Of a stretch of 64,000 nt of DNA, positions 1-64,000 are shown piece after piece (position 1 is the stretch's first letter; each line of letters begins with the position of its first letter). Source of the stretch: Haloprofundus halophilus (GTDB taxonomy: Archaea > Halobacteriota > Halobacteria > Halobacteriales > Haloferacaceae); contig NZ_QQRR01000001.1 of assembly GCF_003439925.1 (NCBI RefSeq), forward strand, positions 620,001-684,000. The letters are read 5' to 3'. The notes beneath the pieces were generated by a model. That model was given only the letters and a program-made list of their open reading frames with translations. It was not told the DNA's origin and made no database searches. Position numbers and translations under genes: made by a program.

Positions 1-1917
1 GCCGCGCAGCAGCGGCGCGGTCTGAATCTCGTCGGTCATCTCGCGTGCTTCGCTCTCGGAGACGGGCGCGACGCGGAACGTCGTGTCCTCCAGAATCTCG
101 ACGAAGATGCCGCCGAGACCGAACATCAACAGCGGACCGAACTGCGGGTCGCGGTTCATGCCGACGATGGTCTCGACGCCGTCGTCGAGGTTCACCATCT
201 CCTGGACCTGGACGCCGAGAATCGTCGCGTCCGGCTGATAGTTCCGCGCCCGCGTGACGAGGTCCTCGTAGGCGTCGAACACCTCTCCGTCTTCGACGCC
301 CACCTTGACACCCCCGATGTCGGACTTGTGGAGGATATCCGGGCTGACGATCTTCATCACGACGTCGCCGTCGATCTCCTGAGCGGCCGTGACGGCGTCC
401 TCGGGGCTGTCGACGATGTCGCCCGCCGGAATCGGGATGCCGTAGGCGTCCAAGAGATCCATCGCTTCGACGCCGATGCGGGTGTCGCCGCGGTCGGCCG
501 CCGCTTCGAGTATCGACCGGACGTGCTCGCGGTCGACGTCGAACTCGACGGGGTCGTCGTACTCGCGCTTGCGGATGTCGCTGTACTCGCCGAGGGCGTC
601 GAGGCTCTCGACGGCGCGGGCGGGGTCGAAGTAGTTCGGGATGCCCGCTTCGCGCAGGACGCTCTCGGCGGCGTCGACGCGCTCGCCGCCCATGAAGCAG
701 GCGGCGACCGGTTTGCCGTGTTTCTCGCGGAGTTCGACCGTCGCTTCGGCGAGTTCGCCGTAGTCGAGCACCGCGGTGGGTGCCGAGAGCACGAGCGCGC
801 AACCGACGTTCTCGTCGGCGAGCGCGACGTCGAGGGCGTCGCGGAAGCGGTCGATGTCGGCGTCGCCGACCACGTCGACCGGGTTGTAGATGTTCCCCTC
901 CTCGGGCAACTTCTCGCCGAAGGCGTCGAGCGTCTCGTCGGAGAACGTCGCCATCTTCAGCCCCGATTCGCCGACGGCGTCGGTCGCCATCACGCCGGGG
1001 CCGCCGGCGTTCGTGATGACGGCGATGTTCTTCGACTCCGGCAGCGGCTGGTTGGCGAGCATCTGCGCCGCGTCGAACAGCTCCTGCGGCGACGACGCGC
1101 GCAGCACGCCCGCCTGCTCCAGTCCGGCTTCGTAGGCGCGGTCGGAGCCGGCGATGGTCCCGGTGTGCGACGACGCGGCTTGCGCGCCGGCGTCGGTCTT
1201 CCCCGATTTGACGAGCAGAATCGGCGTACTCTGCGTCACCTCGCGGGCGGTGTCGATGAACTCTCGGCCCTCCTCGATGCCTTCGAGGTAGCCGATGACG
1301 ACGTCGGTGTCGGGGTCGTCGCCCCACTCGGCGACGAAGTCGGTCTCGTCCAACACGGCTTTGTTGCCGAGCGAGACGACGTCTTTGAAGCCGACGCCCT
1401 CGTCGTTGGCCCAGTCCAAAACGGCAGTGATGAACGCGCCCGACTGGCTCATGAAGGAGAGGTCGCCTTCGAGGGCGTTGTCGGGGCCGAACGTGGCGTT
1501 CATCCCGTTCGGTGTGCTCATGATTCCGAGGCTGTTCGGTCCGACGAGGTTGATGTCGTACTGCTCGGCCGCCTCGCGAAGTTCGCGTTCGCGGGCTGCG
1601 CCCTCACTACCGGTTTCGCCGAACCCGGCGGTGATGACGACGACGTTGTTCACGCCGCTCTCTCCGGCGTCTCGGACGGCGTCGACGGCGATCTGCGGCG
1701 GCACGACGACCACCGCGAGGTCGGCGTCGCTCTCGCCGACGGAGTCGACGCACGGGAGTCCGAGCACCTCGTCGTAGTTCGGGTTCACCGGCACGACCTC
1801 GCCGTCGTAGTCGTCGACGAGGTTCTGCGTGATGGCGCGGCCGATGGACCCTTCACGCGCAGTCGCGCCGACGACGGCGATGCGTCCCGGCGCGAACAGT
1901 TCAGATAGCGCTCCCAT
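1..1917 (-). CDS. acd: ADP-forming acetate/acyl-CoA ligase, fused alpha-beta (3' end outside window)
   Basis: The protein opens MGALSELFAPGRIAVVGATA, a CoA-binding Rossmann domain, followed by succinyl-CoA-ligase-like domains and the start of an ATP-grasp domain (IVSPDILHKSDIGGVKVG). In this family the enzyme converts acyl-CoA, ADP and phosphate to acid, CoA and ATP, and haloarchaea use it to make acetate from acetyl-CoA. The phosphohistidine-type segment QAASSHTGTIAGSD is present near the middle. About 639 residues lie in the window and the frame is still open at base 1, so roughly the last 60 of the usual ~700 residues are missing only because of the window edge. The ATG at 1917 is the only good start, with a short spacer to the next gene. 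Confidence 0.9.
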   Translation of the reverse strand, partial: MGALSELFAPGRIAVVGATAREGSIGRAITQNLVDDYDGEVVPVNPNYDEVLGLPCVDSVGESDADLAVVVVPPQIAVDAVRDAGESGVNNVVVITAGFGETGSEGAARERELREAAEQYDINLVGPNSLGIMSTPNGMNATFGPDNALEGDLSFMSQSGAFITAVLDWANDEGVGFKDVVSLGNKAVLDETDFVAEWGDDPDTDVVIGYLEGIEEGREFIDTAREVTQSTPILLVKSGKTDAGAQAASSHTGTIAGSDRAYEAGLEQAGVLRASSPQELFDAAQMLANQPLPESKNIAVITNAGGPGVMATDAVGESGLKMATFSDETLDAFGEKLPEEGNIYNPVDVVGDADIDRFRDALDVALADENVGCALVLSAPTAVLDYGELAEATVELREKHGKPVAACFMGGERVDAAESVLREAGIPNYFDPARAVESLDALGEYSDIRKREYDDPVEFDVDREHVRSILEAAADRGDTRIGVEAMDLLDAYGIPIPAGDIVDSPEDAVTAAQEIDGDVVMKIVSPDILHKSDIGGVKVGVEDGEVFDAYEDLVTRARNYQPDATILGVQVQEMVNLDDGVETIVGMNRDPQFGPLLMFGLGGIFVEILEDTTFRVAPVSESEAREMTDEIQTAPLLRG

Positions 1918-2046
1918 CACATCCTACTACCCGGCCTCGGCGCATAAGTTCGGGTGTGTGTTCGCTCACGTGGTTCGACGTGTCACTCACAGACGACGGT
2001 GAAGATTCGACGAGCGAGACGAGCGCTCGGTCGACCGTGCGTTCAC

Positions 2047-2838
2047 TCAGCAGACGTGGTCGCCGCCGTCGACCCACACCGTCTCACCGGTGACGAACGA
2101 AGCGTCGTCGCTGGCCAAGAACAGGTACGCGCCGGGGAGCTCGTCGGGCGTCGCCGCGCGGAGGGGGAGCGTCGGCTGGTCGGTCGCGTCGCTCTCCGGC
2201 CCGATCTCGCGGGCGCGCTCGGACCACCCCTCGGTTATCTCGGTGGCGACGGGACCGGGCGCGACGGCGTTGACGCGCACGTCGTGTCGGGCGAGTTCGA
2301 GCGCCGCGCTCCGGGTGAGCATCCGAATCGCGCCTTTCGTCGTCGCGTAGTGGGAGTGTTCCCACTCGGCGACGCCCATCGTCGTCGAGGCGGTGTTGAC
2401 GACGACGCCGCCCTCGCCGCGCGAGATCATCTCCTCGGCGGCGAGCTGCGTGCCGAAAAACGCCCCGTAGGTGTTCACCTCGTGGACGCGCCGTAGCTCC
2501 TCGGGTCGGACGTCGCGGAACCGCTTGCTGACGTGGATTCCCGCGTTGTTGACCATCACGTCGACACCACCGTACTCGCGGGCGCGCTCGACGACGGCCT
2601 CCAGTTCGGCGGGGTCGCTCACGTCGCACTCGAGGAACTCGGCGGCGACGCCGCGTTCCCGGGCGAGTTCGTGCGTCGGTGTGGATTCGTCGAGGTCCTT
2701 CGGTCCCTCGCGCACGTCAGCGTTCAACACGGTGGCCCCGGCGTCGGCGAACGCGAGCGCGACGGCTCGTCCGATTCCGGAACTCGCGCCCGTTACGACG
2801 ACAGTGTCTCCTTCGAAGGTCGGCGACAGATGTCCCAT
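2047..2838 (-). CDS. SDR family NAD(P)-dependent oxidoreductase
   Basis: A classical short-chain dehydrogenase/reductase of 263 residues. The cofactor motif TGASSGIG lies near residue 18, the structural NNAG motif near 97 (MVNNAGIH), and the catalytic Tyr-x3-Lys in HYATTKGA near 162. The C-terminal ASFVTGETVWVDGG is typical of glucose 1-dehydrogenase or 3-oxoacyl-ACP-reductase-like members; the substrate cannot be read from the sequence. I chose the ATG at 2838 (MGHLSPTF); an upstream in-frame ATG at 2868 would add ten unlike residues. It stands alone, in the same direction as the acyl-CoA ligase downstream. Confidence 0.9.
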   Translation of the reverse strand: MGHLSPTFEGDTVVVTGASSGIGRAVALAFADAGATVLNADVREGPKDLDESTPTHELARERGVAAEFLECDVSDPAELEAVVERAREYGGVDVMVNNAGIHVSKRFRDVRPEELRRVHEVNTYGAFFGTQLAAEEMISRGEGGVVVNTASTTMGVAEWEHSHYATTKGAIRMLTRSAALELARHDVRVNAVAPGPVATEITEGWSERAREIGPESDATDQPTLPLRAATPDELPGAYLFLASDDASFVTGETVWVDGGDHVC

Positions 2839-3049
2839 GGAGTCGCATACGGGTGGGAAACACCTCAACGCTCGGTCGGAGGCGAATCTGTGGCGAACAG
2901 GCGGCCGCGTCGAGTCGTGGTGCCCGCGAGCGGGCGGCCGCGCTCCCGCCTCGTCCGACTCGCGGCGACGGTCACGTCACGGTACGGGATGGTTCCGTCT
3001 TCGTATTTGAACGTCGGGGAGCGACGCCGGCGAGCGGCGGCGGACAGAA

Positions 3050-3355
3050 TCAGATGAGGTCGTCCGGGTCGTGTTTCTCGCGCATCCGCGTCGCTTCGGC
3101 CGCGTACGCCTCCCGGGTGTCGGCGTCGTCGACGCGGCCAACACTCCCGGGTCTCGCGTTGACGGCGGCGGTGGTGTCGCGCACGTCGCCGAAACTCGTG
3201 AGCGCGCGCTCCTTACGGAGATACCGCGACCCGTCGGGGGTCGCGTAGACGAGGATGACGATGTTCTGTTCGTCGTCGGAGTACGTTCGTTCGACGAGCC
3301 ACACGCGTACGGTGTCCTCGGAGTCGTCGGAACTGTCGACGTCGGGGGCGCTCAT
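3050..3355 (-). CDS. Conserved haloarchaeal hypothetical protein
   Basis: This is a 101-aa soluble acidic protein with no signal peptide and no cysteine. The middle (VRVWLVERTYSDDEQNIVIL) looks like a beta-strand pair, followed by charged helices ending HDPDDLI. I do not recognise a named family. Codon use and acidity match the neighbours, and it sits 50 bp downstream of the metal exporter on the same strand in the transcription order exporter then this gene, so co-transcription is possible. Confidence 0.7.
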   Translation of the reverse strand: MSAPDVDSSDDSEDTVRVWLVERTYSDDEQNIVILVYATPDGSRYLRKERALTSFGDVRDTTAAVNARPGSVGRVDDADTREAYAAEATRMREKHDPDDLI

Positions 3356-3405
3356 CGGCCCGTGTTACGCCTCCCGGACGGAAGTGGGTTTCTCGGACGC
3401 CGCAC

Positions 3406-4638
3406 TCACAGCACCCCGAATCCGAACTGCGGTCCGAACGCGACGTGGAGCGCAATACCGACGACGAGCGCCGGAACCGTCGTGTAGATGCTGGCGACGA
3501 CGGCGGCTTTCTTGTCGATGGCGAGGAGCGGGAACAGCGCGTCGCCGTCCTGACTGATGGCGTTGGCCGTCAGCGCCGAGAACGGAATCGCGCCCTCGGC
3601 GTACGCCGTCGCGAGCAGAATCTGCGGTCCACAGCCGGGAATCAGGCCGACGAGCGCCGCGCCGATGGGTGCGAGAACGCCCGCCGCGGCGGCGAACAGC
3701 TGCAAGTCGACACCAGTCACGAGGATACCGTACTCGTACAGCAGGTAGGCCGCGAGAACCCAGACGGTGACGAACGACGTCTCCATGGCCGCGTGCGTCA
3801 GCGTCTCGTAGACGTTGCCGAACGTGTCGCGGGCCCGGCCGACGTGACCGTGTCCGATGTACCGACGGCCGACGAAGTACAGGTAAAAGGAGAGCGTCGT
3901 CCCCACGAGTCCGAAGACGGTGAACGCGCCCGCGAAGGTGGCGCCGGCGACCATCGGTACGTCCGGCGCACCGCGGAAGAGGTAAACTACGCCGGCGACG
4001 AGTCCGCCTATCGCTGCGACCCACCAGACCGCGAGTGCGGCTTGGCTCAGACGGCGGAGAAACGGCGCGTCGCTGACGGTGTCGTCGACCTCGCAGCCCT
4101 GCGCGTCCTCGTAGTGGTGCACCTGGCTGCCGACTGCGGGGGAGGCGACGCCGCCGTCGGTCACCGTGCGACCGACGCGGGCCACCGCTCGGTCGATGCG
4201 GTCGACGCCCATCCCGAAGCGGTCGATGCCGTAGCCGAAGGCGACCGCCGAGACGAAGGCGAGTCCGTAGGCGTACAGCGCCGCTTCGGGCGCGAGCACG
4301 AGGATGATGAACGCGGAGTCCCCGGCCGTCGCGATGAGCGTCGCAACGACGGTACCGAAGGAGACGCTTCCGCGGACGTACAGTGGCATCATCACGATAG
4401 CGCCGCCACAGCCCGGAGTCAACCCCATCATCGCGCCGACGAGCGGTTGGTACTTCTCCTCCGATTCGAGTCGCGCTATCAACCGTCCGTTCGTGCGGTA
4501 CTGGATGTAGCTGAACGCTAGAACGGTTATGGCGACGAACGCGCTGACTTGAACGAAACCGTCGCGGACCGACGCGAGGAAGATATCGAACAGTTCCGTC
4601 GAGAGTCCGGCCTGGCCGAGCACGGCGGGATTACCCAT
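3406..4638 (-). CDS. Putative 10-TM manganese/heavy-metal exporter (ArsP_2-type)
   Basis: A 410-aa polytopic membrane protein of the family described as putative manganese transporter or 10-TM heavy-metal exporter. It has two related halves, each with a Gly-Cys-Gly signature: TPGCGGAIVMMPLYVRGSVS then TAGDSAFIIL near residues 75-115, and IPGCGPQILLATAYAEGAIP then DGDALFPLLA near 330-370. A hydrophilic loop with HHYEDAQGCE lies between them. The family is taken to export Mn or related divalent ions across the cytoplasmic membrane. A DtxR-type palindrome sits directly upstream at 4653-4672, which fits metal-dependent control. The exact metal is inferred. Confidence 0.8.
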   Translation of the reverse strand: MGNPAVLGQAGLSTELFDIFLASVRDGFVQVSAFVAITVLAFSYIQYRTNGRLIARLESEEKYQPLVGAMMGLTPGCGGAIVMMPLYVRGSVSFGTVVATLIATAGDSAFIILVLAPEAALYAYGLAFVSAVAFGYGIDRFGMGVDRIDRAVARVGRTVTDGGVASPAVGSQVHHYEDAQGCEVDDTVSDAPFLRRLSQAALAVWWVAAIGGLVAGVVYLFRGAPDVPMVAGATFAGAFTVFGLVGTTLSFYLYFVGRRYIGHGHVGRARDTFGNVYETLTHAAMETSFVTVWVLAAYLLYEYGILVTGVDLQLFAAAAGVLAPIGAALVGLIPGCGPQILLATAYAEGAIPFSALTANAISQDGDALFPLLAIDKKAAVVASIYTTVPALVVGIALHVAFGPQFGFGVL

Positions 4639-4652
4639 CGCTCGACCACCCT

Positions 4653-4698
4653 GAATTAGACATATCTAATTCTCTATTTTGCCTACTACAATATATAA
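4653..4698 (-). promoter_or_regulatory. Promoter and DtxR/MntR-like operator of the metal exporter
   Basis: The palindrome GAATTAGACATATCTAATTC at 4653-4672 has 8-bp perfect arms and a 4-bp centre. Its core TTAGA-CATA-TCTAA has the TTAG-N6-CTAA geometry of DtxR-superfamily boxes. An AT-rich TATATA stretch at about 4690-4697 is a likely TATA box reading leftward, which would place the transcription start inside the palindrome and the exporter ATG about 28 bp further on. That position suggests repression by a metal-loaded or metal-free regulator. No regulator gene is next to it. Confidence 0.6.
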
Positions 4699-4711
4699 CT
4701 TCGTGTTAGCT

Positions 4712-5206
4712 CTAACCGCGGGTGACGTCGACGACGGTGGCGTTCGCGTGCTCGCGGAGCGACTCCGGCGTGAGCGCGAAGACGGCACTGGGCGTACCGG
4801 CGGCCGCCCAGACGGTCTCGTACTCCAGAAGCGAGGGGTCGATGAACGTTCGGATGTCGGAGTCGTGACAGAACGGCGGCACGCCGCCGATAGCCCAGCC
4901 GACTCGCTCCCGAATCAGTTCCGGGTCGGCCATCGAGATGGCATCCGGTGCGACGCCCAGCTCTGCGGCGAGCGCGTCCTCGCTGACTCGGTTCGCGCCG
5001 CTGGTAATCGCGACGACGAGCGACACGGCTCCGTCGTCGCCTTCGACGGCGAACACGAGGCTGCTGGCGATCTGACCGACTTCGCAGCCGACGGCGTCGG
5101 CGGCGTCGGCGGCGGTTTTCGTCCCTTCGGGGAACTCGCGAACGGTCACGTCGAGGCCGTGTGACTCGGCGGCGCGTTCGGCGAACGCCTGTGCGCGGGG
5201 GTGCAT
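4712..5206 (-). CDS. YbaK/EbsC-family aminoacyl-tRNA deacylase-like protein
   Basis: A 164-aa protein of the YbaK/prolyl-tRNA-synthetase-associated fold. This family hydrolyses mischarged aminoacyl-tRNAs such as Cys- or Ala-tRNA-Pro in trans. The sequence shows the N-terminal VREFPEGTKTAADAADAVGC, the SLVFAVEGDD strand, and GWAIGGVPPFCH, which matches the conserved GxxxGGVPPFGH loop with Cys in place of the usual Gly before His. ATG at 5206 (MHPRAQAF) was preferred to the upstream one at 5221. Its 3' end is about 14 bp from the exporter promoter. Confidence 0.88.
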   Translation of the reverse strand: MHPRAQAFAERAAESHGLDVTVREFPEGTKTAADAADAVGCEVGQIASSLVFAVEGDDGAVSLVVAITSGANRVSEDALAAELGVAPDAISMADPELIRERVGWAIGGVPPFCHDSDIRTFIDPSLLEYETVWAAAGTPSAVFALTPESLREHANATVVDVTRG

Positions 5207-5346
5207 GACACCTGATAACACGCCGGCGACAAAACAGCTACGTAGACGGCAAGCGACTACCGATGCTACGCGTTCGCGGACGAGGGAACCGGCTCGGGCA
5301 GTGCTGTCGCTCCGAGGACGGCGACGTAAAAAATGGGTACGAGTCG

Positions 5347-5547
5347 CTACAGTAAGAACGACAGGATCGCCAGGACGATGAACACGAGGATCAGGATGCG
5401 GGCGATCTCCATCGTGACGCCCGCGATGCCCCGCGCACCGACCACGTAGGCGACGATGGCGAGAATGATGAACAGCACCGCGAGTTCCAAGAACCCGCCG
5501 GACTGCAAGGGAACTGCCGCCGTCGCGTTTGCGAGTTCGGCTAGCAT
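5347..5547 (-). CDS. DUF1328-type small membrane protein
   Basis: A 66-aa protein almost wholly made of two hydrophobic helices separated by the loop VVGARGIAGVTMEIARIL, the hallmark of DUF1328 (UPF0391) proteins. These are small integral membrane proteins of unknown role, widespread in bacteria and haloarchaea. ATG at 5547 gives MLAELANATA; a GTG nine bases upstream would only add MAR. It stands alone, with about 300 bp of non-coding DNA upstream. Confidence 0.8.
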   Translation of the reverse strand: MLAELANATAAVPLQSGGFLELAVLFIILAIVAYVVGARGIAGVTMEIARILILVFIVLAILSFLL

Positions 5548-5849
5548 CCTCGCCACCCCGCGTACCGTCCGCCGCTCGTCGTTGTATAGCTCATCGCACC
5601 CAAAGATGCGACTGCGATAGGATTAGTTATAGTTCGTACTTCCGCGAACATTTCGGTCACAAGACACTTCGCCGAGCGCGAACGGTGAGAGACGGTGAAC
5701 GTCGACTCAGTCGGCCGGTTTTCCGGGTTAAGTCGAGTCGAAAACTGGTATTACCGCGCCTACTCGCCCGAAACGACGGTCGGTTGCGACCGTTCGAGAC
5801 GGCCGCTCGCGTTCCGCCGGCGTCGGTCCGTCGACGACGCGGGAGTCGC
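5548..5849. other. Intergenic region, about 300 bp, no gene seen
   Basis: This space lies upstream of the DUF1328 gene and at the 3' end of the next minus-strand gene. It is locally AT-richer around 5620-5650 (attagttatagttcg), which may be promoter sequence. The open frames crossing it have no protein-like composition. I see no RNA gene. Confidence 0.5.
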
Positions 5850-6134
5850 TCAGTGCGAGTGGCCCGTCGCCTCGGCGAGCGTCATGCCGAAGCGTTCCTC
5901 GAACAGTTCTTCGCCTTTCTCGTTTATCTCCACGAGGTCCTGCGGCGTCTCGCCCTCCGAGTGGTGGACGATGGCGTGCGCGCGCTGGACGAACGACAGA
6001 AGCAGGATGTCGCCGACGACCTCGGTCGGTTGCTCGCCCTGTTCGGAGAGTACGTCGACGAGACCGGCGGGCAGTTCGACGGCGTCTGTGTCGCCGTCGG
6101 GTCCTTCGATGGTGTACGTCTCGGTTTCGACCAT
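5850..6134 (-). CDS. Conserved haloarchaeal protein of unknown function
   Basis: A 94-aa acidic soluble protein with no cysteine and no membrane segment. It starts VETETYTIEGPDGDTDAVEL, a beta-hairpin-like start, and continues with two amphipathic helices (DILLLSFVQRAHAIVHHSEG; EKGEELFEERFGMTLAEATG). It resembles small haloarchaea-only DUF proteins, but I cannot assign a function. It is monocistronic: a plus-strand gene diverges from it about 215 bp away. Confidence 0.72.
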   Translation of the reverse strand: MVETETYTIEGPDGDTDAVELPAGLVDVLSEQGEQPTEVVGDILLLSFVQRAHAIVHHSEGETPQDLVEINEKGEELFEERFGMTLAEATGHSH

Positions 6135-6350
6135 AGGGGGAGTGGGCGATACGTACTAAAGGGTCTGTGGGTATCGATGCGGGTGACGCCGGTCGGAGAC
6201 GGGTTCCCGCCGTTTCTCCAAGAGACTCTAGACCGTCGTGTGAACCGCTCCTGGTTGGACGGACCGTTCCTGTATTCGTGACATTCGCGCATGAATAGTG
6301 TGAACAAATCTCTATATCGACGTACAACGTACACGATTGTTGGTGAAGAA

Positions 6351-7241
6351 ATGTCGTCCGACAGATCGACCGAGAGAGGGATAGCTACGTTACCAGTGTT
6401 CGGCGAACGATTACCGGGACGGGAGTACGGATGGCCGCGTCGGGCGGTCCTCAAGGCGATAGGTACCGGGGCCCTCGCGACGATGGCCAGCGGTACCGCC
6501 GCGGCTACCGGAGCAAACGGAAACGGGCGGTCTATGGGAAGGTTCGGCCTCGGCGAGATGGGGACACTCGGCGGCGGCCGCGTTGCGACGTTCGCACTTC
6601 CTGACCGGCACGGGCGGACGGGTGCGCTCGGGGTGTTTATCACCGCTGACACGCTCGAAACGCTCCCCGAGGAACCGCAGATGCTCCACCTGCACTTCCC
6701 GCGGACTCCCGGGACGAACTTCACGTACTTGGGTCTCGACTGGACGCCGATGGGCCACCAGCCCGTGGAGATTTACGGTCTCCCCCACTTCGACATCCAC
6801 TTCTACCTCATGGAGGAGGACGACGTCGAAGCCATCGGACCCGGTGTCGCGGAGTACACGATTCCGGACGCTCAGATGCCGCCGGGCTACGTAACCGCCG
6901 ACGCACTCGGCGCACCGCGCGAGATCGTCCCCGGTATGGGCGAACACCTCGTCAGCCCGATGGCGCGGGAGTTCCAGGGAGAGCGGTTCACTCACACACT
7001 TGTCTGGGGCGCGTACAACCCCGACGGCGGCGACGAAGGTGAACTCACGTTCGTCGAGCCGATGGTCACGACCGAGTATCTGGAGGGTAAACCCAGAGAT
7101 GTCCGCGCGCCCATCAGCACCCCCGAGGAGTTCGCCGCGTCGGGGTACTATCCAACCGAGTACGCGATTCGCTACCTCGACACCGTCGACGCGTATCTCG
7201 TCACCCTCGAATCGTTCGAGTGGTTCCCCGGTGTCGAGTGA
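6351..7241 (+). CDS. Tat-exported DUF5602/TTHB210-like protein
   Basis: A 296-aa protein with a twin-arginine signal (WPRRAVLKAIGTGALATMAS) near residues 30-50, so it is probably exported folded. The mature part carries a His-rich block (MLHLHFPRTPGTNFTYLGLD, then GHQPVEIYGLPHFDIHFYLM) characteristic of the DUF5602/TTHB210-like domain, which could bind metal; no biochemical role is established to my knowledge. ATG at 6351 (MSSDRSTE) is chosen because a TATA-like CTCTATATCG lies about 35 bp upstream. A further in-frame ATG at 6291 would place the signal too far from the N-terminus. Confidence 0.78.
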   Translation: MSSDRSTERGIATLPVFGERLPGREYGWPRRAVLKAIGTGALATMASGTAAATGANGNGRSMGRFGLGEMGTLGGGRVATFALPDRHGRTGALGVFITADTLETLPEEPQMLHLHFPRTPGTNFTYLGLDWTPMGHQPVEIYGLPHFDIHFYLMEEDDVEAIGPGVAEYTIPDAQMPPGYVTADALGAPREIVPGMGEHLVSPMAREFQGERFTHTLVWGAYNPDGGDEGELTFVEPMVTTEYLEGKPRDVRAPISTPEEFAASGYYPTEYAIRYLDTVDAYLVTLESFEWFPGVE

Positions 7242-7377
7242 GAGAACAGACCGAAGGGTCGAACGACGGGCGACGGTGAATCGCCGTCTGCTCGTCGTCG
7301 GCGACCGCTCGTCTCGCCTTACCGTGTCTCGACAGTATCGAGCGAGAGCTGTCCGTCCGAACGACCTCGAACGCGAC

Positions 7378-8445
7378 TCAGTCGTCGGACTCTGCGGCCG
7401 CCGCCTCGGTCGTCTCGGCCCCGCCGCGTTCGAGGCCTTCGAGGTAGTCGTCGGCGTCGATGGCGGCCTTACAGCCCATCCCGCCGGCGGTGATGGCCTG
7501 CTGGTAGTGGAAGTCGACGACGTCGCCCGCGCCGAAGATGCCGGGGACGTCCGTCTCGGTCTGACCGCCCTCGAAGCCGCCTTTCGTCTTGAGGTAGCCC
7601 TCGGGGTCCATCTGCACGCCCGTGTTTTCGAGGTACTCGGTGTTCGGCGTGTGACCGATGGCGTAGAACACCGCGCCCGCCTCGAACTCGAACTCGTCGG
7701 TTTCGGGGTCGTCGAGGCGGTCGGTCGGGTGGCCCTCGGGGTGTCGAACCATCGTCACGGTGTCGACGCCCGCCTCGGGCGACCCGTGCAGTTCCGTCAC
7801 CTCGGTGTTGAGCACGAGTTCGATGTCGCCGTCTTCGACCTGCTCCATCACGCGGTCGATCCAGTAGTCCTCCGCGCGGAACTCCTCGCGGCGGTGGACG
7901 AGGTACACCGTCGACGCGAACTTCGTGAGAAAGGACGCCTCCTCCATCGCGGCGTCGCCGCCGCCGACGACGACGATCTTCTCGTCGCGGAAGAACGCGC
8001 CGTCGCAGGTCGCACAGGTCGAGAGCCCGTAGCCCATCAGTTCGTCCTCGCCGGGGATGCCGAGCGTCCGGGCGCTCGCACCGGAGGCGGCGATGAGCGC
8101 GTCGGCCGTGTACACGTCGCCGTTGGTGAGTTCGACGCGGAACGGCCGCTGGGAGTCGTCGACGTCGGCGACGACGCCGTTCTTGATTTCGCTGCCGAAG
8201 CGCTTCGCCTGCGACTTCATGTTGTTGACGAGCTCGGGGCCGCTGATACCCTCGGGGAAGCCCGGGAAGTTGTCGACTTCCGTCGTGAGCGTCAGTTGGC
8301 CGCCGGGTTCGGACCCCTCCAACACCAGCGGGTCGTTGTTCGACCGGGCCGCGTAGATGGCGGCCGTGAGGCCGGCGATACCCGTCCCGGCGACGATGAG
8401 CCGCCGGTGTTCGACGAATCCGTCTTCTTCGGAGATGTCTGTCAT
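7378..8445 (-). CDS. trxB: Thioredoxin-disulfide reductase-type FAD/NAD(P) oxidoreductase
   Basis: A 355-aa two-dinucleotide-fold flavoprotein. The FAD motif VAGTGIAGLTAAIYAARS is near residue 20, the redox-active CATC is Cys144-Cys147 (STCATCDGAFF), the NAD(P) motif VVVGGGDAAMEEA is near 157, and the C-terminal FAD motif GIFGAGDVVD near 305. It should pass electrons from NAD(P)H to thioredoxin or a similar acceptor in the cytoplasm. Length and layout match archaeal TrxB, with about 20 extra acidic residues at the C-terminus. A second, more divergent relative lies at 62498-63592. Confidence 0.9.
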   Translation of the reverse strand: MTDISEEDGFVEHRRLIVAGTGIAGLTAAIYAARSNNDPLVLEGSEPGGQLTLTTEVDNFPGFPEGISGPELVNNMKSQAKRFGSEIKNGVVADVDDSQRPFRVELTNGDVYTADALIAASGASARTLGIPGEDELMGYGLSTCATCDGAFFRDEKIVVVGGGDAAMEEASFLTKFASTVYLVHRREEFRAEDYWIDRVMEQVEDGDIELVLNTEVTELHGSPEAGVDTVTMVRHPEGHPTDRLDDPETDEFEFEAGAVFYAIGHTPNTEYLENTGVQMDPEGYLKTKGGFEGGQTETDVPGIFGAGDVVDFHYQQAITAGGMGCKAAIDADDYLEGLERGGAETTEAAAAESDD

Positions 8446-8573
8446 TGGGGTGTCTTGGCCGCGGGTTTGTATTTAATTTGTGCTGTTCGACGCGGGCGGC
8501 GCAAGTCGGTCCGGAGACGAGCCGGTCGATGCGACAGGGGAACGCTTAGGCGACGACGCGCGCATCCATCGGT

Positions 8574-8858
8574 ATGGCTGCGGACCTCAAAGAGAAGACG
8601 ACGCGCTACGAGCGGATGCTGGCCGACGCCCTCGACGAGGCCGAGGCGCTCCCGCCCGAGGGAACGCCGCTGTCGGCGATGGCCGACGACTGCCGGGAGA
8701 TGGCCGAGTCGTACCTCGACGACGGCCGCCACTTCCGCGAGGCCGACGACTGGGTGAACGCGCTCGCCTCGTTCTCGTACGGATACGGCTGGCTCGACGC
8801 CGGCGTCCGGATGGGGCTGTTCTCGATACCCGACGAGACCGAACTGTTCACCACGTGA
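8574..8858 (+). CDS. DUF357 family protein
   Basis: A 94-aa all-helical protein matching the archaeal DUF357 family: helix ADLKEKTTRYERMLADALDE, then SYLDDGRHFREADDWVNALA and FSYGYGWLDAGVRMGLF. The fold resembles HEPN-like or TPR-like helical bundles and its role is not established. The gene starts at the only suitable ATG, and its stop codon lies inside the first copy of a 29-bp tandem repeat. Confidence 0.82.
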   Translation: MAADLKEKTTRYERMLADALDEAEALPPEGTPLSAMADDCREMAESYLDDGRHFREADDWVNALASFSYGYGWLDAGVRMGLFSIPDETELFTT

Positions 8859-8951
8859 GTTGGCGCGTCACCGCGTCGACGACGTGAGTCGGTGCGTCAC
8901 CACGTCGACGACGGGAGTCGGTGAGTCACCGCGTCGACGACGGGAGTCGAC
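8853..8951. repeat. 29-bp tandem repeat, three copies plus a partial
   Basis: Units start at 8853, 8882 and 8911 and share acgNgagtNggNgNgtcaccNcgtcgacg, each 29 bp, with a 12-bp partial copy from 8940. The array begins in the last codon of the DUF357 gene and fills much of the space before the next plus-strand gene. It includes the palindrome gtcgac in each unit. It does not look like a CRISPR array, since there are no spacers. Confidence 0.85.
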
Positions 8952-9043
8952 GGCGGAGACGCTCGCGGGAGAGTGCGAGCAACTCGCACAGCCTGTATGT
9001 TCCGGCGATGTGTTTAGGTCGGTCGGTGAACTCTCATTCGGTG

Positions 9044-9337
9044 ATGGAGTCCGTCCTCTGGTACGTGCTGACGAGCACGCGCGGCGGCGACAACCGACTT
9101 CGGCTCCTCGTCGCTGCCGACGACGAACCCCGCAACGCCAACCAGTTCGCCGCCGACCTCCACCTCGACTACAAGACCGTGCGCCACCACCTCGACGTGC
9201 TCGTCGAAAACGATATCCTCGAACCGGTCAGCGAAGGGTACGGGGCGCGGTACCGACCGACCGACAAGGTCCGTCACCACTGGGAGACCGTCGAAAAGAT
9301 ACTCGAAGAGGCCGACGGCGACCGGTACCCCGTCTGA
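9044..9337 (+). CDS. ArsR-like winged-helix transcriptional regulator
   Basis: A 97-aa protein with one winged HTH: DDEPRNANQFAADLHLDYKT then RHHLDVLVENDILEPVSEG, the typical haloarchaeal small ArsR-like form. There is no obvious metal-binding cysteine, so it need not sense metals. ATG at 9044 (MESVLWYVL) is preferred; the longer frame upstream is arginine-rich and unlike a protein. It converges on the ribL gene with 21 bp between the ends. Confidence 0.82.
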   Translation: MESVLWYVLTSTRGGDNRLRLLVAADDEPRNANQFAADLHLDYKTVRHHLDVLVENDILEPVSEGYGARYRPTDKVRHHWETVEKILEEADGDRYPV

Positions 9338-9358
9338 GCGAGTCGAGAGAACCCGGTG

Positions 9359-9790
9359 TCAGCAACCGCGCCGTGCGAGGATTCGTTCGATGATGTCGCC
9401 CGTCGAGAGCAGTTCGTCGGGATACTTCGGCTCTCTCGCGGACGCGCGTTCGACGGCGCAGTCGATACCGCGGGCGGTCAGCGCCGACTCGATGGCCGCC
9501 TCGTCGTGGTGTTGGTCGTAGCCGAGGACGATGAGGTCCGGTTGAATCTCCTCGATGGGGACGAAGATATCCTCGCGGTGGCCGAGATGCGCCTCGTCGA
9601 CGACGCCGAGCGCGGCGACCAAGTCGCGGCGCTGACGGTCCGAGAGAACCGGTTTCTCCTTGTGGGTGACGTTGTCGCCTCGGGCGACGATGACGTGGAG
9701 TTCGTCGCCCATCGAGGCGGCCTCGGTGAGATAGTGAACGTGCCCCGGGTGGAGCAGGTCGAACGTGCCCTGTGCGATTACCGTCGTCAT
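9359..9790 (-). CDS. ribL: FAD synthetase RibL-type nucleotidyltransferase
   Basis: A 143-aa cytidylyltransferase-fold protein with the HxGH motif in [15 protein letters not shown] near residue 15 and the second motif in [14 protein letters not shown]. Archaeal RibL transfers AMP from ATP to FMN to make FAD; glycerol-3-phosphate cytidylyltransferase-like relatives share the fold. Length fits RibL. The JAMM protease gene ends 19 bp upstream on the same strand, so the two are probably one transcript. Confidence 0.88.
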
Positions 9791-9809
9791 GCGTCGAAAG
9801 CCTCGTCTA

Positions 9810-10301
9810 TCATGAGTCCTCGGAGAGTTCCCGGTCGATGTCTTCCTGTGTGAAGTCGAAAAACGCCTCGTCGTCCGGCAGCTCGACGTCGAGCACGTCG
9901 AGTTTCCGACGCTTGCCCTCCCGGTCGAACGCGCGCCAGTCGTTCCGCCCGTACGGTGCGCCGATGATGATGTGAGCGTCGCCGCTGCCGAACGTCGCGA
10001 GGTCGGCGTCGCTCGGGCGGAGCACGCCGTTGGGGTGTGAGTGAACCGACCCGACGGCGTGTCTGTCGTTGGGGACCATACTCGTCTTGACCGTCGCGCT
10101 CACCGGGTTCGACTCCGTCCCCGGAATCACCAGCACGTCGGTGATGACGGTGCCGTCGCGGTCCAGCCCGAGGTCGCGGGCGTCCTCGCCCCGAAGGAAC
10201 CCCATGTACTCGTTCGGGTGTGTCTCTTCGGAGGCTTCGAGGGCGAATTCGAGCGTCTCGGCGGCGATCCCGAGAATCTCACTCGACCGGAAGAGCCGCA
10301 T
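9810..10301 (-). CDS. JAMM/MPN+ metalloprotease (desampylase-like)
   Basis: A 163-aa MPN domain protein with the full JAMM zinc site: Glu31 in HPNEYMGFL, then His87-Ser-His89 and Ser97-x2-Asp100 in [16 protein letters not shown]. Archaeal members such as the Haloferax JAMM proteins remove ubiquitin-like SAMP modifiers; whether this one is a desampylase is inferred from family. ATG at 10301 ([10 protein letters not shown]) is chosen because further upstream the frame enters the divergent promoter. It precedes ribL by 19 bp. Confidence 0.86.
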
Positions 10302-10419
10302 AGCAGACAGTGCTACCCGTCGCCTTCTAAGGGTTCCGGAAGGGTCGCCGTCCGGGTCGAGAGCGGTCCCGTCGGGACAGGATGTAAAGCTTAAGGCGGG
10401 ACCCCCACGTAGCACGCCC

Positions 10420-12318
10420 ATGACCGATGACACCGCCGGAGATTCCGGCGCAGGGTCCGATTCGAGACCCGTCGTCTACGATCTCGCTCCCGATTGCACC
10501 GTCGCGGACGTGGAAGCGGGCGCACGCTACCACGCCGTCGTCAACGGCGTCGTCGACTACGGCGTCTTCGTCGACATCTCCGACAGCGTCTCCGGACTCG
10601 TCCACGAGTCGAACCTCGACGCCGAGTACGACGTCGGTGACAGCCTCGTCGTCGAACTCGTCGAGATAAAGGAGAACGGCGACATCGCCTTCGAGGAGGC
10701 CGACGTCGACGACTACCGAACGGAGACCGTCGACCACGAGCCCGACATCACGTCCATCGCCTCGCTCTCGACGGGTACCGACGCGACCATCGAAGGCCGA
10801 ATCGCGCAGATAAAACAGACCGGCGGCCCGACCATCTTCCACGTCACCGACGACACGGGAATCGTCTCCTGCGCCGCCTTCGACGAGGCCGGCGTCCGCG
10901 CGTACCCCGACGTCGAACTCGACGACCTCGTGCGCATCGACGGCCGCGTCGAGACCCACGACGGGACGATGCAGGTCGAGGTCTCCTCGCTCGCCGCGCT
11001 CGACGGCGAACGCGCCGAGACCGTCGGCGACCGCCTCGACGACGCGATGGCCGAGCGAGCGGAACCGCACACCGTCGAGCCGCTCGTCGAGTGGCCCGCG
11101 TTCGAGAAACTCCGCGACGACCTCCGCGACGTGGCCCGCCTGCTGCGCCGGACCGTGCTGGAGGGCCGCCCGATTCGCGTCCGCCATCACGCCGACGGCG
11201 ACGGCATGTGCGCGTCGATTCCGGTGCAGTTCGCGCTGGAGAACTTCATCGCCGAGGTTCACGAGAACCCCGACGCTCCCCTCCACCTGTTCAAACGCCT
11301 GCCGAGCAAAGCGCCGTTCTACGAGATGGAGGACGTGACGCGCGACCTCAACTTCGCGCTCGAAGGCCAGGCCCGCCACGGCCAGATGCTCCCTCTCCTG
11401 TTGATGCTCGACAACGGCAGCACCGAGGAGGACGTTCCCGCCTACCAGAACCTCGCGCACTACGACATGCCCATCGCCGTCGTCGACCACCACCACCCCG
11501 ACCCGGAGGCGGTCGAACCGCTGCTCGACGCCCACGTCAACCCCTACCTGTACGACGAGGACTACCGCATCACCACCGGGATGATGTGCGTCGAACTAGC
11601 TCGGATGATCGACCCCGACATCACCGACGAACTCCGCCACGTTCCCGCCGTCGCCGGACTCGCTGACCGCTCGAAGGCCGAGGTGATGGACGAGTTCGTC
11701 GAGCTCGCCGAAGAGCAGGGCTACGACCGCGAGGACCTCGGTGACATCGGCGAGGCGCTCGACTACGCGGCCCACTGGCTGCGCTACAGCGAGGGCAAAG
11801 CGCTTGTCAACGACGTGCTCAACGTCGGCTGCGACGACGACGAGCGCCACCGCGAACTCGTCGAGTTCCTCTCGGCGCGCGCCGAGCGCGACGTCGACGT
11901 CCAACTCGACGCCGTCGAGGACCACGTCGAACACGAGCGCCTGAAGAGCGACGTCCACCTCTATACGGTCGACCTCGACAACTTCGCGCACCGCTTCACC
12001 TACCCCGCACCCGGCAAGACGACGGGTGAACTCCACGACCGCAAGGTTCGAGAGACGGGCGAGCCCGTCATCACCATCGGCTACGGGCCGGACTTCGCCG
12101 TGCTCCGTTCCGACGGCGTCCGCCTCGACATCCCGCAGATGGTCGCCGAGCTCAACGACGAGGTGAAAGGCGGCGGCGTCTCCGGCGGCGGTCACCTCGT
12201 CGTCGGCTCCATCAAGTTCGTCAAGGGCATGCGCGAGGAAGTCATCGACAGCCTCGTCGAGAAGATGGCCGAAGCCGACATCGACGACGAACTGTCGAGC
12301 ACCGCCGCGCTGGACTGA
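10420..12318 (+). CDS. DHH-family phosphoesterase/RecJ-like protein with S1 and OB domains
   Basis: A 632-aa protein. Residues ~30-90 form an S1 RNA-binding domain (YHAVVNGVVDYGVFVDISDS), ~110-200 an OB fold (ATIEGRIAQIKQTGGPTIFH), and ~240-620 the DHH/DHHA1 phosphoesterase, with RHHADGDGMCAS as motif I, IAVVDHHHPD as the DHH motif near 358 and KGGGVSGGGHLVVG as the DHHA1 glycine-rich motif. It is predicted to be a Mn-dependent single-strand nuclease or oligonucleotide phosphodiesterase acting on DNA or RNA. The ATG at 10420 is about 30 bp downstream of the AT-rich gatgtaaagcttaag, a probable TATA region. Confidence 0.9.
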   Translation: MTDDTAGDSGAGSDSRPVVYDLAPDCTVADVEAGARYHAVVNGVVDYGVFVDISDSVSGLVHESNLDAEYDVGDSLVVELVEIKENGDIAFEEADVDDYRTETVDHEPDITSIASLSTGTDATIEGRIAQIKQTGGPTIFHVTDDTGIVSCAAFDEAGVRAYPDVELDDLVRIDGRVETHDGTMQVEVSSLAALDGERAETVGDRLDDAMAERAEPHTVEPLVEWPAFEKLRDDLRDVARLLRRTVLEGRPIRVRHHADGDGMCASIPVQFALENFIAEVHENPDAPLHLFKRLPSKAPFYEMEDVTRDLNFALEGQARHGQMLPLLLMLDNGSTEEDVPAYQNLAHYDMPIAVVDHHHPDPEAVEPLLDAHVNPYLYDEDYRITTGMMCVELARMIDPDITDELRHVPAVAGLADRSKAEVMDEFVELAEEQGYDREDLGDIGEALDYAAHWLRYSEGKALVNDVLNVGCDDDERHRELVEFLSARAERDVDVQLDAVEDHVEHERLKSDVHLYTVDLDNFAHRFTYPAPGKTTGELHDRKVRETGEPVITIGYGPDFAVLRSDGVRLDIPQMVAELNDEVKGGGVSGGGHLVVGSIKFVKGMREEVIDSLVEKMAEADIDDELSSTAALD

Positions 12319-12326
12319 GGAGACCG

Positions 12327-14021
12327 CTACTCGAACTCGATTTCTCTCGCCCCCACGACCACGGCCAGCGCCGCCGCGGCGACGACTGCGACGCCGACGC
12401 CGACGGGGAACGGTCGGCTCTCGCCGTCGCCGCTGACCCGCCAGTCCGCCGCGAACACCTCCGCGTAGTACCCCGCCGCCTCCTCGCCGTCGAGGGCGAC
12501 GACGACCTCTCGGTTCTCCCGCGCGGAGTGGTTGTTCCAGTTGAGACTCCCGACGAGCGCCGTCTCGCCGTCGACGACGACGCCTTTCGCGTGCACCTTC
12601 CCGTACCGTCCCCGCGGGTCGGCGAGACGAACCGAGAGCGGCGCGTCGCTGCTGTCGGCCCACTCGTTCAGTCGGTCGGCGACAACGCGGTTTTCCTCCT
12701 CGACGTACCACGCGCCGGAGAGGAGGAGACGGACTCTGACGCCGCGCTCGGCGGCCCGCGTCGTCGCCCGGACGAACGGCTGACGAGGACCGCCGACCGA
12801 CGGTTGGAGCACGTCGATGGACTCCTCGGCCTCGGCGAGTTCGGCGACGACGGCATCTTCGGCGTTCCCGGGGGCGGTGAACAGACGCACGCGTTCGGCA
12901 CGGACGGAACGGGGGTCGAACTCGCTCGCGTACGAGTCGCTCGCGGGCTCGGGGGCGACGAACGTCGCGCTGCGGCGGTACTCGGACCACCGTTTCGCGT
13001 CGCGCCAGCCGGCGTCCGTCTCGAACACCGCTGCGAGTTCGTCGGCCGTCTCGGCGTCGTCGACGCGGACGCCCCACCCGCGGCTGTCGCGGCCGCCTGT
13101 GCCGCCGGGTTTCCAGTTTTCGGTGAGCACGAGCGCCGAGTCGTCGACGACGGCGTACTTGGCGTGGTGGTAGCTGTAGCGGGCGCGTTCGCCGTCGACG
13201 ACGCGCACGTCGATACCTTCGGCCGCGAGGCCGTCGAGCAGGCGGGCCTGACGCTTCGAGACGCCGCCGACCGGCCCGCCCTCCACGAGGACGCGAACGT
13301 CGACGCCGCGGTCGTTCGCTCGGCGAAGCGCCGCCGCTGCGCGTTCGGAGGTGAACGTGTAGCCCGCGAGCAGGAGCCTGTCGTCGGCGTCGCGCAGCGT
13401 TTCGAGGGGCACCCGCGGAGCGTCGGGGAGGACGAACGTCGTCGCGTCGGCCGCCCCAGTCTCGGGGACCGACCGAGGTTCGAAGCCGCGCGGTCGCCAG
13501 TGGGGGTCCGCGTCGCGAAGCCACCGCTCGCCGCTCGGCGCGCTGTCGTAGCCGACCACGTCGACGACGTGGCCGTCGCGGCTGAGGACGAGACGCTCGC
13601 CACCGTTCGACAGTAAGAGCGCACTTTCGACGACCGGCGCGTCGGTCAGATTCCGCGCGGCTTCCGGGTCGGACGTGAGCGCGACGCGGCGCGACGAAGG
13701 GACCGCGACGGTCGACTCCCCGTCGGAGAGCGTCCAGTTCTCTCCGCCCGCGGTTTCGACGACGACGAACTCGCCGACGTCGCCGTCGCGGACGGGGTTC
13801 GGGTAGAGTTCGACGATGCGGCCGGAGGGGTCGCTCGACGGCGCGGAGCCGTTCGTCACCGTAGAACCATTCGGCGTCGTAAGACCGTTCGGCGCCACAG
13901 AGCCGTTCGTCGCCGTAGACCCGTTCGTCGGAGCGTCGGGCGTCGACGCGGCGAGGGCTGGCGACGCCACTCCCGCACAGACGGCGAGCAGACAGCAGAC
14001 GGCCGCGAGGCGACGGGACAC
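12327..14021 (-). CDS. Secreted, membrane-anchored LTD + phospholipase D-like protein
   Basis: A 564-aa protein with a Sec-type signal (LAAVCCLLAVCAGVASPALA), a Thr/Asn/Gly/Ser linker with repeated TNGS/PNGS units (residues ~30-60), a lamin-tail-like beta domain (IVELYPNPVRDGDVGEFVVV, ~68-180), and two PLD domains each with an HxK(x)4D motif (His286-Lys288-Asp293; His477-Lys479-Asp484). A C-terminal hydrophobic helix (~535-555) ends in a short charged tail. PLD-fold enzymes cleave phosphodiesters in lipids or nucleic acids; the lamin-tail domain fits an extracellular nuclease-like role but this is inference. It converges on the DHH gene with 8 bp between the stops. Confidence 0.85.
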   Translation of the reverse strand: MSRRLAAVCCLLAVCAGVASPALAASTPDAPTNGSTATNGSVAPNGLTTPNGSTVTNGSAPSSDPSGRIVELYPNPVRDGDVGEFVVVETAGGENWTLSDGESTVAVPSSRRVALTSDPEAARNLTDAPVVESALLLSNGGERLVLSRDGHVVDVVGYDSAPSGERWLRDADPHWRPRGFEPRSVPETGAADATTFVLPDAPRVPLETLRDADDRLLLAGYTFTSERAAAALRRANDRGVDVRVLVEGGPVGGVSKRQARLLDGLAAEGIDVRVVDGERARYSYHHAKYAVVDDSALVLTENWKPGGTGGRDSRGWGVRVDDAETADELAAVFETDAGWRDAKRWSEYRRSATFVAPEPASDSYASEFDPRSVRAERVRLFTAPGNAEDAVVAELAEAEESIDVLQPSVGGPRQPFVRATTRAAERGVRVRLLLSGAWYVEEENRVVADRLNEWADSSDAPLSVRLADPRGRYGKVHAKGVVVDGETALVGSLNWNNHSARENREVVVALDGEEAAGYYAEVFAADWRVSGDGESRPFPVGVGVAVVAAAALAVVVGAREIEFE

Positions 14022-14098
14022 GACACGGGGTGGTCCCGTCCCCGGGGATAAACGTTCGCTTCGGTGTTTTTTTGACTTCGACAGACGGTGAGACTGTC

Positions 14099-14347
14099 AT
14101 GGTCACGGTGAATCTCGTAACCGGTCTCGAACTGGCAGGCTACGCCCTCGGCGCGCTCGGCGGCGCGCTCGTCTTCATGGAGTTCTTCCAGGAACCGACG
14201 TACGTCGAGTACGACCCCGATTTCAACGGCTACACCGTCGACATCTCGCCGCAGGAGGTCCGCGAACACACGTGGCTCGGCCGAGTCGGCGGCTTCTCTA
14301 TCGCACTCGGCTTCGCGCTGCTGTTCCTCTCGACGTTCCTCGCGTAA
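14099..14347 (+). CDS. Small two-TM membrane protein
   Basis: An 82-aa protein with one hydrophobic helix near residues 8-26 (ELAGYALGALGGALVFMEFF) and another at the C-terminus (GFSIALGFALLFLSTFLA). Between them lies a polar segment (EPTYVEYDPDFNGYTVDISP). I do not recognise a family beyond conserved haloarchaeal membrane protein. The start at 14099 was chosen because the longer frame overlaps the divergent PLD gene promoter. Confidence 0.72.
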   Translation: MVTVNLVTGLELAGYALGALGGALVFMEFFQEPTYVEYDPDFNGYTVDISPQEVREHTWLGRVGGFSIALGFALLFLSTFLA

Positions 14348-14373
14348 AAACTGAGATTAGAGATCAGGTCTCC

Positions 14374-15696
14374 TTACGCCGTCGGTGTCGTCGTGTCGAG
14401 CGACTGCTTCGCCTGGTCGACTTCGTGTTGGACGATGAACGAGTCGTCGTCGGTGTGCTCGGCGACGGTTTTCAGCGCCTTCTCGGTGCCAATCTGGCGG
14501 AGCGCCCACGCGGCGCTCGCGCGGACGTTCGGGCTCGCGTCGTCTTCGAGCGTGTCGGTCAGCGGGTCGACGGCGCGGGTGTCGCCGATGAGGCCGAGCG
14601 CGCGCGCGGCGTGCGGCCGGACGTGGTCGTTGTCCATGACGAGTTTGTCGGCCAGCGGTTGCGTCGCCTCCTCGCTGCCGATCTCGCCGAGCGCTTTGAA
14701 CGTCACCTTCTGCAGTGCGGGGTCCTTGTCGGTGTCGACGTAGTCGACGAGCGTCTCGACGGCGTCGAGCGCGCCCGACCCCATCTTGCCGAGCGCCCTG
14801 ATGCTCGGCTTGTCGCGCTTCTGTGCGCGCTGGTGCATCGCGTCGAACGCGCGGGCGTCGTTCATCCGCGTGATGGCTTCGAGACAGTGTTCCTCCATGA
14901 AGTCCGACTGGAGACTGTCGAGCGCGAGCAGCACCATCTCGACGTTACCGCGCTTCTCGTGCTCCTTCAGTGCGCTCCACTCCGGCGGGTAGTCCTTGTA
15001 GTGGCCGAGTACGTCGTAGAACCCCTCGGCTTCGAGCTGTTCGCGCGTCTCCAGGTCGTCCCACTCCTGGGCGTCTTCGAGGTCCGATTGGAGCGTCTCG
15101 GTGGCTTCGAGAAGCGACGCGATGGTCTCTTCGTCCTCGTCGGGGTCGAGCGACGCCGACTCGACCGTCTTCGCGACGGCGTCGAGCGCCGAGACGAGGT
15201 CGCTCTCGTCGCCGGTGGAGACGGCCGCGTCGACGACGGCGTCGCTTTCGTCGTCCTCCTCGAAGATTTCGGCGACCGTGTCGAGGAACGACTCGACGGC
15301 GTCGGCGACTTCGGCCTCACCGCGGTCGGTCCACCGCGTATCCTCGATTTTCGTCTTCGACTCTTCGACGTTCTCGACGACCTCCTCGGCGTACGGTCCG
15401 CGCTGGGATTCGAGGTCGTCTCGCAGGTCCGAGAGCCGCGACTCGAGCTCCTCTCGCGGGCTCTCCTCGTCCTCGTCGTCCGGCTCGGGCAGCTCGGCTG
15501 CTTCGAGGTCGGCGGCGATGATGTCGAGCGTCTCTTCGGCCTCGTCGAGGTCAGCCTCCGTCTCCGCCGCGTCGAGTTTCTCCTCGGCGGTGTCGAGGCG
15601 CTCGTCGAGGCTCTCGGGCGTAATCTCGGAGGATGCGTCGGTGGCCGACTCCTCGTCGGGCGCCTCGGTGGGCGTCTCGTCGTCCCCGTCAGTCAT
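14374..15696 (-). CDS. HEAT-repeat protein with long acidic N-terminal region
   Basis: A 440-aa protein. Residues 1-220 are strongly acidic and helical, probably coiled-coil. Residues ~240-430 hold HEAT/armadillo-like repeats (AFKALGEIGSEEATQPLADK; ARALGLIGDTRAVDPLTDTL; AAWALRQIGTEKALKTVAEH). HEAT repeats usually form protein-binding solenoids; no partner is visible. ATG at 15696 (MTDGDDET) is used; a longer frame adds a basic, unlike stretch. It converges on the small membrane protein gene with 26 bp between them. Confidence 0.85.
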   Translation of the reverse strand: MTDGDDETPTEAPDEESATDASSEITPESLDERLDTAEEKLDAAETEADLDEAEETLDIIAADLEAAELPEPDDEDEESPREELESRLSDLRDDLESQRGPYAEEVVENVEESKTKIEDTRWTDRGEAEVADAVESFLDTVAEIFEEDDESDAVVDAAVSTGDESDLVSALDAVAKTVESASLDPDEDEETIASLLEATETLQSDLEDAQEWDDLETREQLEAEGFYDVLGHYKDYPPEWSALKEHEKRGNVEMVLLALDSLQSDFMEEHCLEAITRMNDARAFDAMHQRAQKRDKPSIRALGKMGSGALDAVETLVDYVDTDKDPALQKVTFKALGEIGSEEATQPLADKLVMDNDHVRPHAARALGLIGDTRAVDPLTDTLEDDASPNVRASAAWALRQIGTEKALKTVAEHTDDDSFIVQHEVDQAKQSLDTTTPTA

Positions 15697-15880
15697 ATGC
15701 TGAGTCTCCGCACGTGCGTCAAAAGAGCGTTTCCCTTTGGACCCCCGCGACGGAGAGGAAACTGCGGCCACGACCCTACCCGCGCGAGACCATGACGAAC
15801 CCGCGCCGTTCGTGGCCGCCGTGTGCCGGCCTGCCGTACTGTGTTAACGACCAGCATGTTACTAGTACACACCCAACTAT

Positions 15881-16045
15881 ATGCATCTATCGCGGCGTAT
15901 CAACGCGACTGACCCACCGTTTCTTCTGACTGAGTTGAGGTACCGGACCGAATCGCTGCGTCGAGGCGAACGGGCGTTAGTCGACGAACTCGGCCCGAGG
16001 ATACCGACCGAGCAGTGGATACTCGTCGGTGCTTTCGACGGATGA
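15881..16045 (+). CDS. Candidate small protein, 54 aa (uncertain)
   Basis: An ATG at 15881 opens a frame with a plausible composition: MHLSRRINATDPPFLLTEL, then an amphipathic helix RYRTESLRRGERALVDELG and the ending TEQWILVGAFDG. Third-position GC is lower than in neighbouring genes, and a TATA-like tatatg overlaps the start, which does not suit a leaderless mRNA. It has no clear ribosome binding site. It may be a real haloarchaeal micro-protein or chance. Confidence 0.35.
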   Translation: MHLSRRINATDPPFLLTELRYRTESLRRGERALVDELGPRIPTEQWILVGAFDG

Positions 16046-16159
16046 TTTGACCACGGACACGAACCGCGACCCGACGTTCCCCTCGCCGGTTACGAGTACT
16101 GTCTACCCGGGCGAAGCTTCCGCACAACACGAACGGACTAACGACACATAGGGAAAGTA

Positions 16160-16179
16160 TTTTTTGGAAAACCAAAAAA
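16160..16179. promoter_or_regulatory. Iron-box palindrome upstream of dpsA
   Basis: TTTTTTGGAAAACCAAAAAA is a perfect inverted repeat with 8-bp arms and an AAAA centre. Its core TTTGG-AAAA-CCAAA fits the TTWGG-N4-CCWAA form shared by the two boxes near 17120-17159, the pattern expected for DtxR-superfamily iron regulators. It lies 53-73 bp upstream of the dpsA ATG and about 20 bp upstream of a TATA-like TTTTAAG at 16200-16206. Confidence 0.65.
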
Positions 16180-16232
16180 TGATTTTTGTAGACTCAACTT
16201 TTAAGTGGGTGGCGTCCGTACGAAGGAGTGCT

Positions 16233-16778
16233 ATGAGTACCCAGAAAACCGTCCGTCAGCCCGCCGACGAGGTCGAGGAGACGGCGCTCCGCATCGAGAA
16301 GGACAAAGCCGAGCAGATAATCGACGCGCTGAACACCGACCTCGCCAACGCGTACGTTCTCTACCACCAACTGAAGAAGCACCACTGGAACGTCGAGGGC
16401 GCGGAGTTCCTCGAACTCCACCGCTTCCTCGAGGAGGCGTACGAACACGTCGAAGAAGGTGCGGACCTCATCGCCGAACGCGCGCAGGCGCTCGGGGGCG
16501 TCCCCGTCGCCGGTCCGTCGAACCAGGAGGAGCGCGCCACCGTCGAGTTCGAGGGCGAGGACGTGTACGACGTCCGTACCTCGCTGGAAAACGACCTCGA
16601 GATGTACGGCGACATCATCGAGGACATGCGCGAGCACATCCAGCTCGCCGGCAACCTCGGCGACCCGGCGACCGAGGAGATACTCCGGACCATTCTGGTC
16701 GAAGTCGAAGAGGACGCCCACCACATCGAGCACTACCTCGAAGACGACACGCTCGTGCTCGAAGAAGCGACGCACTGA
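16233..16778 (+). CDS. dpsA: DNA-protecting ferritin-like protein DpsA
   Basis: A 181-aa Dps-family four-helix bundle. The ferroxidase residues are visible in KKHHWNVEG (His50/His51) and in GADLIAERAQALGG (Asp78, Glu82), and EEDAHHIEHYLE lies in the last helix. Haloarchaeal DpsA forms dodecamers that oxidise and store iron and protect DNA from Fenton damage. ATG at 16233 (MSTQKTVRQ) sits about 30 bp after TTTTAAG, so the mRNA is nearly leaderless. The upstream palindrome suggests iron control. A T-rich stretch at 16807-16819 after the stop may end transcription. Confidence 0.93.
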   Translation: MSTQKTVRQPADEVEETALRIEKDKAEQIIDALNTDLANAYVLYHQLKKHHWNVEGAEFLELHRFLEEAYEHVEEGADLIAERAQALGGVPVAGPSNQEERATVEFEGEDVYDVRTSLENDLEMYGDIIEDMREHIQLAGNLGDPATEEILRTILVEVEEDAHHIEHYLEDDTLVLEEATH

Positions 16779-16950
16779 GACGAGGGCTCGTCGGCCGACC
16801 GGACGATTCTTTTCTTTTTCGACGCCGCAGCGACCGCCATCTCGCTCGCACGAGCGGCGGAAACGCGAATCTGACGGATCCGCGCGGTGTTCGAGGCGTA
16901 GCGAATAGAGACGAAGCGCGGCGTGACTTCGCCGGGAGGGTTCGAAGAAA

Positions 16951-17112
16951 CTACCGTTCGAGAGCGACCGTGAAGTCGGTCGCTATCCAGCCGTCGTTGT
17001 TTCCGTCTTCGGTGAATACGGTTCGGTTCTGTGAGGTTTGACACGCCGAAACGGAGAACTCGGGTTCCGCTGGGCGGGCGGAGTCGTCGTCGCGGGCGTC
17101 GGAGACTGCCAT
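16951..17112 (-). CDS. 53-aa small protein under two iron boxes
   Basis: A short acidic protein, too short to stand out by length, starting ATG at 17112 (MAVSDARDDDSARPAE) and ending GWIATDFTVALER. It has one cysteine in FSVSACQTSQNRTVF and a conserved-looking tail TEDGNNDGWIATD. I do not know the family, though small haloarchaeal proteins with this kind of tail exist. Support comes from the promoter: a TATA-like ACATACTTT lies about 28 bp upstream between two palindromes at 17120-17133 and 17146-17159. A longer frame extending to 17700 is an artefact of an overlapping gene and of the 10-bp repeat. Confidence 0.68.
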   Translation of the reverse strand: MAVSDARDDDSARPAEPEFSVSACQTSQNRTVFTEDGNNDGWIATDFTVALER

Positions 17113-17119
17113 GGTCGTG

Positions 17120-17159
17120 TTAGGTGAGCCTAAAGCAAAGTATGTTTTGGTTGCCCTAA
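17120..17159. promoter_or_regulatory. Paired iron boxes flanking the TATA region of the 53-aa gene
   Basis: Box 1 is TTAGGTGAGCCTAA at 17120-17133, a classical DtxR/SirR-like sequence. Box 2 is TTTGGTTGCCCTAA at 17146-17159. Both fit TTWGG-N4-CCWAA, and their centres are 26 bp apart. Read toward the 53-aa gene, box 2 covers the region upstream of the TATA box and box 1 covers the start-site region just 7 bp before the ATG, so binding should strongly affect initiation. Confidence 0.75.
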
Positions 17160-17190
17160 ACTGCGTCAACTCGTGAACGTGACCGAACGG

Positions 17191-17255
17191 GCGGCGTCGT
17201 TCGGCGTCGTTCGGCGTCGTTCGGCGTCGTTCGGCGTCGTTCGGCGTCGTTCGGC
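17191..17255. repeat. 10-bp tandem repeat, about six copies
   Basis: The unit tcggcgtcgt is repeated five times perfectly at 17201-17250, with a one-mismatch copy (gcggcgtcgt) at 17191 and a partial copy after 17250. It fills the space between the 3' end of the DUF7504-like gene and the iron boxes. The 10-bp unit is close to one helical turn. Confidence 0.9.
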
Positions 17256-17278
17256 AGTCGACCGCGACGCGAGCGGGC

Positions 17279-17959
17279 TCAGATAGCCAGCCACTCGGTC
17301 GAGAGCGCTCGGTCGGGGAAGCGCCACCGGTGTTCCGGCGTCTCGTCGCAGAGCCGAAGCTCGATGACGGCGTCGAACGAGTCCGCGAGTTCGTCGACGA
17401 GCGGGTCGTCGCAGGGAACCGAGAGGTGGTAGTGCGCCATCCCGGCGACGGAACCGACTCGACCTCCGACGACGCTGACGAAGCGGCGCACCGACTGGAC
17501 GCCGCAGTCGTCGACGAGCGGCGACAGCGAGTCGAAACAGAGGCGGAGTTCGCCGGCGTCGAGTCCGTCCGACGCCTCGAACGCCGCGATGGCGTCGCCG
17601 ATAGCCCACGACAGCGACCCGAGGTCGTCGGCTTCGACGTACTCTCTGGACACCGGGCCACCGAGATTCGACCCCGAGAGTCCCTCGGAGGCGGCCGCAC
17701 CGCGGACCACCGCAGACTGCGAGACGACGCGGAGCGAGTCGGGGTCCCGAGACCCGTTTCCGAGCCGTTCGTGGGTGTAGACGCCGTCGGTGAAGACGAA
17801 CAGTCGTTTGCGCGACTCGGTCACCGCGTCGCCGAGAAGTCGGCGGGTGAGAGCCTGCCGAGCGTCGAGTGCTGCGGACCCGACTACGAGGATGTTACAC
17901 CCCCGGCGCTTCAACTCCGAGAGCGTCTGAGTGACGGATTTTTGCCCGGGGGCGTTCAT
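17279..17959 (-). CDS. KaiC/RecA-fold-like haloarchaeal protein (DUF7504-like)
   Basis: A 226-aa soluble protein. LKRRGCNILVVGSAALDARQ looks like a first Rossmann strand in which a Walker A loop has degenerated. It is followed by FVFTDGVYTHERLG and LRLCFDSLSPLVDDC, which resembles the Walker B-like strand of KaiC-type ATPases, and RRFVSVVGGRVGSVAGMAHY. Haloarchaea carry many such proteins, often linked to signalling, with unknown function. The start ATG at 17959 (MNAPGQKSV) is just upstream of the conserved region and has a TATA-like ATAAATATTG nearby at 17987-17997. Confidence 0.75.
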   Translation of the reverse strand: MNAPGQKSVTQTLSELKRRGCNILVVGSAALDARQALTRRLLGDAVTESRKRLFVFTDGVYTHERLGNGSRDPDSLRVVSQSAVVRGAAASEGLSGSNLGGPVSREYVEADDLGSLSWAIGDAIAAFEASDGLDAGELRLCFDSLSPLVDDCGVQSVRRFVSVVGGRVGSVAGMAHYHLSVPCDDPLVDELADSFDAVIELRLCDETPEHRWRFPDRALSTEWLAI

Positions 17960-18057
17960 TATTCGAAAAGAGACGACCGTGTGTACAATAAATATTGTGG
18001 GTGCCGACCGAGCGGCGAGTCGGTACTCGTTTTGTCGATGCCGCCGTAGCATCGTCG

Positions 18058-19134
18058 ATGACGGATTCACTGTTCAGTTCCCTGACCCTCCGCGGAACGG
18101 AGATCCCGAACCGCGTGATGGTTTCGCCGATGTGTCAGTACTCCTCGCCCGACGGCGTCGCCACCGACTGGCATCGAGTCCACCTCGGGAGTCGAGCGGT
18201 CGGCGGGGCCGGTATCGTGATGACCGAAGCGACGGCCGTCTCGCCCGAGGGACGCATCTCGCCGGACGACCTCGGTATCTGGACGCAGGAACAGGCGGAC
18301 GCGCTCGCGCCCATCGCGTCGTTCATCCGTTCGCAGGGGAGTCACCCCGCGATTCAGTTAGCCCACGCCGGGCGGAAGGCGAGCACCCATCGTCCGTGGG
18401 ACGGCGGCGGTCCCGTCTCGCCCGACGAGCGCGGCTGGGAAGTGTACGGGCCGACCGACGAACCCTGGCCGCGCGAGGAGTCGTATCCGAAGACGCACGC
18501 GCTTGACGCCGACGACATCGAGGTCGTCGTCGACCGATTCGCCGAAGCCGCCAAGCGCGCGCACCTCGCCGGCTTCGAGATAGCCGAGGTCCACGCCGCC
18601 CACGGCTACCTCCTCCACGAGTTCCTCTCGCCGGTCACCAACACGCGCGAGGACGACTACGGGGGCAGTTTCGAGAACCGCACGCGGCTCGTCCGCGAGG
18701 TCACCTCGGCGGTCCGGACCGTCTGGCCCGACGACAAACCGGTGTTCGTTCGAATCTCGGCGACCGACTGGTTGCCGGACCGCGAGTCGTGGGACCTCGA
18801 ACAGTCGGTTCGCCTCGCGCCGCTGCTCCGGGAGGCGGGTGCGGACCTCGTCGACGTGAGTTCAGGCGGTATCCACCCCGACCAGCAGATCACGAACACG
18901 GGTGCGGGCTATCAGGTCCGGTTCGCCGAGTCCATCCGCGAGGAGACCGAGATGCCCGTCGGCGCGGTGGGGAAGATAACCGAGGCCGAGCAGGCCGACC
19001 AACTGATTCGAAACGAGCGCGCCGACCTCGCTATCGTCGGTCGAGAGCACCTCCGCGACCCGTACTTCACGCTGCACGCAGCCGAAAAACTCGGCGTCGA
19101 CGTCGACTGGCCCGTGCAGTACCGGCGCGCCTAG
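18058..19134 (+). CDS. Old Yellow Enzyme family ene-reductase (YqjM-like)
   Basis: A 358-aa FMN-dependent TIM-barrel oxidoreductase. It belongs to the thermophilic-like/YqjM class: Cys26 in VSPMCQYSSPDG, the FMN and substrate residues in AIQLAHAGRKAST, His-x2-His in VHAAHGYLLHEFLSP, then RISATDWLPD and the phosphate-binding GAVGKITEAEQA and LAIVGREHLRDP. These enzymes reduce activated C=C bonds with NAD(P)H. The ATG at 18058 diverges from the DUF7504-like gene; the two starts are 98 bp apart. Confidence 0.92.
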   Translation: MTDSLFSSLTLRGTEIPNRVMVSPMCQYSSPDGVATDWHRVHLGSRAVGGAGIVMTEATAVSPEGRISPDDLGIWTQEQADALAPIASFIRSQGSHPAIQLAHAGRKASTHRPWDGGGPVSPDERGWEVYGPTDEPWPREESYPKTHALDADDIEVVVDRFAEAAKRAHLAGFEIAEVHAAHGYLLHEFLSPVTNTREDDYGGSFENRTRLVREVTSAVRTVWPDDKPVFVRISATDWLPDRESWDLEQSVRLAPLLREAGADLVDVSSGGIHPDQQITNTGAGYQVRFAESIREETEMPVGAVGKITEAEQADQLIRNERADLAIVGREHLRDPYFTLHAAEKLGVDVDWPVQYRRA

Positions 19135-19208
19135 TCGCGGAACGGAGCGGACACCTGCCGAACGGACGGGACAAAGCCTTATTCCCTTCAGGCGACCAAC
19201 ACGGAACC

Positions 19209-20012
19209 ATGAGCCGCCGCGACGACGACCTCGAAGAGCTTCTCGGGGAGTTAGAGGAGACGCTGTCGGAACTCCGCTCCGAACTCCGTGAGGGGCGGGC
19301 CCCCCGCCGCCGACCCTTCGAACCGCCGACGCCGAGAGACATCCTCCGATTCACCGAGGAGTACACCATCCCGACGGTCATCTCGACGCTGGAGGCGACG
19401 ATTCAGGCGCTCGAACTGTTCCGGAGACTGCTTCGGCTCGCCGACCCCGAGCGCGCGATACGCGAGGAGAGCAGAAGCGCCCGCGAGACGACCCGTCGTC
19501 ACGCCGACGACGTGGGCCGCGTCGCCGTCGACGGACTGGAGCGCGCGCTCTCGGAGCTTCAGCGGGCGCTCTCGGAGGCTGATCTCCCCGAGAACGGCGA
19601 GTCCCGCGACATCGTCGAAGAGGCGCGACAGCTCTCCAGAGATATCGAAGAGCGTCTCGCCGACAGTCGACGGCGTACCCGCGACTCCGAACGGCGCGAC
19701 CGCTCGTCGGACGGTCGGCCACGAACGACCCGGGAGCGAGGCGGTCCGATGCGACGAAACGGACGCGACGACGCGTTCGACGACGGTGCGGTCAGAATCT
19801 CCGTCAGCGACGAGGAGAGCGACGAAACAGACGGAGACGACTCCGACGACGCCGAATGGGACGGAGACGATTCCGACGACGCTGAACGGACCGGAGACGA
19901 CTCAGACGAGCCACCGACGGTCGACATCGAGTCGGAGTTGGATTCGATTCGCGACGAGGTCGAGCGAGCGGAGCGCGGCGAGGAGCCCAGACCCGAGGAC
20001 GACGAGGAGTAA
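19209..20012 (+). CDS. Haloarchaeal coiled-coil protein with acidic repeat tail
   Basis: A 267-aa protein. The N-terminal half is helical and charged (DLEELLGELEETLSELRSEL), then a conserved patch PPTPRDILRFTEEYTIPTVI and an amphipathic helix ALELFRRLLRLADPERAIRE. The C-terminal third is disordered with three tandem acidic units near EWDGDDSDDAERTGDDSD. Membrane or nucleoid association cannot be judged. It resembles conserved haloarchaeal DUF proteins of unknown role. An inverted repeat follows at 20051-20093. Confidence 0.78.
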   Translation: MSRRDDDLEELLGELEETLSELRSELREGRAPRRRPFEPPTPRDILRFTEEYTIPTVISTLEATIQALELFRRLLRLADPERAIREESRSARETTRRHADDVGRVAVDGLERALSELQRALSEADLPENGESRDIVEEARQLSRDIEERLADSRRRTRDSERRDRSSDGRPRTTRERGGPMRRNGRDDAFDDGAVRISVSDEESDETDGDDSDDAEWDGDDSDDAERTGDDSDEPPTVDIESELDSIRDEVERAERGEEPRPEDDEE

Positions 20013-20324
20013 CGACTCGGAACGGGGTAGCGAACAGACGGCGAATCGGAGCGCACGACGGGTCACCGTACTCCTGCCTCGGCCGTCGTGCGCGACTCGT
20101 TAGGTCACGCGAGAGGCTGGCCGCGCCTTCCTTCAAAAACGTTCGCCGTCCGTAACGGAACGGCAAGGGAAACAGCACGCCGAAACGGCGTATCGTCGTC
20201 TGTGCTACGAGACGTGGAATCGCTGGTTTCGGTCGGCGGCTGCGGGTGCGTTCAGGAGTGCGGAGCGTCCACCGTCGACGCAGACGCGACGGCGACGGTC
20301 TGTACCGGGGGAGGGGGTACCGAG
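20013..20324. other. Intergenic region, about 310 bp, no gene seen
   Basis: The space lies between the convergent coiled-coil gene and the OB-fold gene. Apart from the inverted repeat at 20051-20093 I see no RNA gene, promoter or protein-like frame. The frames crossing it are arginine- or cysteine-rich shadows. Confidence 0.5.
20051..20093. terminator. Inverted repeat, possible bidirectional terminator
   Basis: GCGCACGACGG at 20051-20061 pairs perfectly with CCGTCGTGCGC at 20083-20093, with a 21-nt loop. It lies 38 bp after the stop of the coiled-coil gene. Archaeal termination relies mainly on T-runs, which are absent here, so a terminator role is only possible. Confidence 0.4.
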
Positions 20325-20726
20325 TTAGCGAACCGGTCGGAACCGGTAGCCGTCCCACTCTTGGCTCTCCTTCTCGCGGATGCCGGCGTCGGGATCGCGG
20401 AGCTCCTCGGCGTAGACGGGTTCGACCTCGTCGCCGATTTCGACCCCGTGGCTCTCGCCGTCGACGTCGAGTTGACCGATGGCGCGCACCGGTTCGCCGT
20501 CGACGTCGAACTCGACGATGGCCAGCGAGTTCGGCGCGCGGACGCCCGGCGGCGTCGCTGTGCTCGTCGTCCACGTGACGACGGTGGCGCTGTACTCGCT
20601 CAGGTCGACGGTGTCGACCGGTTCTTTTCCGTCGGGGCCGAGCGGGTGCGGCGGGTACGTGATGCTGCCGTCGGCGTACCGTGCCGCTTCCATGGGTGGG
20701 TTCTCCGTCTCGCGGGTCTCTGTCAT
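20325..20726 (-). CDS. OB-fold protein of the DUF35/Zn-ribbon family (ribbon cysteines absent)
   Basis: A 133-aa partner-type protein found next to archaeal thiolases. The OB-fold part is clear: SATVVTWTTSTATPPGVRAP, SLAIVEFDVDGEPVRAIGQL, GDEVEPVYAEELRDP. The usual rubredoxin-like zinc ribbon should precede it, but the N-terminus (EAARYADGSITYPPHPLG) contains no cysteine at all. In archaea this family bridges thiolase and HMG-CoA synthase or supports acyl-CoA thiolases. Its ATG overlaps the thiolase stop by 4 bp (ATGA), so the two are translationally coupled. Confidence 0.85.
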   Translation of the reverse strand: MTETRETENPPMEAARYADGSITYPPHPLGPDGKEPVDTVDLSEYSATVVTWTTSTATPPGVRAPNSLAIVEFDVDGEPVRAIGQLDVDGESHGVEIGDEVEPVYAEELRDPDAGIREKESQEWDGYRFRPVR

Positions 20727-21877
20727 CGTTCCGCCTCCAGAATCGTCGTGGTGACGCAGTTGCCGAACCCGCCGACGTTGCACGCCAGGCCGGTGTCGGC
20801 GTCGACCTGTCGGTCGCCCGCGTCGCGGGTGAGCTGTCTGTAAATCTCGTACACCTGCGCGACGCCCGACGCGCCGAGGGGGTGTCCCTTCGACTTCAGC
20901 CCGCCGGAGGTGTTGATGGGGAGCTCGCCGTCGCGGTCGGTGACCCCTTCCTCGACGGCTTTCCAACCCTCGCCCTTCTCGAAGAAGCCGAGGTCCTCCG
21001 ACTGCAGGAACTCGAGGATAGTGAACATGTCGTGGAGTTCCGCCACGTCGACGTCGTCGGGACCGAGGTCGGCCATCTCGTAGGCGATCTCGCTGGAGTT
21101 GACGACGCCGCCCATCGTCGTCGGGTCGGCGCGCTCGTGGACGACGTGGGTGTCGGTCGCGCCGCCGATGCCCGAGACGACGGCGTACTCGTCGGTGTAC
21201 TCGCGGGCGACCGACTCGGGGCAGAACAGCAGCGCCGCGCTCCCGTCGGTGATGGGACAGAAGTCGTAGAGGCGAAGCGGGTCGGCGACGACCGGCGACT
21301 CCAAGACAGTGTCGAGGTCGACCTCCTTTCTGAACTGCGCGTGAGGGTTGTCGACGCCGTTCTTGTGGTTCTTCACCGCGACCTTGCCGAGGCTCTCGCG
21401 GGGGGCGTCGTACTCGTGGAGGTAGAGGCGAGCGGTCAGCCCTGCGAAACTCGGGAGCGTGACGCCGTGTTTGTACTCGACGGGATGAGTGAGCGAGGCG
21501 ATGACGTCGGTGGATTCGGCCGTCGTTCGGTGGGTCATCTTCTCGCCGCCGACGAGCAGCGTCATCTCGCTCGCGCCGGAGGCGACCGACTGCCAGGCGG
21601 CGTAGGTGCCCGCGCCGCCCGACGACGAGGTCTGGTCGATGCGCGCGGTGTAGGCGGGCATCGCCGCGAGGTCGTGCGCGAGGGCGTTCGGGACGCCCGT
21701 CTGGCCTTCGAACTCGCCGCTCGCCATGTTCGAGACGTAGAGGTGGTCTATCGCGTCCGGTGCGACGCCCGCGTCGTCGAGACAGGCCCGCCCGGCCTCC
21801 GCGAGCAACTCGCGAATCCAGGCGTCGCGCTGCCCGAATCGGGTCATCGACGCACCGATGATCGCTACGCGTTCCAT
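20723..21877 (-). CDS. Thiolase-family protein with Ser at the nucleophile position
   Basis: A 384-aa thiolase-fold protein of the archaeal/SCP2-like type. GASMTRFGQRDAWIRELL opens it, HDMFTILEF and GGLKSKGHPLGASGVAQ carry the active-site Asn/His-type loop and the catalytic His, and CNVGGFGNCV lies near the end. The nucleophile segment, which in canonical members reads xxxCASG, here reads DQTSSSGG, so Ser84 aligns with the Cys without any gap. It may use another mechanism or bind acyl-CoA without thiolysis. It is the first gene of the pair with the OB-fold protein. Confidence 0.85.
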   Translation of the reverse strand: MERVAIIGASMTRFGQRDAWIRELLAEAGRACLDDAGVAPDAIDHLYVSNMASGEFEGQTGVPNALAHDLAAMPAYTARIDQTSSSGGAGTYAAWQSVASGASEMTLLVGGEKMTHRTTAESTDVIASLTHPVEYKHGVTLPSFAGLTARLYLHEYDAPRESLGKVAVKNHKNGVDNPHAQFRKEVDLDTVLESPVVADPLRLYDFCPITDGSAALLFCPESVAREYTDEYAVVSGIGGATDTHVVHERADPTTMGGVVNSSEIAYEMADLGPDDVDVAELHDMFTILEFLQSEDLGFFEKGEGWKAVEEGVTDRDGELPINTSGGLKSKGHPLGASGVAQVYEIYRQLTRDAGDRQVDADTGLACNVGGFGNCVTTTILEAER

Positions 21878-21973
21878 ACCGGACGCGTGCGTGCCACCCG
21901 CTTACCGGTTTCCCTTCTGGAACGTCGAACGCGTCTCAAACGGTTTAACCTCCCCGCGAACCGAACGGTCGGT

Positions 21974-22387
21974 ATGCGCACAGCAGACGCCGTCGCCACC
22001 GCCGGCACCGTCGCCAGTCTCGTGCTTCTCGTCGCCGTCGCGGTCCCGTACCTCGTCGTCACTAACCCGGAGGCGCCGCTGTCGGCGTACTACGCCGCCG
22101 GTTCCGTCGGCGCGAACAGCGTCGGCTTCCTCGCGGCCATCGCCGCCGTCGTCTTCCTCTCGGGGCCGCGCGGCAACGCCGAACCGGACCTCGTCGCGGG
22201 CGTCGCCGTCGTTCTCGGACTCGCGATGCTGGTGTTGTCGCTTCTGTGGGCGACAGCTATCGACCAGACGCTGCTGTTCAGTTTCCCGCCGGAGGCCGCG
22301 TGGATACAGAACCACCGCTGGGTCGTCGTCGCGCTCTCGGCCGTCGTCGCCGTCGTCGCCGGCGTGTACGCCCGCGAAGTAGTCTGA
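21974..22387 (+). CDS. Four-TM haloarchaeal membrane protein
   Basis: A 137-aa integral membrane protein with four hydrophobic helices, around residues 8-28 (TVASLVLLVAVAVPYLVV), 45-63, 73-95 (LVAGVAVVLGLAMLVLSLLW) and 115-133 (WVVVALSAVVAVVAGVY). It has no charged catalytic motif and I do not know its function. The ATG at 21974 lies about 28 bp downstream of GGTTTAAC, a probable TATA region, so the mRNA should be leaderless. It diverges from the thiolase gene. Confidence 0.78.
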   Translation: MRTADAVATAGTVASLVLLVAVAVPYLVVTNPEAPLSAYYAAGSVGANSVGFLAAIAAVVFLSGPRGNAEPDLVAGVAVVLGLAMLVLSLLWATAIDQTLLFSFPPEAAWIQNHRWVVVALSAVVAVVAGVYAREVV

Positions 22388-22473
22388 ATCCGACCGTCGA
22401 ACCGCGCGCCGTCTTCGTATTCTGTGCGACGAGAGTCGAAAGGCCCTTAAGTCGGACCGGAGTAGTTCAGAGT

Positions 22474-22779
22474 GGACTAGGTCGGGCAGTTAGGCCCTGC
22501 TCGTCAACCCGCCATAGAGTCTTTAGCGGGGACCGAACGTCGGGCGCGTCCGGTCAGACCGGTACGGGCCCCGAAAGCCAACGTAGAAACCTCGTCCTGC
22601 GGGGACAGCGGCTTCGCGTCGCTCGTCCGCAGGGGCGAACCGTCACGATTCATCGGCGGTACTGGGTCAGGCGCGGAAGCGAGCAGCCCACCGTCGGACG
22701 TGTGTCGCTCGTAGGATCGCGGGGTGGAGGAGGCAACCGGGATTCCCCGTACCGGAACGCCGGGCAACCCCGACCGTCC
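22474..22779 (+). ncRNA. ffs: Signal recognition particle (7S) RNA
   Basis: Helix 8, the SRP54-binding site, is unmistakable at about 22668-22692: GTCAGG-CGC-GGAA-GCG-AGCAG with the GNAR-type tetraloop. The 5' part (ggtcgggcagttaggccctg) and the 3' part (cgggcaaccccgacc) pair to form the closing helix that is typical of archaeal SRP RNA, giving about 306 nt. CTTAAG at 22445-22450 is a TATA-like box about 26 bp before the inferred start. With SRP19 and SRP54 the RNA directs membrane and secreted proteins to the Sec translocon. The ends are good to a few bases. Confidence 0.93.
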
Positions 22780-22896
22780 GCATTCATACTTCGTTCTCGA
22801 CGTTCCCCGAGCGACGCGTCTCGCGGCCGCCGGCGACGACGGCCGCGCGCCGGACGCTCCGGAACCCATAGGTTCGGTCGTTTCCAACGACGCGCC

Positions 22897-23166
22897 ATGA
22901 GCGAAGCCAGCGCCGGCGACGTGGAGGCGCGCTACTACGAGACCGAGGGCGAGCGCATCGTACAGTTCGCGCGCGATGGACGGACCGCCGCCATCGCCCA
23001 GAACGTCGACGGCTACGCGATGCTGAAAGTTCGGCCGACCGCCGACGGCGACGAACTGGAGCGCTACTACGGCTTCGACATGGCGCTTGACCACGCCGCC
23101 GAACTGCTCGGCGTCTCGCCGCACGACCTCCCGGTGCCCGACGACGCCGGCGACATGGGGATGTAG
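22897..23166 (+). CDS. Small conserved haloarchaeal protein
   Basis: An 89-aa acidic protein with a beta-rich core (ARYYETEGERIVQFARDGRT, IAQNVDGYAMLKVRPTADGD) and a helical end (MALDHAAELLGVSPHDLPVP). No cysteine and no membrane segment. I recognise it as a haloarchaea-type hypothetical only. The start at 22897 is used because a longer open frame runs back through the SRP RNA and is arginine-rich noise. Confidence 0.75.
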   Translation: MSEASAGDVEARYYETEGERIVQFARDGRTAAIAQNVDGYAMLKVRPTADGDELERYYGFDMALDHAAELLGVSPHDLPVPDDAGDMGM

Positions 23167-23200
23167 CGGACGACGGCGTTCGACTCGGACGACGTTCGGC

Positions 23201-23878
23201 TCACCGACCCCAGTAGAAACGCGGCGCGAGGAACAGGTACGCCAGCGCCAAAAAGAGGAGTCCGAAGGCGAACCCGCCGCCGACTCGGTGGGGGAACAGA
23301 ATCGCCAGCGCCTGCACGACGCCCATCACGAGCGCGTCCTGGGTGTGCAAGTCGGGGTACGGAACCGTCGTCACCATCAACACGGCGAGCAGCGCGGTCA
23401 GTCCGACGAGCGGGAACGGGTCGGTGAAACCGACGAGGACGCCCGCGGCGAGAATCGTCGCCGCGAGCGTCGTCGGGACGCCGCGGGTCTGGTCGGAGTC
23501 GGCGTCGTAGGCGGTGTACATCCCGAGGCGCGTGACCGCCAGCGCGACGAACAGCGCCGCGACGGCGAGGGAGACGGCGACGCGAAGCGAGTCGAACCCC
23601 CAGGCGGCGCGGACCGCGGCCACGACGACCATCGCCGGAGCGACGCCGAACGACGCCACGTCCGCCAACGAGTCGAGGTACGGCCCGGCGTCGGTGCCGC
23701 CGTAGCGCCGGGCGAGGACGCCGTCGAGTCCGTCGGCGATGGCGGCCAGGAGGATGAGTCTCGCCGCGAGACCCGGGTAGACGTTGGCGGCGGCGACGGC
23801 GAGAAACCCCAGTCCGGCGTTGCCGACGGTGACAACGTCGGCGATGCCCAACCGACCGACGACGAACCGGGAGTGCAT
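23201..23878 (-). CDS. CDP-alcohol phosphatidyltransferase (PssA/archaetidylserine synthase-like)
   Basis: A 225-aa membrane protein with about six hydrophobic helices and the family catalytic signature DGLDGVLARRYGGTDAGPYL followed by DSLAD near residues 48-73, with the metal-binding Asp residues D-x2-DG-x2-AR...G-x3-D-x3-D. It should join an L-serine or other alcohol to CDP-archaeol to make polar lipid head groups. The gap between AR and G is seven residues where eight is usual. The likely product in haloarchaea is archaetidylserine, but head group choice cannot be read from the sequence. Confidence 0.87.
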   Translation of the reverse strand: MHSRFVVGRLGIADVVTVGNAGLGFLAVAAANVYPGLAARLILLAAIADGLDGVLARRYGGTDAGPYLDSLADVASFGVAPAMVVVAAVRAAWGFDSLRVAVSLAVAALFVALAVTRLGMYTAYDADSDQTRGVPTTLAATILAAGVLVGFTDPFPLVGLTALLAVLMVTTVPYPDLHTQDALVMGVVQALAILFPHRVGGGFAFGLLFLALAYLFLAPRFYWGR

Positions 23879-23932
23879 ATTTTCGGGGTTGCAGAGGTGC
23901 GGTATACGTCTTTACATCCGGAGTCGGTCGGC

Positions 23933-24013
23933 GTGCCGTCCGAAGTCGTCGACGTGCCGTCCGAAGTCGTCGACGTGCCGTCCGAAGTCGTCGACGTTCC
24001 GTCCGAAGTCGAC
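23933..24013. repeat. 21-bp tandem repeat between divergent genes
   Basis: Three perfect copies of gtgccgtccgaagtcgtcgac start at 23933, 23954 and 23975, followed by a degenerate fourth (gttccgtccgaagtcgacc). The array lies in the 193-bp space between the divergently transcribed phosphatidyltransferase and halocyanin genes, with about 55-60 bp left on each side for promoters. Confidence 0.92.
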
Positions 24014-24071
24014 CGCCGATTTCGACGCGCAGACCACGCCGCCTTTATCCGGCCGGTACCGAGGGCAACGT

Positions 24072-24527
24072 ATGAATCGACGCGCGTTTCTCGCCGCGGC
24101 TGGGGCGACCGGACTCACGGCGCTCGCGGGCTGTAACGGCGTGAGCGGACAGGGGGACGACTACGACGTCGGGATGACGGCGACGGCGTTCGACCCGCCG
24201 GAAGTCACTATCTCCGTCGGTGAGGAGGTCGTCTGGCAGAACACGAGCACCCGGGACCACACGGTCACCGCCTACGAGAACTCCATCCCCGAGGAGGCCG
24301 AATACTTCGCCACCGGCGGCTTCGAGAACGAACAGGCCGCCCGCGACGGCTGGCGCGACCTCGAAGGCGCGCTCAACAACGGCGACACGTTCGCGCACAC
24401 CTTCGAGGTGCCCGGCCGGTACGAGTACGTCTGCATCCCCCACGAGACCGGCGGGATGGTCGGCACGGTCGTCGTCGAGGAGGGCTCGGAGTCGGGCAAC
24501 GAGTCGCAGTCGGGCGACGGCTCGTAG
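24072..24527 (+). CDS. Halocyanin-type blue copper Tat lipoprotein
   Basis: A 151-aa protein with a Tat signal (MNRRAFLAAAGATG) ending in the lipobox LAGC with Cys21 as the lipid anchor. The plastocyanin-like domain has the copper ligands His63 (TRDHTVTA), Cys121, His124 and Met129 (YVCIPHETGGM). It should carry electrons on the outside of the membrane, for instance between respiratory complexes. A C-terminal Ser/Glu/Gly tail follows. The start is the ATG at 24072; GCCTTTATCC at 24041-24050 may be its TATA region. Confidence 0.9.
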   Translation: MNRRAFLAAAGATGLTALAGCNGVSGQGDDYDVGMTATAFDPPEVTISVGEEVVWQNTSTRDHTVTAYENSIPEEAEYFATGGFENEQAARDGWRDLEGALNNGDTFAHTFEVPGRYEYVCIPHETGGMVGTVVVEEGSESGNESQSGDGS

Positions 24528-24587
24528 TCGAGCGACGGCTCCGCGACTCGGTTCGGAAAAATTCGTGTCCGCGGCGGCGAAGCCGAC

Positions 24588-25244
24588 TTACTCGGCTTCT
24601 TCGGCGACTTCTTCGGCCACGTCGGACTCGTCGACGTCGACGGCGGCCTCCTCTTCGGCTTCGACCTCCTCGGGACGCGCCTCCAGCGAGAGCTTCTGGA
24701 CCTCGACCCGGCGGAGCGGGTAGATGGTCTTCGCCTCGCCGTAGATGGCCGAGGAGAGCCGGCCCTCGACGACGCTGTCGATGAGCTGTTCGAAGCTTCG
24801 GTCCTCGGCGGCCTCGCGGACGAGGTCGATCATGACCCGGCGAATCGCCTGCTCCTGGCTGCGGTCGGCCTTCTTCGTCGTGAACGCCACGGGCTGGACC
24901 TGGACGCGGTAGTCGTCGGTCGTCAGCACCGTGATGTTGACCTCGACTTTCGAGGCGCCGCGGCGAACCAGACTGCGCAGGTAGTCGCGCGTCAGTTCGT
25001 GCTGGATGAACTCGGTGTACGCCGAGTCCGAACCCACGTCGTTGATCTTGAACGTGAGTTTCGTGTTGTTCGCGCCGGCGTCGTCGGTAAGTTCGCCGAG
25101 CGTGGTCTCGATGGTGCGTCCGTACACCATCTCCGGTTCCTCAGCGACGGTCTTGCCGAGTTCGGCCCGGTCGAACTGCTCGGGCGCGAGCACGGAGTAC
25201 CATCGCTTGCCTCGTTTCTGCTTGGATACTGAACGTTCGCTCAT
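24588..25244 (-). CDS. rps3ae: 30S ribosomal protein S3Ae (eS1)
   Basis: A 218-aa protein matching archaeal eS1/S3Ae: SVSKQKRGKRWYSVLAPEQF at the start, then GRTIETTLGELTDD, LTFKINDVGSDSAYTEFIQH and IYGEAKTIYPLRRVEVQKLS. It binds near the mRNA exit of the small subunit. The C-terminal 30 residues are a Glu-rich tail as in other haloarchaea. Its ATG overlaps the pcc1 stop (ATGA), making it the last gene of the S15-recJ-pcc1-S3Ae operon. Confidence 0.96.
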   Translation of the reverse strand: MSERSVSKQKRGKRWYSVLAPEQFDRAELGKTVAEEPEMVYGRTIETTLGELTDDAGANNTKLTFKINDVGSDSAYTEFIQHELTRDYLRSLVRRGASKVEVNITVLTTDDYRVQVQPVAFTTKKADRSQEQAIRRVMIDLVREAAEDRSFEQLIDSVVEGRLSSAIYGEAKTIYPLRRVEVQKLSLEARPEEVEAEEEAAVDVDESDVAEEVAEEAE

Positions 25245-25489
25245 GTTGTGTCTCTAACTGCGTCGATGACGGTCTCTGCGACCGTCAGGTTCACCACGTA
25301 GTCGTCGACCGTGGCCTGCAGGCCGCCGGTCGTCTCCCGCTCGATGACGGTGACGATGCGATCGTCACTCACCGTCGTCGTCATCTCGTCGGTGTCGTCG
25401 GGGGCGAGCGCGGCGGCGACGAGCGCCGCCTCCTCGTGCGTCGTCTCGACGCGGGCGGTCCGCGCGGCCGAACTCGCGTTCGGACTCAC
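25241..25489 (-). CDS. pcc1: KEOPS complex subunit Pcc1
   Basis: An 82-aa Pcc1-type protein. It starts at GTG 25489, where a 4-bp GTGA overlap with the RecJ-like gene fixes the start. The core TAVETTHEEAALVAAALAPD-like strand-helix unit is seen as RVETTHEEAALVAAALAPDD, followed by MTTTVSDDRIVTVIERETTG and DYVVNLTVAETVID. Pcc1 dimerises KEOPS, which makes t6A37 in tRNAs. It also overlaps rps3ae by 4 bp. No ATG alternative exists in the frame upstream of the conserved part. Confidence 0.88.
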   Translation of the reverse strand: MSPNASSAARTARVETTHEEAALVAAALAPDDTDEMTTTVSDDRIVTVIERETTGGLQATVDDYVVNLTVAETVIDAVRDTT

Positions 25490-26703
25490 GCGCGAAGCGC
25501 CTCCCGGAACGCCGCGGTGAACGGGTGTTGGTCTGTCGTCGATGCGTCCGATGTGGTGGTCGCGTCCGTGTCGTCCGTCTCCTCGGTGTCGAAGCGCGCT
25601 TCGCCCTCGTCTCCTCGTCCGTAGCCCGCGCCGCCGAATTCGGCGGCCGCGGTCGCCATCGTCTCTCCCAACCGTCGGGAGTCGGCGCTCGCGGCGGCGG
25701 CGGCGCCGTCGCCGGCGGCGAGCACGACCGGCTCCGGCGACCGGAAGTCGCGGGCCAACCGTGCGACCGTCGCCAGCACGCCGAGCGAGTCCGACCCGAG
25801 GTCGGTCCGCACGACGAAACAGTCGGCGAACCGGGCGGTGTCGGCCTCGCGCAGGACGGTGTGAGCTTCGAGCGCGTGGGTGCGCCACGCGTCGAGCGCG
25901 GCCTGTCGCGTCGCGTCGGTGGCGTGACCGAGTGCGAGCGCGACGCCGGTTCCGGGGCGCTCCCGGGCGACGGCGCAGAGCACGTCGGCGTAGCCCTCGA
26001 CCGTCTCGAACGGACCGTCCGGCGTCTCGTACGGGCGCAGAACGCGGTCGAGCGACTCGACCGCGCGCGGCGTCGCGTCGGCCGCCCCCGTCGCGTCGAG
26101 CGCGGCGAGGGAGGCGACGGGGCGATGCGCGTCCGCGTCGAGATCGGCCGGCAGACTCGTCTCGGCCAGCAGCGCCCGCGCCGACTCCACGTCGCCGGAG
26201 TACGGCGCGTAGAGCAGCGTCGAGTGGGCGAGGCCGTCCGCGAGGTCACCGACCGGAACGCCGACGCCGGGACGGTGCGTCGCCCCGGCGGCTTCGGCGG
26301 CCGAGCGGAGCGCGTCGTAGTCGTCGGCTTCGAGCGAGTCGCCGAACGCGGCGATGCCCGCGAGTGCGAGCGTCGCGTTCGACGTGTCGCCGAGTTCGCT
26401 CGCAGCGTGGTACGCGGCGAGCGTCGCCGGTGCGTCGTCGCCGGGGACGGCGAGCGGCGCCGACGTCGCGCCGACGGAGACGACGACGTCGTCGGTGTCG
26501 GCGGCGACGGCGGTCGCCGGATTCGGTCGGAGTTGGACGTGGAACGGGATATCGGCGCTGCGCAGCGCACGCGCGAGGATGCCACTCGCGGCCAGCGAGT
26601 CGCCGTCGGCGCGCGCGACGACCCGGACGAAGGGGGCGTCGGCGAGCGCCGCGGCGACGGCGGCGGGGGCGGTCTCGGCGTCGGCGGAGCGCGCGGTCGA
26701 CAT
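25486..26703 (-). CDS. RecJ-like DHH-fold protein, apparently degenerate
   Basis: A 405-aa protein in the place where haloarchaea carry a RecJ-like gene between S15 and Pcc1. The N-terminal FVRVVARADGDSLAASGILA corresponds to DHH motif I, normally HxDxD, but the His is replaced (ARADGD). No DHH motif is visible where motif III should be. It is therefore likely to be a non-catalytic or altered relative of the archaeal RecJ/GAN proteins that work with GINS or in mRNA decay. A Thr/Asp-rich linker precedes the end TDQHPFTAAFREALRA. It starts 3 bp after the S15 stop. Confidence 0.75.
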   Translation of the reverse strand: MSTARSADAETAPAAVAAALADAPFVRVVARADGDSLAASGILARALRSADIPFHVQLRPNPATAVAADTDDVVVSVGATSAPLAVPGDDAPATLAAYHAASELGDTSNATLALAGIAAFGDSLEADDYDALRSAAEAAGATHRPGVGVPVGDLADGLAHSTLLYAPYSGDVESARALLAETSLPADLDADAHRPVASLAALDATGAADATPRAVESLDRVLRPYETPDGPFETVEGYADVLCAVARERPGTGVALALGHATDATRQAALDAWRTHALEAHTVLREADTARFADCFVVRTDLGSDSLGVLATVARLARDFRSPEPVVLAAGDGAAAAASADSRRLGETMATAAAEFGGAGYGRGDEGEARFDTEETDDTDATTTSDASTTDQHPFTAAFREALRA

Positions 26704-26706
26704 CGC

Positions 26707-27171
26707 TTATTCGAGGAGTTCGACGGCGACGTCGTAGCTGTAGCGGAACGACGGGTCGAGCGCGTCGCCTCGGTAGTAGTTGACGAGGCGGCGAATCTTC
26801 GACTCGGTGTTCTGCAGGGCGCGACGGTTCTGGTGGTCCTGCTGGTTCTCCTGGACGTGCTCGCGGAGTCGAATCGCGCGCTGCATCAGGTTCTTGAGGT
26901 CCTCGGGGAGTTCGTCTTTCGCGTCGTTCTCCTCGAGAATCTCGGTGAGCTTCTTGCCGGTCGCGAGTTTGACGTTCGGGACCGGGGTACCTTTGACGCC
27001 TTCGTCGCGCAGTTTCAGGCCGATGACGCTGGGGTCGTGGCCCTGCTCTGCGAGTTCGACGACGCGCTGTTCGACGTCGTCTGCGTCGACGTCACTCCAC
27101 TCGGGGGATTCGTCTGTCACCGGGCGGTCCGAACCGGACGAGCCGCGGCGACGGGTGTGCATTCGTGCCAT
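26707..27171 (-). CDS. rps15: 30S ribosomal protein S15
   Basis: A 154-aa archaeal uS15. The N-terminal extension MARMHTRRRGSSGSDRP is typical of archaea, followed by VVELAEQGHDPSVIGLKLRD and the rRNA-binding helices MQRAIRLREHVQENQQDHQN and RRALQNTESKIRRLVNYYR. It is the first gene of an operon with the RecJ-like gene, pcc1 and rps3ae. ATG at 27171 is preferred because of this conserved start; the longer frame upstream is Arg/Ser-rich. Confidence 0.96.
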   Translation of the reverse strand: MARMHTRRRGSSGSDRPVTDESPEWSDVDADDVEQRVVELAEQGHDPSVIGLKLRDEGVKGTPVPNVKLATGKKLTEILEENDAKDELPEDLKNLMQRAIRLREHVQENQQDHQNRRALQNTESKIRRLVNYYRGDALDPSFRYSYDVAVELLE

Positions 27172-27450
27172 AGTTCGAAATTGGAACGGCACTGACCGCA
27201 GAAAGCGTGACCGACGGCTGTCGGTGCACTTCCGCAATCCCAAGCCCGGAGAGAGAACCCGGGCGAGTCAGAGTTGCGGCCGTGCTGTTCCCACAGGCTC
27301 TTTCTCCGTCCGACGTTAAACCGTTTCGACTCGTCGCTCGCGTCGTCTCGAAGTCGGAGCGTTCGCCCGACGGCGTGCGGACGTGACCCAAGCGCTTCAA
27401 CGAGTCGAAGCCCTTATTAGTCGGTCAGGGATACGTGAGAGTGCAGACGA

Positions 27451-27522
27451 GGGCTCGTAGATCAGTGGTAGATCGTTCCCTTGGCAGGGGAAAGGCCGCG
27501 GGTTCAAATCCCGCCGAGTCCA
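27451..27522 (+). tRNA. tRNA-Ala (GGC)
   Basis: A 72-nt cloverleaf. The acceptor GGGCTCG pairs with CGAGTCC and includes the G3-U70 wobble that is the identity mark of tRNA-Ala. The anticodon arm TTCCC-TTGGCAG-GGGAA gives GGC, and the T arm is GCGGGTTCAAATCCCGC. CCA is not encoded. A TATA-like CTTATTAG at about 27413-27420 lies upstream. Confidence 0.96.
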
Positions 27523-27569
27523 TCAGTTTTCAGACGAACGTTCGAAACCGGTAGCGCCCGGTCCTGCGA

Positions 27570-29231
27570 TCACCGATCCCGCTCGTCTTCCGGGGCGTCG
27601 GAGAACAGCGCGCCCAGCAGTTTCGAGAGGCCGATTCGGACGTGCTGGTGGAACGTCGGCGCCGAGACGCCGAGCGATTCGGCGACCTCCTCCCCGGAGC
27701 TGTCTCGCGGCCAGTTGAAGAACCCGGCGAGGTACGCCGTCTCGAGCACCGCGCGCTGGCGTTCCGTCAGATCCTCCGACACCGCCGTCTGAACCTGCTG
27801 TGCGGACCGGTCGCGCCGGGTCGTCTGCCGTTGGGCGACCACCTCCGCGTCGGGGTACGCCTCCCGTACCGCCTCGCTCACCCGCCGTACCTCCGCGCTC
27901 GGCGGAAGGTGGACCACAAGGTTGAGGTCGCCGCTCTCGATGGTCGCCTCCTTGACGTAGCTGCCCTGTGCGGCCAGCGTCGAGATGATCGGCGGCCTCT
28001 CGAGGTTGAGTTCGAACTGTACGGAGCCGATACCCTCGTTGATTATCTTGAGGCTCTCGAAGTGGGAGATCTGCTCGACGAGGTCCCGGAAGGAGTCGAC
28101 CACCGCTTCGTCGACCACCCCGTACGCGAGGTACGAGTCGCCGCCGATGGGTATCACGCGGTCGATGGTGATTGACCCGTCCGGAATCTCGGAGACGCCC
28201 TGCTGCTGGAGCATCTTCTCGACCTGGAACCGGACCTCGGTGACGTCGTCGCTCATCAGAGCCACCTTCCGGTCGAGCGCGGCGGTAGCGTGGCCCACGA
28301 TTTCGCCGAGCTGGCGGATGACTTCGTACTCCTGCCCCTCGAAGGCGTACGGCCGCTCGGCGTACACGTTCAACACGCCGTACATGAGTCCGTCGTGGGC
28401 GATCGGAATCGCCGCCGACGACTCGAAACCGTACTCGAGGGCGCGCTCGCGCCAGTGCTCGTAGTCGGGGTTCGTTTTGATGTCCTGGGCGACCTGCATC
28501 TCTTGCGTCCGGATCGCTCTCCCGGTCGGCCCGGTGGCCGTCTCGCTGTCGTCGGCGGTGATGGTGACGTCGTCGAGGTAGCTCCCGACGCCGGCCTTGG
28601 CTCGGACAGTGATCTCCTTGCTGTTGTGGTCGAGCGCGCCGACCCAGGCGAACAGGTACGAGTCGGAGGCGACGAGTCGGTCGCAGACCAACTGCTCGAT
28701 GTCGTCGTGTCTCGACTCCCGGACCAGCGCCTCGTTGATGTCGCGGACGACGGCGTTGAGGTTGTTGAGCGCCGCGAGCTGTTCGTGCTGGTGGGCCAAC
28801 CGTCGCTCGCGGTTCTGTCGCTCTATCGCGTACCGGATCGACCGCTGCAGGAGTACGCTCGTGAGTTCGTCCTTGACGAGATACTCCTGTGCGCCCTGTT
28901 CGACCGCCTGCAGGCCGACCGACTCGTCCTTCAGTCCCGTCAGAACGACGATGGGCGTGTGCGCCGCGCGTTCGAGCACCGTTTCGAGCGTCTCGAGCCC
29001 TTGGCTCTCCGGCAGACCGAGATCCAACAACACGACGTCGACGTCGCGGTCGTCCAGGAGTTCGAGTCCCGCCGTGAGGGAGTCCGCGTGTCGAAGTGAC
29101 GGCGCGCTACGCGCCCCGTTCGAGCCGTCCTGCGCCGTGGCTCCGACCGGCTCTCGGAGGAACTCCTCGATGAGTCTCACGTCGCCGGGGTTGTCTTCGA
29201 TCAGGAGAACTTCGAGTTCGTCTCCGGACAT
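27570..29231 (-). CDS. Receiver-GAF-bacterio-opsin-activator HTH regulator
   Basis: A 553-aa transcription regulator. Residues 1-135 form a receiver domain (EVLLIEDNPGDVRL; phospho-acceptor in VDVVLLDLGLPES; Lys in YLVKDEL). A coiled segment leads to a GAF domain (~170-320; AIPIAHDGLMYGVLNVYAER), a bacterio-opsin-activator-specific region, and a C-terminal HTH_10 (LTERQRAVLETAYLAGFFNW ... GVSAPTFHQHVRIGLSKL). Its ATG overlaps the stop of the receiver gene by one base (TAATG). It probably responds to the kinase encoded at the head of this operon. Confidence 0.92.
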   Translation of the reverse strand: MSGDELEVLLIEDNPGDVRLIEEFLREPVGATAQDGSNGARSAPSLRHADSLTAGLELLDDRDVDVVLLDLGLPESQGLETLETVLERAAHTPIVVLTGLKDESVGLQAVEQGAQEYLVKDELTSVLLQRSIRYAIERQNRERRLAHQHEQLAALNNLNAVVRDINEALVRESRHDDIEQLVCDRLVASDSYLFAWVGALDHNSKEITVRAKAGVGSYLDDVTITADDSETATGPTGRAIRTQEMQVAQDIKTNPDYEHWRERALEYGFESSAAIPIAHDGLMYGVLNVYAERPYAFEGQEYEVIRQLGEIVGHATAALDRKVALMSDDVTEVRFQVEKMLQQQGVSEIPDGSITIDRVIPIGGDSYLAYGVVDEAVVDSFRDLVEQISHFESLKIINEGIGSVQFELNLERPPIISTLAAQGSYVKEATIESGDLNLVVHLPPSAEVRRVSEAVREAYPDAEVVAQRQTTRRDRSAQQVQTAVSEDLTERQRAVLETAYLAGFFNWPRDSSGEEVAESLGVSAPTFHQHVRIGLSKLLGALFSDAPEDERDR

Positions 29232-29689
29232 TAGCGTTCGTCGCACGACGGAAGCCGGACGATCGAGAGCCAAAACGAGTTGAACGACTGTATCGTCTCG
29301 ACGAACTCGGCCGGGTCGACCGGTTTCGTCAGGTACGCGTTCGCGTGCAGTTCGTACGATTTCACGACGTCGGACTCCGCGTCCGAACTCGTCAGTACGA
29401 TGACCGGAATTTTCGCGAGGTCAGCGTCGCTTCGGATCTCTTCGAGCACCTCGTCGCCGTCCTTCCGCGGGAGGTTGAGGTCGAGGAGGACGATGTCCGG
29501 ACACGGTGCGTCGGCGTGCTCGCCGCGTTTGAAGAGGAAGTCCAGTGCCTCGACTCCGTCGGTGACGACGTGGAGGGTGTTCTCTATCTGCCCCTGCTTG
29601 AACGCCTCCTCGGTGAGACGGACGTCGCCCGGGTTGTCCTCGACGAGCAGAATCTCCGCCGGTCGTCCGGTGCCGATACGGTCACTCAC
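29231..29689 (-). CDS. Single-domain response regulator (CheY-like)
   Basis: A 152-aa receiver domain with acidic pocket EILLVEDNPGDVRL, phospho-acceptor Asp in PDIVLLDLNLPRKDG, Thr/Ser in VIVLTSSDAES and Lys in AYLTKPVDPAEF. Haloarchaea have many such stand-alone Rcp1-like receivers that relay phosphate from multi-PAS kinases. I use GTG at 29689 (MSDRIGTG), which overlaps the kinase stop by 8 bp; GTG at 29698 is an alternative. Confidence 0.9.
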   Translation of the reverse strand: MSDRIGTGRPAEILLVEDNPGDVRLTEEAFKQGQIENTLHVVTDGVEALDFLFKRGEHADAPCPDIVLLDLNLPRKDGDEVLEEIRSDADLAKIPVIVLTSSDAESDVVKSYELHANAYLTKPVDPAEFVETIQSFNSFWLSIVRLPSCDER

Positions 29690-32600
29690 CGCGACCACCC
29701 GCCGCCGGCAGGGTGAACGAAAACGTCGCCCCCTCGCCGGGTTCCGACTCGACCCAGATGTCGCCGTCGTGGCGCTCGATTATCCGTTCACAGAGCGCGA
29801 GGCCGATACCCGTCCCGTCTCGTTCGCTCTGCCCGTGGAGACGCTGGAACACGCCGAAGATGCGGTCGGCGTCGTCGGGGTCGATGCCGATACCCTCGTC
29901 GCTCACCGATATCGTCCACTTCGTGCCGTTCCGTTCGGCAGCGACGTTCACTCGCGGCGGTTTGTCCCCGCTGTATTTAATCGTGTTGTCCAGCAGATTC
30001 TGGAACACCTGACGCAACTGCCCCTCGTCGCCGTAGACGTGCGGGAGCGTCTCCGCCTCTATTTCGGCGTCGCTATCCTCGATTTTGATCGCGAGGTCGT
30101 CGCGGACGTCCGCGAGGACGTCGTCGAGATCGACCGTCTCGAAGGGGTTCTGCCGGGAGTTTATCCGCGAGTACTTCAGCAGACCGTCGAGCATCTCGCG
30201 CATCCGGTCGGCGCCGTCGACGGCGAACTCGAGGAACTCCCGGCCGTCCTCGTCGAGTTCGTCCCCGTAGCGTCGCTCGACGAGTTGGAGGTAGCTGGAG
30301 ACCATCCGCAGCGGTTCCTGGAGGTCGTGGGAGGCGACGTAGGCGAACTGCTCCAGTCGCTCGTTGGAGGTTTCGAGCATCCGCTCGTACTCCCGACGTT
30401 CGGTCACGTCCTGGACGACGAGCATACCCGCGAAGACCGCTTCGTCGGCGTCTCTCACCGGGAGCGTGTGGGCCAGCAGGTGGCGGTCGTGGAACTCGAC
30501 CTCGAAGGAGTTCGCCTCGCCGTCGAGCGCCGCGTGAAAGTACGGTTCGACCTGCTCGACCAGCTCGTCGGGGTATATCTCGGAGACCCTGTTGCCGACC
30601 CGGTCCTCCGCGCTGATGCCGATCTCGTCCATGAGCTGTCCGCCCGCGGCCGTGTACTTCAGGTCGTCGTCGAACAGACCCACCGCTCCGTCGGGGAAGT
30701 GTTCGACGAGCGTCCGGTACCGGCGTTCGCTCTCTTCGACCCGTCGCTGATTCTCCCGACGCTCGGTGATGTCGGTCACCGTGACGACGCCGCGAGTCAC
30801 CTCGCCGTCGGCGCCCCGAACCGGCATCCCCTGCGCGCTGACGATGCGACGCTCGCCGTCGGCGGCCTCGATCTCGTAGACGTCCGGGTCGGTCACCTCC
30901 TCGCCGTCGAGCACCCGCGACATCGTCCACTCGCCGGGATCGACCGCCTCGCCCGACTCCGCCCACACCGCCGGAAACCGCGCGTACTCCGCGACCGATT
31001 CGGCGTCGAACACGTCGCCGCCCCCGATCTCCTTCGCCGTGTCGTTAGCTTCGACCAGTCGGCCGTCGGCCTCCGCGACGACGACGCCGATGGGGAGCAC
31101 CTCGAACAGCGACTCCAGTTGGTTCTTGTTCCGCTGTAGCTCCAGTTCGGCGCGTTTTCGCTCCGTGATGTCGGTGAGCGCGCCGGGGAACGTGACGGGG
31201 GTGCCGTCGTCGCACTCGACGTGTCCTCGCGCGACCACCCACCGGAACTCGCCGTCGACGTTCCGGACGCGGTACTCGGACTCGTACTCCCCGCACGACT
31301 CGACTGCCTCCTCGATGTCGGCGGTGACCCGGTCGCGGTCGTCCTCGTGGATGGCGGAGACGTACCGGTCGAGCGGTACGCCCTCGCGGGCCGCTTCAGG
31401 GTCGATCCCGAACGTCTTGGCGAACGACCGGCCGACGACCATCTCGTCCCGTCGGATGTCCCACTCCCACGTGCCGACCGCGCCCGCGTTGGTCGCCGCC
31501 TCCAGTTGAGTTTTCGCCTCGCGCAACTCCCGCTCCTGCGCCTTCTGCTCGGTGATGTCCTGCGCCATCGTCATCCCGGCGAATATCTCGCCCTCCTCGT
31601 CGGCTATCGGCACCACGTGGATGCTCCACTCGCGGCCGACGTACGAGACCTCGACCGACGCCTCCCCTCCGTCGAGGGCCTCCCGCATCGCCGGTTCGAG
31701 CGCGTCGCCCACGTCGTCGCCCCACGTTTCGCTCGGCGTTTGGTGTTCGACGTCGCTCGGAGAGACCGGGAGGTAGTCGAAGGCTCGCCCCACCGCGAGG
31801 GTGTAGCGGAGGTCGTCGTCGAACAGGGTGACGATGCCGTTCGGGAACGACTCCGCGAGCGTGCGATAGCGTTGCTCGCTCTGTTCGAGGGCGCGCTCGC
31901 GCTCCTTTCGGTCGGTGACGTCGCGGAAGTAGACGGAGAGCCCCGTCTCCGAGGGGTACGCCCGTACCTCGAACCACGTGTCGAGCGGGTCGGGGTAGTA
32001 CTCCTCGAAGGAGACCGTCTCCTGTTCGTACATCGCCCGCTCGTACTTCGATTTGAACGCCCTGCTCTCCGCTTCGGGAAACGCCGTCCAGATGCGTTCT
32101 CCGACCAGCGTCCGCCCCTCGGGGTTGACCAACTCGTGGGCGCGCTCGTTGAGATAGGTGAACCGCCACTCCTCGTCGAGTGCGAAGAAGGCGTCGGAGA
32201 TGCGACCGTAGATCTCGTCGAGCTCGTGCTGCGTTCGCTCGTTCTCGATGGCCGACGCGAGGATGTTCGCGACGCTCTGGACGAAGCTGGCGTCGTGTTC
32301 GGTGAGTTCCAGGCGCTGGGTCGCGTGCACGCCCAGTATCCCCCACGGTCGTTCGACCGACCCGACGACGACGCTGATGCCGCTGACGACGTCGTGGTCG
32401 GTGAGCAAGCCGGGACCGGAGAACCGCTCTTCGCTCCGTAAGTCGTCGACGACGACGGGGCCCTCCGTGGCGAGGGTGTACCCCGCCTGCGAGGCGCGGT
32501 CGGCCGGTATCGTCGCCGCTCCGACGAGGTCGCCCCGCCAGCCGACGCCCTGTCGGAGAAAGAGCGTCTCTCCGTCCGGCAGCAACTCGAGAACCTTGCA

Positions 32601-32759
32601 GTACTCGCAGTTCAGCGTCTCGGCGACGGCGGCCGTCGCGTCGCGCATCAGCGCGTCGAGGTCGTCCGCTTCGAGGGCCTGTTGGCCGAGTTCGGCGACG
32701 ATCTCCTGCTGTCGGACCCGACTGCGGAGTTCCCCGTCGGCCGATGAGGAGGTATCCAT
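29682..32759 (-). CDS. Multi-sensor histidine kinase (GAF and about five PAS domains)
   Basis: A 1025-aa soluble kinase without membrane segments. Residues ~15-170 form a GAF domain (ATAAVAETLNCEYCKVLELL). About five PAS domains follow, each ending in a DxTxRK/DITE-type linker (FRDVTDRKERE, AQDITEQKAQ, LTDITERKRA, VTDITERREN, VQDVTERREY). The HisKA domain has His811 in YVASHDLQEPLRM, and the ATPase domain has NLLDNTIKYSG, DEGIGID and GTGIGLAL. It should phosphorylate one or both of the downstream receivers. The ATG at 32759 is preceded by GTAAAGC, a weak promoter element. Confidence 0.93.
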   Translation of the reverse strand: MDTSSSADGELRSRVRQQEIVAELGQQALEADDLDALMRDATAAVAETLNCEYCKVLELLPDGETLFLRQGVGWRGDLVGAATIPADRASQAGYTLATEGPVVVDDLRSEERFSGPGLLTDHDVVSGISVVVGSVERPWGILGVHATQRLELTEHDASFVQSVANILASAIENERTQHELDEIYGRISDAFFALDEEWRFTYLNERAHELVNPEGRTLVGERIWTAFPEAESRAFKSKYERAMYEQETVSFEEYYPDPLDTWFEVRAYPSETGLSVYFRDVTDRKERERALEQSEQRYRTLAESFPNGIVTLFDDDLRYTLAVGRAFDYLPVSPSDVEHQTPSETWGDDVGDALEPAMREALDGGEASVEVSYVGREWSIHVVPIADEEGEIFAGMTMAQDITEQKAQERELREAKTQLEAATNAGAVGTWEWDIRRDEMVVGRSFAKTFGIDPEAAREGVPLDRYVSAIHEDDRDRVTADIEEAVESCGEYESEYRVRNVDGEFRWVVARGHVECDDGTPVTFPGALTDITERKRAELELQRNKNQLESLFEVLPIGVVVAEADGRLVEANDTAKEIGGGDVFDAESVAEYARFPAVWAESGEAVDPGEWTMSRVLDGEEVTDPDVYEIEAADGERRIVSAQGMPVRGADGEVTRGVVTVTDITERRENQRRVEESERRYRTLVEHFPDGAVGLFDDDLKYTAAGGQLMDEIGISAEDRVGNRVSEIYPDELVEQVEPYFHAALDGEANSFEVEFHDRHLLAHTLPVRDADEAVFAGMLVVQDVTERREYERMLETSNERLEQFAYVASHDLQEPLRMVSSYLQLVERRYGDELDEDGREFLEFAVDGADRMREMLDGLLKYSRINSRQNPFETVDLDDVLADVRDDLAIKIEDSDAEIEAETLPHVYGDEGQLRQVFQNLLDNTIKYSGDKPPRVNVAAERNGTKWTISVSDEGIGIDPDDADRIFGVFQRLHGQSERDGTGIGLALCERIIERHDGDIWVESEPGEGATFSFTLPAAGGRGE

Positions 32760-33035
32760 TCTAAGAGGGTAACCGAGCGGAACGCGGTAAAGCTTCTCGG
32801 TACGTGTTGTATCGTTTAGTGTTAGTGTGCACCGTTTCGATACTTTCGTCCGTTCCGAGGGGGAACGACCCGACGCGGGGCGCGGGTTCTCGGGGTGACC
32901 GCCGGCGTCCCCGGTCGGGTTTCGGGGAGGACGGCGGTGCGTTCGCCGCTCGGTTCCCAGAAGACGTTCGGCGTCACTGGATGCGTTCGCGCACCCACCG
33001 CCTCGCTTTTCACCCTCGCTCTCCTCTCTTTCCCC

Positions 33036-33698
33036 GTGCGACGAACGACGAAACAACTGCTCGCCGCCGCCGGAGGCGCGCTCGCACTGTGGACCGGCTG
33101 GGGCGCGTACTCGACGTACAGCGCCGAACGTGTTCCGTACGAGGCCGTCGCCGAGTACGGCGACGTGGAGATACGTCGTTATCCGCAGTCGGTGCTCGTC
33201 GAGACGGCGGCCGGCGACGAAGAGACGGCGTTCCGACGACTGTTCCGCTACATCACCGGGGCGAACACCGGCGACGAGGAGGTGTCGATGACCGCCCCCG
33301 TCGCCACCGAGGAGGCGCGGACGACGAGTCCGGGCCGAGCCGAAGCGGGCGAGGAGGTGTCGATGACCGCGCCGGTCCGCACCGACGACGAACGGGGTCG
33401 GGTGACAATGGCGTTCTACCTGCCCGCGGAGTACACCCCCGCCACCGCGCCGACGCCGACGAACTCGCAAGTTCGCCTCGTCGTCGAGCCCGCTCGAACC
33501 GTCGCAGTACGGCGGTTCTCGTGGTACGCCAGCGACGGCCGAGTGCGACGCCAGCGACGGCGGCTCCTCGACGGACTCGACGCCGCGGGCGTCGAGGCGC
33601 TGGGTGAACCGTTCCTCCTGCAGTACAACGACCCGTACACGCCGCCGTTCATGCGGCGAAACGAGGTCGCGGTGGAAGTCGAGATGGAATCGGAGTGA
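33036..33698 (+). CDS. SOUL heme-binding family protein
   Basis: A 220-aa protein beginning with a hydrophobic helix (KQLLAAAGGALALWTGWGAY) that may anchor or export it. The SOUL domain follows: PYEAVAEYGDVEIRRYPQSV, the repeated EEVSMTAPVATEE / EEVSMTAPVRTDD block, VRRFSWYASDGRVRRQRRRL and LLQYNDPYTPPFMRRNEVAV. SOUL proteins bind heme or tetrapyrroles; haloarchaeal roles are unknown. The GTG at 33036 (MRRTTKQLL) is the most sensible start because the upstream frame is not conserved in style. It diverges from the kinase operon. Confidence 0.85.
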   Translation: MRRTTKQLLAAAGGALALWTGWGAYSTYSAERVPYEAVAEYGDVEIRRYPQSVLVETAAGDEETAFRRLFRYITGANTGDEEVSMTAPVATEEARTTSPGRAEAGEEVSMTAPVRTDDERGRVTMAFYLPAEYTPATAPTPTNSQVRLVVEPARTVAVRRFSWYASDGRVRRQRRRLLDGLDAAGVEALGEPFLLQYNDPYTPPFMRRNEVAVEVEMESE

Positions 33699-33855
33699 GC
33701 TCGGAAAACCGGGTCGCGCACCGATTCCGGAGCGAGTGAGCCGCCGGCACTCGATTCGGTCGGAACCTCCGAACGCCGCGGGAATCGTCGCTCTCGAAAA
33801 TCTGTACGCGGAGTACAGCCATGAATTTTTATAGGTTGAGCACAATCAACTTCCA

Positions 33856-35346
33856 ATGCAGAAATCCGGGCCCGCGCGAGAGGGGCGACTCGCGCGCGAA
33901 ACGTGGGGGAGAGGCCGCGCGCAGTCGGAGCTCATCGGCGTCGTGTTGCTGTTCGGGCTGGTCATCGCCGGGACAGCGGCCGTCGTCGCGCTCGGCGGCG
34001 TCGCCATCGACGACGCGCAGGGGCAGTCGGAGTTCGACCGGGCCGAACAGGTGATGACGCTGTTCGACTCCAGAGTGGCGACGGTCGCACTCGGCGACGC
34101 CGACGTCAAGACCGTCTCGCTGGGACGCTCGGACGGCCAGTACACCGTCGACGAGTCGAGCGGTCGGCTCAGTATCGTCCACGAGAACTACGACGGTGGA
34201 GAAAACGACAAAGAGCTGTACAGCGAAACGCTCGGAGCGGTCGTCTACCGCGACGCCGACGGCGGTACCATCGCCTACCAGGGCGGCGGCGTGTGGTCAG
34301 TGCCTTCCGAGGGCCGTGCGTCGATGGTGTCGCCGCCGGAGTTCCACTACCGCGACGGGACGCTCACCTTGCCGGTCGTTCGGACGACGGGTTCGTCTAC
34401 GTCGAGCGGAGGGTCGGGCGCCCGCATCCGTTCGCAGTCCCGCGGAGAGCCGGTGTACCCGAACCCGTCGGCGACGTACGAGGAGGAAGAGGAAGAGAAC
34501 CCACGATACTACCTGAACCCGGTCGAGAACGGACGCGTCGTCGTCGAAGTGCAGAGCGACTACTACCGCGCGTGGGCGGCGTTCTTCCGGAGTCGAACCG
34601 AGGGAACGGTCGAAGTGCATCCGGAGACACAGACGGCCACAGTCGCACTCGTCACGCTCGGGACGAACGGCGACTTCCAGATGCCAGCCGAACGCGGGTC
34701 GATAGACGTACGCGGGATGGCCGAGCACGAACTCGACGACTTCAGTATCACGCTCCGCCCCGACAGAACCGACAGCGCGAACTTCAACAACCTCCAGTGG
34801 TCGCTCGGCACCGAGACGGGTAACCAACAGTTCGAACTTCACCTCAGAAAGAGCGGCGGGAACAAGTGTACTATCGACGTGTCGGCGACCGTCTACTACT
34901 CCGACGACGGCGGCGACAGCTATCACGGTTGGTACGACGAAGATGCCTTCGAAACCAACTGCGAGGACATCGACGACGACGGCGACGACGAAGTCGTGCT
35001 GGACACTAACCTTCTCGACGAGGAGTCGTCGCTGAACTATCAGAGCCTCTCACAGAGTCAACTGCTGCATTTCAAACCGAGAGATCTCGAGGAGGAGGCG
35101 ACGTTCGACGAGCACGACGTGGACGGCGAGGCGACGTACGGCACCGGCGACGAACTCCCGCTCTCGACGCTGCTCCAACACTACTTGTCGCTGCTCGCGC
35201 CGTCGTTCGAACTCACCGTCTACGACAAGAACTCCAACACCATCAGCGAAGGCGCCTCCAGCGGCCGTATCACGTACACCGGCGACGACAACTACGTCAC
35301 GTATCTCCAGGTGAGTGAGAGCGAAGTCGTCGTCGAACTCGACTGA
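33856..35346 (+). CDS. Pilin-like protein with class III-type N-terminus (DUF7289-like)
   Basis: A 496-aa protein. Residues 1-25 are basic and lead to RAQSELIGVVLLFGLVIAGT, a hydrophobic helix with the charged-then-hydrophobic form of archaeal type IV pilin-like proteins. The rest is a large extracellular beta-rich domain with Ser-rich (TTGSSTSSGGSGARIRSQ) and Glu-rich linkers and two Cys (NKCTID, FETNCED). The gene is convergent with the pilus-like operon and has its own promoter: an AT-rich aatttttataggttg at 33823-33837. It is probably a surface component or substrate of that system. The processing site is not certain. Confidence 0.78.
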   Translation: MQKSGPAREGRLARETWGRGRAQSELIGVVLLFGLVIAGTAAVVALGGVAIDDAQGQSEFDRAEQVMTLFDSRVATVALGDADVKTVSLGRSDGQYTVDESSGRLSIVHENYDGGENDKELYSETLGAVVYRDADGGTIAYQGGGVWSVPSEGRASMVSPPEFHYRDGTLTLPVVRTTGSSTSSGGSGARIRSQSRGEPVYPNPSATYEEEEEENPRYYLNPVENGRVVVEVQSDYYRAWAAFFRSRTEGTVEVHPETQTATVALVTLGTNGDFQMPAERGSIDVRGMAEHELDDFSITLRPDRTDSANFNNLQWSLGTETGNQQFELHLRKSGGNKCTIDVSATVYYSDDGGDSYHGWYDEDAFETNCEDIDDDGDDEVVLDTNLLDEESSLNYQSLSQSQLLHFKPRDLEEEATFDEHDVDGEATYGTGDELPLSTLLQHYLSLLAPSFELTVYDKNSNTISEGASSGRITYTGDDNYVTYLQVSESEVVVELD

Positions 35347-35368
35347 GAAGAACTCGAACCGCCTCGGC

Positions 35369-36154
35369 CTACTCGAACTCCACGTTGAGATACGTCGCCG
35401 TCACGTGCACGCGGTCGATTGGAACGTCCGAGCACGTGACCGACGCCGCCGCCGCGCCCGTAAGTTCGCACTCGCGGCCGAGTTCCGACTCGAAGTAGCG
35501 CTCCCACGCGGGCGCTCGCTCCGCCGTCGTGTTGAGCCTGAACGTCACCGAGGTCGTCGCCTCGGGGAACCGCTCGGTTCCAGCGTGTTCGGCGCGGACG
35601 AGCACCGTCGTCGACCCGCCGACGTTCGACCGGCCGTCGCCGGAGTTCGTCAGAATCATCGGGACGACGAGGATTCTGTCCTCGCCGGTTCCCCGGGAGA
35701 CGAAGTCGGGTTCGCGGAGCATCACCGAACCGCCGCCCGGGTCGGTGCGGATGAGCGCGCCGTTCTCGTACGCGAGTTCGGCGCCCGACCCCGTACGGAA
35801 GATAATCGGTTGATACGACTTCTCGATGAACATCGACTCGTCGTCGGTGACGTTCATCGAGTTCGACTCCCCTAACAGCAGTTGCGCCTCGGCGAGTTTG
35901 AGTTCGGTCGCCCGACTCGGCGCGTCGTCGTGGTGGATGTCGGCGATGTTGTCGGCCATCACGTCGAAGGCGCGCTCGGCGTTCGTGAAGCGCTCCGCGT
36001 CGCGGGCGTCCTGCAAGCCGGAGAAGCCGGAGACGTAGACGACACCGACCGTACTCGTGACGAGCGCGAACACGAGGATGAAGCTGACCGTCTCGCTGAC
36101 CGCCCGGGAGCGGCGACTCGGTTCGCCGCTCGCCCGAGTACGACGGTCACGCAC
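35369..36154 (-). CDS. Pilin-like membrane-anchored protein, last gene of the pilus-like operon
   Basis: A 261-aa protein with a basic start and RAVSETVSFILVFALVTSTV near residues 18-40, the form seen in archaeal pseudopilins, followed by an extracellular domain (RDAERFTNAERAFDVMADNI; RFRTGSGAELAYENGALIRT-like strand) with two Cys (GRECELT, SVTCSD). It probably forms part of the pilus-like fibre or its base. GTG at 36154 overlaps the previous gene by 8 bp. It belongs to the haloarchaeal DUF7289-type group in my judgement, not proven. Confidence 0.8.
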   Translation of the reverse strand: MRDRRTRASGEPSRRSRAVSETVSFILVFALVTSTVGVVYVSGFSGLQDARDAERFTNAERAFDVMADNIADIHHDDAPSRATELKLAEAQLLLGESNSMNVTDDESMFIEKSYQPIIFRTGSGAELAYENGALIRTDPGGGSVMLREPDFVSRGTGEDRILVVPMILTNSGDGRSNVGGSTTVLVRAEHAGTERFPEATTSVTFRLNTTAERAPAWERYFESELGRECELTGAAAASVTCSDVPIDRVHVTATYLNVEFE

Positions 36155-36635
36155 TCCCGATCACCAACTCGGAGCCAGTGTACTCGATGCGCACCGCGCC
36201 GCCGCTCACGGACTCGGGAACGATGGCCGTCCGCGTCGCAAACGGGACGGAGACGGTCACGTCCGGATTCGACGTCGACAAGCGAATCACGTCGCCGTCG
36301 CCGTCGCCGTCGTCGTCGGCCACGTCGACGACGTAACTCGACCCGACGACGCGCGGGGGGAGTTGCCGGTCGAGTCGCACGGTTCCCGAGGGGGCGGACC
36401 GCGCCAGTGCGTCCGCCGTTTCGAGGTCCGCGGCCAGTTGCTGACCGACGACGCGGAGTTCGTCTTCGACCGTCCGGTCGCGCTGGTCCTCGACGAGTCC
36501 GCCGCCGGCGACGAGCAAGCCCGAGATGAGGATGCCCGTGATACCCAGCGCGAGGACGTACGACAGCGTCGTCGACACGGCGCGGTCGTCTCGGGTCGGC
36601 GAGGGCGACGGCCGGAACGAGCGTCGACTACGCAT
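36147..36635 (-). CDS. Pilin-like membrane-anchored protein (DUF7266-like)
   Basis: A 162-aa protein with the N-terminal DRAVSTTLSYVLALGITGIL single membrane helix and a small outer domain (ELRVVGQQLAADLETADALA, then beta strands). The N-terminal form matches the haloarchaeal family that travels with PilB3/PilC3-type genes. ATG at 36635 overlaps the upstream stop by 8 bp. It contains a GDGDGD acidic run coded by a short gtcgcc repeat. Confidence 0.82.
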   Translation of the reverse strand: MRSRRSFRPSPSPTRDDRAVSTTLSYVLALGITGILISGLLVAGGGLVEDQRDRTVEDELRVVGQQLAADLETADALARSAPSGTVRLDRQLPPRVVGSSYVVDVADDDGDGDGDVIRLSTSNPDVTVSVPFATRTAIVPESVSGGAVRIEYTGSELVIGSA

Positions 36636-37587
36636 CGGGCTCACCCGGGGCGACCCGTATCGTGGTCTCGTAGTCGAGGTCCGCCGAGTAGTACGTCAGC
36701 TCGACGGTCACAGCGTAGATTACGTCTTTCGGGTCAGGCCCCGACTCGTCGATGCTTCCCTCATTGATGACGAATCGGTAGGTCCCGCTCACCTGGTCAC
36801 TGTTCACGTACGATATATCGTACGTCGCCGACTCCTCGAAGAACTCCAGCGCCGGACAGGGTTCGCCGCCGACGGTGGCCGACGTGAGGTCGACGGTGAC
36901 GTACTCGTCGGTGGCGGACGCGCCGTCGTAGAGCGCGCACTGCTCGGTCCCGCTGGGGCCGTCGACTTCGACGCGCAGGTCGTCGTCGCCGACGCGTAGG
37001 AGTCGAACCTCGTGGACGTCGCTTCCGTCGTCGAACTCGGTTGCGAACGCGTCCTCGGAGTCGGATGCCAGCGAGTCGATTCGGACCCGCTGTTCGAACG
37101 CGCGGAGACCGTCGACGTCCGAGGCGACGGTCCAGTCGGTTCCGGGATCCTCATCGGCAGCGACGAACGGACCATCTGACTGCGCGACGGCCGTACCGAC
37201 GTCGACTGCCGCGTCGGGGTCACCGGCGAGCGAGACGTTCACCACGCGGCCGTTGCGAATGTTGTAGTTGCCGACTTGACTGTCGAGTTCTCTCACGCCG
37301 CTCTCGACGGCGGTGGGGTCGACCGACGCCCGATTCCGGTTCTCGTACTCTATGAGGCCCGCGACGCCGTCCTCCACGTCGGCGCGGGTTTCGAGCGCCG
37401 CCGCGCCGCCCGCCGCGTCGGTGCTGCGCGTTGCGAGGTTCTCCGTGTAGATGGCGGAGTTGAGGATGAGCGAGAGCGCGACGAAGACGACGGCCAGAGA
37501 GAGCGCGCCGACGAGGAACAACTGCGCTCTGTCGCGGAGCGTCGAATCGGCGTCGACGTCTTCGCGGGCGCGTTCGGACCGACTCAC
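36628..37587 (-). CDS. Pilin-like membrane-anchored protein (DUF7261-like)
   Basis: A protein of about 319 aa. After a charged start comes RAQLFLVGALSLAVVFVALS, a single membrane helix, then a long outer domain with repeated acidic loops and two Cys (TEQCALYDG, GEPCPALEF) that could form a disulfide. The GTG at 37587 is chosen because it overlaps the previous stop by 4 bp (GTGA); GTG at 37596 would add MAD before the same frame. It lies in the run of overlapping genes of the pilus-like operon. Confidence 0.82.
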   Translation of the reverse strand: MSRSERAREDVDADSTLRDRAQLFLVGALSLAVVFVALSLILNSAIYTENLATRSTDAAGGAAALETRADVEDGVAGLIEYENRNRASVDPTAVESGVRELDSQVGNYNIRNGRVVNVSLAGDPDAAVDVGTAVAQSDGPFVAADEDPGTDWTVASDVDGLRAFEQRVRIDSLASDSEDAFATEFDDGSDVHEVRLLRVGDDDLRVEVDGPSGTEQCALYDGASATDEYVTVDLTSATVGGEPCPALEFFEESATYDISYVNSDQVSGTYRFVINEGSIDESGPDPKDVIYAVTVELTYYSADLDYETTIRVAPGEPDA

Positions 37588-38225
37588 ATCCGCCACACGA
37601 CCACCTCCACCCGGAGTACGTTGTACACTCCACTGTCCGCTCCGTCGGTGTCCTCGGCGTAGAAGTTCTCGCCATCTATCTCCGTTTCCGTCGGTTCGGC
37701 GACGCCGTCGTCGTCCTCGTCGTCGTACAGCACCGCGTCGTCGTACAGCGTGACGAGGTGTGTCGCCGTCGCCGCGTTGTCGCTCGGTTCGCCCTGGTAG
37801 AAGAGCCGCTGGCGGCGCTCGTCGCCCGCGTCAGTGTGGTAGCGGACGTAGACGTTCGCGACGACGCCGCGGTCGCCGAACGTCGAGCGGAGCATCCGCC
37901 CGAACTCGGTCGGCGGGTAGCCGCCGGTGTAGTACGTTTCGCCGGTCGCACCGCGGAACTCGTCGTCGTCGTCGCCGTCGGAATCGCCCCAAAAGAGCAG
38001 CGTCCGTTCGAGCGCACCCGAGTCGACGGCGGCGGTGAGCAACCCCTCGGCCGTCGCCTGCTGTTGGTTCTCGATGTGCTGGCTGGAGGTACTCGCGGAT
38101 AGCGGCGTCACCGCCGTCACCTGCAGCGCGAAGATAACGCTCGTGAGCAGGATCATCGCCGAGAGCACCGCTTCGAGGGTGTGCGCCTGCCCGCGGTCGC
38201 TCCCTCTCGGGGTCCTTCGGGTCAC
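37584..38225 (-). CDS. Pilin-like membrane-anchored protein (DUF7288-like)
   Basis: A 213-aa protein starting at GTG 38225 (4-bp overlap with the preceding gene). RGQAHTLEAVLSAMILLTSV near residue 11 is a pseudopilin-type N-terminus, with Glu in the fifth-residue style seen in type IV pilins. The outer domain has a conserved-looking block SSQHIENQQQATAEGLL and several DDDD loops. Part of the pilus-like operon. Confidence 0.82.
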   Translation of the reverse strand: MTRRTPRGSDRGQAHTLEAVLSAMILLTSVIFALQVTAVTPLSASTSSQHIENQQQATAEGLLTAAVDSGALERTLLFWGDSDGDDDDEFRGATGETYYTGGYPPTEFGRMLRSTFGDRGVVANVYVRYHTDAGDERRQRLFYQGEPSDNAATATHLVTLYDDAVLYDDEDDDGVAEPTETEIDGENFYAEDTDGADSGVYNVLRVEVVVWRM

Positions 38226-38779
38226 CAGACGCGCACCTCCAGCTGCGCGGTCTCACCGGCGAGCGAGACGGTTCGCCACGCCACGACGACGGAACTGCTG
38301 TCCGTCGGCGGCGTCGGACCGGCCTCGAATCGGTTCGCGTCGTCGCAGCCGCTCGCGTCGGCTTCGACGATGCGCCGCTCGTCGTCGTCCCAGCAGAGGC
38401 GCTCGACGCCGTCGCCGGTCCGGTCGCCGTCGAGGGTGACGTTGAGGCGGACGCGATCGGAGACGCCGACGCGTTCGTTCACCGTCGACGCGTCGGTGTC
38501 GAACTCACAGTCGGGGTCGCCGGCCACCGACGCATCGAAGAACGCCGCTGCGCACTCGCCGTCGACGCGGTACGGCGTCTCGGGCGCGCTGAGCGTCCCG
38601 CCGACGAGCTGCGAAGCGACTCTGTCGGCGACGACGGTGTCTTCCTGTCCGCCGCCGGCAAACGGCGAGAGCATCGACGGGACGAACGCGACGACGAACG
38701 CGACGGCGAGGAGGAACACGCCCGCGCCGATGGCGAAGTCGATGGTCGTCTGCGCGCGCGAACTCGAACGCTCACTCAT
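38222..38779 (-). CDS. Pilin-like membrane-anchored protein (DUF7287-like)
   Basis: A 185-aa protein: RAQTTIDFAIGAGVFLLAVA near residue 8 is a single N-terminal membrane helix of pseudopilin form. The outer domain has Cys residues in pairs (DGECAAAFFD, DPDCEFDT, RLCWDDD, SGCDDAN), which could form two disulfides. The ATG at 38779 overlaps the PilC-like stop by 4 bp (ATGA). It is the first of the five small genes after the platform gene. Confidence 0.82.
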   Translation of the reverse strand: MSERSSSRAQTTIDFAIGAGVFLLAVAFVVAFVPSMLSPFAGGGQEDTVVADRVASQLVGGTLSAPETPYRVDGECAAAFFDASVAGDPDCEFDTDASTVNERVGVSDRVRLNVTLDGDRTGDGVERLCWDDDERRIVEADASGCDDANRFEAGPTPPTDSSSVVVAWRTVSLAGETAQLEVRVW

Positions 38780-40812
38780 CCCACCACCACCCACACCGCC
38801 AGCGCGATGGTCTGGAGGACGACGACGAACTTGACGCCCGAGATGATGTCGGCGTCGCGGATGTAGCCGCTGATGAACGCCGACAGCACGGCCTGCAAGG
38901 TGACGGCGTGGAAGAACAGCACCGAGAGCACGTTGGTGTCGACGCCGCCGCCGAAGCTCATCCCGCCGGCGCTCTGTCCGCCGCCGCCACCCTGCGTCAG
39001 CCCCGACATCACGTCGAGGAACTGCGTCTTCAGGATGGCCATCACGGCCAAGAGCGTGAGATAGGTCATGATGATGATGACCACCTGCATCCGCGCGCGC
39101 GACTTCCGCTCGCGGTCGATGTCGTCCTGGTTCTCCGACGCTTGCGCCGCCGTCGTCAGCACGTCCGTGATCTGGCTGGACGCCTCCTGCGCCTTCGTGA
39201 TGAGTTTGACCGTCCGCGCCAGTCGCGGGATGTGGTACTTGTTGTTGAACTCGACGAGCGCCTCCCTGAGACTCATCCCGTAGTGCACCTTCGCGTACAT
39301 CACGTCGAACTCGTCGGCGAGTTTCCCGGACGACGTGTCCGACACCGTCTTGACCGATTCGAGCAGCGTCTGACCGGTGTCGTTGGCGCTCGACAGCTTC
39401 CGGAGGTTGTCGGAGAGTTTGCCGATGACCGCGTTGCGCGAGTAGACGTTCCACGTGTGGAACACGGCGAGCGGGACGGCGACGATGTACGACGGGACGT
39501 ACCACCAGACGAACGTCCCCCAGACGGGTTGGGCGACCATCCCGTCCCACGACAGCGGCGCGACGCCGTTGGCCGCCGAGACGCCGATGACGACGGCGGC
39601 GACGGGGAGCGTGAAGACGAGCGTGAAGAGCGGGTTGTCGCGGAAGAAGATGTGCGGCCGCTTCAGCAACTCCTTGGTCTTGAACGTCCCCTCGCGGTTC
39701 TTCACGCGGTCGAAGAGGCTGAACTCGCCGACGAAGCTCTCGACGAGACCGAGGTGGACCAGGCTCTCTTTGTTCGTCTCGGCGAGGCGGTCGCTGCTGT
39801 CGGCGGGGTCGAGGTAGCCGTCGCCGACCTCGTCCTGCTTCACCGTCGAGACGAGGACGAGGAAACCGACCCCCGTCAGCGGGATGAGCCCGTAGACGGT
39901 CGCGTACAGGAGCATGTCGTCGGCGTTGCCGAGCATGCTCATGATGACGAGGATGATGATGAGAAGCAGGGGAAACAGCGAGAGCGTCATGTACATCTCG
40001 CCGAACAGCTCCAGCGTTTCGAGCGTCAGCTCCTGCTGCTGCTTGGCGGTGCGCATGTGCTTGTCCTTCTTGTCGTCGAGGAACTGCTGCATGTTGCCGC
40101 CGGAGTTGACGATGGAGAGCATGTCGGTGAGAAACTGCGAGAGCTCGTCGCTCGGCGTCTCCATCGCCTGCTTCTGGATGGCGGTGCGGTAGTCGGTGCC
40201 GAAGTACTCCGTCTCCTGGACGATGCTTCGGAACTCCAGTGAGACTTCGCCGTAGGTGTCCTCCGCCTTGGCCATCGACTCCAGAATCTCCAGTTGGTTC
40301 AGCCCGCCCACCGACAGCGCGTACATGAACGAGATGGAGTCCGAGAGCAACATGTCTATCTCGCGCTTGCGAGCGGAGGCGGTGGAGTACGGAATCGCCA
40401 GCAGCGTGCCGAAACCGAGACCGAAGCCGAGCGAACCGAACACGAGTCCGGTGATACCGACGGCGGCGGGCATCTTCATCGCCTCCAGGAGGTCGACGAC
40501 CGCCGGGCTCGGGATGCGCGCGCCGAGCGACAGCATCTCCGTGGTCACGATACCGAACTGGAACAGCGCGTAGCCGAGCAGCGTCCCGGTGAGCCACAGC
40601 GCGAGGCCAACGAGCACGCCGACGGCCAGCGCCTGCGAGATGTACAGTTCGACCGTCGTCGTCACGCGCGCCTGCGAGAGCTTCTCCTCGACGTCGGCGA
40701 CGAAGTCGCCCTCGGGGTCGAACAGCCACGTGAAAAGCGGGTAGAACGCGTCGCCGAGCTTCTCGCCGGCGTTGGCGCTCCCCGCCCCGCTCGACCCGGT
40801 GTCGAGGCTCAT
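38776..40812 (-). CDS. pilC: Type IV pilus assembly platform protein PilC/TadC-like
   Basis: A 678-aa polytopic protein with two copies of the type II secretion F domain: helices and loops around residues 140-290 (SFMYALSVGGLNQLEILESM; TDMLSIVNSGGNMQQFLDDK) and again around 500-600 (EFDVMYAKVHYGMSLREALV; IPRLARTVKLITKAQEASSQ). It forms the membrane platform driven by the ATPase in the upstream gene, whose stop it overlaps by 4 bp. Length is that of archaeal PilC3-type proteins. The symbol is by family, since haloarchaea often carry several PilC paralogues. Confidence 0.93.
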   Translation of the reverse strand: MSLDTGSSGAGSANAGEKLGDAFYPLFTWLFDPEGDFVADVEEKLSQARVTTTVELYISQALAVGVLVGLALWLTGTLLGYALFQFGIVTTEMLSLGARIPSPAVVDLLEAMKMPAAVGITGLVFGSLGFGLGFGTLLAIPYSTASARKREIDMLLSDSISFMYALSVGGLNQLEILESMAKAEDTYGEVSLEFRSIVQETEYFGTDYRTAIQKQAMETPSDELSQFLTDMLSIVNSGGNMQQFLDDKKDKHMRTAKQQQELTLETLELFGEMYMTLSLFPLLLIIILVIMSMLGNADDMLLYATVYGLIPLTGVGFLVLVSTVKQDEVGDGYLDPADSSDRLAETNKESLVHLGLVESFVGEFSLFDRVKNREGTFKTKELLKRPHIFFRDNPLFTLVFTLPVAAVVIGVSAANGVAPLSWDGMVAQPVWGTFVWWYVPSYIVAVPLAVFHTWNVYSRNAVIGKLSDNLRKLSSANDTGQTLLESVKTVSDTSSGKLADEFDVMYAKVHYGMSLREALVEFNNKYHIPRLARTVKLITKAQEASSQITDVLTTAAQASENQDDIDRERKSRARMQVVIIIMTYLTLLAVMAILKTQFLDVMSGLTQGGGGGQSAGGMSFGGGVDTNVLSVLFFHAVTLQAVLSAFISGYIRDADIISGVKFVVVLQTIALAVWVVVG

Positions 40813-43800
40813 TCGCCGCCCTCGTCTGCCGACGCAACGCTGCTGGTCGACCGGCCGAAGTCCCACTCGTCGGTCACGTCGGAGCCGGCCTCCTCGTCGG
40901 TGGCGTCCGAGTCGGTAGACTCACTCCCGTCGGTTACGTCCCCGTCTCGGACCTCTTCCTCGTCAGTCGTCGCGTCGTCGTCGGACTCATCACCGTCCTC
41001 GTCGGTCGTTGCGTCGTCGTCTGACTCATCACCGTCCTCGTCGGTCGTCGCGTCGTCGAACGCCGAGGGGTCCTCGGCGTTTCGGTCGGTGACGTGCTCG
41101 GAATCCGCCGTCGACGTCTCCGAATCCGGTTCCGTCGTCGACTCCGCTGCCGTCGACTGCGAGGCCGACTCCGTCGCCGACTCCGCGGATTCTGCCGACT
41201 CCGCGGGCTCCCCGGGTTCGCCGTCGGTGAGCGCCGGGACGTCGCTGTCGTCGTCGTCGCCGTCCGCCAGTTCGGGGTCCGATTCGGCGGCGTCGAGCTC
41301 GGGGTCGTCCGTCCCCTCCCCGAGCGCCGGGCCGTCCACCGTCGGCGTCTCTTCCGGCGGCGTCGCCGACGTCGCCTCCACGTCCGCCGCGGGTTGGACG
41401 TCCGAGAGCGCGTCGGCGACGCTGCCGACGGGTTCGCCGCGGTACTGGTCGAACAGCTCCTCCTCGGCGCGGTCGAGAATCTCGCGGGCCTCCGCCAGCG
41501 TCTCGGCGTCCGGGTCCGGTCGGGGCACCATCTCCTCCTTCTCGGGGTCGATGTCGATGAGCACCGACTCCATCTCGCGGAGGTCTTCGAGGCTCCGCTC
41601 CAGTCGGTCGGTGGCCATCAGCGTCAGGATGGTCTCCGGGTCGTTGATGAACGCCTGGAACGTCGCCGCGACCTGGGTGTAGGTGTTCAACCCCCGGTCG
41701 ATGAGGTACGCGAGGACGACCTGCCGCTGGAACATCTCGGTCTGCAACGTCTCCTCGGACCACCCGCGGTCGAACTTGATCTCGTCGAGGGTGTTCGAGT
41801 CGCCCATCAGGAGGAACTCGTCGTCCTCGGCCTGCCACTGGTAGACGTCCTGGACGTTTATCTCGTCGTTCTCGGCGTCGTAGTGGTTGATCTCGGTGAG
41901 CGACTTGTTCCGGCGGACCTTGTTCCCCTGTACCCGGGTGGAGGTCTGGATAGAGACGAGGTCCAACGCCGAGAACATCGTCTTCGAGACGTTGATGGGC
42001 TCGGTCGTGAAGCGCTTGAGCACCTCACCGACGGAGTCGGCGTGGAACGTCGTGTACGTCGTGTGCCCCGTCGACATGACCTGAAACAGCGTCCGACCCT
42101 CCTCGCCGCGAATCTCGCCCATCACGATGTAGTCGGGTCGCTGTCGGAGCGCGGCCTCCAGCAGGTCGAACTCGTCGACGTCGCCCCCGTCGTCGTCGGA
42201 GAAGGAGGGCCGGGTGACCGACGCGATCCAGTTGCGCTGCGGGAGTTCGACCTCTCGGGTGTCCTCGATGGAGACGATCTTCGTGTTCGAGGGGATGAAA
42301 AGCGAGACGGCGTTGAGGCTCGTCGTCTTCCCGGACGCCGTGCCGCCGGCGAAGATGAGCGACTTGTGGTTCTCGATGCAGAGCCACAGGAAGGCCATCT
42401 CGTCGAGCGAGAACGTGTGCCAGCAGATGAGGTCGATGGGCGTGAACGGGACGTCCTTGAACTGGCGGATGGTGTAGTTCGTCCCGTGGTCCGACACCTC
42501 TCGACCGAGCGTCAACTGCGCACGCGAGCCGTCCGGGAGGGTGGCGTCGACCTGCGGACGTCGCTTCGAGATACCTTTGCCGGAGCGCTGCGCGAGTTTG
42601 ACGACGAAGTCGTCCAGTTCGGTCTCGTCGTGGTAGACGTTCGTGATTATCTGCTCGTAGTCGCCGTGGTAGACGAACACCGGCGAGTTGTAGCCGTCGC
42701 AGGAGATGTCCTCGACGTTGATGTCGTGTTTGATACCGTCGATGCGCTCGTAGCCGATGAAGTCCCGCGTGAGGAGGTAGAGCAGTTTCTCGACCTGGTA
42801 CTCGGTGAGGTCGGCGTCGTCGTCGGCCAGCACCGCGGGTTCGGGGCGGGCGGCGATACCGTCGAGCTCGGCCGTTTCGCGCGTTACGGGGCGGTAGCCG
42901 AGCAGGCGGACGAGTTTGCCCGCGACGCCTTCGTCGTCGCCCGAGACGCCGAGGCGGTCGGCAAGCGTGTTCGCGAACGGCTCCGTCTGTTCGCGGCTGT
43001 AGAGGTCGTAGCGCTCCAGCAACTCGTACGTCTGCTCTTCGATGACTCGGCGGCGGTGGCCGTCGCCGCCGACCACGTCGTCGTCGGCGTACTTGATGGC
43101 CGTCCGGAGCTTCCCCGTGAGATACTCCGACAGCTCCGTCTCCAGCCGGTTCATGTGCGGCTGGACGAGGTAGTACTTGTCCTCGTTCTCCTTCGTCGAG
43201 TGGAAGATGACGACGAACGAGTACGGTTTGTTCACCCAGTAGCGTTCGACCTCCTCGAAGTGCGTCTTCTTCGCCATCGGCACCGCCTTCTCGAGGTCGT
43301 AGCGGTTGGCGACCGTCGTCGTACCTGCGTCCGTCGAGAAGAACGCGTCCTCGTCGAAGTCCTGCCTCGTGTCGACCGTGCGCTCCTCGACGAGTTCCTC
43401 CAGTTCCTCGGCGCGGTCGCTCAAATGCGAGATGGTGTTCTCGATGGCGTCGGGGTCGTGTCCCAGCGCGTCGACGGGGTCGAAGCGTTCTATCTCGCCG
43501 TCGGCGTCGCGCGGGCGACTGCCGTCGTCCTCGTAGTAGTACTCGCGCTTGTAGTGCTCCCAGATGTACTCGTCTTTGACGACCGGCGTCGTCTCGGGGT
43601 CGCAGAACGCCTCGAACAGCTCGTGGAGCGTCTCGGCGTTGCCGCCGGCGAGCCCCACCCGCGAGTCGATGTCGTCGGGGTGAAAGCCCAGAAACGACAC
43701 CGGGTCGAGCGGGATGCGGTCCCAGTCTGCGCCGACGGGTTTCGTCTGTCTGTCCTCGTCGTCCTCCCAGCGGTCGGTGCCCGGCGCGGGTCGAAGCCCG

Positions 43801-43964
43801 CGGTAGAGGTCGTCGGCCGCTCCCGGCGGCCCGTACTCCTCCAGGTAGTCGTCCCACGTGTACTCCCCCACGGCGGCCGGGCGACGCGCCTCGGTGTCCG
43901 ACGTGCCCTCGCCGGCGTCGTCGAACTGCCCGGAGTCCGAGTCGGCCGCGTCGTCGATAGCCAT
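40809..43964 (-). CDS. pilB: Type IV pilus assembly ATPase PilB-like
   Basis: A 1051-aa type II/IV secretion ATPase. The N-terminal ~330 residues are acidic and family-specific. The ATPase core has Walker A GGTASGKTT near residue 540, the Asp box IEDTREVELPQRNW, Walker B YIVMGEIRGEEG and the His box FQVMSTGHTTYTTFHADSVG. The last ~200 residues are a disordered acidic tail with a repeated ATTDEDGDESDDD unit. No archaellin genes are near, so a pilus rather than an archaellum motor is favoured. It is the first gene of the operon and has an inverted repeat upstream. Confidence 0.93.
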   Translation of the reverse strand: MAIDDAADSDSGQFDDAGEGTSDTEARRPAAVGEYTWDDYLEEYGPPGAADDLYRGLRPAPGTDRWEDDEDRQTKPVGADWDRIPLDPVSFLGFHPDDIDSRVGLAGGNAETLHELFEAFCDPETTPVVKDEYIWEHYKREYYYEDDGSRPRDADGEIERFDPVDALGHDPDAIENTISHLSDRAEELEELVEERTVDTRQDFDEDAFFSTDAGTTTVANRYDLEKAVPMAKKTHFEEVERYWVNKPYSFVVIFHSTKENEDKYYLVQPHMNRLETELSEYLTGKLRTAIKYADDDVVGGDGHRRRVIEEQTYELLERYDLYSREQTEPFANTLADRLGVSGDDEGVAGKLVRLLGYRPVTRETAELDGIAARPEPAVLADDDADLTEYQVEKLLYLLTRDFIGYERIDGIKHDINVEDISCDGYNSPVFVYHGDYEQIITNVYHDETELDDFVVKLAQRSGKGISKRRPQVDATLPDGSRAQLTLGREVSDHGTNYTIRQFKDVPFTPIDLICWHTFSLDEMAFLWLCIENHKSLIFAGGTASGKTTSLNAVSLFIPSNTKIVSIEDTREVELPQRNWIASVTRPSFSDDDGGDVDEFDLLEAALRQRPDYIVMGEIRGEEGRTLFQVMSTGHTTYTTFHADSVGEVLKRFTTEPINVSKTMFSALDLVSIQTSTRVQGNKVRRNKSLTEINHYDAENDEINVQDVYQWQAEDDEFLLMGDSNTLDEIKFDRGWSEETLQTEMFQRQVVLAYLIDRGLNTYTQVAATFQAFINDPETILTLMATDRLERSLEDLREMESVLIDIDPEKEEMVPRPDPDAETLAEAREILDRAEEELFDQYRGEPVGSVADALSDVQPAADVEATSATPPEETPTVDGPALGEGTDDPELDAAESDPELADGDDDDSDVPALTDGEPGEPAESAESAESATESASQSTAAESTTEPDSETSTADSEHVTDRNAEDPSAFDDATTDEDGDESDDDATTDEDGDESDDDATTDEEEVRDGDVTDGSESTDSDATDEEAGSDVTDEWDFGRSTSSVASADEGGE

Positions 43965-44012
43965 TGGGAGTGAGTTGTGTTCATTATTGAAAAGTCCTTC
44001 CACCAATTAACT

Positions 44013-44036
44013 CTCAATTACTTTGGACTAATTGAG
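44013..44036. promoter_or_regulatory. Inverted repeat upstream of the pilus-like operon
   Basis: CTCAATTA at 44013-44020 and TAATTGAG at 44029-44036 are perfect inverted copies with an 8-bp spacer. A third related half-site, CCAATTAA, lies at 44003-44010. The repeat centre is about 60 bp upstream of the PilB ATG, beyond the AT-rich patch at 43980-43995 that probably holds the TATA box. This is a good candidate operator; the regulator is unknown. Confidence 0.55.
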
Positions 44037-44227
44037 GGTGCAGATGGGCTACCGGTAGTCGGAGAACCGAGATGCCGCCGCGTTTTCGGCCCCGTCGAAA
44101 GCGTCGGTTCCGCCGGGAACGCCGTGGAGAGGGCTCGATGCAGGGTGGTCGCGTCTCGCGGAGGCCGCGTCTCGCTGATGTCGCTCTCGTGGATGTCACG
44201 TCCCGCGGAGTAGTCGTACCCGACCGG

Positions 44228-45046
44228 CTACTCGAAGAAGTCGACGACGTCGTCGTCGTATCCGACGATGGCGGGTTGTCCCTGCTCTCTGGAGAGCCTG
44301 AACGAGTGCGTAGAGAACCCCAGTCGCTGCAGCAGGTCGGTTATCTGTTCGTAGTTGTTGTGCGTCTCGACGTAGACGAGACGACACCGGTCGGCCGTCA
44401 GCGACTTCCTGAGACCGGTCAGGACGTCGACGCCGGCCCCCTGGACGTCGACTTTCGCCACGGTCGGCGGGGGCGCGAGTCCGTTTTCGACGAGTGTGTC
44501 GCCGGACGTCGTCTCCGTCGGGATGCGTTTGAGCGGCGTCCCCCTCGGATAGATCGTGTCGAGCGACCCGTGTTGTGCGCCCGAGTCCGCGGTGTCGTAC
44601 ACGTTGAACTCGGCCGCTCGTCGACAGTCCGACAGGGGAGAGCGAATCACCTCGGCCTCGATGCCGTTCGCTTCGAGATTCGCCTCCAAGCGGTCGGCGT
44701 TCGGCGGGTACGGTTCGAACGAAACGACGGTACCATCGGTGAGTCGACTGCCGACGAGGCAGCTATAGATGCCGATGTTCGCGCCGATATCGAAGAACAC
44801 GTCGTCGGGACGAACCTGCGAGAGGAGGTGTCTGAGAAGGCAGTCTTCCTCCCAGATACGGTAGTTGAGATTTCCCCACTCGACGACGTTCGTCGGGGTA
44901 AACACCGCCCTCGCCCCGCCGGATTCGACGAAGCACCGCGGATTCGACCGTAGGTACGCTCGAACCGCCGAGTCGTGAACGAGCGTCGCGTACTTGTGTG
45001 CCCGCGTCCCGCGGAGGAGACCTCCAATAGCGCCGACAAATGTCAT
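44228..45046 (-). CDS. FkbM-family SAM-dependent methyltransferase
   Basis: A 272-aa protein with the FkbM fold. VFFDIGANIGIYSCLVGSRL is the SAM-binding motif I near residue 80, TVVSFEPYPPNADRLEANLE motif II, and VAKVDVQGAGVDVLTGLRKS the FkbM signature. FkbM enzymes O-methylate sugars or natural products, and in archaea often act on glycans or glycolipids. I chose ATG at 45046 because a TATA-like ACATAAATATG lies about 28 bp upstream; ATGs at 45061 and 45070 are too close to it. The gene lies next to tRNA-Arg and may be a transferred gene. Confidence 0.87.
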   Translation of the reverse strand: MTFVGAIGGLLRGTRAHKYATLVHDSAVRAYLRSNPRCFVESGGARAVFTPTNVVEWGNLNYRIWEEDCLLRHLLSQVRPDDVFFDIGANIGIYSCLVGSRLTDGTVVSFEPYPPNADRLEANLEANGIEAEVIRSPLSDCRRAAEFNVYDTADSGAQHGSLDTIYPRGTPLKRIPTETTSGDTLVENGLAPPPTVAKVDVQGAGVDVLTGLRKSLTADRCRLVYVETHNNYEQITDLLQRLGFSTHSFRLSREQGQPAIVGYDDDVVDFFE

Positions 45047-45263
45047 ACAGATTAAGCTCATCTGTCGCATATTTATGTTTATTTAAGGACATTTGGAAGC
45101 TACCGTCAGCGTGAGAATTGATGCGAACTGCTAGAGTCCGGACCGTGTGACACACTAGCAATGGAGAGTGGCGGCTGCGCGCGACCTCCCTGATTCGAAT
45201 CCCACACATGTCGCTCTTCGGCCTCACTGCGTTCGGCACGAAGAGCGGGCGTGGCGGGAGTGA

Positions 45264-45282
45264 GCAAACGCGAAGCGTTTGC
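45264..45282 (-). repeat. Hairpin downstream of tRNA-Arg
   Basis: GCAAACGC-GAA-GCGTTTGC is a perfect 8-bp stem with a 3-nt loop, about 30 nt beyond the 3' end of the tRNA in the direction of transcription. A very similar hairpin lies downstream of tRNA-Gly at 60653-60669. Confidence 0.7.
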
Positions 45283-45312
45283 GAGCTACGTCGCGCGAGC
45301 GAACGAAGTGAA

Positions 45313-45385
45313 CGAGCGTGATGGGATTCGAACCCACGATCTAGAGGTTAGGAACCTCTCGCCCTATCCGCTAGGCCACACGCCC
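45313..45385 (-). tRNA. tRNA-Arg (CCT)
   Basis: A 73-nt cloverleaf on the minus strand. The acceptor GGGCGTG pairs with CACGCTC (one G-U pair), discriminator G. The anticodon arm AGAGG-TTCCTAA-CCTCT gives anticodon CCT, and the T arm is GTGGGTTCGAATCCCAT. No CCA is encoded. It is transcribed toward the FkbM gene. Confidence 0.95.
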
Positions 45386-45463
45386 CGACGCAGGTTCGGT
45401 GTCGTCGCTAAAAAGCGTACGCTTCGGCGGTGAAAATGATGCCCGACAAGGCGGGCAGAACGG

Positions 45464-45757
45464 TCAGTTGCTGCTCTGCTCGGTCGCTTCGTTGTTCGTC
45501 TGCGTCGACGCGGTCGACGTAGACGGCGAGGTGGTCGTCGTGTCCTCGGTCGAGTCGTCGGAGGAGCCCTCCATCTGCTGGAGTTCCTCTTCGATCTCTT
45601 CGCGTCCTTTCTTGAACTCGCCCATCGCCTGACCGGTCGAGCGCGCGAGCTTCGGCAGCTTGTTCGCGCCGAACAGCAGGACGATGATGAGGAGGATGAT
45701 GAGCATTTCGGGCCCCCCCGGAAGCGCCCCGAACAGTGGTATTGCGGTGTCGAACAT
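45464..45757 (-). CDS. tatA: Sec-independent translocase protein TatA/E, copy 1
   Basis: A 97-aa TatA-type protein: short periplasmic-side start, membrane helix GGPEMLIILLIIVLLFGANK, the FGANKLPKLARSTG hinge, amphipathic helix GQAMGEFKKGREEIEEELQQ and a Ser/Thr-rich acidic tail. It forms the pore ring for folded proteins with RR signals, of which this window has several (6351, 24072, 49696). A near-identical core is encoded at 48814-49173. Confidence 0.92.
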   Translation of the reverse strand: MFDTAIPLFGALPGGPEMLIILLIIVLLFGANKLPKLARSTGQAMGEFKKGREEIEEELQQMEGSSDDSTEDTTTTSPSTSTASTQTNNEATEQSSN

Positions 45758-45982
45758 CTCTACTCCTGCTTAGCTCTGTGGCAGTTATAGGCTTTTTGCT
45801 CAGGAAATTCAGCCCGTTCGGTGACAGGAACCGTCCACAGAGTCCGTCAGGGACCCGAACGGCGTCGATTGCGATACCGACGACGCGGCGCGACGTGACG
45901 CCGGACGGTGTCGGAGCCTTCGGTAGCCCCGGCGTGGTGCCGCAAGCGCAAGCGTCATCCGCGTCAGTTGCTTTCGGCGAGT

Positions 45983-46462
45983 ATGGTCGACGTAGGAGAC
46001 GACGCCCCCGACTTCACCGTACCGCTGGCCGACGGCGACGTGGGTTCGTTCACGCTGTCGGAACGACTCGACGAGACGCCGCTGGTGCTGGCGTTCTTCC
46101 CGGCGGCGTTCACGGGGACGTGTACGAGCGAGATGAACACGTTCAGCGACCGCATCGAAACCTTCGATTCCGCGGACGCGAACGTCTACGGCGTCAGCGT
46201 CGACACGCCCTTCGCGCTCAACGAGTTCCGCCGGCAGAACGACCTGAGATTCCCGCTTTTGAGCGATACGAACCGCACGCTCGTAGAGCGCTACGGCGTC
46301 TCGATGGACTTCGCCTCCCTCGGCGTGGAAAACGTCGCCAAGCGCGCCGTGTTCGTCGTCGACGAGAGCGGGGCGGTGACGTACAAGTGGGTCAGCGACG
46401 ACCCGGGCGTCGAGCCGAACTACGAGGAGATTCAGACCGCCGCGGCCGACGCCGCAAACTGA
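45983..46462 (+). CDS. Peroxiredoxin (AhpC/BCP-like)
   Basis: A 159-aa thioredoxin-fold peroxidase. The peroxidatic cysteine lies in FFPAAFTGTCTSEMNTFSDR near residue 47 and VYGVSVDTPFALNEFRRQND follows. There is no second conserved cysteine close by (a single Cys in the protein), which suggests a 1-Cys mechanism. It reduces peroxides using thioredoxin or another thiol. ATG at 45983 (MVDVGDDAPDF) is preceded by a TATA-poor GC-rich region, and it diverges from tatA. Confidence 0.9.
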   Translation: MVDVGDDAPDFTVPLADGDVGSFTLSERLDETPLVLAFFPAAFTGTCTSEMNTFSDRIETFDSADANVYGVSVDTPFALNEFRRQNDLRFPLLSDTNRTLVERYGVSMDFASLGVENVAKRAVFVVDESGAVTYKWVSDDPGVEPNYEEIQTAAADAAN

Positions 46463-46538
46463 GCGGTGACTCTCTGCCGTGCGACGGGTCGGCACACCGA
46501 AAGTAAGTTCTTTTCGGCTCCCGAGCGTTGGGTCGGAC

Positions 46539-47366
46539 ATGAGTAGTGACGCGAGCGTCGACCCGACGGACGCGACCGACGGTGGGCGAGAGTACAACCC
46601 GGAAGCCGACCACGCCTACCCCGACGAGAAGCTGAACGAGGTTCTGCCCGAACTGCTCGACGACCCCGAGGTGACGACGTATCTGGAGGCGCAGAACGTC
46701 AACGCCGTCACGCGGAAGGGGTACAACGACCACGGGACGAAACACATCGAGATCGTCCGCAACCGCGCGTTGCGTCTGTACGACCTGCTCAAGCGCGGCG
46801 GCGTCGAGTTCAACGGCGCGCGCCAGCAGGGCCTCGACGAGGCCGACGAGCCCGTCATCGTCGCCCTCGCGGCGACGCTGCACGACATCGGCCACGTCGT
46901 CCACCGCGACGAGCACGCCTACTACTCGATTCCGCTCGCGGCGGACCTCCTGGACCGTTTTCTCCCGCAGTTCTACGAGACGCCGAGCGTCGTCCGGGTG
47001 AAAGCCGAGGTGCTGCACGCCATCCTCTGTCACCACACCGAGGAGGACCCGCTGACCCACGAGGCGGGCGTCATCCGCATCGCCGACGCCCTCGACATGG
47101 AACGCGGTCGGTCGCGCATCCCCTACGAGAAAGGCGGCCGCGGCATCAACACCCTCTCCAGCCAGGCCATCAACAGCGTCTCGCTCAAGGAGGGCGACGA
47201 CGTGCCCGTCCTCGTCGAGATCGAGATGATAAACGCGGCGGGCGTCTACCAGGTCGACAACCTCCTGAAGGCGAAGATGCAGAACTCCCGACTGGAGGAG
47301 GACATCCGCATCGTCGCGGTCAACACCAAAGCCGACGACCAACTCGTCGAGCGCATCGAACTGTAG
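46539..47366 (+). CDS. HD-domain phosphohydrolase
   Basis: A 275-aa HD superfamily hydrolase. The metal ligands are seen in YNDHGTKHIEIVRN, LAATLHDIGHVVHRDEH (HD motif with a second His), LHAILCHHTEED and IRIADALDMERGR. The C-terminal third is a small alpha-beta domain. Archaeal members of this type are of unknown substrate, possibly nucleotides or cyclic nucleotides. It starts 76 bp after the peroxiredoxin stop on the same strand. Confidence 0.88.
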   Translation: MSSDASVDPTDATDGGREYNPEADHAYPDEKLNEVLPELLDDPEVTTYLEAQNVNAVTRKGYNDHGTKHIEIVRNRALRLYDLLKRGGVEFNGARQQGLDEADEPVIVALAATLHDIGHVVHRDEHAYYSIPLAADLLDRFLPQFYETPSVVRVKAEVLHAILCHHTEEDPLTHEAGVIRIADALDMERGRSRIPYEKGGRGINTLSSQAINSVSLKEGDDVPVLVEIEMINAAGVYQVDNLLKAKMQNSRLEEDIRIVAVNTKADDQLVERIEL

Positions 47367-47513
47367 CGTCTCGAATCCTCAGACGCTCGGGAAACCGCCC
47401 GCACTGCGTCCGCGACGAGAGCCCGTTTTCCGGTCGTTCCCCGTGCGAACTAGCCGCTAACGCGTCCGGTATGCGGTCATTTATAACTCTCCTCACCATT
47501 TCGAATCGCAACT

Positions 47514-48809
47514 GTGGTGTCGCTTCCGGGCCGGTCGCTGGCACTGCTCAAAAACCGGGAGTTCGCCGCTCTCGCGGGGACGGCGTTCGCCCGTAGTCAG
47601 GCGTACTCGACGGTCGTCATCGCGCTGGCGCTGTACGCCGAGCTGTACGACACGACGGGCGTCGTCGAGGGGCTGTTCGGGACGGCGTTCGCGTTCGTGC
47701 AGCTCCTCATCGTTCTCCCGTTGGGTCGGAAGATAGACACCGGGAACGCGAAGCACTACCTGCTCGCCGGGTTGGCGCTGAACGTCGTCGTCTTCGGGGC
47801 GTTCGTGTTCGTCGACAGCGCCGTTCACGTCATTTTAGTTCGGATGCTCCAGGGGATCGGTGCGAGTCTCCTCTGGATCACCGGGTCGACGGTCGTCGGC
47901 GAGATAAGCCCCGACGACGAGAGCGGTCGGTGGCTGGGGTCGTACAACCAGGTCGCGGCGCTCTCCAGTCTCCTCGGTGACGTCGTCGGCGGGTATCTCC
48001 TCTACGCGCACGGCTTCACTCTCACGTATCTCGCGCTGAGCGCGGTGACAATCGGCGCGTTCGTCCTCGTGTTCTTCAACCTCCGGTCGAACCCCGGCGG
48101 CCGGAAAGACCCCGAGGACGCGACGAGCATCGAGACGTTCGGCGCGCTGTTGGACCGGCCGCTGGTCCGAGCGCTCGTGTTCTTCCGTCTCTCGTTCAGC
48201 GTCGGGAAGATGGCGGTCATCATCTTTCTACCCATCTTCGCAATCCGCGAGTTCGGTATCTCGGAGTTCGCGGTCGGGTGGATTCTCGCCGGCGGCAAGC
48301 TCACCAAGTCGCTGTCGCAGGGGTACGTCGGCGACCTGACCGACCGCATCGGCCACAAACCGTACTTCGTCGCGACGGGAGCGCTGGTCTACGGCGTCGG
48401 GACGGCGTTCATCCCTTTCGCGCTCGTCGCCGAGGGGACGCTCGACCCGGTACGCATCGAGACCTTCGAGGGGACGCTGACGCTCGGCGGCGCGTTCTTC
48501 TCGCTGTTCGCCGCCTACGCGGTACTGGGCGTCGCCGACAGCCTCCGCCTCCCGGCGAGCATGGCGCTGTTCGTCGAAGAGGGAGAGCGGTTCGACTCCG
48601 TCGCCAGCAGCATGTCGCTTCGCTCCATCTCGTGGAAGATCGGACAGGTGGCCGGCCCGCTGATGGTGGGGTTCGTCAAAGACTTCGTCTCTACTACCGC
48701 GGCGTTCCTGTTCGCCGCGGCCTTCATCGTCTTCGCGACCGGTGTGTTCGTCTTCACCTACCGCCGGATGAAGCCGACCGAGACCGCGGCGGCGGTACCC
48801 GGCGACTGA
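47514..48809 (+). CDS. Major facilitator superfamily transporter
   Basis: A 431-aa protein with about 12 membrane helices. The inter-helix motif A appears as LPLGRKIDTGNAKHYLLAG, and HMLQGIGASLLWITG-like helix 4 is seen as RMLQGIGASLLWITGSTVVG; the second half has GYVGDLTDRIGHKPYFVATG. The substrate is unknown; drug or metabolite efflux is typical. The start is GTG 47514 (a second GTG follows at once), about 30 bp after TTTATAACTC, a good TATA box. Confidence 0.9.
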   Translation: MVSLPGRSLALLKNREFAALAGTAFARSQAYSTVVIALALYAELYDTTGVVEGLFGTAFAFVQLLIVLPLGRKIDTGNAKHYLLAGLALNVVVFGAFVFVDSAVHVILVRMLQGIGASLLWITGSTVVGEISPDDESGRWLGSYNQVAALSSLLGDVVGGYLLYAHGFTLTYLALSAVTIGAFVLVFFNLRSNPGGRKDPEDATSIETFGALLDRPLVRALVFFRLSFSVGKMAVIIFLPIFAIREFGISEFAVGWILAGGKLTKSLSQGYVGDLTDRIGHKPYFVATGALVYGVGTAFIPFALVAEGTLDPVRIETFEGTLTLGGAFFSLFAAYAVLGVADSLRLPASMALFVEEGERFDSVASSMSLRSISWKIGQVAGPLMVGFVKDFVSTTAAFLFAAAFIVFATGVFVFTYRRMKPTETAAAVPGD

Positions 48810-48813
48810 CGCG

Positions 48814-49173
48814 TCAGTTCGCCGAGCGCGATTCGCTTTCGGTAGCGTCGCTCTCGACGTCGGTTCCGGTATCGTCGCTCACGGCGTCGCTTTCGGTATC
48901 GTCGCTCACGGCGTCGGTTCCGGTATCGTCACCCACGGTCGCCGAGGAGGGAGCACCCGGTCGGTCCGATGCGGTCGACGACGGCGACGGCGTCGACGAC
49001 CGGCGAAGTTCCTGCTCGGTCTCTTCGCGCCCGCGCTGGAACTCGCCCATCGCCTGACCGGTCGAGCGCGCGAGTTCCGGGAGTTTGTTCGCGCCGAACA
49101 GCAGGACGACGATGAGGAGGATGATGAGCATCTCGGGACCGCCCGGCAATCCGCCAAAGAGTATAAACCCCAT
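48814..49173 (-). CDS. tatA: Sec-independent translocase protein TatA/E, copy 2
   Basis: A 119-aa TatA with the same core as the copy at 45464-45757: GGPEMLIILLIVVLLFGANK, LPELARSTGQAMGEFQRGRE. The C-terminal tail differs and contains near-repeats (DDTGTDAVSDDTESDAVSDD) coded by an 18-24 bp repeated segment. It converges on the MFS gene with a 4-bp gap. The pair may supply separate TatA pools. Confidence 0.92.
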   Translation of the reverse strand: MGFILFGGLPGGPEMLIILLIVVLLFGANKLPELARSTGQAMGEFQRGREETEQELRRSSTPSPSSTASDRPGAPSSATVGDDTGTDAVSDDTESDAVSDDTGTDVESDATESESRSAN

Positions 49174-49314
49174 TTCGATGAATAGAGACGCCGTGCACCG
49201 ATATAAACTCGCTGTGCGGTCGCCCGAACCGACCGGCGGAACGCCGCGATAGTACTTGAACGGCTTGTCAGTACAGCCAGTCTCCCTTCCGGGAAGGACT
49301 GTGAGATACGGACG

Positions 49315-49332
49315 GTACAGCAGTCGCTGTAC
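49315..49332. promoter_or_regulatory. Palindrome upstream of the small zinc-ribbon gene
   Basis: GTACAGC-AGTC-GCTGTAC is a perfect inverted repeat with 7-bp arms, ending 20 bp before the ATG at 49352. A further GTACAGC half-site lies at 49271-49277. It may be an operator over the start region. Confidence 0.45.
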
Positions 49333-49351
49333 TGGTGGAATATCGTAATCG

Positions 49352-49582
49352 ATGGAGAAAGTAAATCGACAGAGCGCACCTACCGAACCGGACGACGACT
49401 ACACGCTGACGGAGCACTGCGCCGACTGCGGACGAGAGACGGAACAGAAAGTCGAAGTGAGTATCGTCTCGACGAGCGACGAACAGCAGACGAACCCCGA
49501 GAATCGGAAGTTCGCACGCGTCCCGTGCCGGACCGCGACGTGTCTCAGTTGTGGCACCGTCACGGAACGACTCCGACGCTGA
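49352..49582 (+). CDS. Small zinc-ribbon-like protein
   Basis: A 76-aa protein with two paired-cysteine knuckles, HCADCGRETEQ near residue 22 and CRTATCLSCGTVTERLRR near 59, in the order of a treble-clef or zinc ribbon. Such haloarchaeal proteins are common and mostly uncharacterised. The ATG at 49352 has the palindrome at 49315-49332 just upstream. Confidence 0.8.
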   Translation: MEKVNRQSAPTEPDDDYTLTEHCADCGRETEQKVEVSIVSTSDEQQTNPENRKFARVPCRTATCLSCGTVTERLRR

Positions 49583-49695
49583 CCGTCCGTCTCCGCTCCG
49601 AGCGCAGTTCCGCTCCGCGGAATTTCTGTACCTTCGTACACTCCGGTCCGGCGTAAAAAACAGTTACACTTTGTGACGAACTATCTCGTCGTATC

Positions 49696-50997
49696 GTGTC
49701 GAACCCAGACCTATCCCGCCGACGGTTTCTCGCCGCCAGCGGTGCAGTCGGTGTCGGTGGTCCGGCCGCCCTCTCTCGGTTCCCGGGAGTCGCTGCCCGC
49801 GAAAGCGCCCGCTCGCAGGGCGACGGCGAGTTCACACAGCAGGCGGGGGCACAGCCGCAACCCGGCGCGTGGCCGATGTTTCAGAGCGACGCCGCGAACT
49901 CCGGCTACCAGATAGACGGCATCGGACCGTCGGAAGGAGTGACCGTCCGCTGGCGGTTCACGCCCGGGGCGAGACAGATTCTCGGCCGGGACGTCAGCGG
50001 GATTCTGTCGAGTCCGGCCGTCGTCGGCGGCACCGTCTACATCGGTGCCAACGACGGTCGACTGTACGCCAAAGACGCCGAGACCGGCGACCAGCGCTGG
50101 CAGTTCGAGTCCGGGGAGGTGCTCGCGCGAAGCCCCGCCGTCGTCGACGGCACCGTCTACGCGGGGGCGTCGACGGGGAAACAGCCGATATACGCGATAA
50201 ACGCCGAGAACGGGAGCGAGCGGTGGTCGTTCGAGACGATAGACGCCCTCGGACGGGCGACGAAGGGTCGCTCGCCGAGCAGTCCGACCGTCGTCGACGG
50301 CACCGTCTACGTCGGCAGCGCCGAGACGTCCATCGTCGACCCGCGGGGAGCGGTGTACGCGCTCGACGCCGACACCGGTGACACGCAGTGGACCGCCCGA
50401 GTCGACGGATACGTCGACGGAACGCCCGCCGTCGACGAGACGTCCGTCTACGTCGGCGGGTCGACGGGGGGAGTGTACGCGTTCGACGCCGACACCGGCG
50501 AACTTCGGTGGCAGTTCGACACCGAAGACGTCGTTCGGAGCAGTCCGAGCGTCGTCGACGGCACCGTCTACGTCGGCAGCGACGACACCAACGTTTACGC
50601 CATCGACGCCGAGACCGGCGACCAGCGCTGGCAGCACGTCACGAAGAGAGGCGTACAGAGTAGTCCGAGCGTCGCCGACGGCGTCGTCTACGTCGGCAGC
50701 GACGACGGCGGCCTGTACGCGCTCGACGTGATGACCGGTCGGCGGCGCTGGCGCTATCCGACCGGCGGATTCGTCAGGAGCAGCCCGACTATCGCCGGCG
50801 ACACGGTTTACGTGGGCAGTTCGAGTTCGAGCGTCCACGCCGTCGACGCCGATAGCGGTGAGAGACGCTGGCGCTTCGAGACGGACGGCAACGTACTCAG
50901 TAGCCCCGCCGCCGTCGACGGAAGTCTGTACGTGGCGGCGCTGGGCGGGTCGGTGTACGCGCTCTCGGGAACGTCTCCCTCGTCGTCCGTGTCGTGA
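49696..50997 (+). CDS. Tat-exported PQQ-binding-like beta-propeller protein
   Basis: A 433-aa protein with Tat signal SRRRFLAASGAVGVGG at residues 7-22. The mature part has about eight repeats of the form VVDGTVYVGSDD..NVYAIDAETGDQRW, the blades of a PQQ/quinoprotein-type propeller. No dehydrogenase metal site is visible, so it is likely a binding or scaffold protein outside the cell. Start GTG 49696 is about 35 bp after GTAAAAAACAG. The high similarity among blades is also visible in the DNA. Confidence 0.88.
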   Translation: MSNPDLSRRRFLAASGAVGVGGPAALSRFPGVAARESARSQGDGEFTQQAGAQPQPGAWPMFQSDAANSGYQIDGIGPSEGVTVRWRFTPGARQILGRDVSGILSSPAVVGGTVYIGANDGRLYAKDAETGDQRWQFESGEVLARSPAVVDGTVYAGASTGKQPIYAINAENGSERWSFETIDALGRATKGRSPSSPTVVDGTVYVGSAETSIVDPRGAVYALDADTGDTQWTARVDGYVDGTPAVDETSVYVGGSTGGVYAFDADTGELRWQFDTEDVVRSSPSVVDGTVYVGSDDTNVYAIDAETGDQRWQHVTKRGVQSSPSVADGVVYVGSDDGGLYALDVMTGRRRWRYPTGGFVRSSPTIAGDTVYVGSSSSSVHAVDADSGERRWRFETDGNVLSSPAAVDGSLYVAALGGSVYALSGTSPSSSVS

Positions 50998-51022
50998 CCG
51001 GTGTGAGGAGCGACGCCGAGGC

Positions 51023-51096
51023 GGGCCGCATCGGTACCGGAGTGAGGTGTATCTGCACCGGAATGGGCCGCATCGGCACCGGTGCGGGGTGTATCT
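51023..51096. repeat. Pair of 32-bp direct repeats before ogt
   Basis: gggccgcatcggNaccgg followed by a variable stretch and ggtgtatct occurs at 51023-51054 and 51065-51096, 42 bp apart. It lies in the 130-bp space between the PQQ-propeller gene and ogt, with the second copy reaching the probable TATA region (tatctattttg) of ogt. Confidence 0.7.
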
Positions 51097-51129
51097 ATTT
51101 TGCCTGCGCGCTCGACTGACTCGGTACCG

Positions 51130-51525
51130 ATGGACGTAGAACTGTTCGGAACGACTGTCGCGCTGGACGAGGCGGTCGTTTCGGTTTCACCGGACGAACT
51201 CCGTCGACAGATCGCCGCCTACGAGTCCGGCGAGCGTCGGACGTTCGACCTCGAACTGCAGCAACCCGCCGGCTTCACCGGCGCGGTGATGGAAGCGATG
51301 GCCGAGATACCGTACGGAGAGACGCGTACGTACGGCCAACTGGCGGCGAAGCTCGACACCGCGGCCGTCGCCGTCGGTGGAGCGTGCGGGCGGAACCCAC
51401 TTCCCATCGTCGTGCCGTGTCACCGCGTCGTCGGCGCGGACTCGCTCGGCGGCTACTCCGCCGGTGGCGAGCAGGGGCTCCGACTGAAACGCCGTCTCCT
51501 CGACCACGAGCGCGCAAACGAGTGA
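51130..51525 (+). CDS. ogt: Methylated-DNA-[protein]-cysteine S-methyltransferase
   Basis: A 131-aa AGT/Ogt. The active-site motif PCHRV is in GRNPLPIVVPCHRVVG near residue 97, and the HTH that reads the minor groove is in PYGETRTYGQLAAKL. It takes the alkyl group from O6-alkylguanine onto its own cysteine, a suicidal repair. Short N-terminal domain, as in archaeal Ogt. ATG at 51130 follows tatctattttg by about 30 bp. Confidence 0.93.
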   Translation: MDVELFGTTVALDEAVVSVSPDELRRQIAAYESGERRTFDLELQQPAGFTGAVMEAMAEIPYGETRTYGQLAAKLDTAAVAVGGACGRNPLPIVVPCHRVVGADSLGGYSAGGEQGLRLKRRLLDHERANE

Positions 51526-51609
51526 ACCGGTCGCCGCTCGGGGACGATGACGGCGCTCGACACCGCGACGCTAGCTAGCTATTAGCACGTGCGGCGACTA
51601 CGCTCGACT

Positions 51610-51903
51610 ATGAGCGAAGAGCGCTCCCGGCGGCGGAACCTCCGGATGCCCGCGAACGGCGAGCAGTTCGCACTCGTGACGGACATGCAGGGGTACGGCC
51701 GCGTCCGACTCCGCTGCGACGACGGCAAAGAACGGATGGGACGCATCCCGGGTCGGATGCGTAAGCGAATCTGGATTCGAGAGGGCGACGTCGTCCTCGT
51801 CGAACCGTGGGACTGGCAGGACGAGAAAGCCGACATCGTGTGGCGATACGACCAGCAGGACGCCGAGCAGTTGCGCGAGGAAGGCCACATCAACGTCGGG
51901 TGA
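51610..51903 (+). CDS. eif1A: Translation initiation factor aIF-1A
   Basis: A 97-aa OB-fold protein with basic N-terminus [20 protein letters not shown], core [20 protein letters not shown] and [20 protein letters not shown], and the [20 protein letters not shown] end. aIF-1A helps place initiator tRNA on the 30S subunit. Haloarchaea often carry more than one copy. ATG at 51610 follows ctagctattagcacg, probably its promoter. Confidence 0.95.
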
Positions 51904-52027
51904 AGTCAGCGGTCGGCGGCGGTGCGTTCCGCCGCTCGGCTCGCTACTCCCGGCGAGCCTCGGCGTCCGGATGCCGGTAGATACAAGCACCAGCTACCTC
52001 GGAGACGACAACGATTGTCAGCGTGCG

Positions 52028-52249
52028 ATGGTTCGAGAGTTCACCGAGGACGACCGGAACAAACGCGTCGTGACTGCAGAAGGAACCGAGGTCGGAACGA
52101 TACGCGAGGTGGACGGCGACCGCGCGACGGTCGACCGCGACGACGACGCCGGTCTCACGGACAAGGTAAAGAGCTTCCTCGGGTGGGACGGCGACTCCGA
52201 CGAACTGCGCACCGAACACATCGACTCCTACGACGAAGGGCGCGTCTGA
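52028..52249 (+). CDS. Small PRC-barrel-like protein
   Basis: A 73-aa acidic protein: VVTAEGTEVGTIREVDGDRA resembles a PRC-barrel strand pair, then VDRDDDAGLTDKVKSFLGWD and the end DELRTEHIDSYDEGRV. Haloarchaea have many stand-alone PRC-barrel-like proteins of unknown function. ATG at 52028 is favoured over the ATG at 51971. Confidence 0.72.
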   Translation: MVREFTEDDRNKRVVTAEGTEVGTIREVDGDRATVDRDDDAGLTDKVKSFLGWDGDSDELRTEHIDSYDEGRV

Positions 52250-52325
52250 CTGCGAAACTCGCCGTAAGCGGGAATCGGTGCGCCGTCTCGGGGTCGAGCC
52301 GTCGACTCGACTGTTTTTCGCTCGG

Positions 52326-52640
52326 TCAGTCGTCTTCCGACGCTTCGGGTAGCTCCGGGTTGCCGAGCGGAGCGTCGGTGCTCGGGAGGTCGAGCGAGAC
52401 GTCGCGGACGCCGATGGTGTCGAGAATCCGGCGAAGCGTCTGCCCGCGGTCCGTGCCCCGGGGCGCGTCGATGCAGGAGAGGTGGACGAACGCGCCGTAG
52501 ATGTCGCCGCCGAGTTCGTGCGACACCGAGAAGAACCGCTGCTGCATGGTGAAGTCGCCGAGCCGGAGCTCGACGACGGGGTCCTCCTCGACGAGGTCGC
52601 CGCCGCAGATGTCGCACGTGGGCTGACCGTTGTTGTTCAT
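52326..52640 (-). CDS. Small cysteine-containing haloarchaeal protein
   Basis: A 104-aa protein. PTCDICGGDLVEEDPVVELR has a CxxC knuckle near residue 9 and a further Cys lies in VHLSCIDAP, so it could bind zinc. The core continues FTMQQRFFSVSHELGGDIYG; the C-terminus is Pro/Glu-rich. No name is known to me. Start ATG 52640. Confidence 0.72.
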   Translation of the reverse strand: MNNNGQPTCDICGGDLVEEDPVVELRLGDFTMQQRFFSVSHELGGDIYGAFVHLSCIDAPRGTDRGQTLRRILDTIGVRDVSLDLPSTDAPLGNPELPEASEDD

Positions 52641-52769
52641 AGGGCGAGAGAGGTATGCGGCGCAGCGACGAGAAAGTACGGAACAGTCTACACGACCGAG
52701 TATGTGGGCGACGGACGCGTCGGCGCACTCCGGACCGGGCGCCGGGGGTCGACTCACTGTCGCAGCGAG

Positions 52770-54005
52770 TCACCCGCTGTCCGACGTCGCGTCCGCGGAC
52801 GCGTCGCTCAGGAACTCGTCCATCTTCCGTGCGAGCGCCAGCGCGAACTCGTCGTCGTTGACGGCGGCGTCCATCTCGACGAGTTCGACACCGGGGTCGA
52901 GGTGCTCGCGGACGGCGTCGAACAGCGCCTCGTCGGCCTCGGGGTCGAAAAACGGCTCGCCCTCCACGTCGAGCATCGAGACGCCGTCGAGTGGCAGATA
53001 CACCGCGACGGCTCCCGACGCGTGGTTCACCTTGCCCGCGAGAATCTCGCCGAGTTCGGCGGTCTCGTCGGGCGTCGTCCGCATCAGCGTCACCTGCGGA
53101 TTGTGCCGATAGAACGTCCGGTCCTCGAATCGCTCCGGGACCGAGTCGGGCGGTCCGAAGTTCACCATGTCGAGCGCCCCGACCGAGACGACGTGCGGGA
53201 TTCCCATCTCGCCGGGCGCGTCGAGTCGGTCCGGGCCGGCGCTGAGTACGCCGCCGACGAGTTCGTCGGCCCACTCGGTCGTCGTCACGTCGAGTACACC
53301 GTCGACGACGCCCTCTCGAACGAGACTCTCCATCGCCCGCCCGCCCGAACCGGTCGCGTGAAAGACGATGGTCTCGTAGCCGCGCTCTTCGAGGTACTCG
53401 CGGGCGGTCTGGACACAGGGCGTCGTGACGCCGAACATCGTGAGAGCGACGGTGGGTTTCTCCTCGACCTCGACGTCGGCCTCCCTGGCGACCATCCCGA
53501 CCATCGCCAGCGCCGCGTTCGCGATGATGCGCCGAGAGAGCTGATTCAGGCCCTCGATGTCGGCGACCGAGTACGTCATCGCGATGTCCTTGAAGCCGAC
53601 GTACGGTTCGACGTCGCCGGAGGCCATCGTCGACACCATCAGTTTCGGAACACCGACCGGGAGCGCCCGCATCGCCGTCGTCGCGACGGAGGTGTTACCC
53701 GACCCGCCGAGTCCGAGGATACCCTCCAACGTTCCCTCGTCGTGGAGTCGCTCGGCGATAGCGGCGGCCCCGCGTCCCATCACGTCCATCGCCTCGCCGC
53801 GGTCGCCGCCCTCCCGGAGCGATTGGAGGCTCGTCCCGCCGGCCTCGGCGACGGTTTCGGCGTCCGTGTCCGGCGTGAACTCCGGGTCGTCCATCACGCC
53901 CACGTCGACGACGTGAACGTTCACGCCCTGCGCCTCGATCACGTCGCGGGCGAACGCGATCTCCTCGCCCTTCGTGTCGAGCGTCCCGACGATGACGACG
54001 CTCAC
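52770..54005 (-). CDS. Tm-1-like ATP-binding (UPF0261) protein
   Basis: A 411-aa protein matching UPF0261/Tm-1-like: VVIVGTLDTKGEEIAFARDV at the start, GILGLGGSGNTSVATTAMRA, LMVSTMASGDVEPYVGFKDI, a second Rossmann-type half PTVALTMFGVTTPCVQTARE and GAVAVYLPLDGVSMLDVEGE. In tomato Tm-1 this domain inhibits tobamovirus replication; the prokaryotic function is not known. In many organisms it is fused to a TIM-barrel domain, which here is encoded separately at 54142-54981. Start GTG 54005 overlaps the 47-aa gene stop by 4 bp. Confidence 0.9.
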   Translation of the reverse strand: MSVVIVGTLDTKGEEIAFARDVIEAQGVNVHVVDVGVMDDPEFTPDTDAETVAEAGGTSLQSLREGGDRGEAMDVMGRGAAAIAERLHDEGTLEGILGLGGSGNTSVATTAMRALPVGVPKLMVSTMASGDVEPYVGFKDIAMTYSVADIEGLNQLSRRIIANAALAMVGMVAREADVEVEEKPTVALTMFGVTTPCVQTAREYLEERGYETIVFHATGSGGRAMESLVREGVVDGVLDVTTTEWADELVGGVLSAGPDRLDAPGEMGIPHVVSVGALDMVNFGPPDSVPERFEDRTFYRHNPQVTLMRTTPDETAELGEILAGKVNHASGAVAVYLPLDGVSMLDVEGEPFFDPEADEALFDAVREHLDPGVELVEMDAAVNDDEFALALARKMDEFLSDASADATSDSG

Positions 54006-54145
54006 AGCGGCTCACCTCCTTCCACGTCTTCGGCTTCGCCCGATTCTTCCGCGCCGTCGGGCGCGTTCGGTAACTTCGGGACGCCTCGGTCGAACGACGG
54101 ACTCTCGACGTCCTCCGGCGAGACGGAGGTGCGGTCGGCGCTCAT
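54002..54145 (-). CDS. 47-aa acidic micro-protein in the Tm-1-like operon
   Basis: A short gene with ATG at 54145, overlapping the TIM-barrel gene stop by 4 bp (ATGA), and a TGA at 54002 overlapping the next start by 4 bp (GTGA). The product is Pro/Ser/Asp/Glu-rich: [20 protein letters not shown], then [10 protein letters not shown]. It looks disordered and could be a linker between the two proteins or a remnant of a fusion. The double overlap makes real translation likely. Confidence 0.72.
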
Positions 54146-54981
54146 AGCTCGATGTCCTTGAACTCGCGGGCCTGACTCTCGATGGCCTCCTCGGTCGGGA
54201 GGCGCTCGATGCTGGACGCGCCGAAGAAGCCGACGACGCCCTCGGTGTTGTCGAGGACGTGTCTCGCGTCGTCGGGCCACGCTATCGGGCCGCCGTGGCA
54301 GATGACCATCACGTCGTCGTCGACGTCCGTTGCGGCGTCGTGAATCTCCTGCACGCGCTCGGCGGCAGTGTCGAGGTCGAGCGACGTTTCGGCCCCGATG
54401 TCGCCGCTGGTCGTCAGTCCCATGTGCGCGACGACGACGTCGGCACCGGCCTCGGCCATCTCGCGCGCCTGGTCGGTGTTGAACACGTACGGACAGGTGA
54501 GCATCTCCTGCTTACTGGCCTCGCGAATCATCTCCACCTCCTCGTCGTAGCCCATCCCGGTCTCCTCCAAGTTCTGCCGGAACTGGCTGTCCTCGTCGAT
54601 GAGACCGACGGTGGGGAAGTTCTGTACCCCGGAGAACCCGCGGCGCTTCAGGTCGGCGACGAACACGTCCATCTGCCGGAACGGGTCCGTCCCGTTCACG
54701 CCGGCGAGCACCGGTGTCTCCTCGACGACCGGGAGCACCTCGTGGCCCATCTCGACGACGATCTCGTTGGCGTCGCCGTAGGGCAACAGCCCCGCTAACG
54801 ACCCGCGGCCGCCCATCCGGTAGCGACCGGAGTTGTAGATGATGAGCAGGTCGATGCCGCCGCGTTCGGCGAATTTCGCCGAGATACCCGTCCCGGCACC
54901 CGCGCCGATTATCGCCTTCCCTTCGTCGACCGTCGCGCGAAGTTCGTCGAGCGCTTCGTCGCGCGTGAATCGGTTTGACAT
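54142..54981 (-). CDS. TIM-barrel protein, phosphoenolpyruvate hydrolase family
   Basis: A 279-aa TIM-barrel protein: [100 protein letters not shown]. This is the family found as the C-terminal domain of Tm-1-like fusions; an isocitrate-lyase/PEP-mutase-like chemistry is suggested by name but unproven. It is the first gene of a three-gene operon with 4-bp overlaps. ATG at 54981 (MSNRFT) is preferred to 54999. Confidence 0.9.
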
Positions 54982-55148
54982 ACCACGATACTGTATCACG
55001 AGACCGGATAAGTAATGATGGGGAGGTGACAGCAGCGGCGGACTAGTTCGAGATACTCATGCCGGGCACCGGCCACTACGTTCGCGCCGGGCACCTGCCA
55101 TCACGTTCGCGCGGTACGTCTATGCACACAGCGGACGAACGTTCGCCA

Positions 55149-56162
55149 ATGCGTACCGCAGCATTCACCGAACTCGTCGGTCCCGACGGTGTCGACATCG
55201 TCGACGAACCGACGCCGGAAGCAGGCGTGGGAGAGGCCGTCGTCGACGTCGAAGCCTGTGCCGTCAACCGCCACGACCTCTGGATTCTCGAAGGCGACTC
55301 CGCGATGGTCGACACCGGCGACCTGCCGTTCGTCAGCGGCCTCGACGTCGCCGGCGTCGTCGCGTCCGTCGGCGACGACGTGACCGCCGTCTCGCCGGGC
55401 GACCGCGTCGTGCTGTGTCCGAACGAGACCTGTGGAGTCTGCCGTTTCTGCCGGGAAGGTCCGGAGAACCTCTGCGAGAACTTCTCGCTGTACCACGGCG
55501 GCCTCGCCGAATTCGCGCTCGTGACCGCGGACCGCCTCGTCGCGCTCCCCGACGCCGTCGATACCACGACCGCGGCGGCGCTGCCGACCGCCTACATGAC
55601 CGCCTTACACATGCTCCGGCGCGCCGAGGTCGGGCCCGGTGACCTGGTGTTCATCCCGGGTGCGACCGGCGGCATCGGCGTCGCGAGCGTGCAGTTAGCG
55701 GACGTTCTGGGTGCGCGAACGGTCGGTACCTCCTCGTCGTCGGCGAAGCTCGACCAGGTGTCGACGCTGGGCCTCGACCACGCCGTCGAAGGGGCCGACG
55801 TCGAGGAGATTCGAGCGGCAGTGCGCGATATAGGGGCGCCGGACGCGGTGCTCAACCACCTCGGCGGCCCGTACACCGAACTCGGACTGGACCTCCTCCG
55901 TCGCGGTGGCCGGATGGTCGTCTGCGGTCGGACCGCGGGCGGTCGCTCCGAAATCGACGTACCCGACCTGTTTCTTGGACACAAACGCCTCGTCGGCAGC
56001 ACGATGGGGACGCAACCGGACCTCGAACGGCTGGTCGAACTCGTCGCCGACGGGGCGCTCTCGCCGGAGATACACGGAACCTTCCCGCTCGAAGAGACGG
56101 GCGCGGCCTTCGAGGCGATGGCCGAACGCGACCACGTGGGGAAAATCGTCGTGACGCCGTAG
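55149..56162 (+). CDS. Zinc-type alcohol dehydrogenase-like oxidoreductase
   Basis: A 337-aa medium-chain dehydrogenase/reductase. The catalytic-domain start MRTAAFTELVGPDGVDIVDE, zinc-site region VDVEACAVNRHDLWILEGDS, the structural zinc cysteines in ETCGVCRFCREGPENLCENF and the NAD(P) motif FIPGATGGIGVASVQLADVL are clear. At the catalytic zinc position Asn-Arg-His replaces the usual Cys-His, typical of quinone oxidoreductase-like members. Substrate unknown. ATG at 55149 is used; 55122 is possible. Confidence 0.9.
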   Translation: MRTAAFTELVGPDGVDIVDEPTPEAGVGEAVVDVEACAVNRHDLWILEGDSAMVDTGDLPFVSGLDVAGVVASVGDDVTAVSPGDRVVLCPNETCGVCRFCREGPENLCENFSLYHGGLAEFALVTADRLVALPDAVDTTTAAALPTAYMTALHMLRRAEVGPGDLVFIPGATGGIGVASVQLADVLGARTVGTSSSSAKLDQVSTLGLDHAVEGADVEEIRAAVRDIGAPDAVLNHLGGPYTELGLDLLRRGGRMVVCGRTAGGRSEIDVPDLFLGHKRLVGSTMGTQPDLERLVELVADGALSPEIHGTFPLEETGAAFEAMAERDHVGKIVVTP

Positions 56163-56207
56163 ACCGACCCGAGGGCGAAACCCGACCGCGAAGCCGACTA
56201 CGGCGAC

Positions 56208-56264
56208 GGCGGTTGCGGCAACGGTGACTGCAGCGGCGGTGGTTGCGGTGACGGTGACTGCAGC
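56208..56264. repeat. Two 27-bp direct repeats between dehydrogenase and regulator
   Basis: Copies at 56208-56234 and 56238-56264 share ggNggttgcggNNacggtgactgcagc with a 30-bp period. They lie in the ~160-bp space between the dehydrogenase stop and the regulator start and continue the dehydrogenase frame as a Cys/Gly-rich stretch. Confidence 0.75.
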
Positions 56265-56325
56265 GACAGCGCGTCTGTCGTCTCGGGGACGAACAGCTAT
56301 AGTAGCCGTCGCGTGTACTATATCC

Positions 56326-57132
56326 ATGGCACACACTGACACACACGGTGCGCTCGACGACATCAGCTACCTCGCGCGCTCACACCACCGCGTACCTCTC
56401 CTGGTGGCGCTCGCGACTCGGCCGAGGAGCGGGGCCGAACTCCGGGACCTGGCGAACGTCTCCTCCTCGACCGTCCGACGGACGCTCCGCGAGTTCGAGA
56501 CGCGACGCTGGGTGCGTAAAGACGGGTTTCGGTACGAGGCGACGGAACTCGGGGCGTTCGTCGCGTCCTCGGTCGAGGCACTCGTCGGACAGGTCGAGAC
56601 GGAGCGGAAGCTCCGCGACGTCTGGCACTGGCTCCCGGGCGAGGAGAGCGGCTTCGGCGTCGACACCTGCGTCGGGGCCGTCGTCACCGTCGCCGAGTCG
56701 GACGACCCGTACCGACCGGTGAACCGGTTCGCCTCGCTGCTCCGGGAGACCGACCAGTTCCGGTTCGTCGGCGTCGGCATCGCCCTGCTCGAACCCTGCA
56801 GAGACGAGTTCCGCGAGCGGGTGCTCGACGGCATGCGCGCGGAGATAATCGATCCGCCGAGCGTCGCCGAGCACATCCTCGAAACGTATCCGGACCACTG
56901 CTCGAAACCGCTCGAAAGCGACAACTTCAGCGTGCGGATACACGACGACCCACCGCCGTACGGCGTCTGTCTCTTCGACCGTCGGGTGGGCGTCTGCGGG
57001 TACGACCACGACAGCGGAACGGTCCGTGTGTTGATCGACTCCGTGGCCCCCGAAGCGCGCGAGTGGGCCGAAATCCTGTACGAGTCGTACTACCGCGAGA
57101 GTCGACCGCTCCGCCGCGAGACGATTCTCTAA
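56326..57132 (+). CDS. HTH transcriptional regulator with FilR1-like domain
   Basis: A 268-aa protein. Residues 1-85 form a winged HTH (VPLLVALATRPRSGAELRDL, SSSTVRRTLREFETRRWVRK). Residues ~130-265 match the FilR1-type regulatory domain found in archaeal regulators (FRFVGVGIALLEPCRDEFRE; GVCLFDRRVGVCGYDHDSGT). The ligand is unknown. ATG 56326 follows tactatatcc, a probable TATA and start region. It is 163 bp after the dehydrogenase and may control it. Confidence 0.85.
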   Translation: MAHTDTHGALDDISYLARSHHRVPLLVALATRPRSGAELRDLANVSSSTVRRTLREFETRRWVRKDGFRYEATELGAFVASSVEALVGQVETERKLRDVWHWLPGEESGFGVDTCVGAVVTVAESDDPYRPVNRFASLLRETDQFRFVGVGIALLEPCRDEFRERVLDGMRAEIIDPPSVAEHILETYPDHCSKPLESDNFSVRIHDDPPPYGVCLFDRRVGVCGYDHDSGTVRVLIDSVAPEAREWAEILYESYYRESRPLRRETIL

Positions 57133-57283
57133 TGAGGCGGCGGCGCACCGCCGTCTCCCCGAGCGTCGTCGTTAGGTGACCGCCGAGCAGTCGCCGCGCG
57201 ACGGTCACTCGTCGCCCGACCGGCGGCCGATAGCTACCTCTCTTCACCGGTCGTGTACTCCTCCGGCGAACGGAGACACAGCC

Positions 57284-57457
57284 ATGAAAGACGCACACAA
57301 ACTCGACTGCGAGTCGGCCGCCGCGGACTGCCGGTTCATCGTCCAATCGGAAGACGAATCGGAGGCGATAGAGCTCGCGAGGCGACACATGCAGGACGTC
57401 CACGGCAAAGAGTACAGCGACGACGAACTCCGGACGGAGCATCTGCAGGTCGTTTGA
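57284..57457 (+). CDS. DUF1059 family small protein
   Basis: A 57-aa protein with the DUF1059 pattern: LDCESAAADCRFIVQSEDES with two spaced Cys, then AIELARRHMQDVHGKEYSDD with the Hx..H end. The cysteines and histidines may bind a metal. The ATG is at 57284; the longer frame upstream is not protein-like. It follows the FilR1-type regulator. Confidence 0.82.
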   Translation: MKDAHKLDCESAAADCRFIVQSEDESEAIELARRHMQDVHGKEYSDDELRTEHLQVV

Positions 57458-57690
57458 GCGTTCGTCGAGGTGCCGAGCGCTCGAGCGGCGGTTTTTCCGG
57501 TGAGAGGTGGGTTCCCGACGCGTTCCACGTCCGTCGGCGGCTCTCTCGCCTCGAACCCGGCGAGATGTGCACGTCGGAGCGGGTGTGAAGAACGTCGCAG
57601 CCTCCGTCTGAGTGCCGATGTCTCGAACTGCGGAGGAGAGTGCCGACTACCCGTGTTACTTATTCGCGTGGGGGTCGGACTGTATAGAGT

Positions 57691-58773
57691 ATGTCAATTG
57701 ACACTCTCGAATCGCTCCACGAGCACCTGCAGTGGGCGATTCAGGTCGAACTTTCGACCATTCCAGCGTACCTCTACGCGATGTACTCCGTCGACGACGA
57801 CACCTCCGTACCGTACCGGCTCATCCGGAGCGTAGTCGTCGAAGAGATGCTCCACACAGCCCTCGTAGCGAACGTACTCACCGCTGCCGGCGGCGAGCCG
57901 CGGTTCTACGACGAGAGCGTCGTCCTGTCGTATCCGATGGCGCTGCCTCACCATCGGCCCGAAATCGTCCTCGGGCTGGAACGAGCATCCCCGGAACTGA
58001 TCGACCGCGTGTTCGTGACGATCGAACGGCCCAGAGAGGTCGGCGGGTTACCGGAGGACGACGACTACGAGACTATCGAACAGTTCTACATGGCCGTCGA
58101 GGAAGCCATCGAGCGCCTCGACACCGAAGAGGGACTGTTCGAGGTGGACCGGACCGACCGCCAGATGGCGGAGTCGGGCTACTACGCCCCGGTGGAGTAC
58201 GATTTCGAAGAGAGCGGAGGCCTCGACGCCGTCGTCGACCGGGAGACGGCCACCAGCGCCGTCGAGACCATCGTCCACCAGGGAGAGGGGTACCGAGACG
58301 CCGAGTACGCCGACCCCGACCACCACGAGCAGACGCACTACTACAAGTTCAAACAGATTGCCGACGGAACCCATCCGCTCGGTGAGACGCGCGCCGTGCC
58401 GACCAACCCTCGGGCCGCCGAGTACCCGGAGCATCTCCGCCCGGCCGCGGACCTGTTCAACGCCTGCTACTCCTATCTCTACGTGCTGATGGACGGGCTG
58501 TACTCCCCTGTCGACTCGGAGACGAAAGACGACCTCGTCCTCGAACTCTACGGCGTGATGATGGCGGCGATGCGGCCGTTGGCTCGGTGGCTGACCAGAC
58601 AACCCCTCGCCGACGGCGCGGACGAACACGCCGCGCCGACCTTCGAGTTCTATCGCTTCGACGGCGACCCGGTGGAGGAGTTGCACCGACTCGCTGACGC
58701 GGTAACAGAGCGAAATCCGGAACTCGCCCACGTCCACGGCGCGCTGGTGCAGCTTCGGGGCGTCGGTCGGTGA
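57691..58773 (+). CDS. Ferritin-like VioB-type (iminophenyl-pyruvate dimer synthase-like) protein
   Basis: A 360-aa protein whose first 230 residues match the ferritin-like domain of VioB-type proteins. Probable di-iron ligands are Glu20 in AIQVELSTIPAYLYAMYS, Glu52 and His55 in VVEEMLHTALVAN, and later Glu/His in VHQGEGYRD and HYYKFKQI. VioB itself couples indole-pyruvate imines; most relatives are uncharacterised. The rest is helical (LFNACYSYLYVLMDGLYSPV). It starts ATG 57691 and converges on the CDGSH gene with 18 bp between stops. Confidence 0.85.
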   Translation: MSIDTLESLHEHLQWAIQVELSTIPAYLYAMYSVDDDTSVPYRLIRSVVVEEMLHTALVANVLTAAGGEPRFYDESVVLSYPMALPHHRPEIVLGLERASPELIDRVFVTIERPREVGGLPEDDDYETIEQFYMAVEEAIERLDTEEGLFEVDRTDRQMAESGYYAPVEYDFEESGGLDAVVDRETATSAVETIVHQGEGYRDAEYADPDHHEQTHYYKFKQIADGTHPLGETRAVPTNPRAAEYPEHLRPAADLFNACYSYLYVLMDGLYSPVDSETKDDLVLELYGVMMAAMRPLARWLTRQPLADGADEHAAPTFEFYRFDGDPVEELHRLADAVTERNPELAHVHGALVQLRGVGR

Positions 58774-58791
58774 GCGAACGCTCGAACTCCG

Positions 58792-59454
58792 TCACTCCCC
58801 CTCGGTCGAGAAACCGATTCGGCCGTGAGTACCGTCGCAGAAGGGTTTGTCTTCCGAGTGCCCACACCGGCAGAGCCAGACGTCCGTGCCGCGGAAGACC
58901 GACCCGTCGTCTTCCCCGCTCATCTCGAACGGGCCGCTGACGTGGAGCGGACCGTCCGGCGTCGGCACGACCGAGAGTCTACCCCCGCCCCCCGTCGCCC
59001 CTGTCTCCGCGGAGTTGTCTTCGACAGTTCCCGGGGCCTCGAACTCGATTTCGAGGTGGGAGTTGTCGCAGAGCGGCTTGTTGTCCGAGGCCCCGCATCG
59101 ACACAGCGCGATTCGGGTGTCGGCGAGCAGTTGCTCGTCGTCCGGCGTCTCGATGACGCTGTCACCGCGGACGTAGTGCGGCCCGTCCGAGGTGACGGTA
59201 ACGGTGTTCTCGTCGGCGACGGCTTCCTCGGGGCCGTCGTCGGCTCGTTCGTAGTGGAGCGCGCCGGTGGGACAGCGCTCGATGACCTCGGCGATATCGT
59301 CTGCGTCCGCGTTGTGCGGGTTTACCCACGGCCGCTGGTCCGTGTCGAACACGTCCGGGAGGCCGCGGACGCACTCCCTCGCGTGGATGCATCGCCGCAC
59401 GTCGTAGCTGACCTCGATTCCCTCGCCGGTGTACCTGTGTATCTCTTCGTCCAT
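58792..59454 (-). CDS. (4Fe-4S)-type domain plus two CDGSH iron-sulfur domains
   Basis: A 220-aa protein. Residues 10-70 form a Fer4_19-type domain with Cys22, Cys28 and Cys61 (RRCIHARECVRG ... ERCPTGALHY). Residues 115-135 hold the first CDGSH cluster site (Cys118, Cys120, Cys129, His133) and residues 193-212 the second (Cys195, Cys197, Cys206, His210). CDGSH proteins bind [2Fe-2S] with 3Cys-1His ligation and take part in redox or iron-sulfur handling. Its neighbour is a ferritin-like gene. ATG at 59454. Confidence 0.93.
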   Translation of the reverse strand: MDEEIHRYTGEGIEVSYDVRRCIHARECVRGLPDVFDTDQRPWVNPHNADADDIAEVIERCPTGALHYERADDGPEEAVADENTVTVTSDGPHYVRGDSVIETPDDEQLLADTRIALCRCGASDNKPLCDNSHLEIEFEAPGTVEDNSAETGATGGGGRLSVVPTPDGPLHVSGPFEMSGEDDGSVFRGTDVWLCRCGHSEDKPFCDGTHGRIGFSTEGE

Positions 59455-59534
59455 CGCTTGGGTCTAGATGGGTGGGAGAGTTGTGAAGGTTCGTGGCGTG
59501 GTCTGTGAATACGTGTAACTAAAGAATTCCTGCG

Positions 59535-60131
59535 TTAGAGGAAGAAAATCGTTGCAACCTCGAACAGTACATACCCGACAACACCGAGTATCAACAGAAG
59601 TTGGAGAACCGCCACAACGGCCTCGTCAGTACTCATCTCGTCCTCCTCGAAAGTAGTTGGTTTTTCAGTAGGGGTAGAATCTACAGGCTCCGTCTGAGAC
59701 ACGTTCATCGGGCCGACATACGTGTCGACTAAGTCAACGGCTCCCACCTCATCGATAAGGCGCGAGAGTGAATCGCCGTCTAACAACTTCACGTTCAAAT
59801 CGCCCGCCAATTCCTGTGCCTGACGAGTGAATCCACTCGTGGTGACAACTACGACGGTATCAGCATCCTGTTCTTGGTGTCGGAGACTGCTGTACTGCTG
59901 GATGTCGCGTGACCCAACGTTGTTCCCCTCGTCGTACCGTTTGGCCTGAATAACCTGCTTCTCCCGGAATGGGGTGGACCTGGTGGCGATTACGTCGATT
60001 CCTTTGTCGACGGATTGTTGAGAAGCTTCAGTTTCCCAGCCGCGGCGGCTCCACAACTCTGCGATGAACAACTCAAACTCGTACGGTTCGAGACTACGGA
60101 GTCGTTCGTGATGTGCGGTGGTGACAGCCAT
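59535..60131 (-). CDS. Mrr-type restriction endonuclease with C-terminal membrane helix
   Basis: A 198-aa protein. Residues 10-130 form an Mrr-like PD-(D/E)xK nuclease domain: LEPYEFELFIAELWSRRGWE, Asp46 in DKGIDVIATR, Gln62-x-Lys64 in QVIQAKRYDE, and VVVVTTSGFTRQAQELA. After a Pro/Thr linker there is one hydrophobic segment (VLQLLLILGVVGYVLFEVAT, ~174-196), so the nuclease is probably tethered to the membrane. Mrr nucleases usually cut modified DNA. The ATG overlaps the stop of the HTH gene by one base. Base composition is more AT-rich than the region around. Confidence 0.85.
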   Translation of the reverse strand: MAVTTAHHERLRSLEPYEFELFIAELWSRRGWETEASQQSVDKGIDVIATRSTPFREKQVIQAKRYDEGNNVGSRDIQQYSSLRHQEQDADTVVVVTTSGFTRQAQELAGDLNVKLLDGDSLSRLIDEVGAVDLVDTYVGPMNVSQTEPVDSTPTEKPTTFEEDEMSTDEAVVAVLQLLLILGVVGYVLFEVATIFFL

Positions 60132-60487
60132 CAGCCGCGGAACTTGTTGACGAGGCTCTTGGTTTTCTTCGAGAGGACTTTGAGTCCTTCGACGCCGTCG
60201 CGGATAGCTTGGTCGAGGTCCGCGTCGAAGTCCTCCCCGTTGGACCAGTTGGGTGCTTGGTTGAACGTCCAGTCGTTGTCGAGGTCTGCATAGGGGTCGA
60301 AGCCGAGGTCATGGTTTAGCTGTTCGATTTCGGCGTGCATGGCGTCGACGCTGTCGAACCGGTTGAGTATGTTGCTGACGTAGGAGGGTGAACAGTCGAC
60401 GCGGTCAGCGATTTTTGTCTGAGAGAGACGTGGGTTGTTGTAGGCGGTGATGAGAATCTTGCGTTGAAGCTCGGTTTTTCGGGCCAT
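60131..60487 (-). CDS. HTH protein paired with the Mrr-type nuclease
   Basis: A 118-aa protein. LQRKILITAYNNPRLSQTKI and ADRVDCSPSYVSNILNRF form a winged-HTH near residues 8-45. The C-terminal half (HDLGFDPYADLDNDWTFNQA, LKVLSKKTKSLVNKFRG) is not recognised. It is the first gene of a two-gene unit and could be its repressor or a DNA-binding partner. The promoter region at 60500-60530 is strikingly AT-rich (gtatacattcaatac). Low-GC codons support recent arrival. Confidence 0.8.
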   Translation of the reverse strand: MARKTELQRKILITAYNNPRLSQTKIADRVDCSPSYVSNILNRFDSVDAMHAEIEQLNHDLGFDPYADLDNDWTFNQAPNWSNGEDFDADLDQAIRDGVEGLKVLSKKTKSLVNKFRG

Positions 60488-60635
60488 GGCTGAGTGACAA
60501 TTCTGTATACATTCAATACTTCTTTAATGTTACTGTGGTAGGTTCTGGGGTGCTCAATATATTACAGTCCAGAGAGACTGCCAAGCGCACCGATTCTCAC
60601 GATAGAGGTGACTACAGCCGCAAAGAGTGAGAGCA

Positions 60636-60669
60636 GCGCCGGCCGGGACCGAGCAAACCGAAGGTTTGC
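60636..60669 (-). repeat. tRNA-Gly 3'-end copy and hairpin
   Basis: gcgccggccggga at 60636-60648 repeats the last 13 bases of the tRNA-Gly gene (60701-60713). It is followed by the hairpin GCAAACC-GAA-GGTTTGC at 60653-60669. Together they lie between the islet promoter and the tRNA, like a small attachment-site remnant. Confidence 0.55.
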
Positions 60670-60699
60670 GAGGGTCGGGCGGCGCGCGACCGAAGGGAG

Positions 60700-60770
60700 T
60701 GCGCCGGCCGGGATTTGAACCCGGGCCATGAGCTTGGAAGGCTCAGGTCCTACCACTAGACCACCGGCGC
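60700..60770 (-). tRNA. tRNA-Gly (TCC)
   Basis: A 71-nt cloverleaf on the minus strand. Acceptor GCGCCGG pairs with CCGGCGC, discriminator A; D arm GTGGTCTAGTGGTAGGAC; anticodon arm TGAGC-CTTCCAA-GCTCA gives TCC; T arm GCCCGGGTTCAAATCCCGGC. CCA is not encoded. Confidence 0.95.
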
Positions 60771-60859
60771 GCAGTTACCCAGTTCTATACGAGAGAATAA
60801 GGGTGTTACTCTTCGCATTCGTCGGCCGACACGGACCGACGCGGCACCCGCCGAATCGC

Positions 60860-62383
60860 TCACGCACCGGTCGAACAGTTGTACGTTAGCAGTTCGTGCC
60901 GTTCGGTCGGCTCCGGACCGTCGAACCGCGTCGGCTGACTGACGTACGAGAGCGTGACCGTCGCCAACTTCTCGTCGTGCGCTCGGTTCCAGCGACTACA
61001 GAGGTACTCCGCGAACTCGCGCTGCAAGCGGTCGTCGTCCGCGTAACGTAGGTCGCCCATGTACTTGCGCCAGCGGGAACTCGGGTACATCTCCATCGTG
61101 TCGGGTCGGTCTTCGACCGGTGGCGACAGGTAGTACGCGTCGACGCGCTCGCCGGACTGGAGTTCGCCGGGGGCGACGTACCACCAGTCGGCCGTCGGCG
61201 GGTGCGGCGCGAACATGTTCCACGTGTTGCCCGACGGGTTGAGCGTCAGTCCACCGTCGTCGGGAGGCGAGACCAGACCGACGGCCATGGCGTTCCAGAC
61301 GAGAATCGCCGCCAACAACACCGCGACGACGGCGGGGGCGGCGCGGCCGCACCAGCGTCGGATAGTAGCCAATCGCGACCCGGCTGTCTGCTCGGACGCG
61401 GACCCGGAGTCAGGGCGAAGTCGAGCGAGTCTCGGGGCGAGGCCGAGCCGTCCCGCGGCGCGCTCGACCGAACCGGAGAATCGGTCGACCGACCGGTCCC
61501 ACACCGCCGGGGGGAGGAACACGAGAAGCGCCGTTACCGAGACGAGCGGGAACAGACCGATGCGCATCGTGAGAAGCATCCCGACGTGCATCCCGGCGAA
61601 CGCCAGAACGAGTAGCGTTCGGAGGCGGCCCGTGAGAACGAGCAGCAGCGGCGACGCGACGACTAACCCCAGCCAGAGGAGGTTGAACGCGTGGAGCAGC
61701 GCCGGGAACTGCGCCAGCGTGTCGCCGAGCAGAATTGTGAACTGCTGGAGGCTCAGCACGTAGCGGACCGCTTCGCCGTCGAGCCAGAGGTCGCCTCTGA
61801 GTTTGAACACCGCGTTGACCGCGTAGACGAGCACGACCTGAACCAACAGCGCGGCGGAGGCGAGACTCGCCGCTCGCTCCCTCGGCGTTTCGACCCGTCG
61901 AAGCGCGTCGACGGACCACCGCTCGCCGAGCGGGAGGAACAGCCCCCAGAACAGGAGACGACGGAGCACGGAGTCGCCGCCGTTGAGCACGCCCGGGTTG
62001 CGCGCGTGCAGCGACACGAGGAGGAGAAACGAGAGTAGCAGCGCTGTTCGCGTGTGGTAGCCGAGAAGCAGCGCCAACCCGCAGAGGCCGGCGAACAGAA
62101 ACAACAGCGCCTGAACCCACAGGGAGCCCGAGAGCGTGTGAACCGAGAGCTGTGAGAGTGTCGGGTACAGGTCGTACAACAGCGCTCGCGGGAGTACGCC
62201 GGCGTCGGTGTAGAACGCCTCTAGATACCGTGCGCGGAGGGCGAGGTCGGCGACTAGCAACAGACCGAGCGAGATGCGAAAGGCGGCCAGCGCTCGCGTG
62301 TCGATGCCGAAACGCGCCGTGAGCGCCGCCGCGAGGCGAGCGCGGACGCTCGCCGCGGGAGGAGGGCTTCTCGAATCGCTCAT
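60860..62383 (-). CDS. HTTM-domain membrane protein (gamma-carboxylase-like)
   Basis: A 507-aa polytopic protein of the HTTM family, related to vitamin K-dependent gamma-carboxylase. TRALAAFRISLGLLLVADLA, then FYTDAGVLPRALLYDLYPTL, LFLFAGLCGLALLLGYHTRT and GDSVLRRLLFWGLFLPLGER are the family marks, followed by AVFKLRGDLWLDGEAVRYVL. Haloarchaeal members are of unknown substrate. About 100 extracytoplasmic-looking residues close the protein (NTWNMFAPHPPTADWWYVAP). ATG at 62383 is preferred to 62416. Confidence 0.88.
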   Translation of the reverse strand: MSDSRSPPPAASVRARLAAALTARFGIDTRALAAFRISLGLLLVADLALRARYLEAFYTDAGVLPRALLYDLYPTLSQLSVHTLSGSLWVQALLFLFAGLCGLALLLGYHTRTALLLSFLLLVSLHARNPGVLNGGDSVLRRLLFWGLFLPLGERWSVDALRRVETPRERAASLASAALLVQVVLVYAVNAVFKLRGDLWLDGEAVRYVLSLQQFTILLGDTLAQFPALLHAFNLLWLGLVVASPLLLVLTGRLRTLLVLAFAGMHVGMLLTMRIGLFPLVSVTALLVFLPPAVWDRSVDRFSGSVERAAGRLGLAPRLARLRPDSGSASEQTAGSRLATIRRWCGRAAPAVVAVLLAAILVWNAMAVGLVSPPDDGGLTLNPSGNTWNMFAPHPPTADWWYVAPGELQSGERVDAYYLSPPVEDRPDTMEMYPSSRWRKYMGDLRYADDDRLQREFAEYLCSRWNRAHDEKLATVTLSYVSQPTRFDGPEPTERHELLTYNCSTGA

Positions 62384-62497
62384 CAGCACGGAGCTACGAC
62401 GGGTCGGGGTATTCAATCATTCCCATCGGGACTCCGACCGAAACGAACCCGAACGGACGGCGGACCGCCGCACTGTCGGTGCTGTCGAACCGAGGCG

Positions 62498-63592
62498 TCA
62501 GTCGTCGTCCGCGGGCGGCGCACCGGCTTCCCCGAAGGCGCGGGCGGCCTCGCGGACGCGAGCGCCGATTCCCGGCGTCTCCTCGCGTTCGACGGGGCCG
62601 TTTTCGCGGATCTCTTCGAGGCTCCGCGGGAACTCCCGCAGGTCGTAGTGGATGCCGATGCCGGCTTTCGCGCCCTGCCCCATCGCGACCGGGACCTGGT
62701 TGTGGCCGGGGACGATGTCGCCGACGGCGACGACCCCTTCGACGCTCGTTCGCCCGTGGTCGTCGACGGCGACGGTGCCGTCGTCGTTGAGGTCGCAGCC
62801 GAGCTGCTCGGCGAGGTCGGTGTTGTAGTTCGAGCCGTACATCGGGAACCCGCCCCGATACTCCCGGAACTCGCCGTCGTCGAACTCGAACCCATCCAGC
62901 CAGCCGTCGTCGCGCTTTCGCATCCCCGTAATCTCCGCCTCGACGACGTCGACGGGGTGCGCGCGGAGTTGCTCGTCGGTCTCGTCGCTCCACTCGGGGT
63001 CGTCGCCGCGAAGCAGCAGGTCGACCTCGTCGGTGAAGTTGAGCATGATCATCGCGACGTGGGCGGCGCTCTCGCCGTTGCCCATCACGTACACCGGCCG
63101 GTCGACGAACATGTACGCGTCGCAGTGCAGACAGTAGTGTAGCCCCTTCCCCGTCCGCGGCAGCGGCGGGTCCGGTCGCTCGTCCGAGAAGCCGGTCGCG
63201 ATGACGACGCGCCGAGCGAGGAACTCGCCGTCGTTGCCGACGAGGTGGAACCGACCGTCGTCGGTCCGTTCGGCCTCGGTTATCAGGTCGCGGTGAAACG
63301 TCGCGCCGTACTCTTCGACCTGTTCGCGGGCCGTCTGCAGAAACTCGTTGCCCGAGACGTCCTCGGTGACGCCGATGACGTTGTGCGTGTCGAGCATCAT
63401 CGCGGCGCGGCCGCCGCCCCGGTCGACGACCGCGGTGTCGTGGCCGAGCCGCGTCGTGTACAGTGCCGTCGAGAGTCCGGCGGGGCCGCCGCCGACGACG
63501 ACCACGTCGTACGATTCCGTCGTACCGCTCGACGCGTCTCGCGCGTCGGCGTCGGAGTCGGCCGGGTCGCCAGCCGCTGAGGTCTCACTCAT
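62498..63592 (-). CDS. Thioredoxin-reductase-like FAD/NAD(P) oxidoreductase
   Basis: A 364-aa flavoprotein. After an acidic N-terminal stretch of ~25 residues come YDVVVVGGGPAGLSTALYTT, Cys154-x2-Cys157 in LHYCLHCDAYMF, an NAD(P)-type motif VYVMGNGESAAHVAMIML and GVVAVGDIVPGHNQVPVAMG. It is divergent from the standard trxB at 7378-8445 (CLHC in place of CATC), so its partner may differ. The gene stands alone. Confidence 0.88.
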   Translation of the reverse strand: MSETSAAGDPADSDADARDASSGTTESYDVVVVGGGPAGLSTALYTTRLGHDTAVVDRGGGRAAMMLDTHNVIGVTEDVSGNEFLQTAREQVEEYGATFHRDLITEAERTDDGRFHLVGNDGEFLARRVVIATGFSDERPDPPLPRTGKGLHYCLHCDAYMFVDRPVYVMGNGESAAHVAMIMLNFTDEVDLLLRGDDPEWSDETDEQLRAHPVDVVEAEITGMRKRDDGWLDGFEFDDGEFREYRGGFPMYGSNYNTDLAEQLGCDLNDDGTVAVDDHGRTSVEGVVAVGDIVPGHNQVPVAMGQGAKAGIGIHYDLREFPRSLEEIRENGPVEREETPGIGARVREAARAFGEAGAPPADDD

Positions 63593-63677
63593 TAGCCTCC
63601 TTTTAGAACGGTTCCCGTTTAATAACTTAGCTCGCGTGCGACCCGTGCGCCCGCCCGCGAAACCGTGACACGGACCT

Positions 63678-63761
63678 CCGGTGTCGGGTCACAAACCCCC
63701 AGTGTCGGGTCACGAACCGTCGGTGTCGAGCTACAGACCCCCGGTGTCGAGTCACGAACTC
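63678..63761. repeat. 21-bp tandem repeat, four degenerate copies
   Basis: Units at 63678, 63699, 63720 and 63741 share NcNgtgtcgNgNNacNNacNc over 21 bp with scattered substitutions. The array fills the space upstream of the oxidoreductase gene, after its start at 63592. Its 21-bp unit length equals that of the repeat at 23933-24013, though the sequence differs. Confidence 0.85.
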
Positions 63762-63792
63762 CGCTGTCGCGTCGGCGGCGACGAGTTCTCGC

Positions 63793-64000
63793 TCACTCCA
63801 CGACGGCGTAGCAGTTGCCGCTGGAGACGAACACGTCGACGGGCGCGAGCCCGCTCGAATCGAGGTCGTCTCGGAACTCGTCGGGGTCGTAGATGTGGTA
63901 GAAGCGGGGAACGCGCTCGCCGCCCGGGAGCGTCCAGTCCACGGTCGTATCGAATCCCTCGCTCTCCTCGAACTTGCCGTGTTCGGTGCTCCAGGCGCTG
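63793..64000 (-). CDS. SAM-dependent methyltransferase, C-terminal part (gene runs off right edge)
   Basis: Reading leftward from the edge, the last 68 residues are visible. KFEESEGFDTTVDWTLPGGE and RVPRFYHIYDPDEFRDDLDS resemble the C-terminal part of Trm9/ubiE-like class I methyltransferases, where a YYHLY motif precedes the last strand. It ends VFVSSGNCYAVVE. The SAM motif lies beyond the window, so this call is tentative. Confidence 0.55.
   Translation of the reverse strand, partial: SAWSTEHGKFEESEGFDTTVDWTLPGGERVPRFYHIYDPDEFRDDLDSSGLAPVDVFVSSGNCYAVVE

Follow-up and report, generated by a model that had tools for sequence, protein, structure and literature searches.

Haloprofundus halophilus carries, beside a tRNA-Gly gene, a 1 kb pair of overlapping genes, one for an HTH protein and one for an Mrr-type PD-(D/E)XK nuclease that ends in a predicted membrane tail, and the joint evidence makes it probable that this pair is a mobile two-subunit membrane-tethered endonuclease module, mainly for defence. 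A preliminary description of the locus, made from the letters of the window alone (the window being the whole stretch of 64,000 nucleotides that was analysed), had proposed a compact defence unit that would cut foreign DNA on its entry at the membrane and be regulated or guided by the HTH protein; the comparative evidence supports a compact, mobile nuclease unit at a tRNA gene, tethered by a predicted tail, and leaves cutting at entry and regulation or guidance by the HTH protein as conjecture.

The gene pair and its surroundings

The features of the locus are collected in Table 1. The one-base overlap and the position next to a tRNA gene were both described correctly at the outset, and the two genes are indeed richer in AT than their surroundings: with a GC content of 0.53 and 0.56, against 0.61-0.76 in all other called genes, they are the most AT-rich called genes of the window. 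The genes on the window flanks of the pair are metabolic, namely CDGSH/Fer4, ferritin-like, HTTM and FAD oxidoreductase genes; among them we found neither a methyltransferase nor a specificity subunit, in agreement with the earlier reading, nor the ZorA/ZorB membrane motor genes. A dense defence island around the pair was not seen in the window, which retains neither integrase nor viral genes, and an NCBIfam search gave no match for the pair proteins.

Table 1. Features of the gene pair and the adjoining tRNA gene, in window coordinates.
Feature	Position	Strand	Basis or remark
HTH gene, 118 aa	60131-60487	-	ORF call and Pfam
Mrr-type PD-(D/E)XK nuclease gene, 198 aa	59535-60131	-	ORF call and Pfam
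One-base stop/start overlap of HTH and nuclease genes (TGATG; context ..CTGATGG..)	60131	-	
Nuclease domain, residues 11-127, with E20, D42, D46, Q62 and K64	59751-60101	-	Pfam, alignment, AlphaFold2
C-terminal membrane tail (predicted), residues 165-198: motif EMSTDEAVVAVLQLL and hydrophobic helix	59538-59639	-	Hydropathy, AlphaFold, motif conservation, tail tests
tRNA-Gly(TCC), integration hotspot	60699-60770	-	About 210 bp upstream of HTH start
13-bp copy of tRNA 3' end (GCGCCGGCCGGGA), possible att remnant	60636-60648	.	Other copy 60701-60713

An HTH profile search of 513 genomes from six families returned four pairs, so that the pair is rare, and these four are distributed over two families: besides the window, they are found in G452, a genome of another genus in the same family, in Halobacteriales archaeon QS_6_64_34, and in Halomicroarcula sp. 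SYNS111, which belongs to another family. Conservation therefore extends to the unit as a whole: all four genomes keep the gene order and the one-base overlap (TGATG or TAATG); all four pairs are also AT-rich, with a GC content of 0.45-0.54 against 0.60-0.66 in their surroundings. Solo Mrr proteins of about 200 aa from other genomes were considered as further pairs and rejected, except for three that proved to be parts of three-gene operons.

Between the window and G452, strong purifying selection acts on the nuclease (Mrr pN 0.20, pS 0.77) as well as on the HTH gene (pN 0.17, pS 0.71), and this selection indicates that the pair is not a product of chance, as does the fact that it recurs with its one-base overlap in three further genomes. 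It is very improbable that we are looking at passenger DNA with no current function that has hitch-hiked to a tRNA hotspot: an atypical GC content, a sporadic distribution and absence from the four congeneric genomes searched would suit such DNA, but the frames are intact, the active site is invariant, selection is strong and the overlap is conserved across two families.

The nuclease and its predicted membrane tail

The nuclease matches Mrr_cat (PF04471) over residues 11-126 with an E-value of 2.8e-28; the score is 98.8 bits against a curated cutoff of 21, and the entire profile is covered (1-115/115). The PD-(D/E)XK-type site (D, Q-x-K) is intact and the fold is that of a restriction nuclease. 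Asp46, Gln62 and Lys64, which had been named as catalytic residues with the right numbering, are invariant across 30 homologues, as are Glu20 and Asp42, so that the catalytic site is conserved across homologues. In the AlphaFold2 model the core is confident (mean pLDDT 87, most core residues above 90), and Foldseek matches of this fold are mainly to nuclease domains of modification-dependent restriction enzymes: MspJI (2e-7), AF1548 and AspBHI (1e-5). A PDB sequence search with the nuclease or HTH alignment gave no match. In PADLOC the Mrr domain is similar to the candidate PDC-S02 (2.5e-17) and to ZorD of Zorya (8e-14).

Transmembrane (TM) segments were called by Kyte-Doolittle hydropathy (window 19, threshold 1.6), with the AlphaFold helix as additional evidence for the nuclease; genes outside the window are our own ORF calls. 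Hydropathy places the sole TM segment of the nuclease at its extreme C-terminus (residues 166-198), and the AlphaFold2 model has one helix there, residues 168-197, in accordance with the single terminal membrane helix first proposed. This helix is not peculiar to the window: a juxtamembrane motif, E-M-(S/G)-T-x-E-A, followed by a terminal hydrophobic helix, is predicted on the nucleases of all four pairs. Among the closest haloarchaeal Mrr proteins, 29 in number, TM helices are moreover predicted in 20, compared with 32% for the genes of surrounding loci, which suggests that membrane attachment is common in this haloarchaeal branch of 'type IV' nucleases. No description of TM helices in this branch was found in the open-access literature, a scope that leaves novelty unproven.

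The HTH protein and its family

The first gene gives Pfam matches to HTH_24/MarR/HTH_23 and has an N-terminal, three-helix HTH domain (helices 6-17, 23-30 and 34-43). Over this domain it shares 40-54% identity with 19 relatives of a haloarchaeal HTH-TM family, most of them solo proteins of about 130 aa; a C-terminal TM helix is predicted in all 19 that were examined. These solo proteins carry no nuclease and, in several genera, have housekeeping genes as neighbours. The paired HTH lacks such a tail, which is found on its nuclease partner instead, and a basic C-terminal helix (87-117) occupies the place that the tail has in the solo relatives. When the window is compared with G452, the C-terminal half of the protein proves no less conserved than its HTH.

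An HTH protein of genome G449 joins the two types: its C-terminal half is as in the paired HTH, and it continues into '..AMSTGEMVVALGRFALVLLVV', which is the motif of the pair nucleases. The gene lies beside putative pleolipovirus-like genes of a putative provirus (the whole stretch being L115:1986-8180), which look like those for a membrane protein (4 TM, 130 aa), a spike (595 aa) and an ATPase and have no Pfam match. Separately, a solo HTH-TM gene was observed at a tRNA-Gly(TCC) gene (L064:6614-7158), beside the FAD oxidoreductase gene also known from the window but on the opposite side of the tRNA.

Membrane-bound HTH regulators are known from Sulfolobus, where ArnR and ArnR1 combine an HTH with TM domains at the C-terminus (PMC6396743). 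They resemble the HTH-TM family in being archaeal and in joining an HTH to a C-terminal membrane segment, and the solo proteins of about 130 aa beside housekeeping genes could be read in the same way; the pair would then be a regulator of this kind with an accessory nuclease acting, for instance, in DNA processing or element maintenance. ArnR differs, however, in having HAMP and sensor domains, two TM segments and no nuclease (PMC6396743), and the paired HTH has no TM segment and is overlapped in four of four cases by a nuclease with an intact catalytic site. This nuclease is furthermore exchangeable for an HNH domain (see below), and a regulator needs no nuclease at all; we therefore consider a transcription regulator improbable.

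Other arrangements of the same parts

Other ARRANGEMENTS of the HTH, membrane and nuclease parts occur in three-gene operons, in an HNH fusion and on a plasmid of Haloterrigena turkmenica. In G193, G324 and G351, all of one family, the parts are spread over three genes that overlap or lie close together (L122:2868-3644, L124:3127-3911 and L126:2940-3718): one for an HTH of 61-62 aa, one for an Mrr of about 150 aa in which no TM segment is predicted, and one for a peptide of about 53 aa that has a single TM segment and ends in VPIPLI or similar; these HTH proteins match the HTH family profile with E-values of 2.5e-7 to 3e-8. We found no earlier description of such operons in the open-access literature. 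An HTH of the three-gene type was also observed on a plasmid-sized contig of Haloquadratum walsbyi (L133:1254-1478), with no adjacent Mrr or TM partner.

Halomarina halobia (L069:5863-6771) has the same HTH family in a one-chain HTH-TM-TM-HNH fusion. On the H. turkmenica plasmid NC_013748 (L058:8405-13923) a gene for an Mrr-TM protein precedes one for an HTH-TM protein; the adjacent KAP NTPase gene has a PADLOC match to PifA (1.9e-23), and these three genes are possibly a membrane defence cluster. In the Mrr tree the pair, three-gene and H. turkmenica sequences fall on one side together with two others, a grouping whose support of 86/84 is under the strict threshold. The pairs form no single resolved clade that excludes all other Mrr; a single origin would be allowed by this tree, and it is unproven.

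The recurrence of a DNA binder, a cutter and a membrane tail in differing arrangements indicates a real module. Since the tail is found on the HTH or on the nuclease, and a three-gene form and an HNH fusion also exist, there is strong support for a unit that would consist of a DNA binder, a membrane tail and an exchangeable nuclease.

The same evidence bears on the role of the HTH protein. A small HTH gene in first place, an overlapped nuclease gene, mobile contexts and a tRNA hotspot are also what a toxin-antitoxin-like or controller/nuclease pair would display, in which the nuclease would be neutralised or repressed by the HTH protein, and the system would cause abortive infection or serve a mobile element as its addiction module. 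Nevertheless, this HTH is fused to TM and HNH parts in one chain and is mostly found in solo HTH-TM proteins without a nuclease, so that targeting or anchoring fits better than an antitoxin; in addition, a search of the regions upstream of the pairs gave no palindrome or operator that they have in common. An antitoxin or controller is for us an unlikely reading of the HTH protein. On the basis of the HTH-TM-HNH fusion, the shared tails and the three-gene version, we favour the view that it would be a structural DNA-binding or targeting partner rather than a mere regulator; the strongest argument for a working partner is that the same HTH occurs in one chain with a second nuclease fold.

Relationship of the membrane tails

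The tails on the two kinds of protein were compared through profiles. Against the profile of the solo-HTH tails the tail of the window nuclease scores 20.3 bits and the TM peptide of G193 19.9 bits, and the G449 HTH tail scores 18.7 bits against the profile of the four nuclease tails. The highest score of an unrelated natural TM segment in these tests is 5.8 bits, the sole other natural segment above this value against the solo-HTH tails being the G193 peptide again, via a second locus; for the G449 tail, the best of 488 other TM segments has 5.4 bits and the best of 200 shuffles of the tail itself 9.9. In an earlier tail test, shuffles of the nuclease tails had been used as control.

The link between the tails runs via the window tail, G449 and G193, and the nuclease tails of the other three pairs had no score against the solo-HTH profile. 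Support for placing the tails of all pairs in one profile with those of the solo HTH proteins is thus only partial, and homology of nuclease tails and HTH tails, as judged from these profile scores, is likely but carried by some members only.

The tRNA-Gly hotspot and the mobile context of the pair

The tRNA-Gly is an integration hotspot in the genus, where congeneric species have other, variable cargo. G003 keeps both flanks with different genes in the gap, and G001 has an insert of about 15 kb with a tRNA 3' fragment at its left end; a tyrosine integrase lies beside the tRNA in G001 (Pfam Phage_integrase 1.3e-15) and in G004. The tRNA segment that is duplicated in the window is also found, within a longer tRNA fragment, in G001, G002, G004 and G452. 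In the last of these the pair is at the same tRNA-Gly(TCC), with the longer fragment between pair and tRNA, and this locus and that of the window also have in common tRNA-Arg, tatA, peroxiredoxin-like, HD-type and FAD oxidoreductase genes. None of the four congeneric genomes searched has an ortholog of the pair, whose history at the hotspot may be either one ancestral entry followed by repeated losses or several arrivals. At the same hotspot, a congeneric genome has a 361-aa putative PD-(D/E)XK nuclease with no Pfam match (L079:4754-5839).

The remaining two pairs are in different contexts. That of QS_6_64_34 is flanked by housekeeping genes, and that of SYNS111 belongs to an element of low GC, in which a split integrase, a gene resembling that of NrS-1 polymerase and a trypsin-like gene are also present; the last is next to the pair and matches the PADLOC defence candidate PDC-S45. 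A duplication of the tRNA-Ser 3' end was tried as a boundary of this element and rejected, its copy being on the wrong side. Searches of viral contigs with nuclease, HTH or three-gene HTH queries gave no relative; phage records contain just distant bacterial Mrr domains and no relative of the G449 HTH, and in plasmid records Mrr domains are many and the HTH is found solely in H. turkmenica NC_013748.

With a modest chance, the module is a selfish barrier of a mobile element, shutting out competing viruses or plasmids by superinfection exclusion in the interest of the element that brought it to the tRNA. The integrase-bearing, low-GC SYNS111 element with its NrS-1 polymerase-like gene, the HTH-tail gene of G449 beside putative pleolipovirus-like membrane and spike genes, and the cargo at the tRNA that varies among congeneric genomes all point in this direction. 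On the other hand, purifying selection relative to G452 acts on both genes although the window has kept neither integrase nor viral genes, and no copy was found in viral contigs. A selfish barrier differs from a defence module of the host in its beneficiary, and the biochemistry is the same.

Proposed function and comparison with known systems

In the defence module that we prefer, the C-terminal tail would hold the nuclease in the membrane, with the catalytic domain facing the cytoplasm, and the HTH protein would bind DNA, and probably the nuclease too, delivering or recognising the substrate. Tethering would keep the nuclease off the nucleoid, and DNA that reaches the membrane, be it from a virus, from a plasmid or transferred, would be cut; modified DNA would possibly be preferred, as with MspJI, AspBHI and the Mrr of Haloferax volcanii. 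From the comparisons above we infer the membrane location, the contact between HTH and nuclease, and the substrate, and we only infer an antiviral function and cutting at DNA entry.

MspJI and AspBHI share the nuclease domain fold of the pair nuclease. In these enzymes a modification-reading domain is in the same chain as the nuclease, and to our knowledge they have no TM tail. A cognate methyltransferase is absent beside the pair nuclease, as in a type IV (modification-dependent) restriction enzyme. The Mrr of H. volcanii (HVO_0682) is reported to be responsible for type IV restriction of GATC-methylated plasmids (PMC7776575, PMC6471742); by that description, and not by sequence, it is likened to the pair as a haloarchaeal Mrr-family nuclease acting on incoming DNA, but it is described there as a single gene, with no mention of an HTH partner or membrane tail. 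PDC-S02 and ZorD align to the pair nuclease over the Mrr domain only, and the pair differs from Zorya in the absence of the ZorA/B membrane motor and the SWI2/SNF2 helicase.

An analogue in organisation, and a precedent for the proposed mechanism, is SNIPE, reported from bacteria in 2026, in which a nuclease anchored in the membrane and provided with a DNA-binding domain cuts phage DNA as it is injected (PMC13190303); removal of its anchor is toxic, and tethering has been shown to prevent self-damage (PMC13190303). Like SNIPE, the pair would unite a membrane anchor (here predicted), a DNA-binding part and a nuclease. There is, however, no sequence relation between them: SNIPE has its N-terminal TM segment, DUF4041 and GIY-YIG in a single chain, whereas the pair consists of two genes, an HTH and a C-terminally tailed nuclease that is of the Mrr/PD-(D/E)XK type and not GIY-YIG, and neither pair protein has a Pfam match to DUF4041 at E<=1.

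We tentatively suggest that the pair may represent an undescribed archaeal defence module of three exchangeable parts, namely a small HTH DNA binder, a single-pass membrane tail and an Mrr or HNH nuclease, which would recognise and cut invading DNA at the cytoplasmic membrane and would be an independent PD-(D/E)XK counterpart of SNIPE; this more specific proposal we hold with somewhat less than even confidence. If the pair is SNIPE-like, archaea would have evolved entry-stage nuclease defence independently, out of a common restriction fold and in a form where the nuclease is exchangeable and the DNA-binding subunit is separate.
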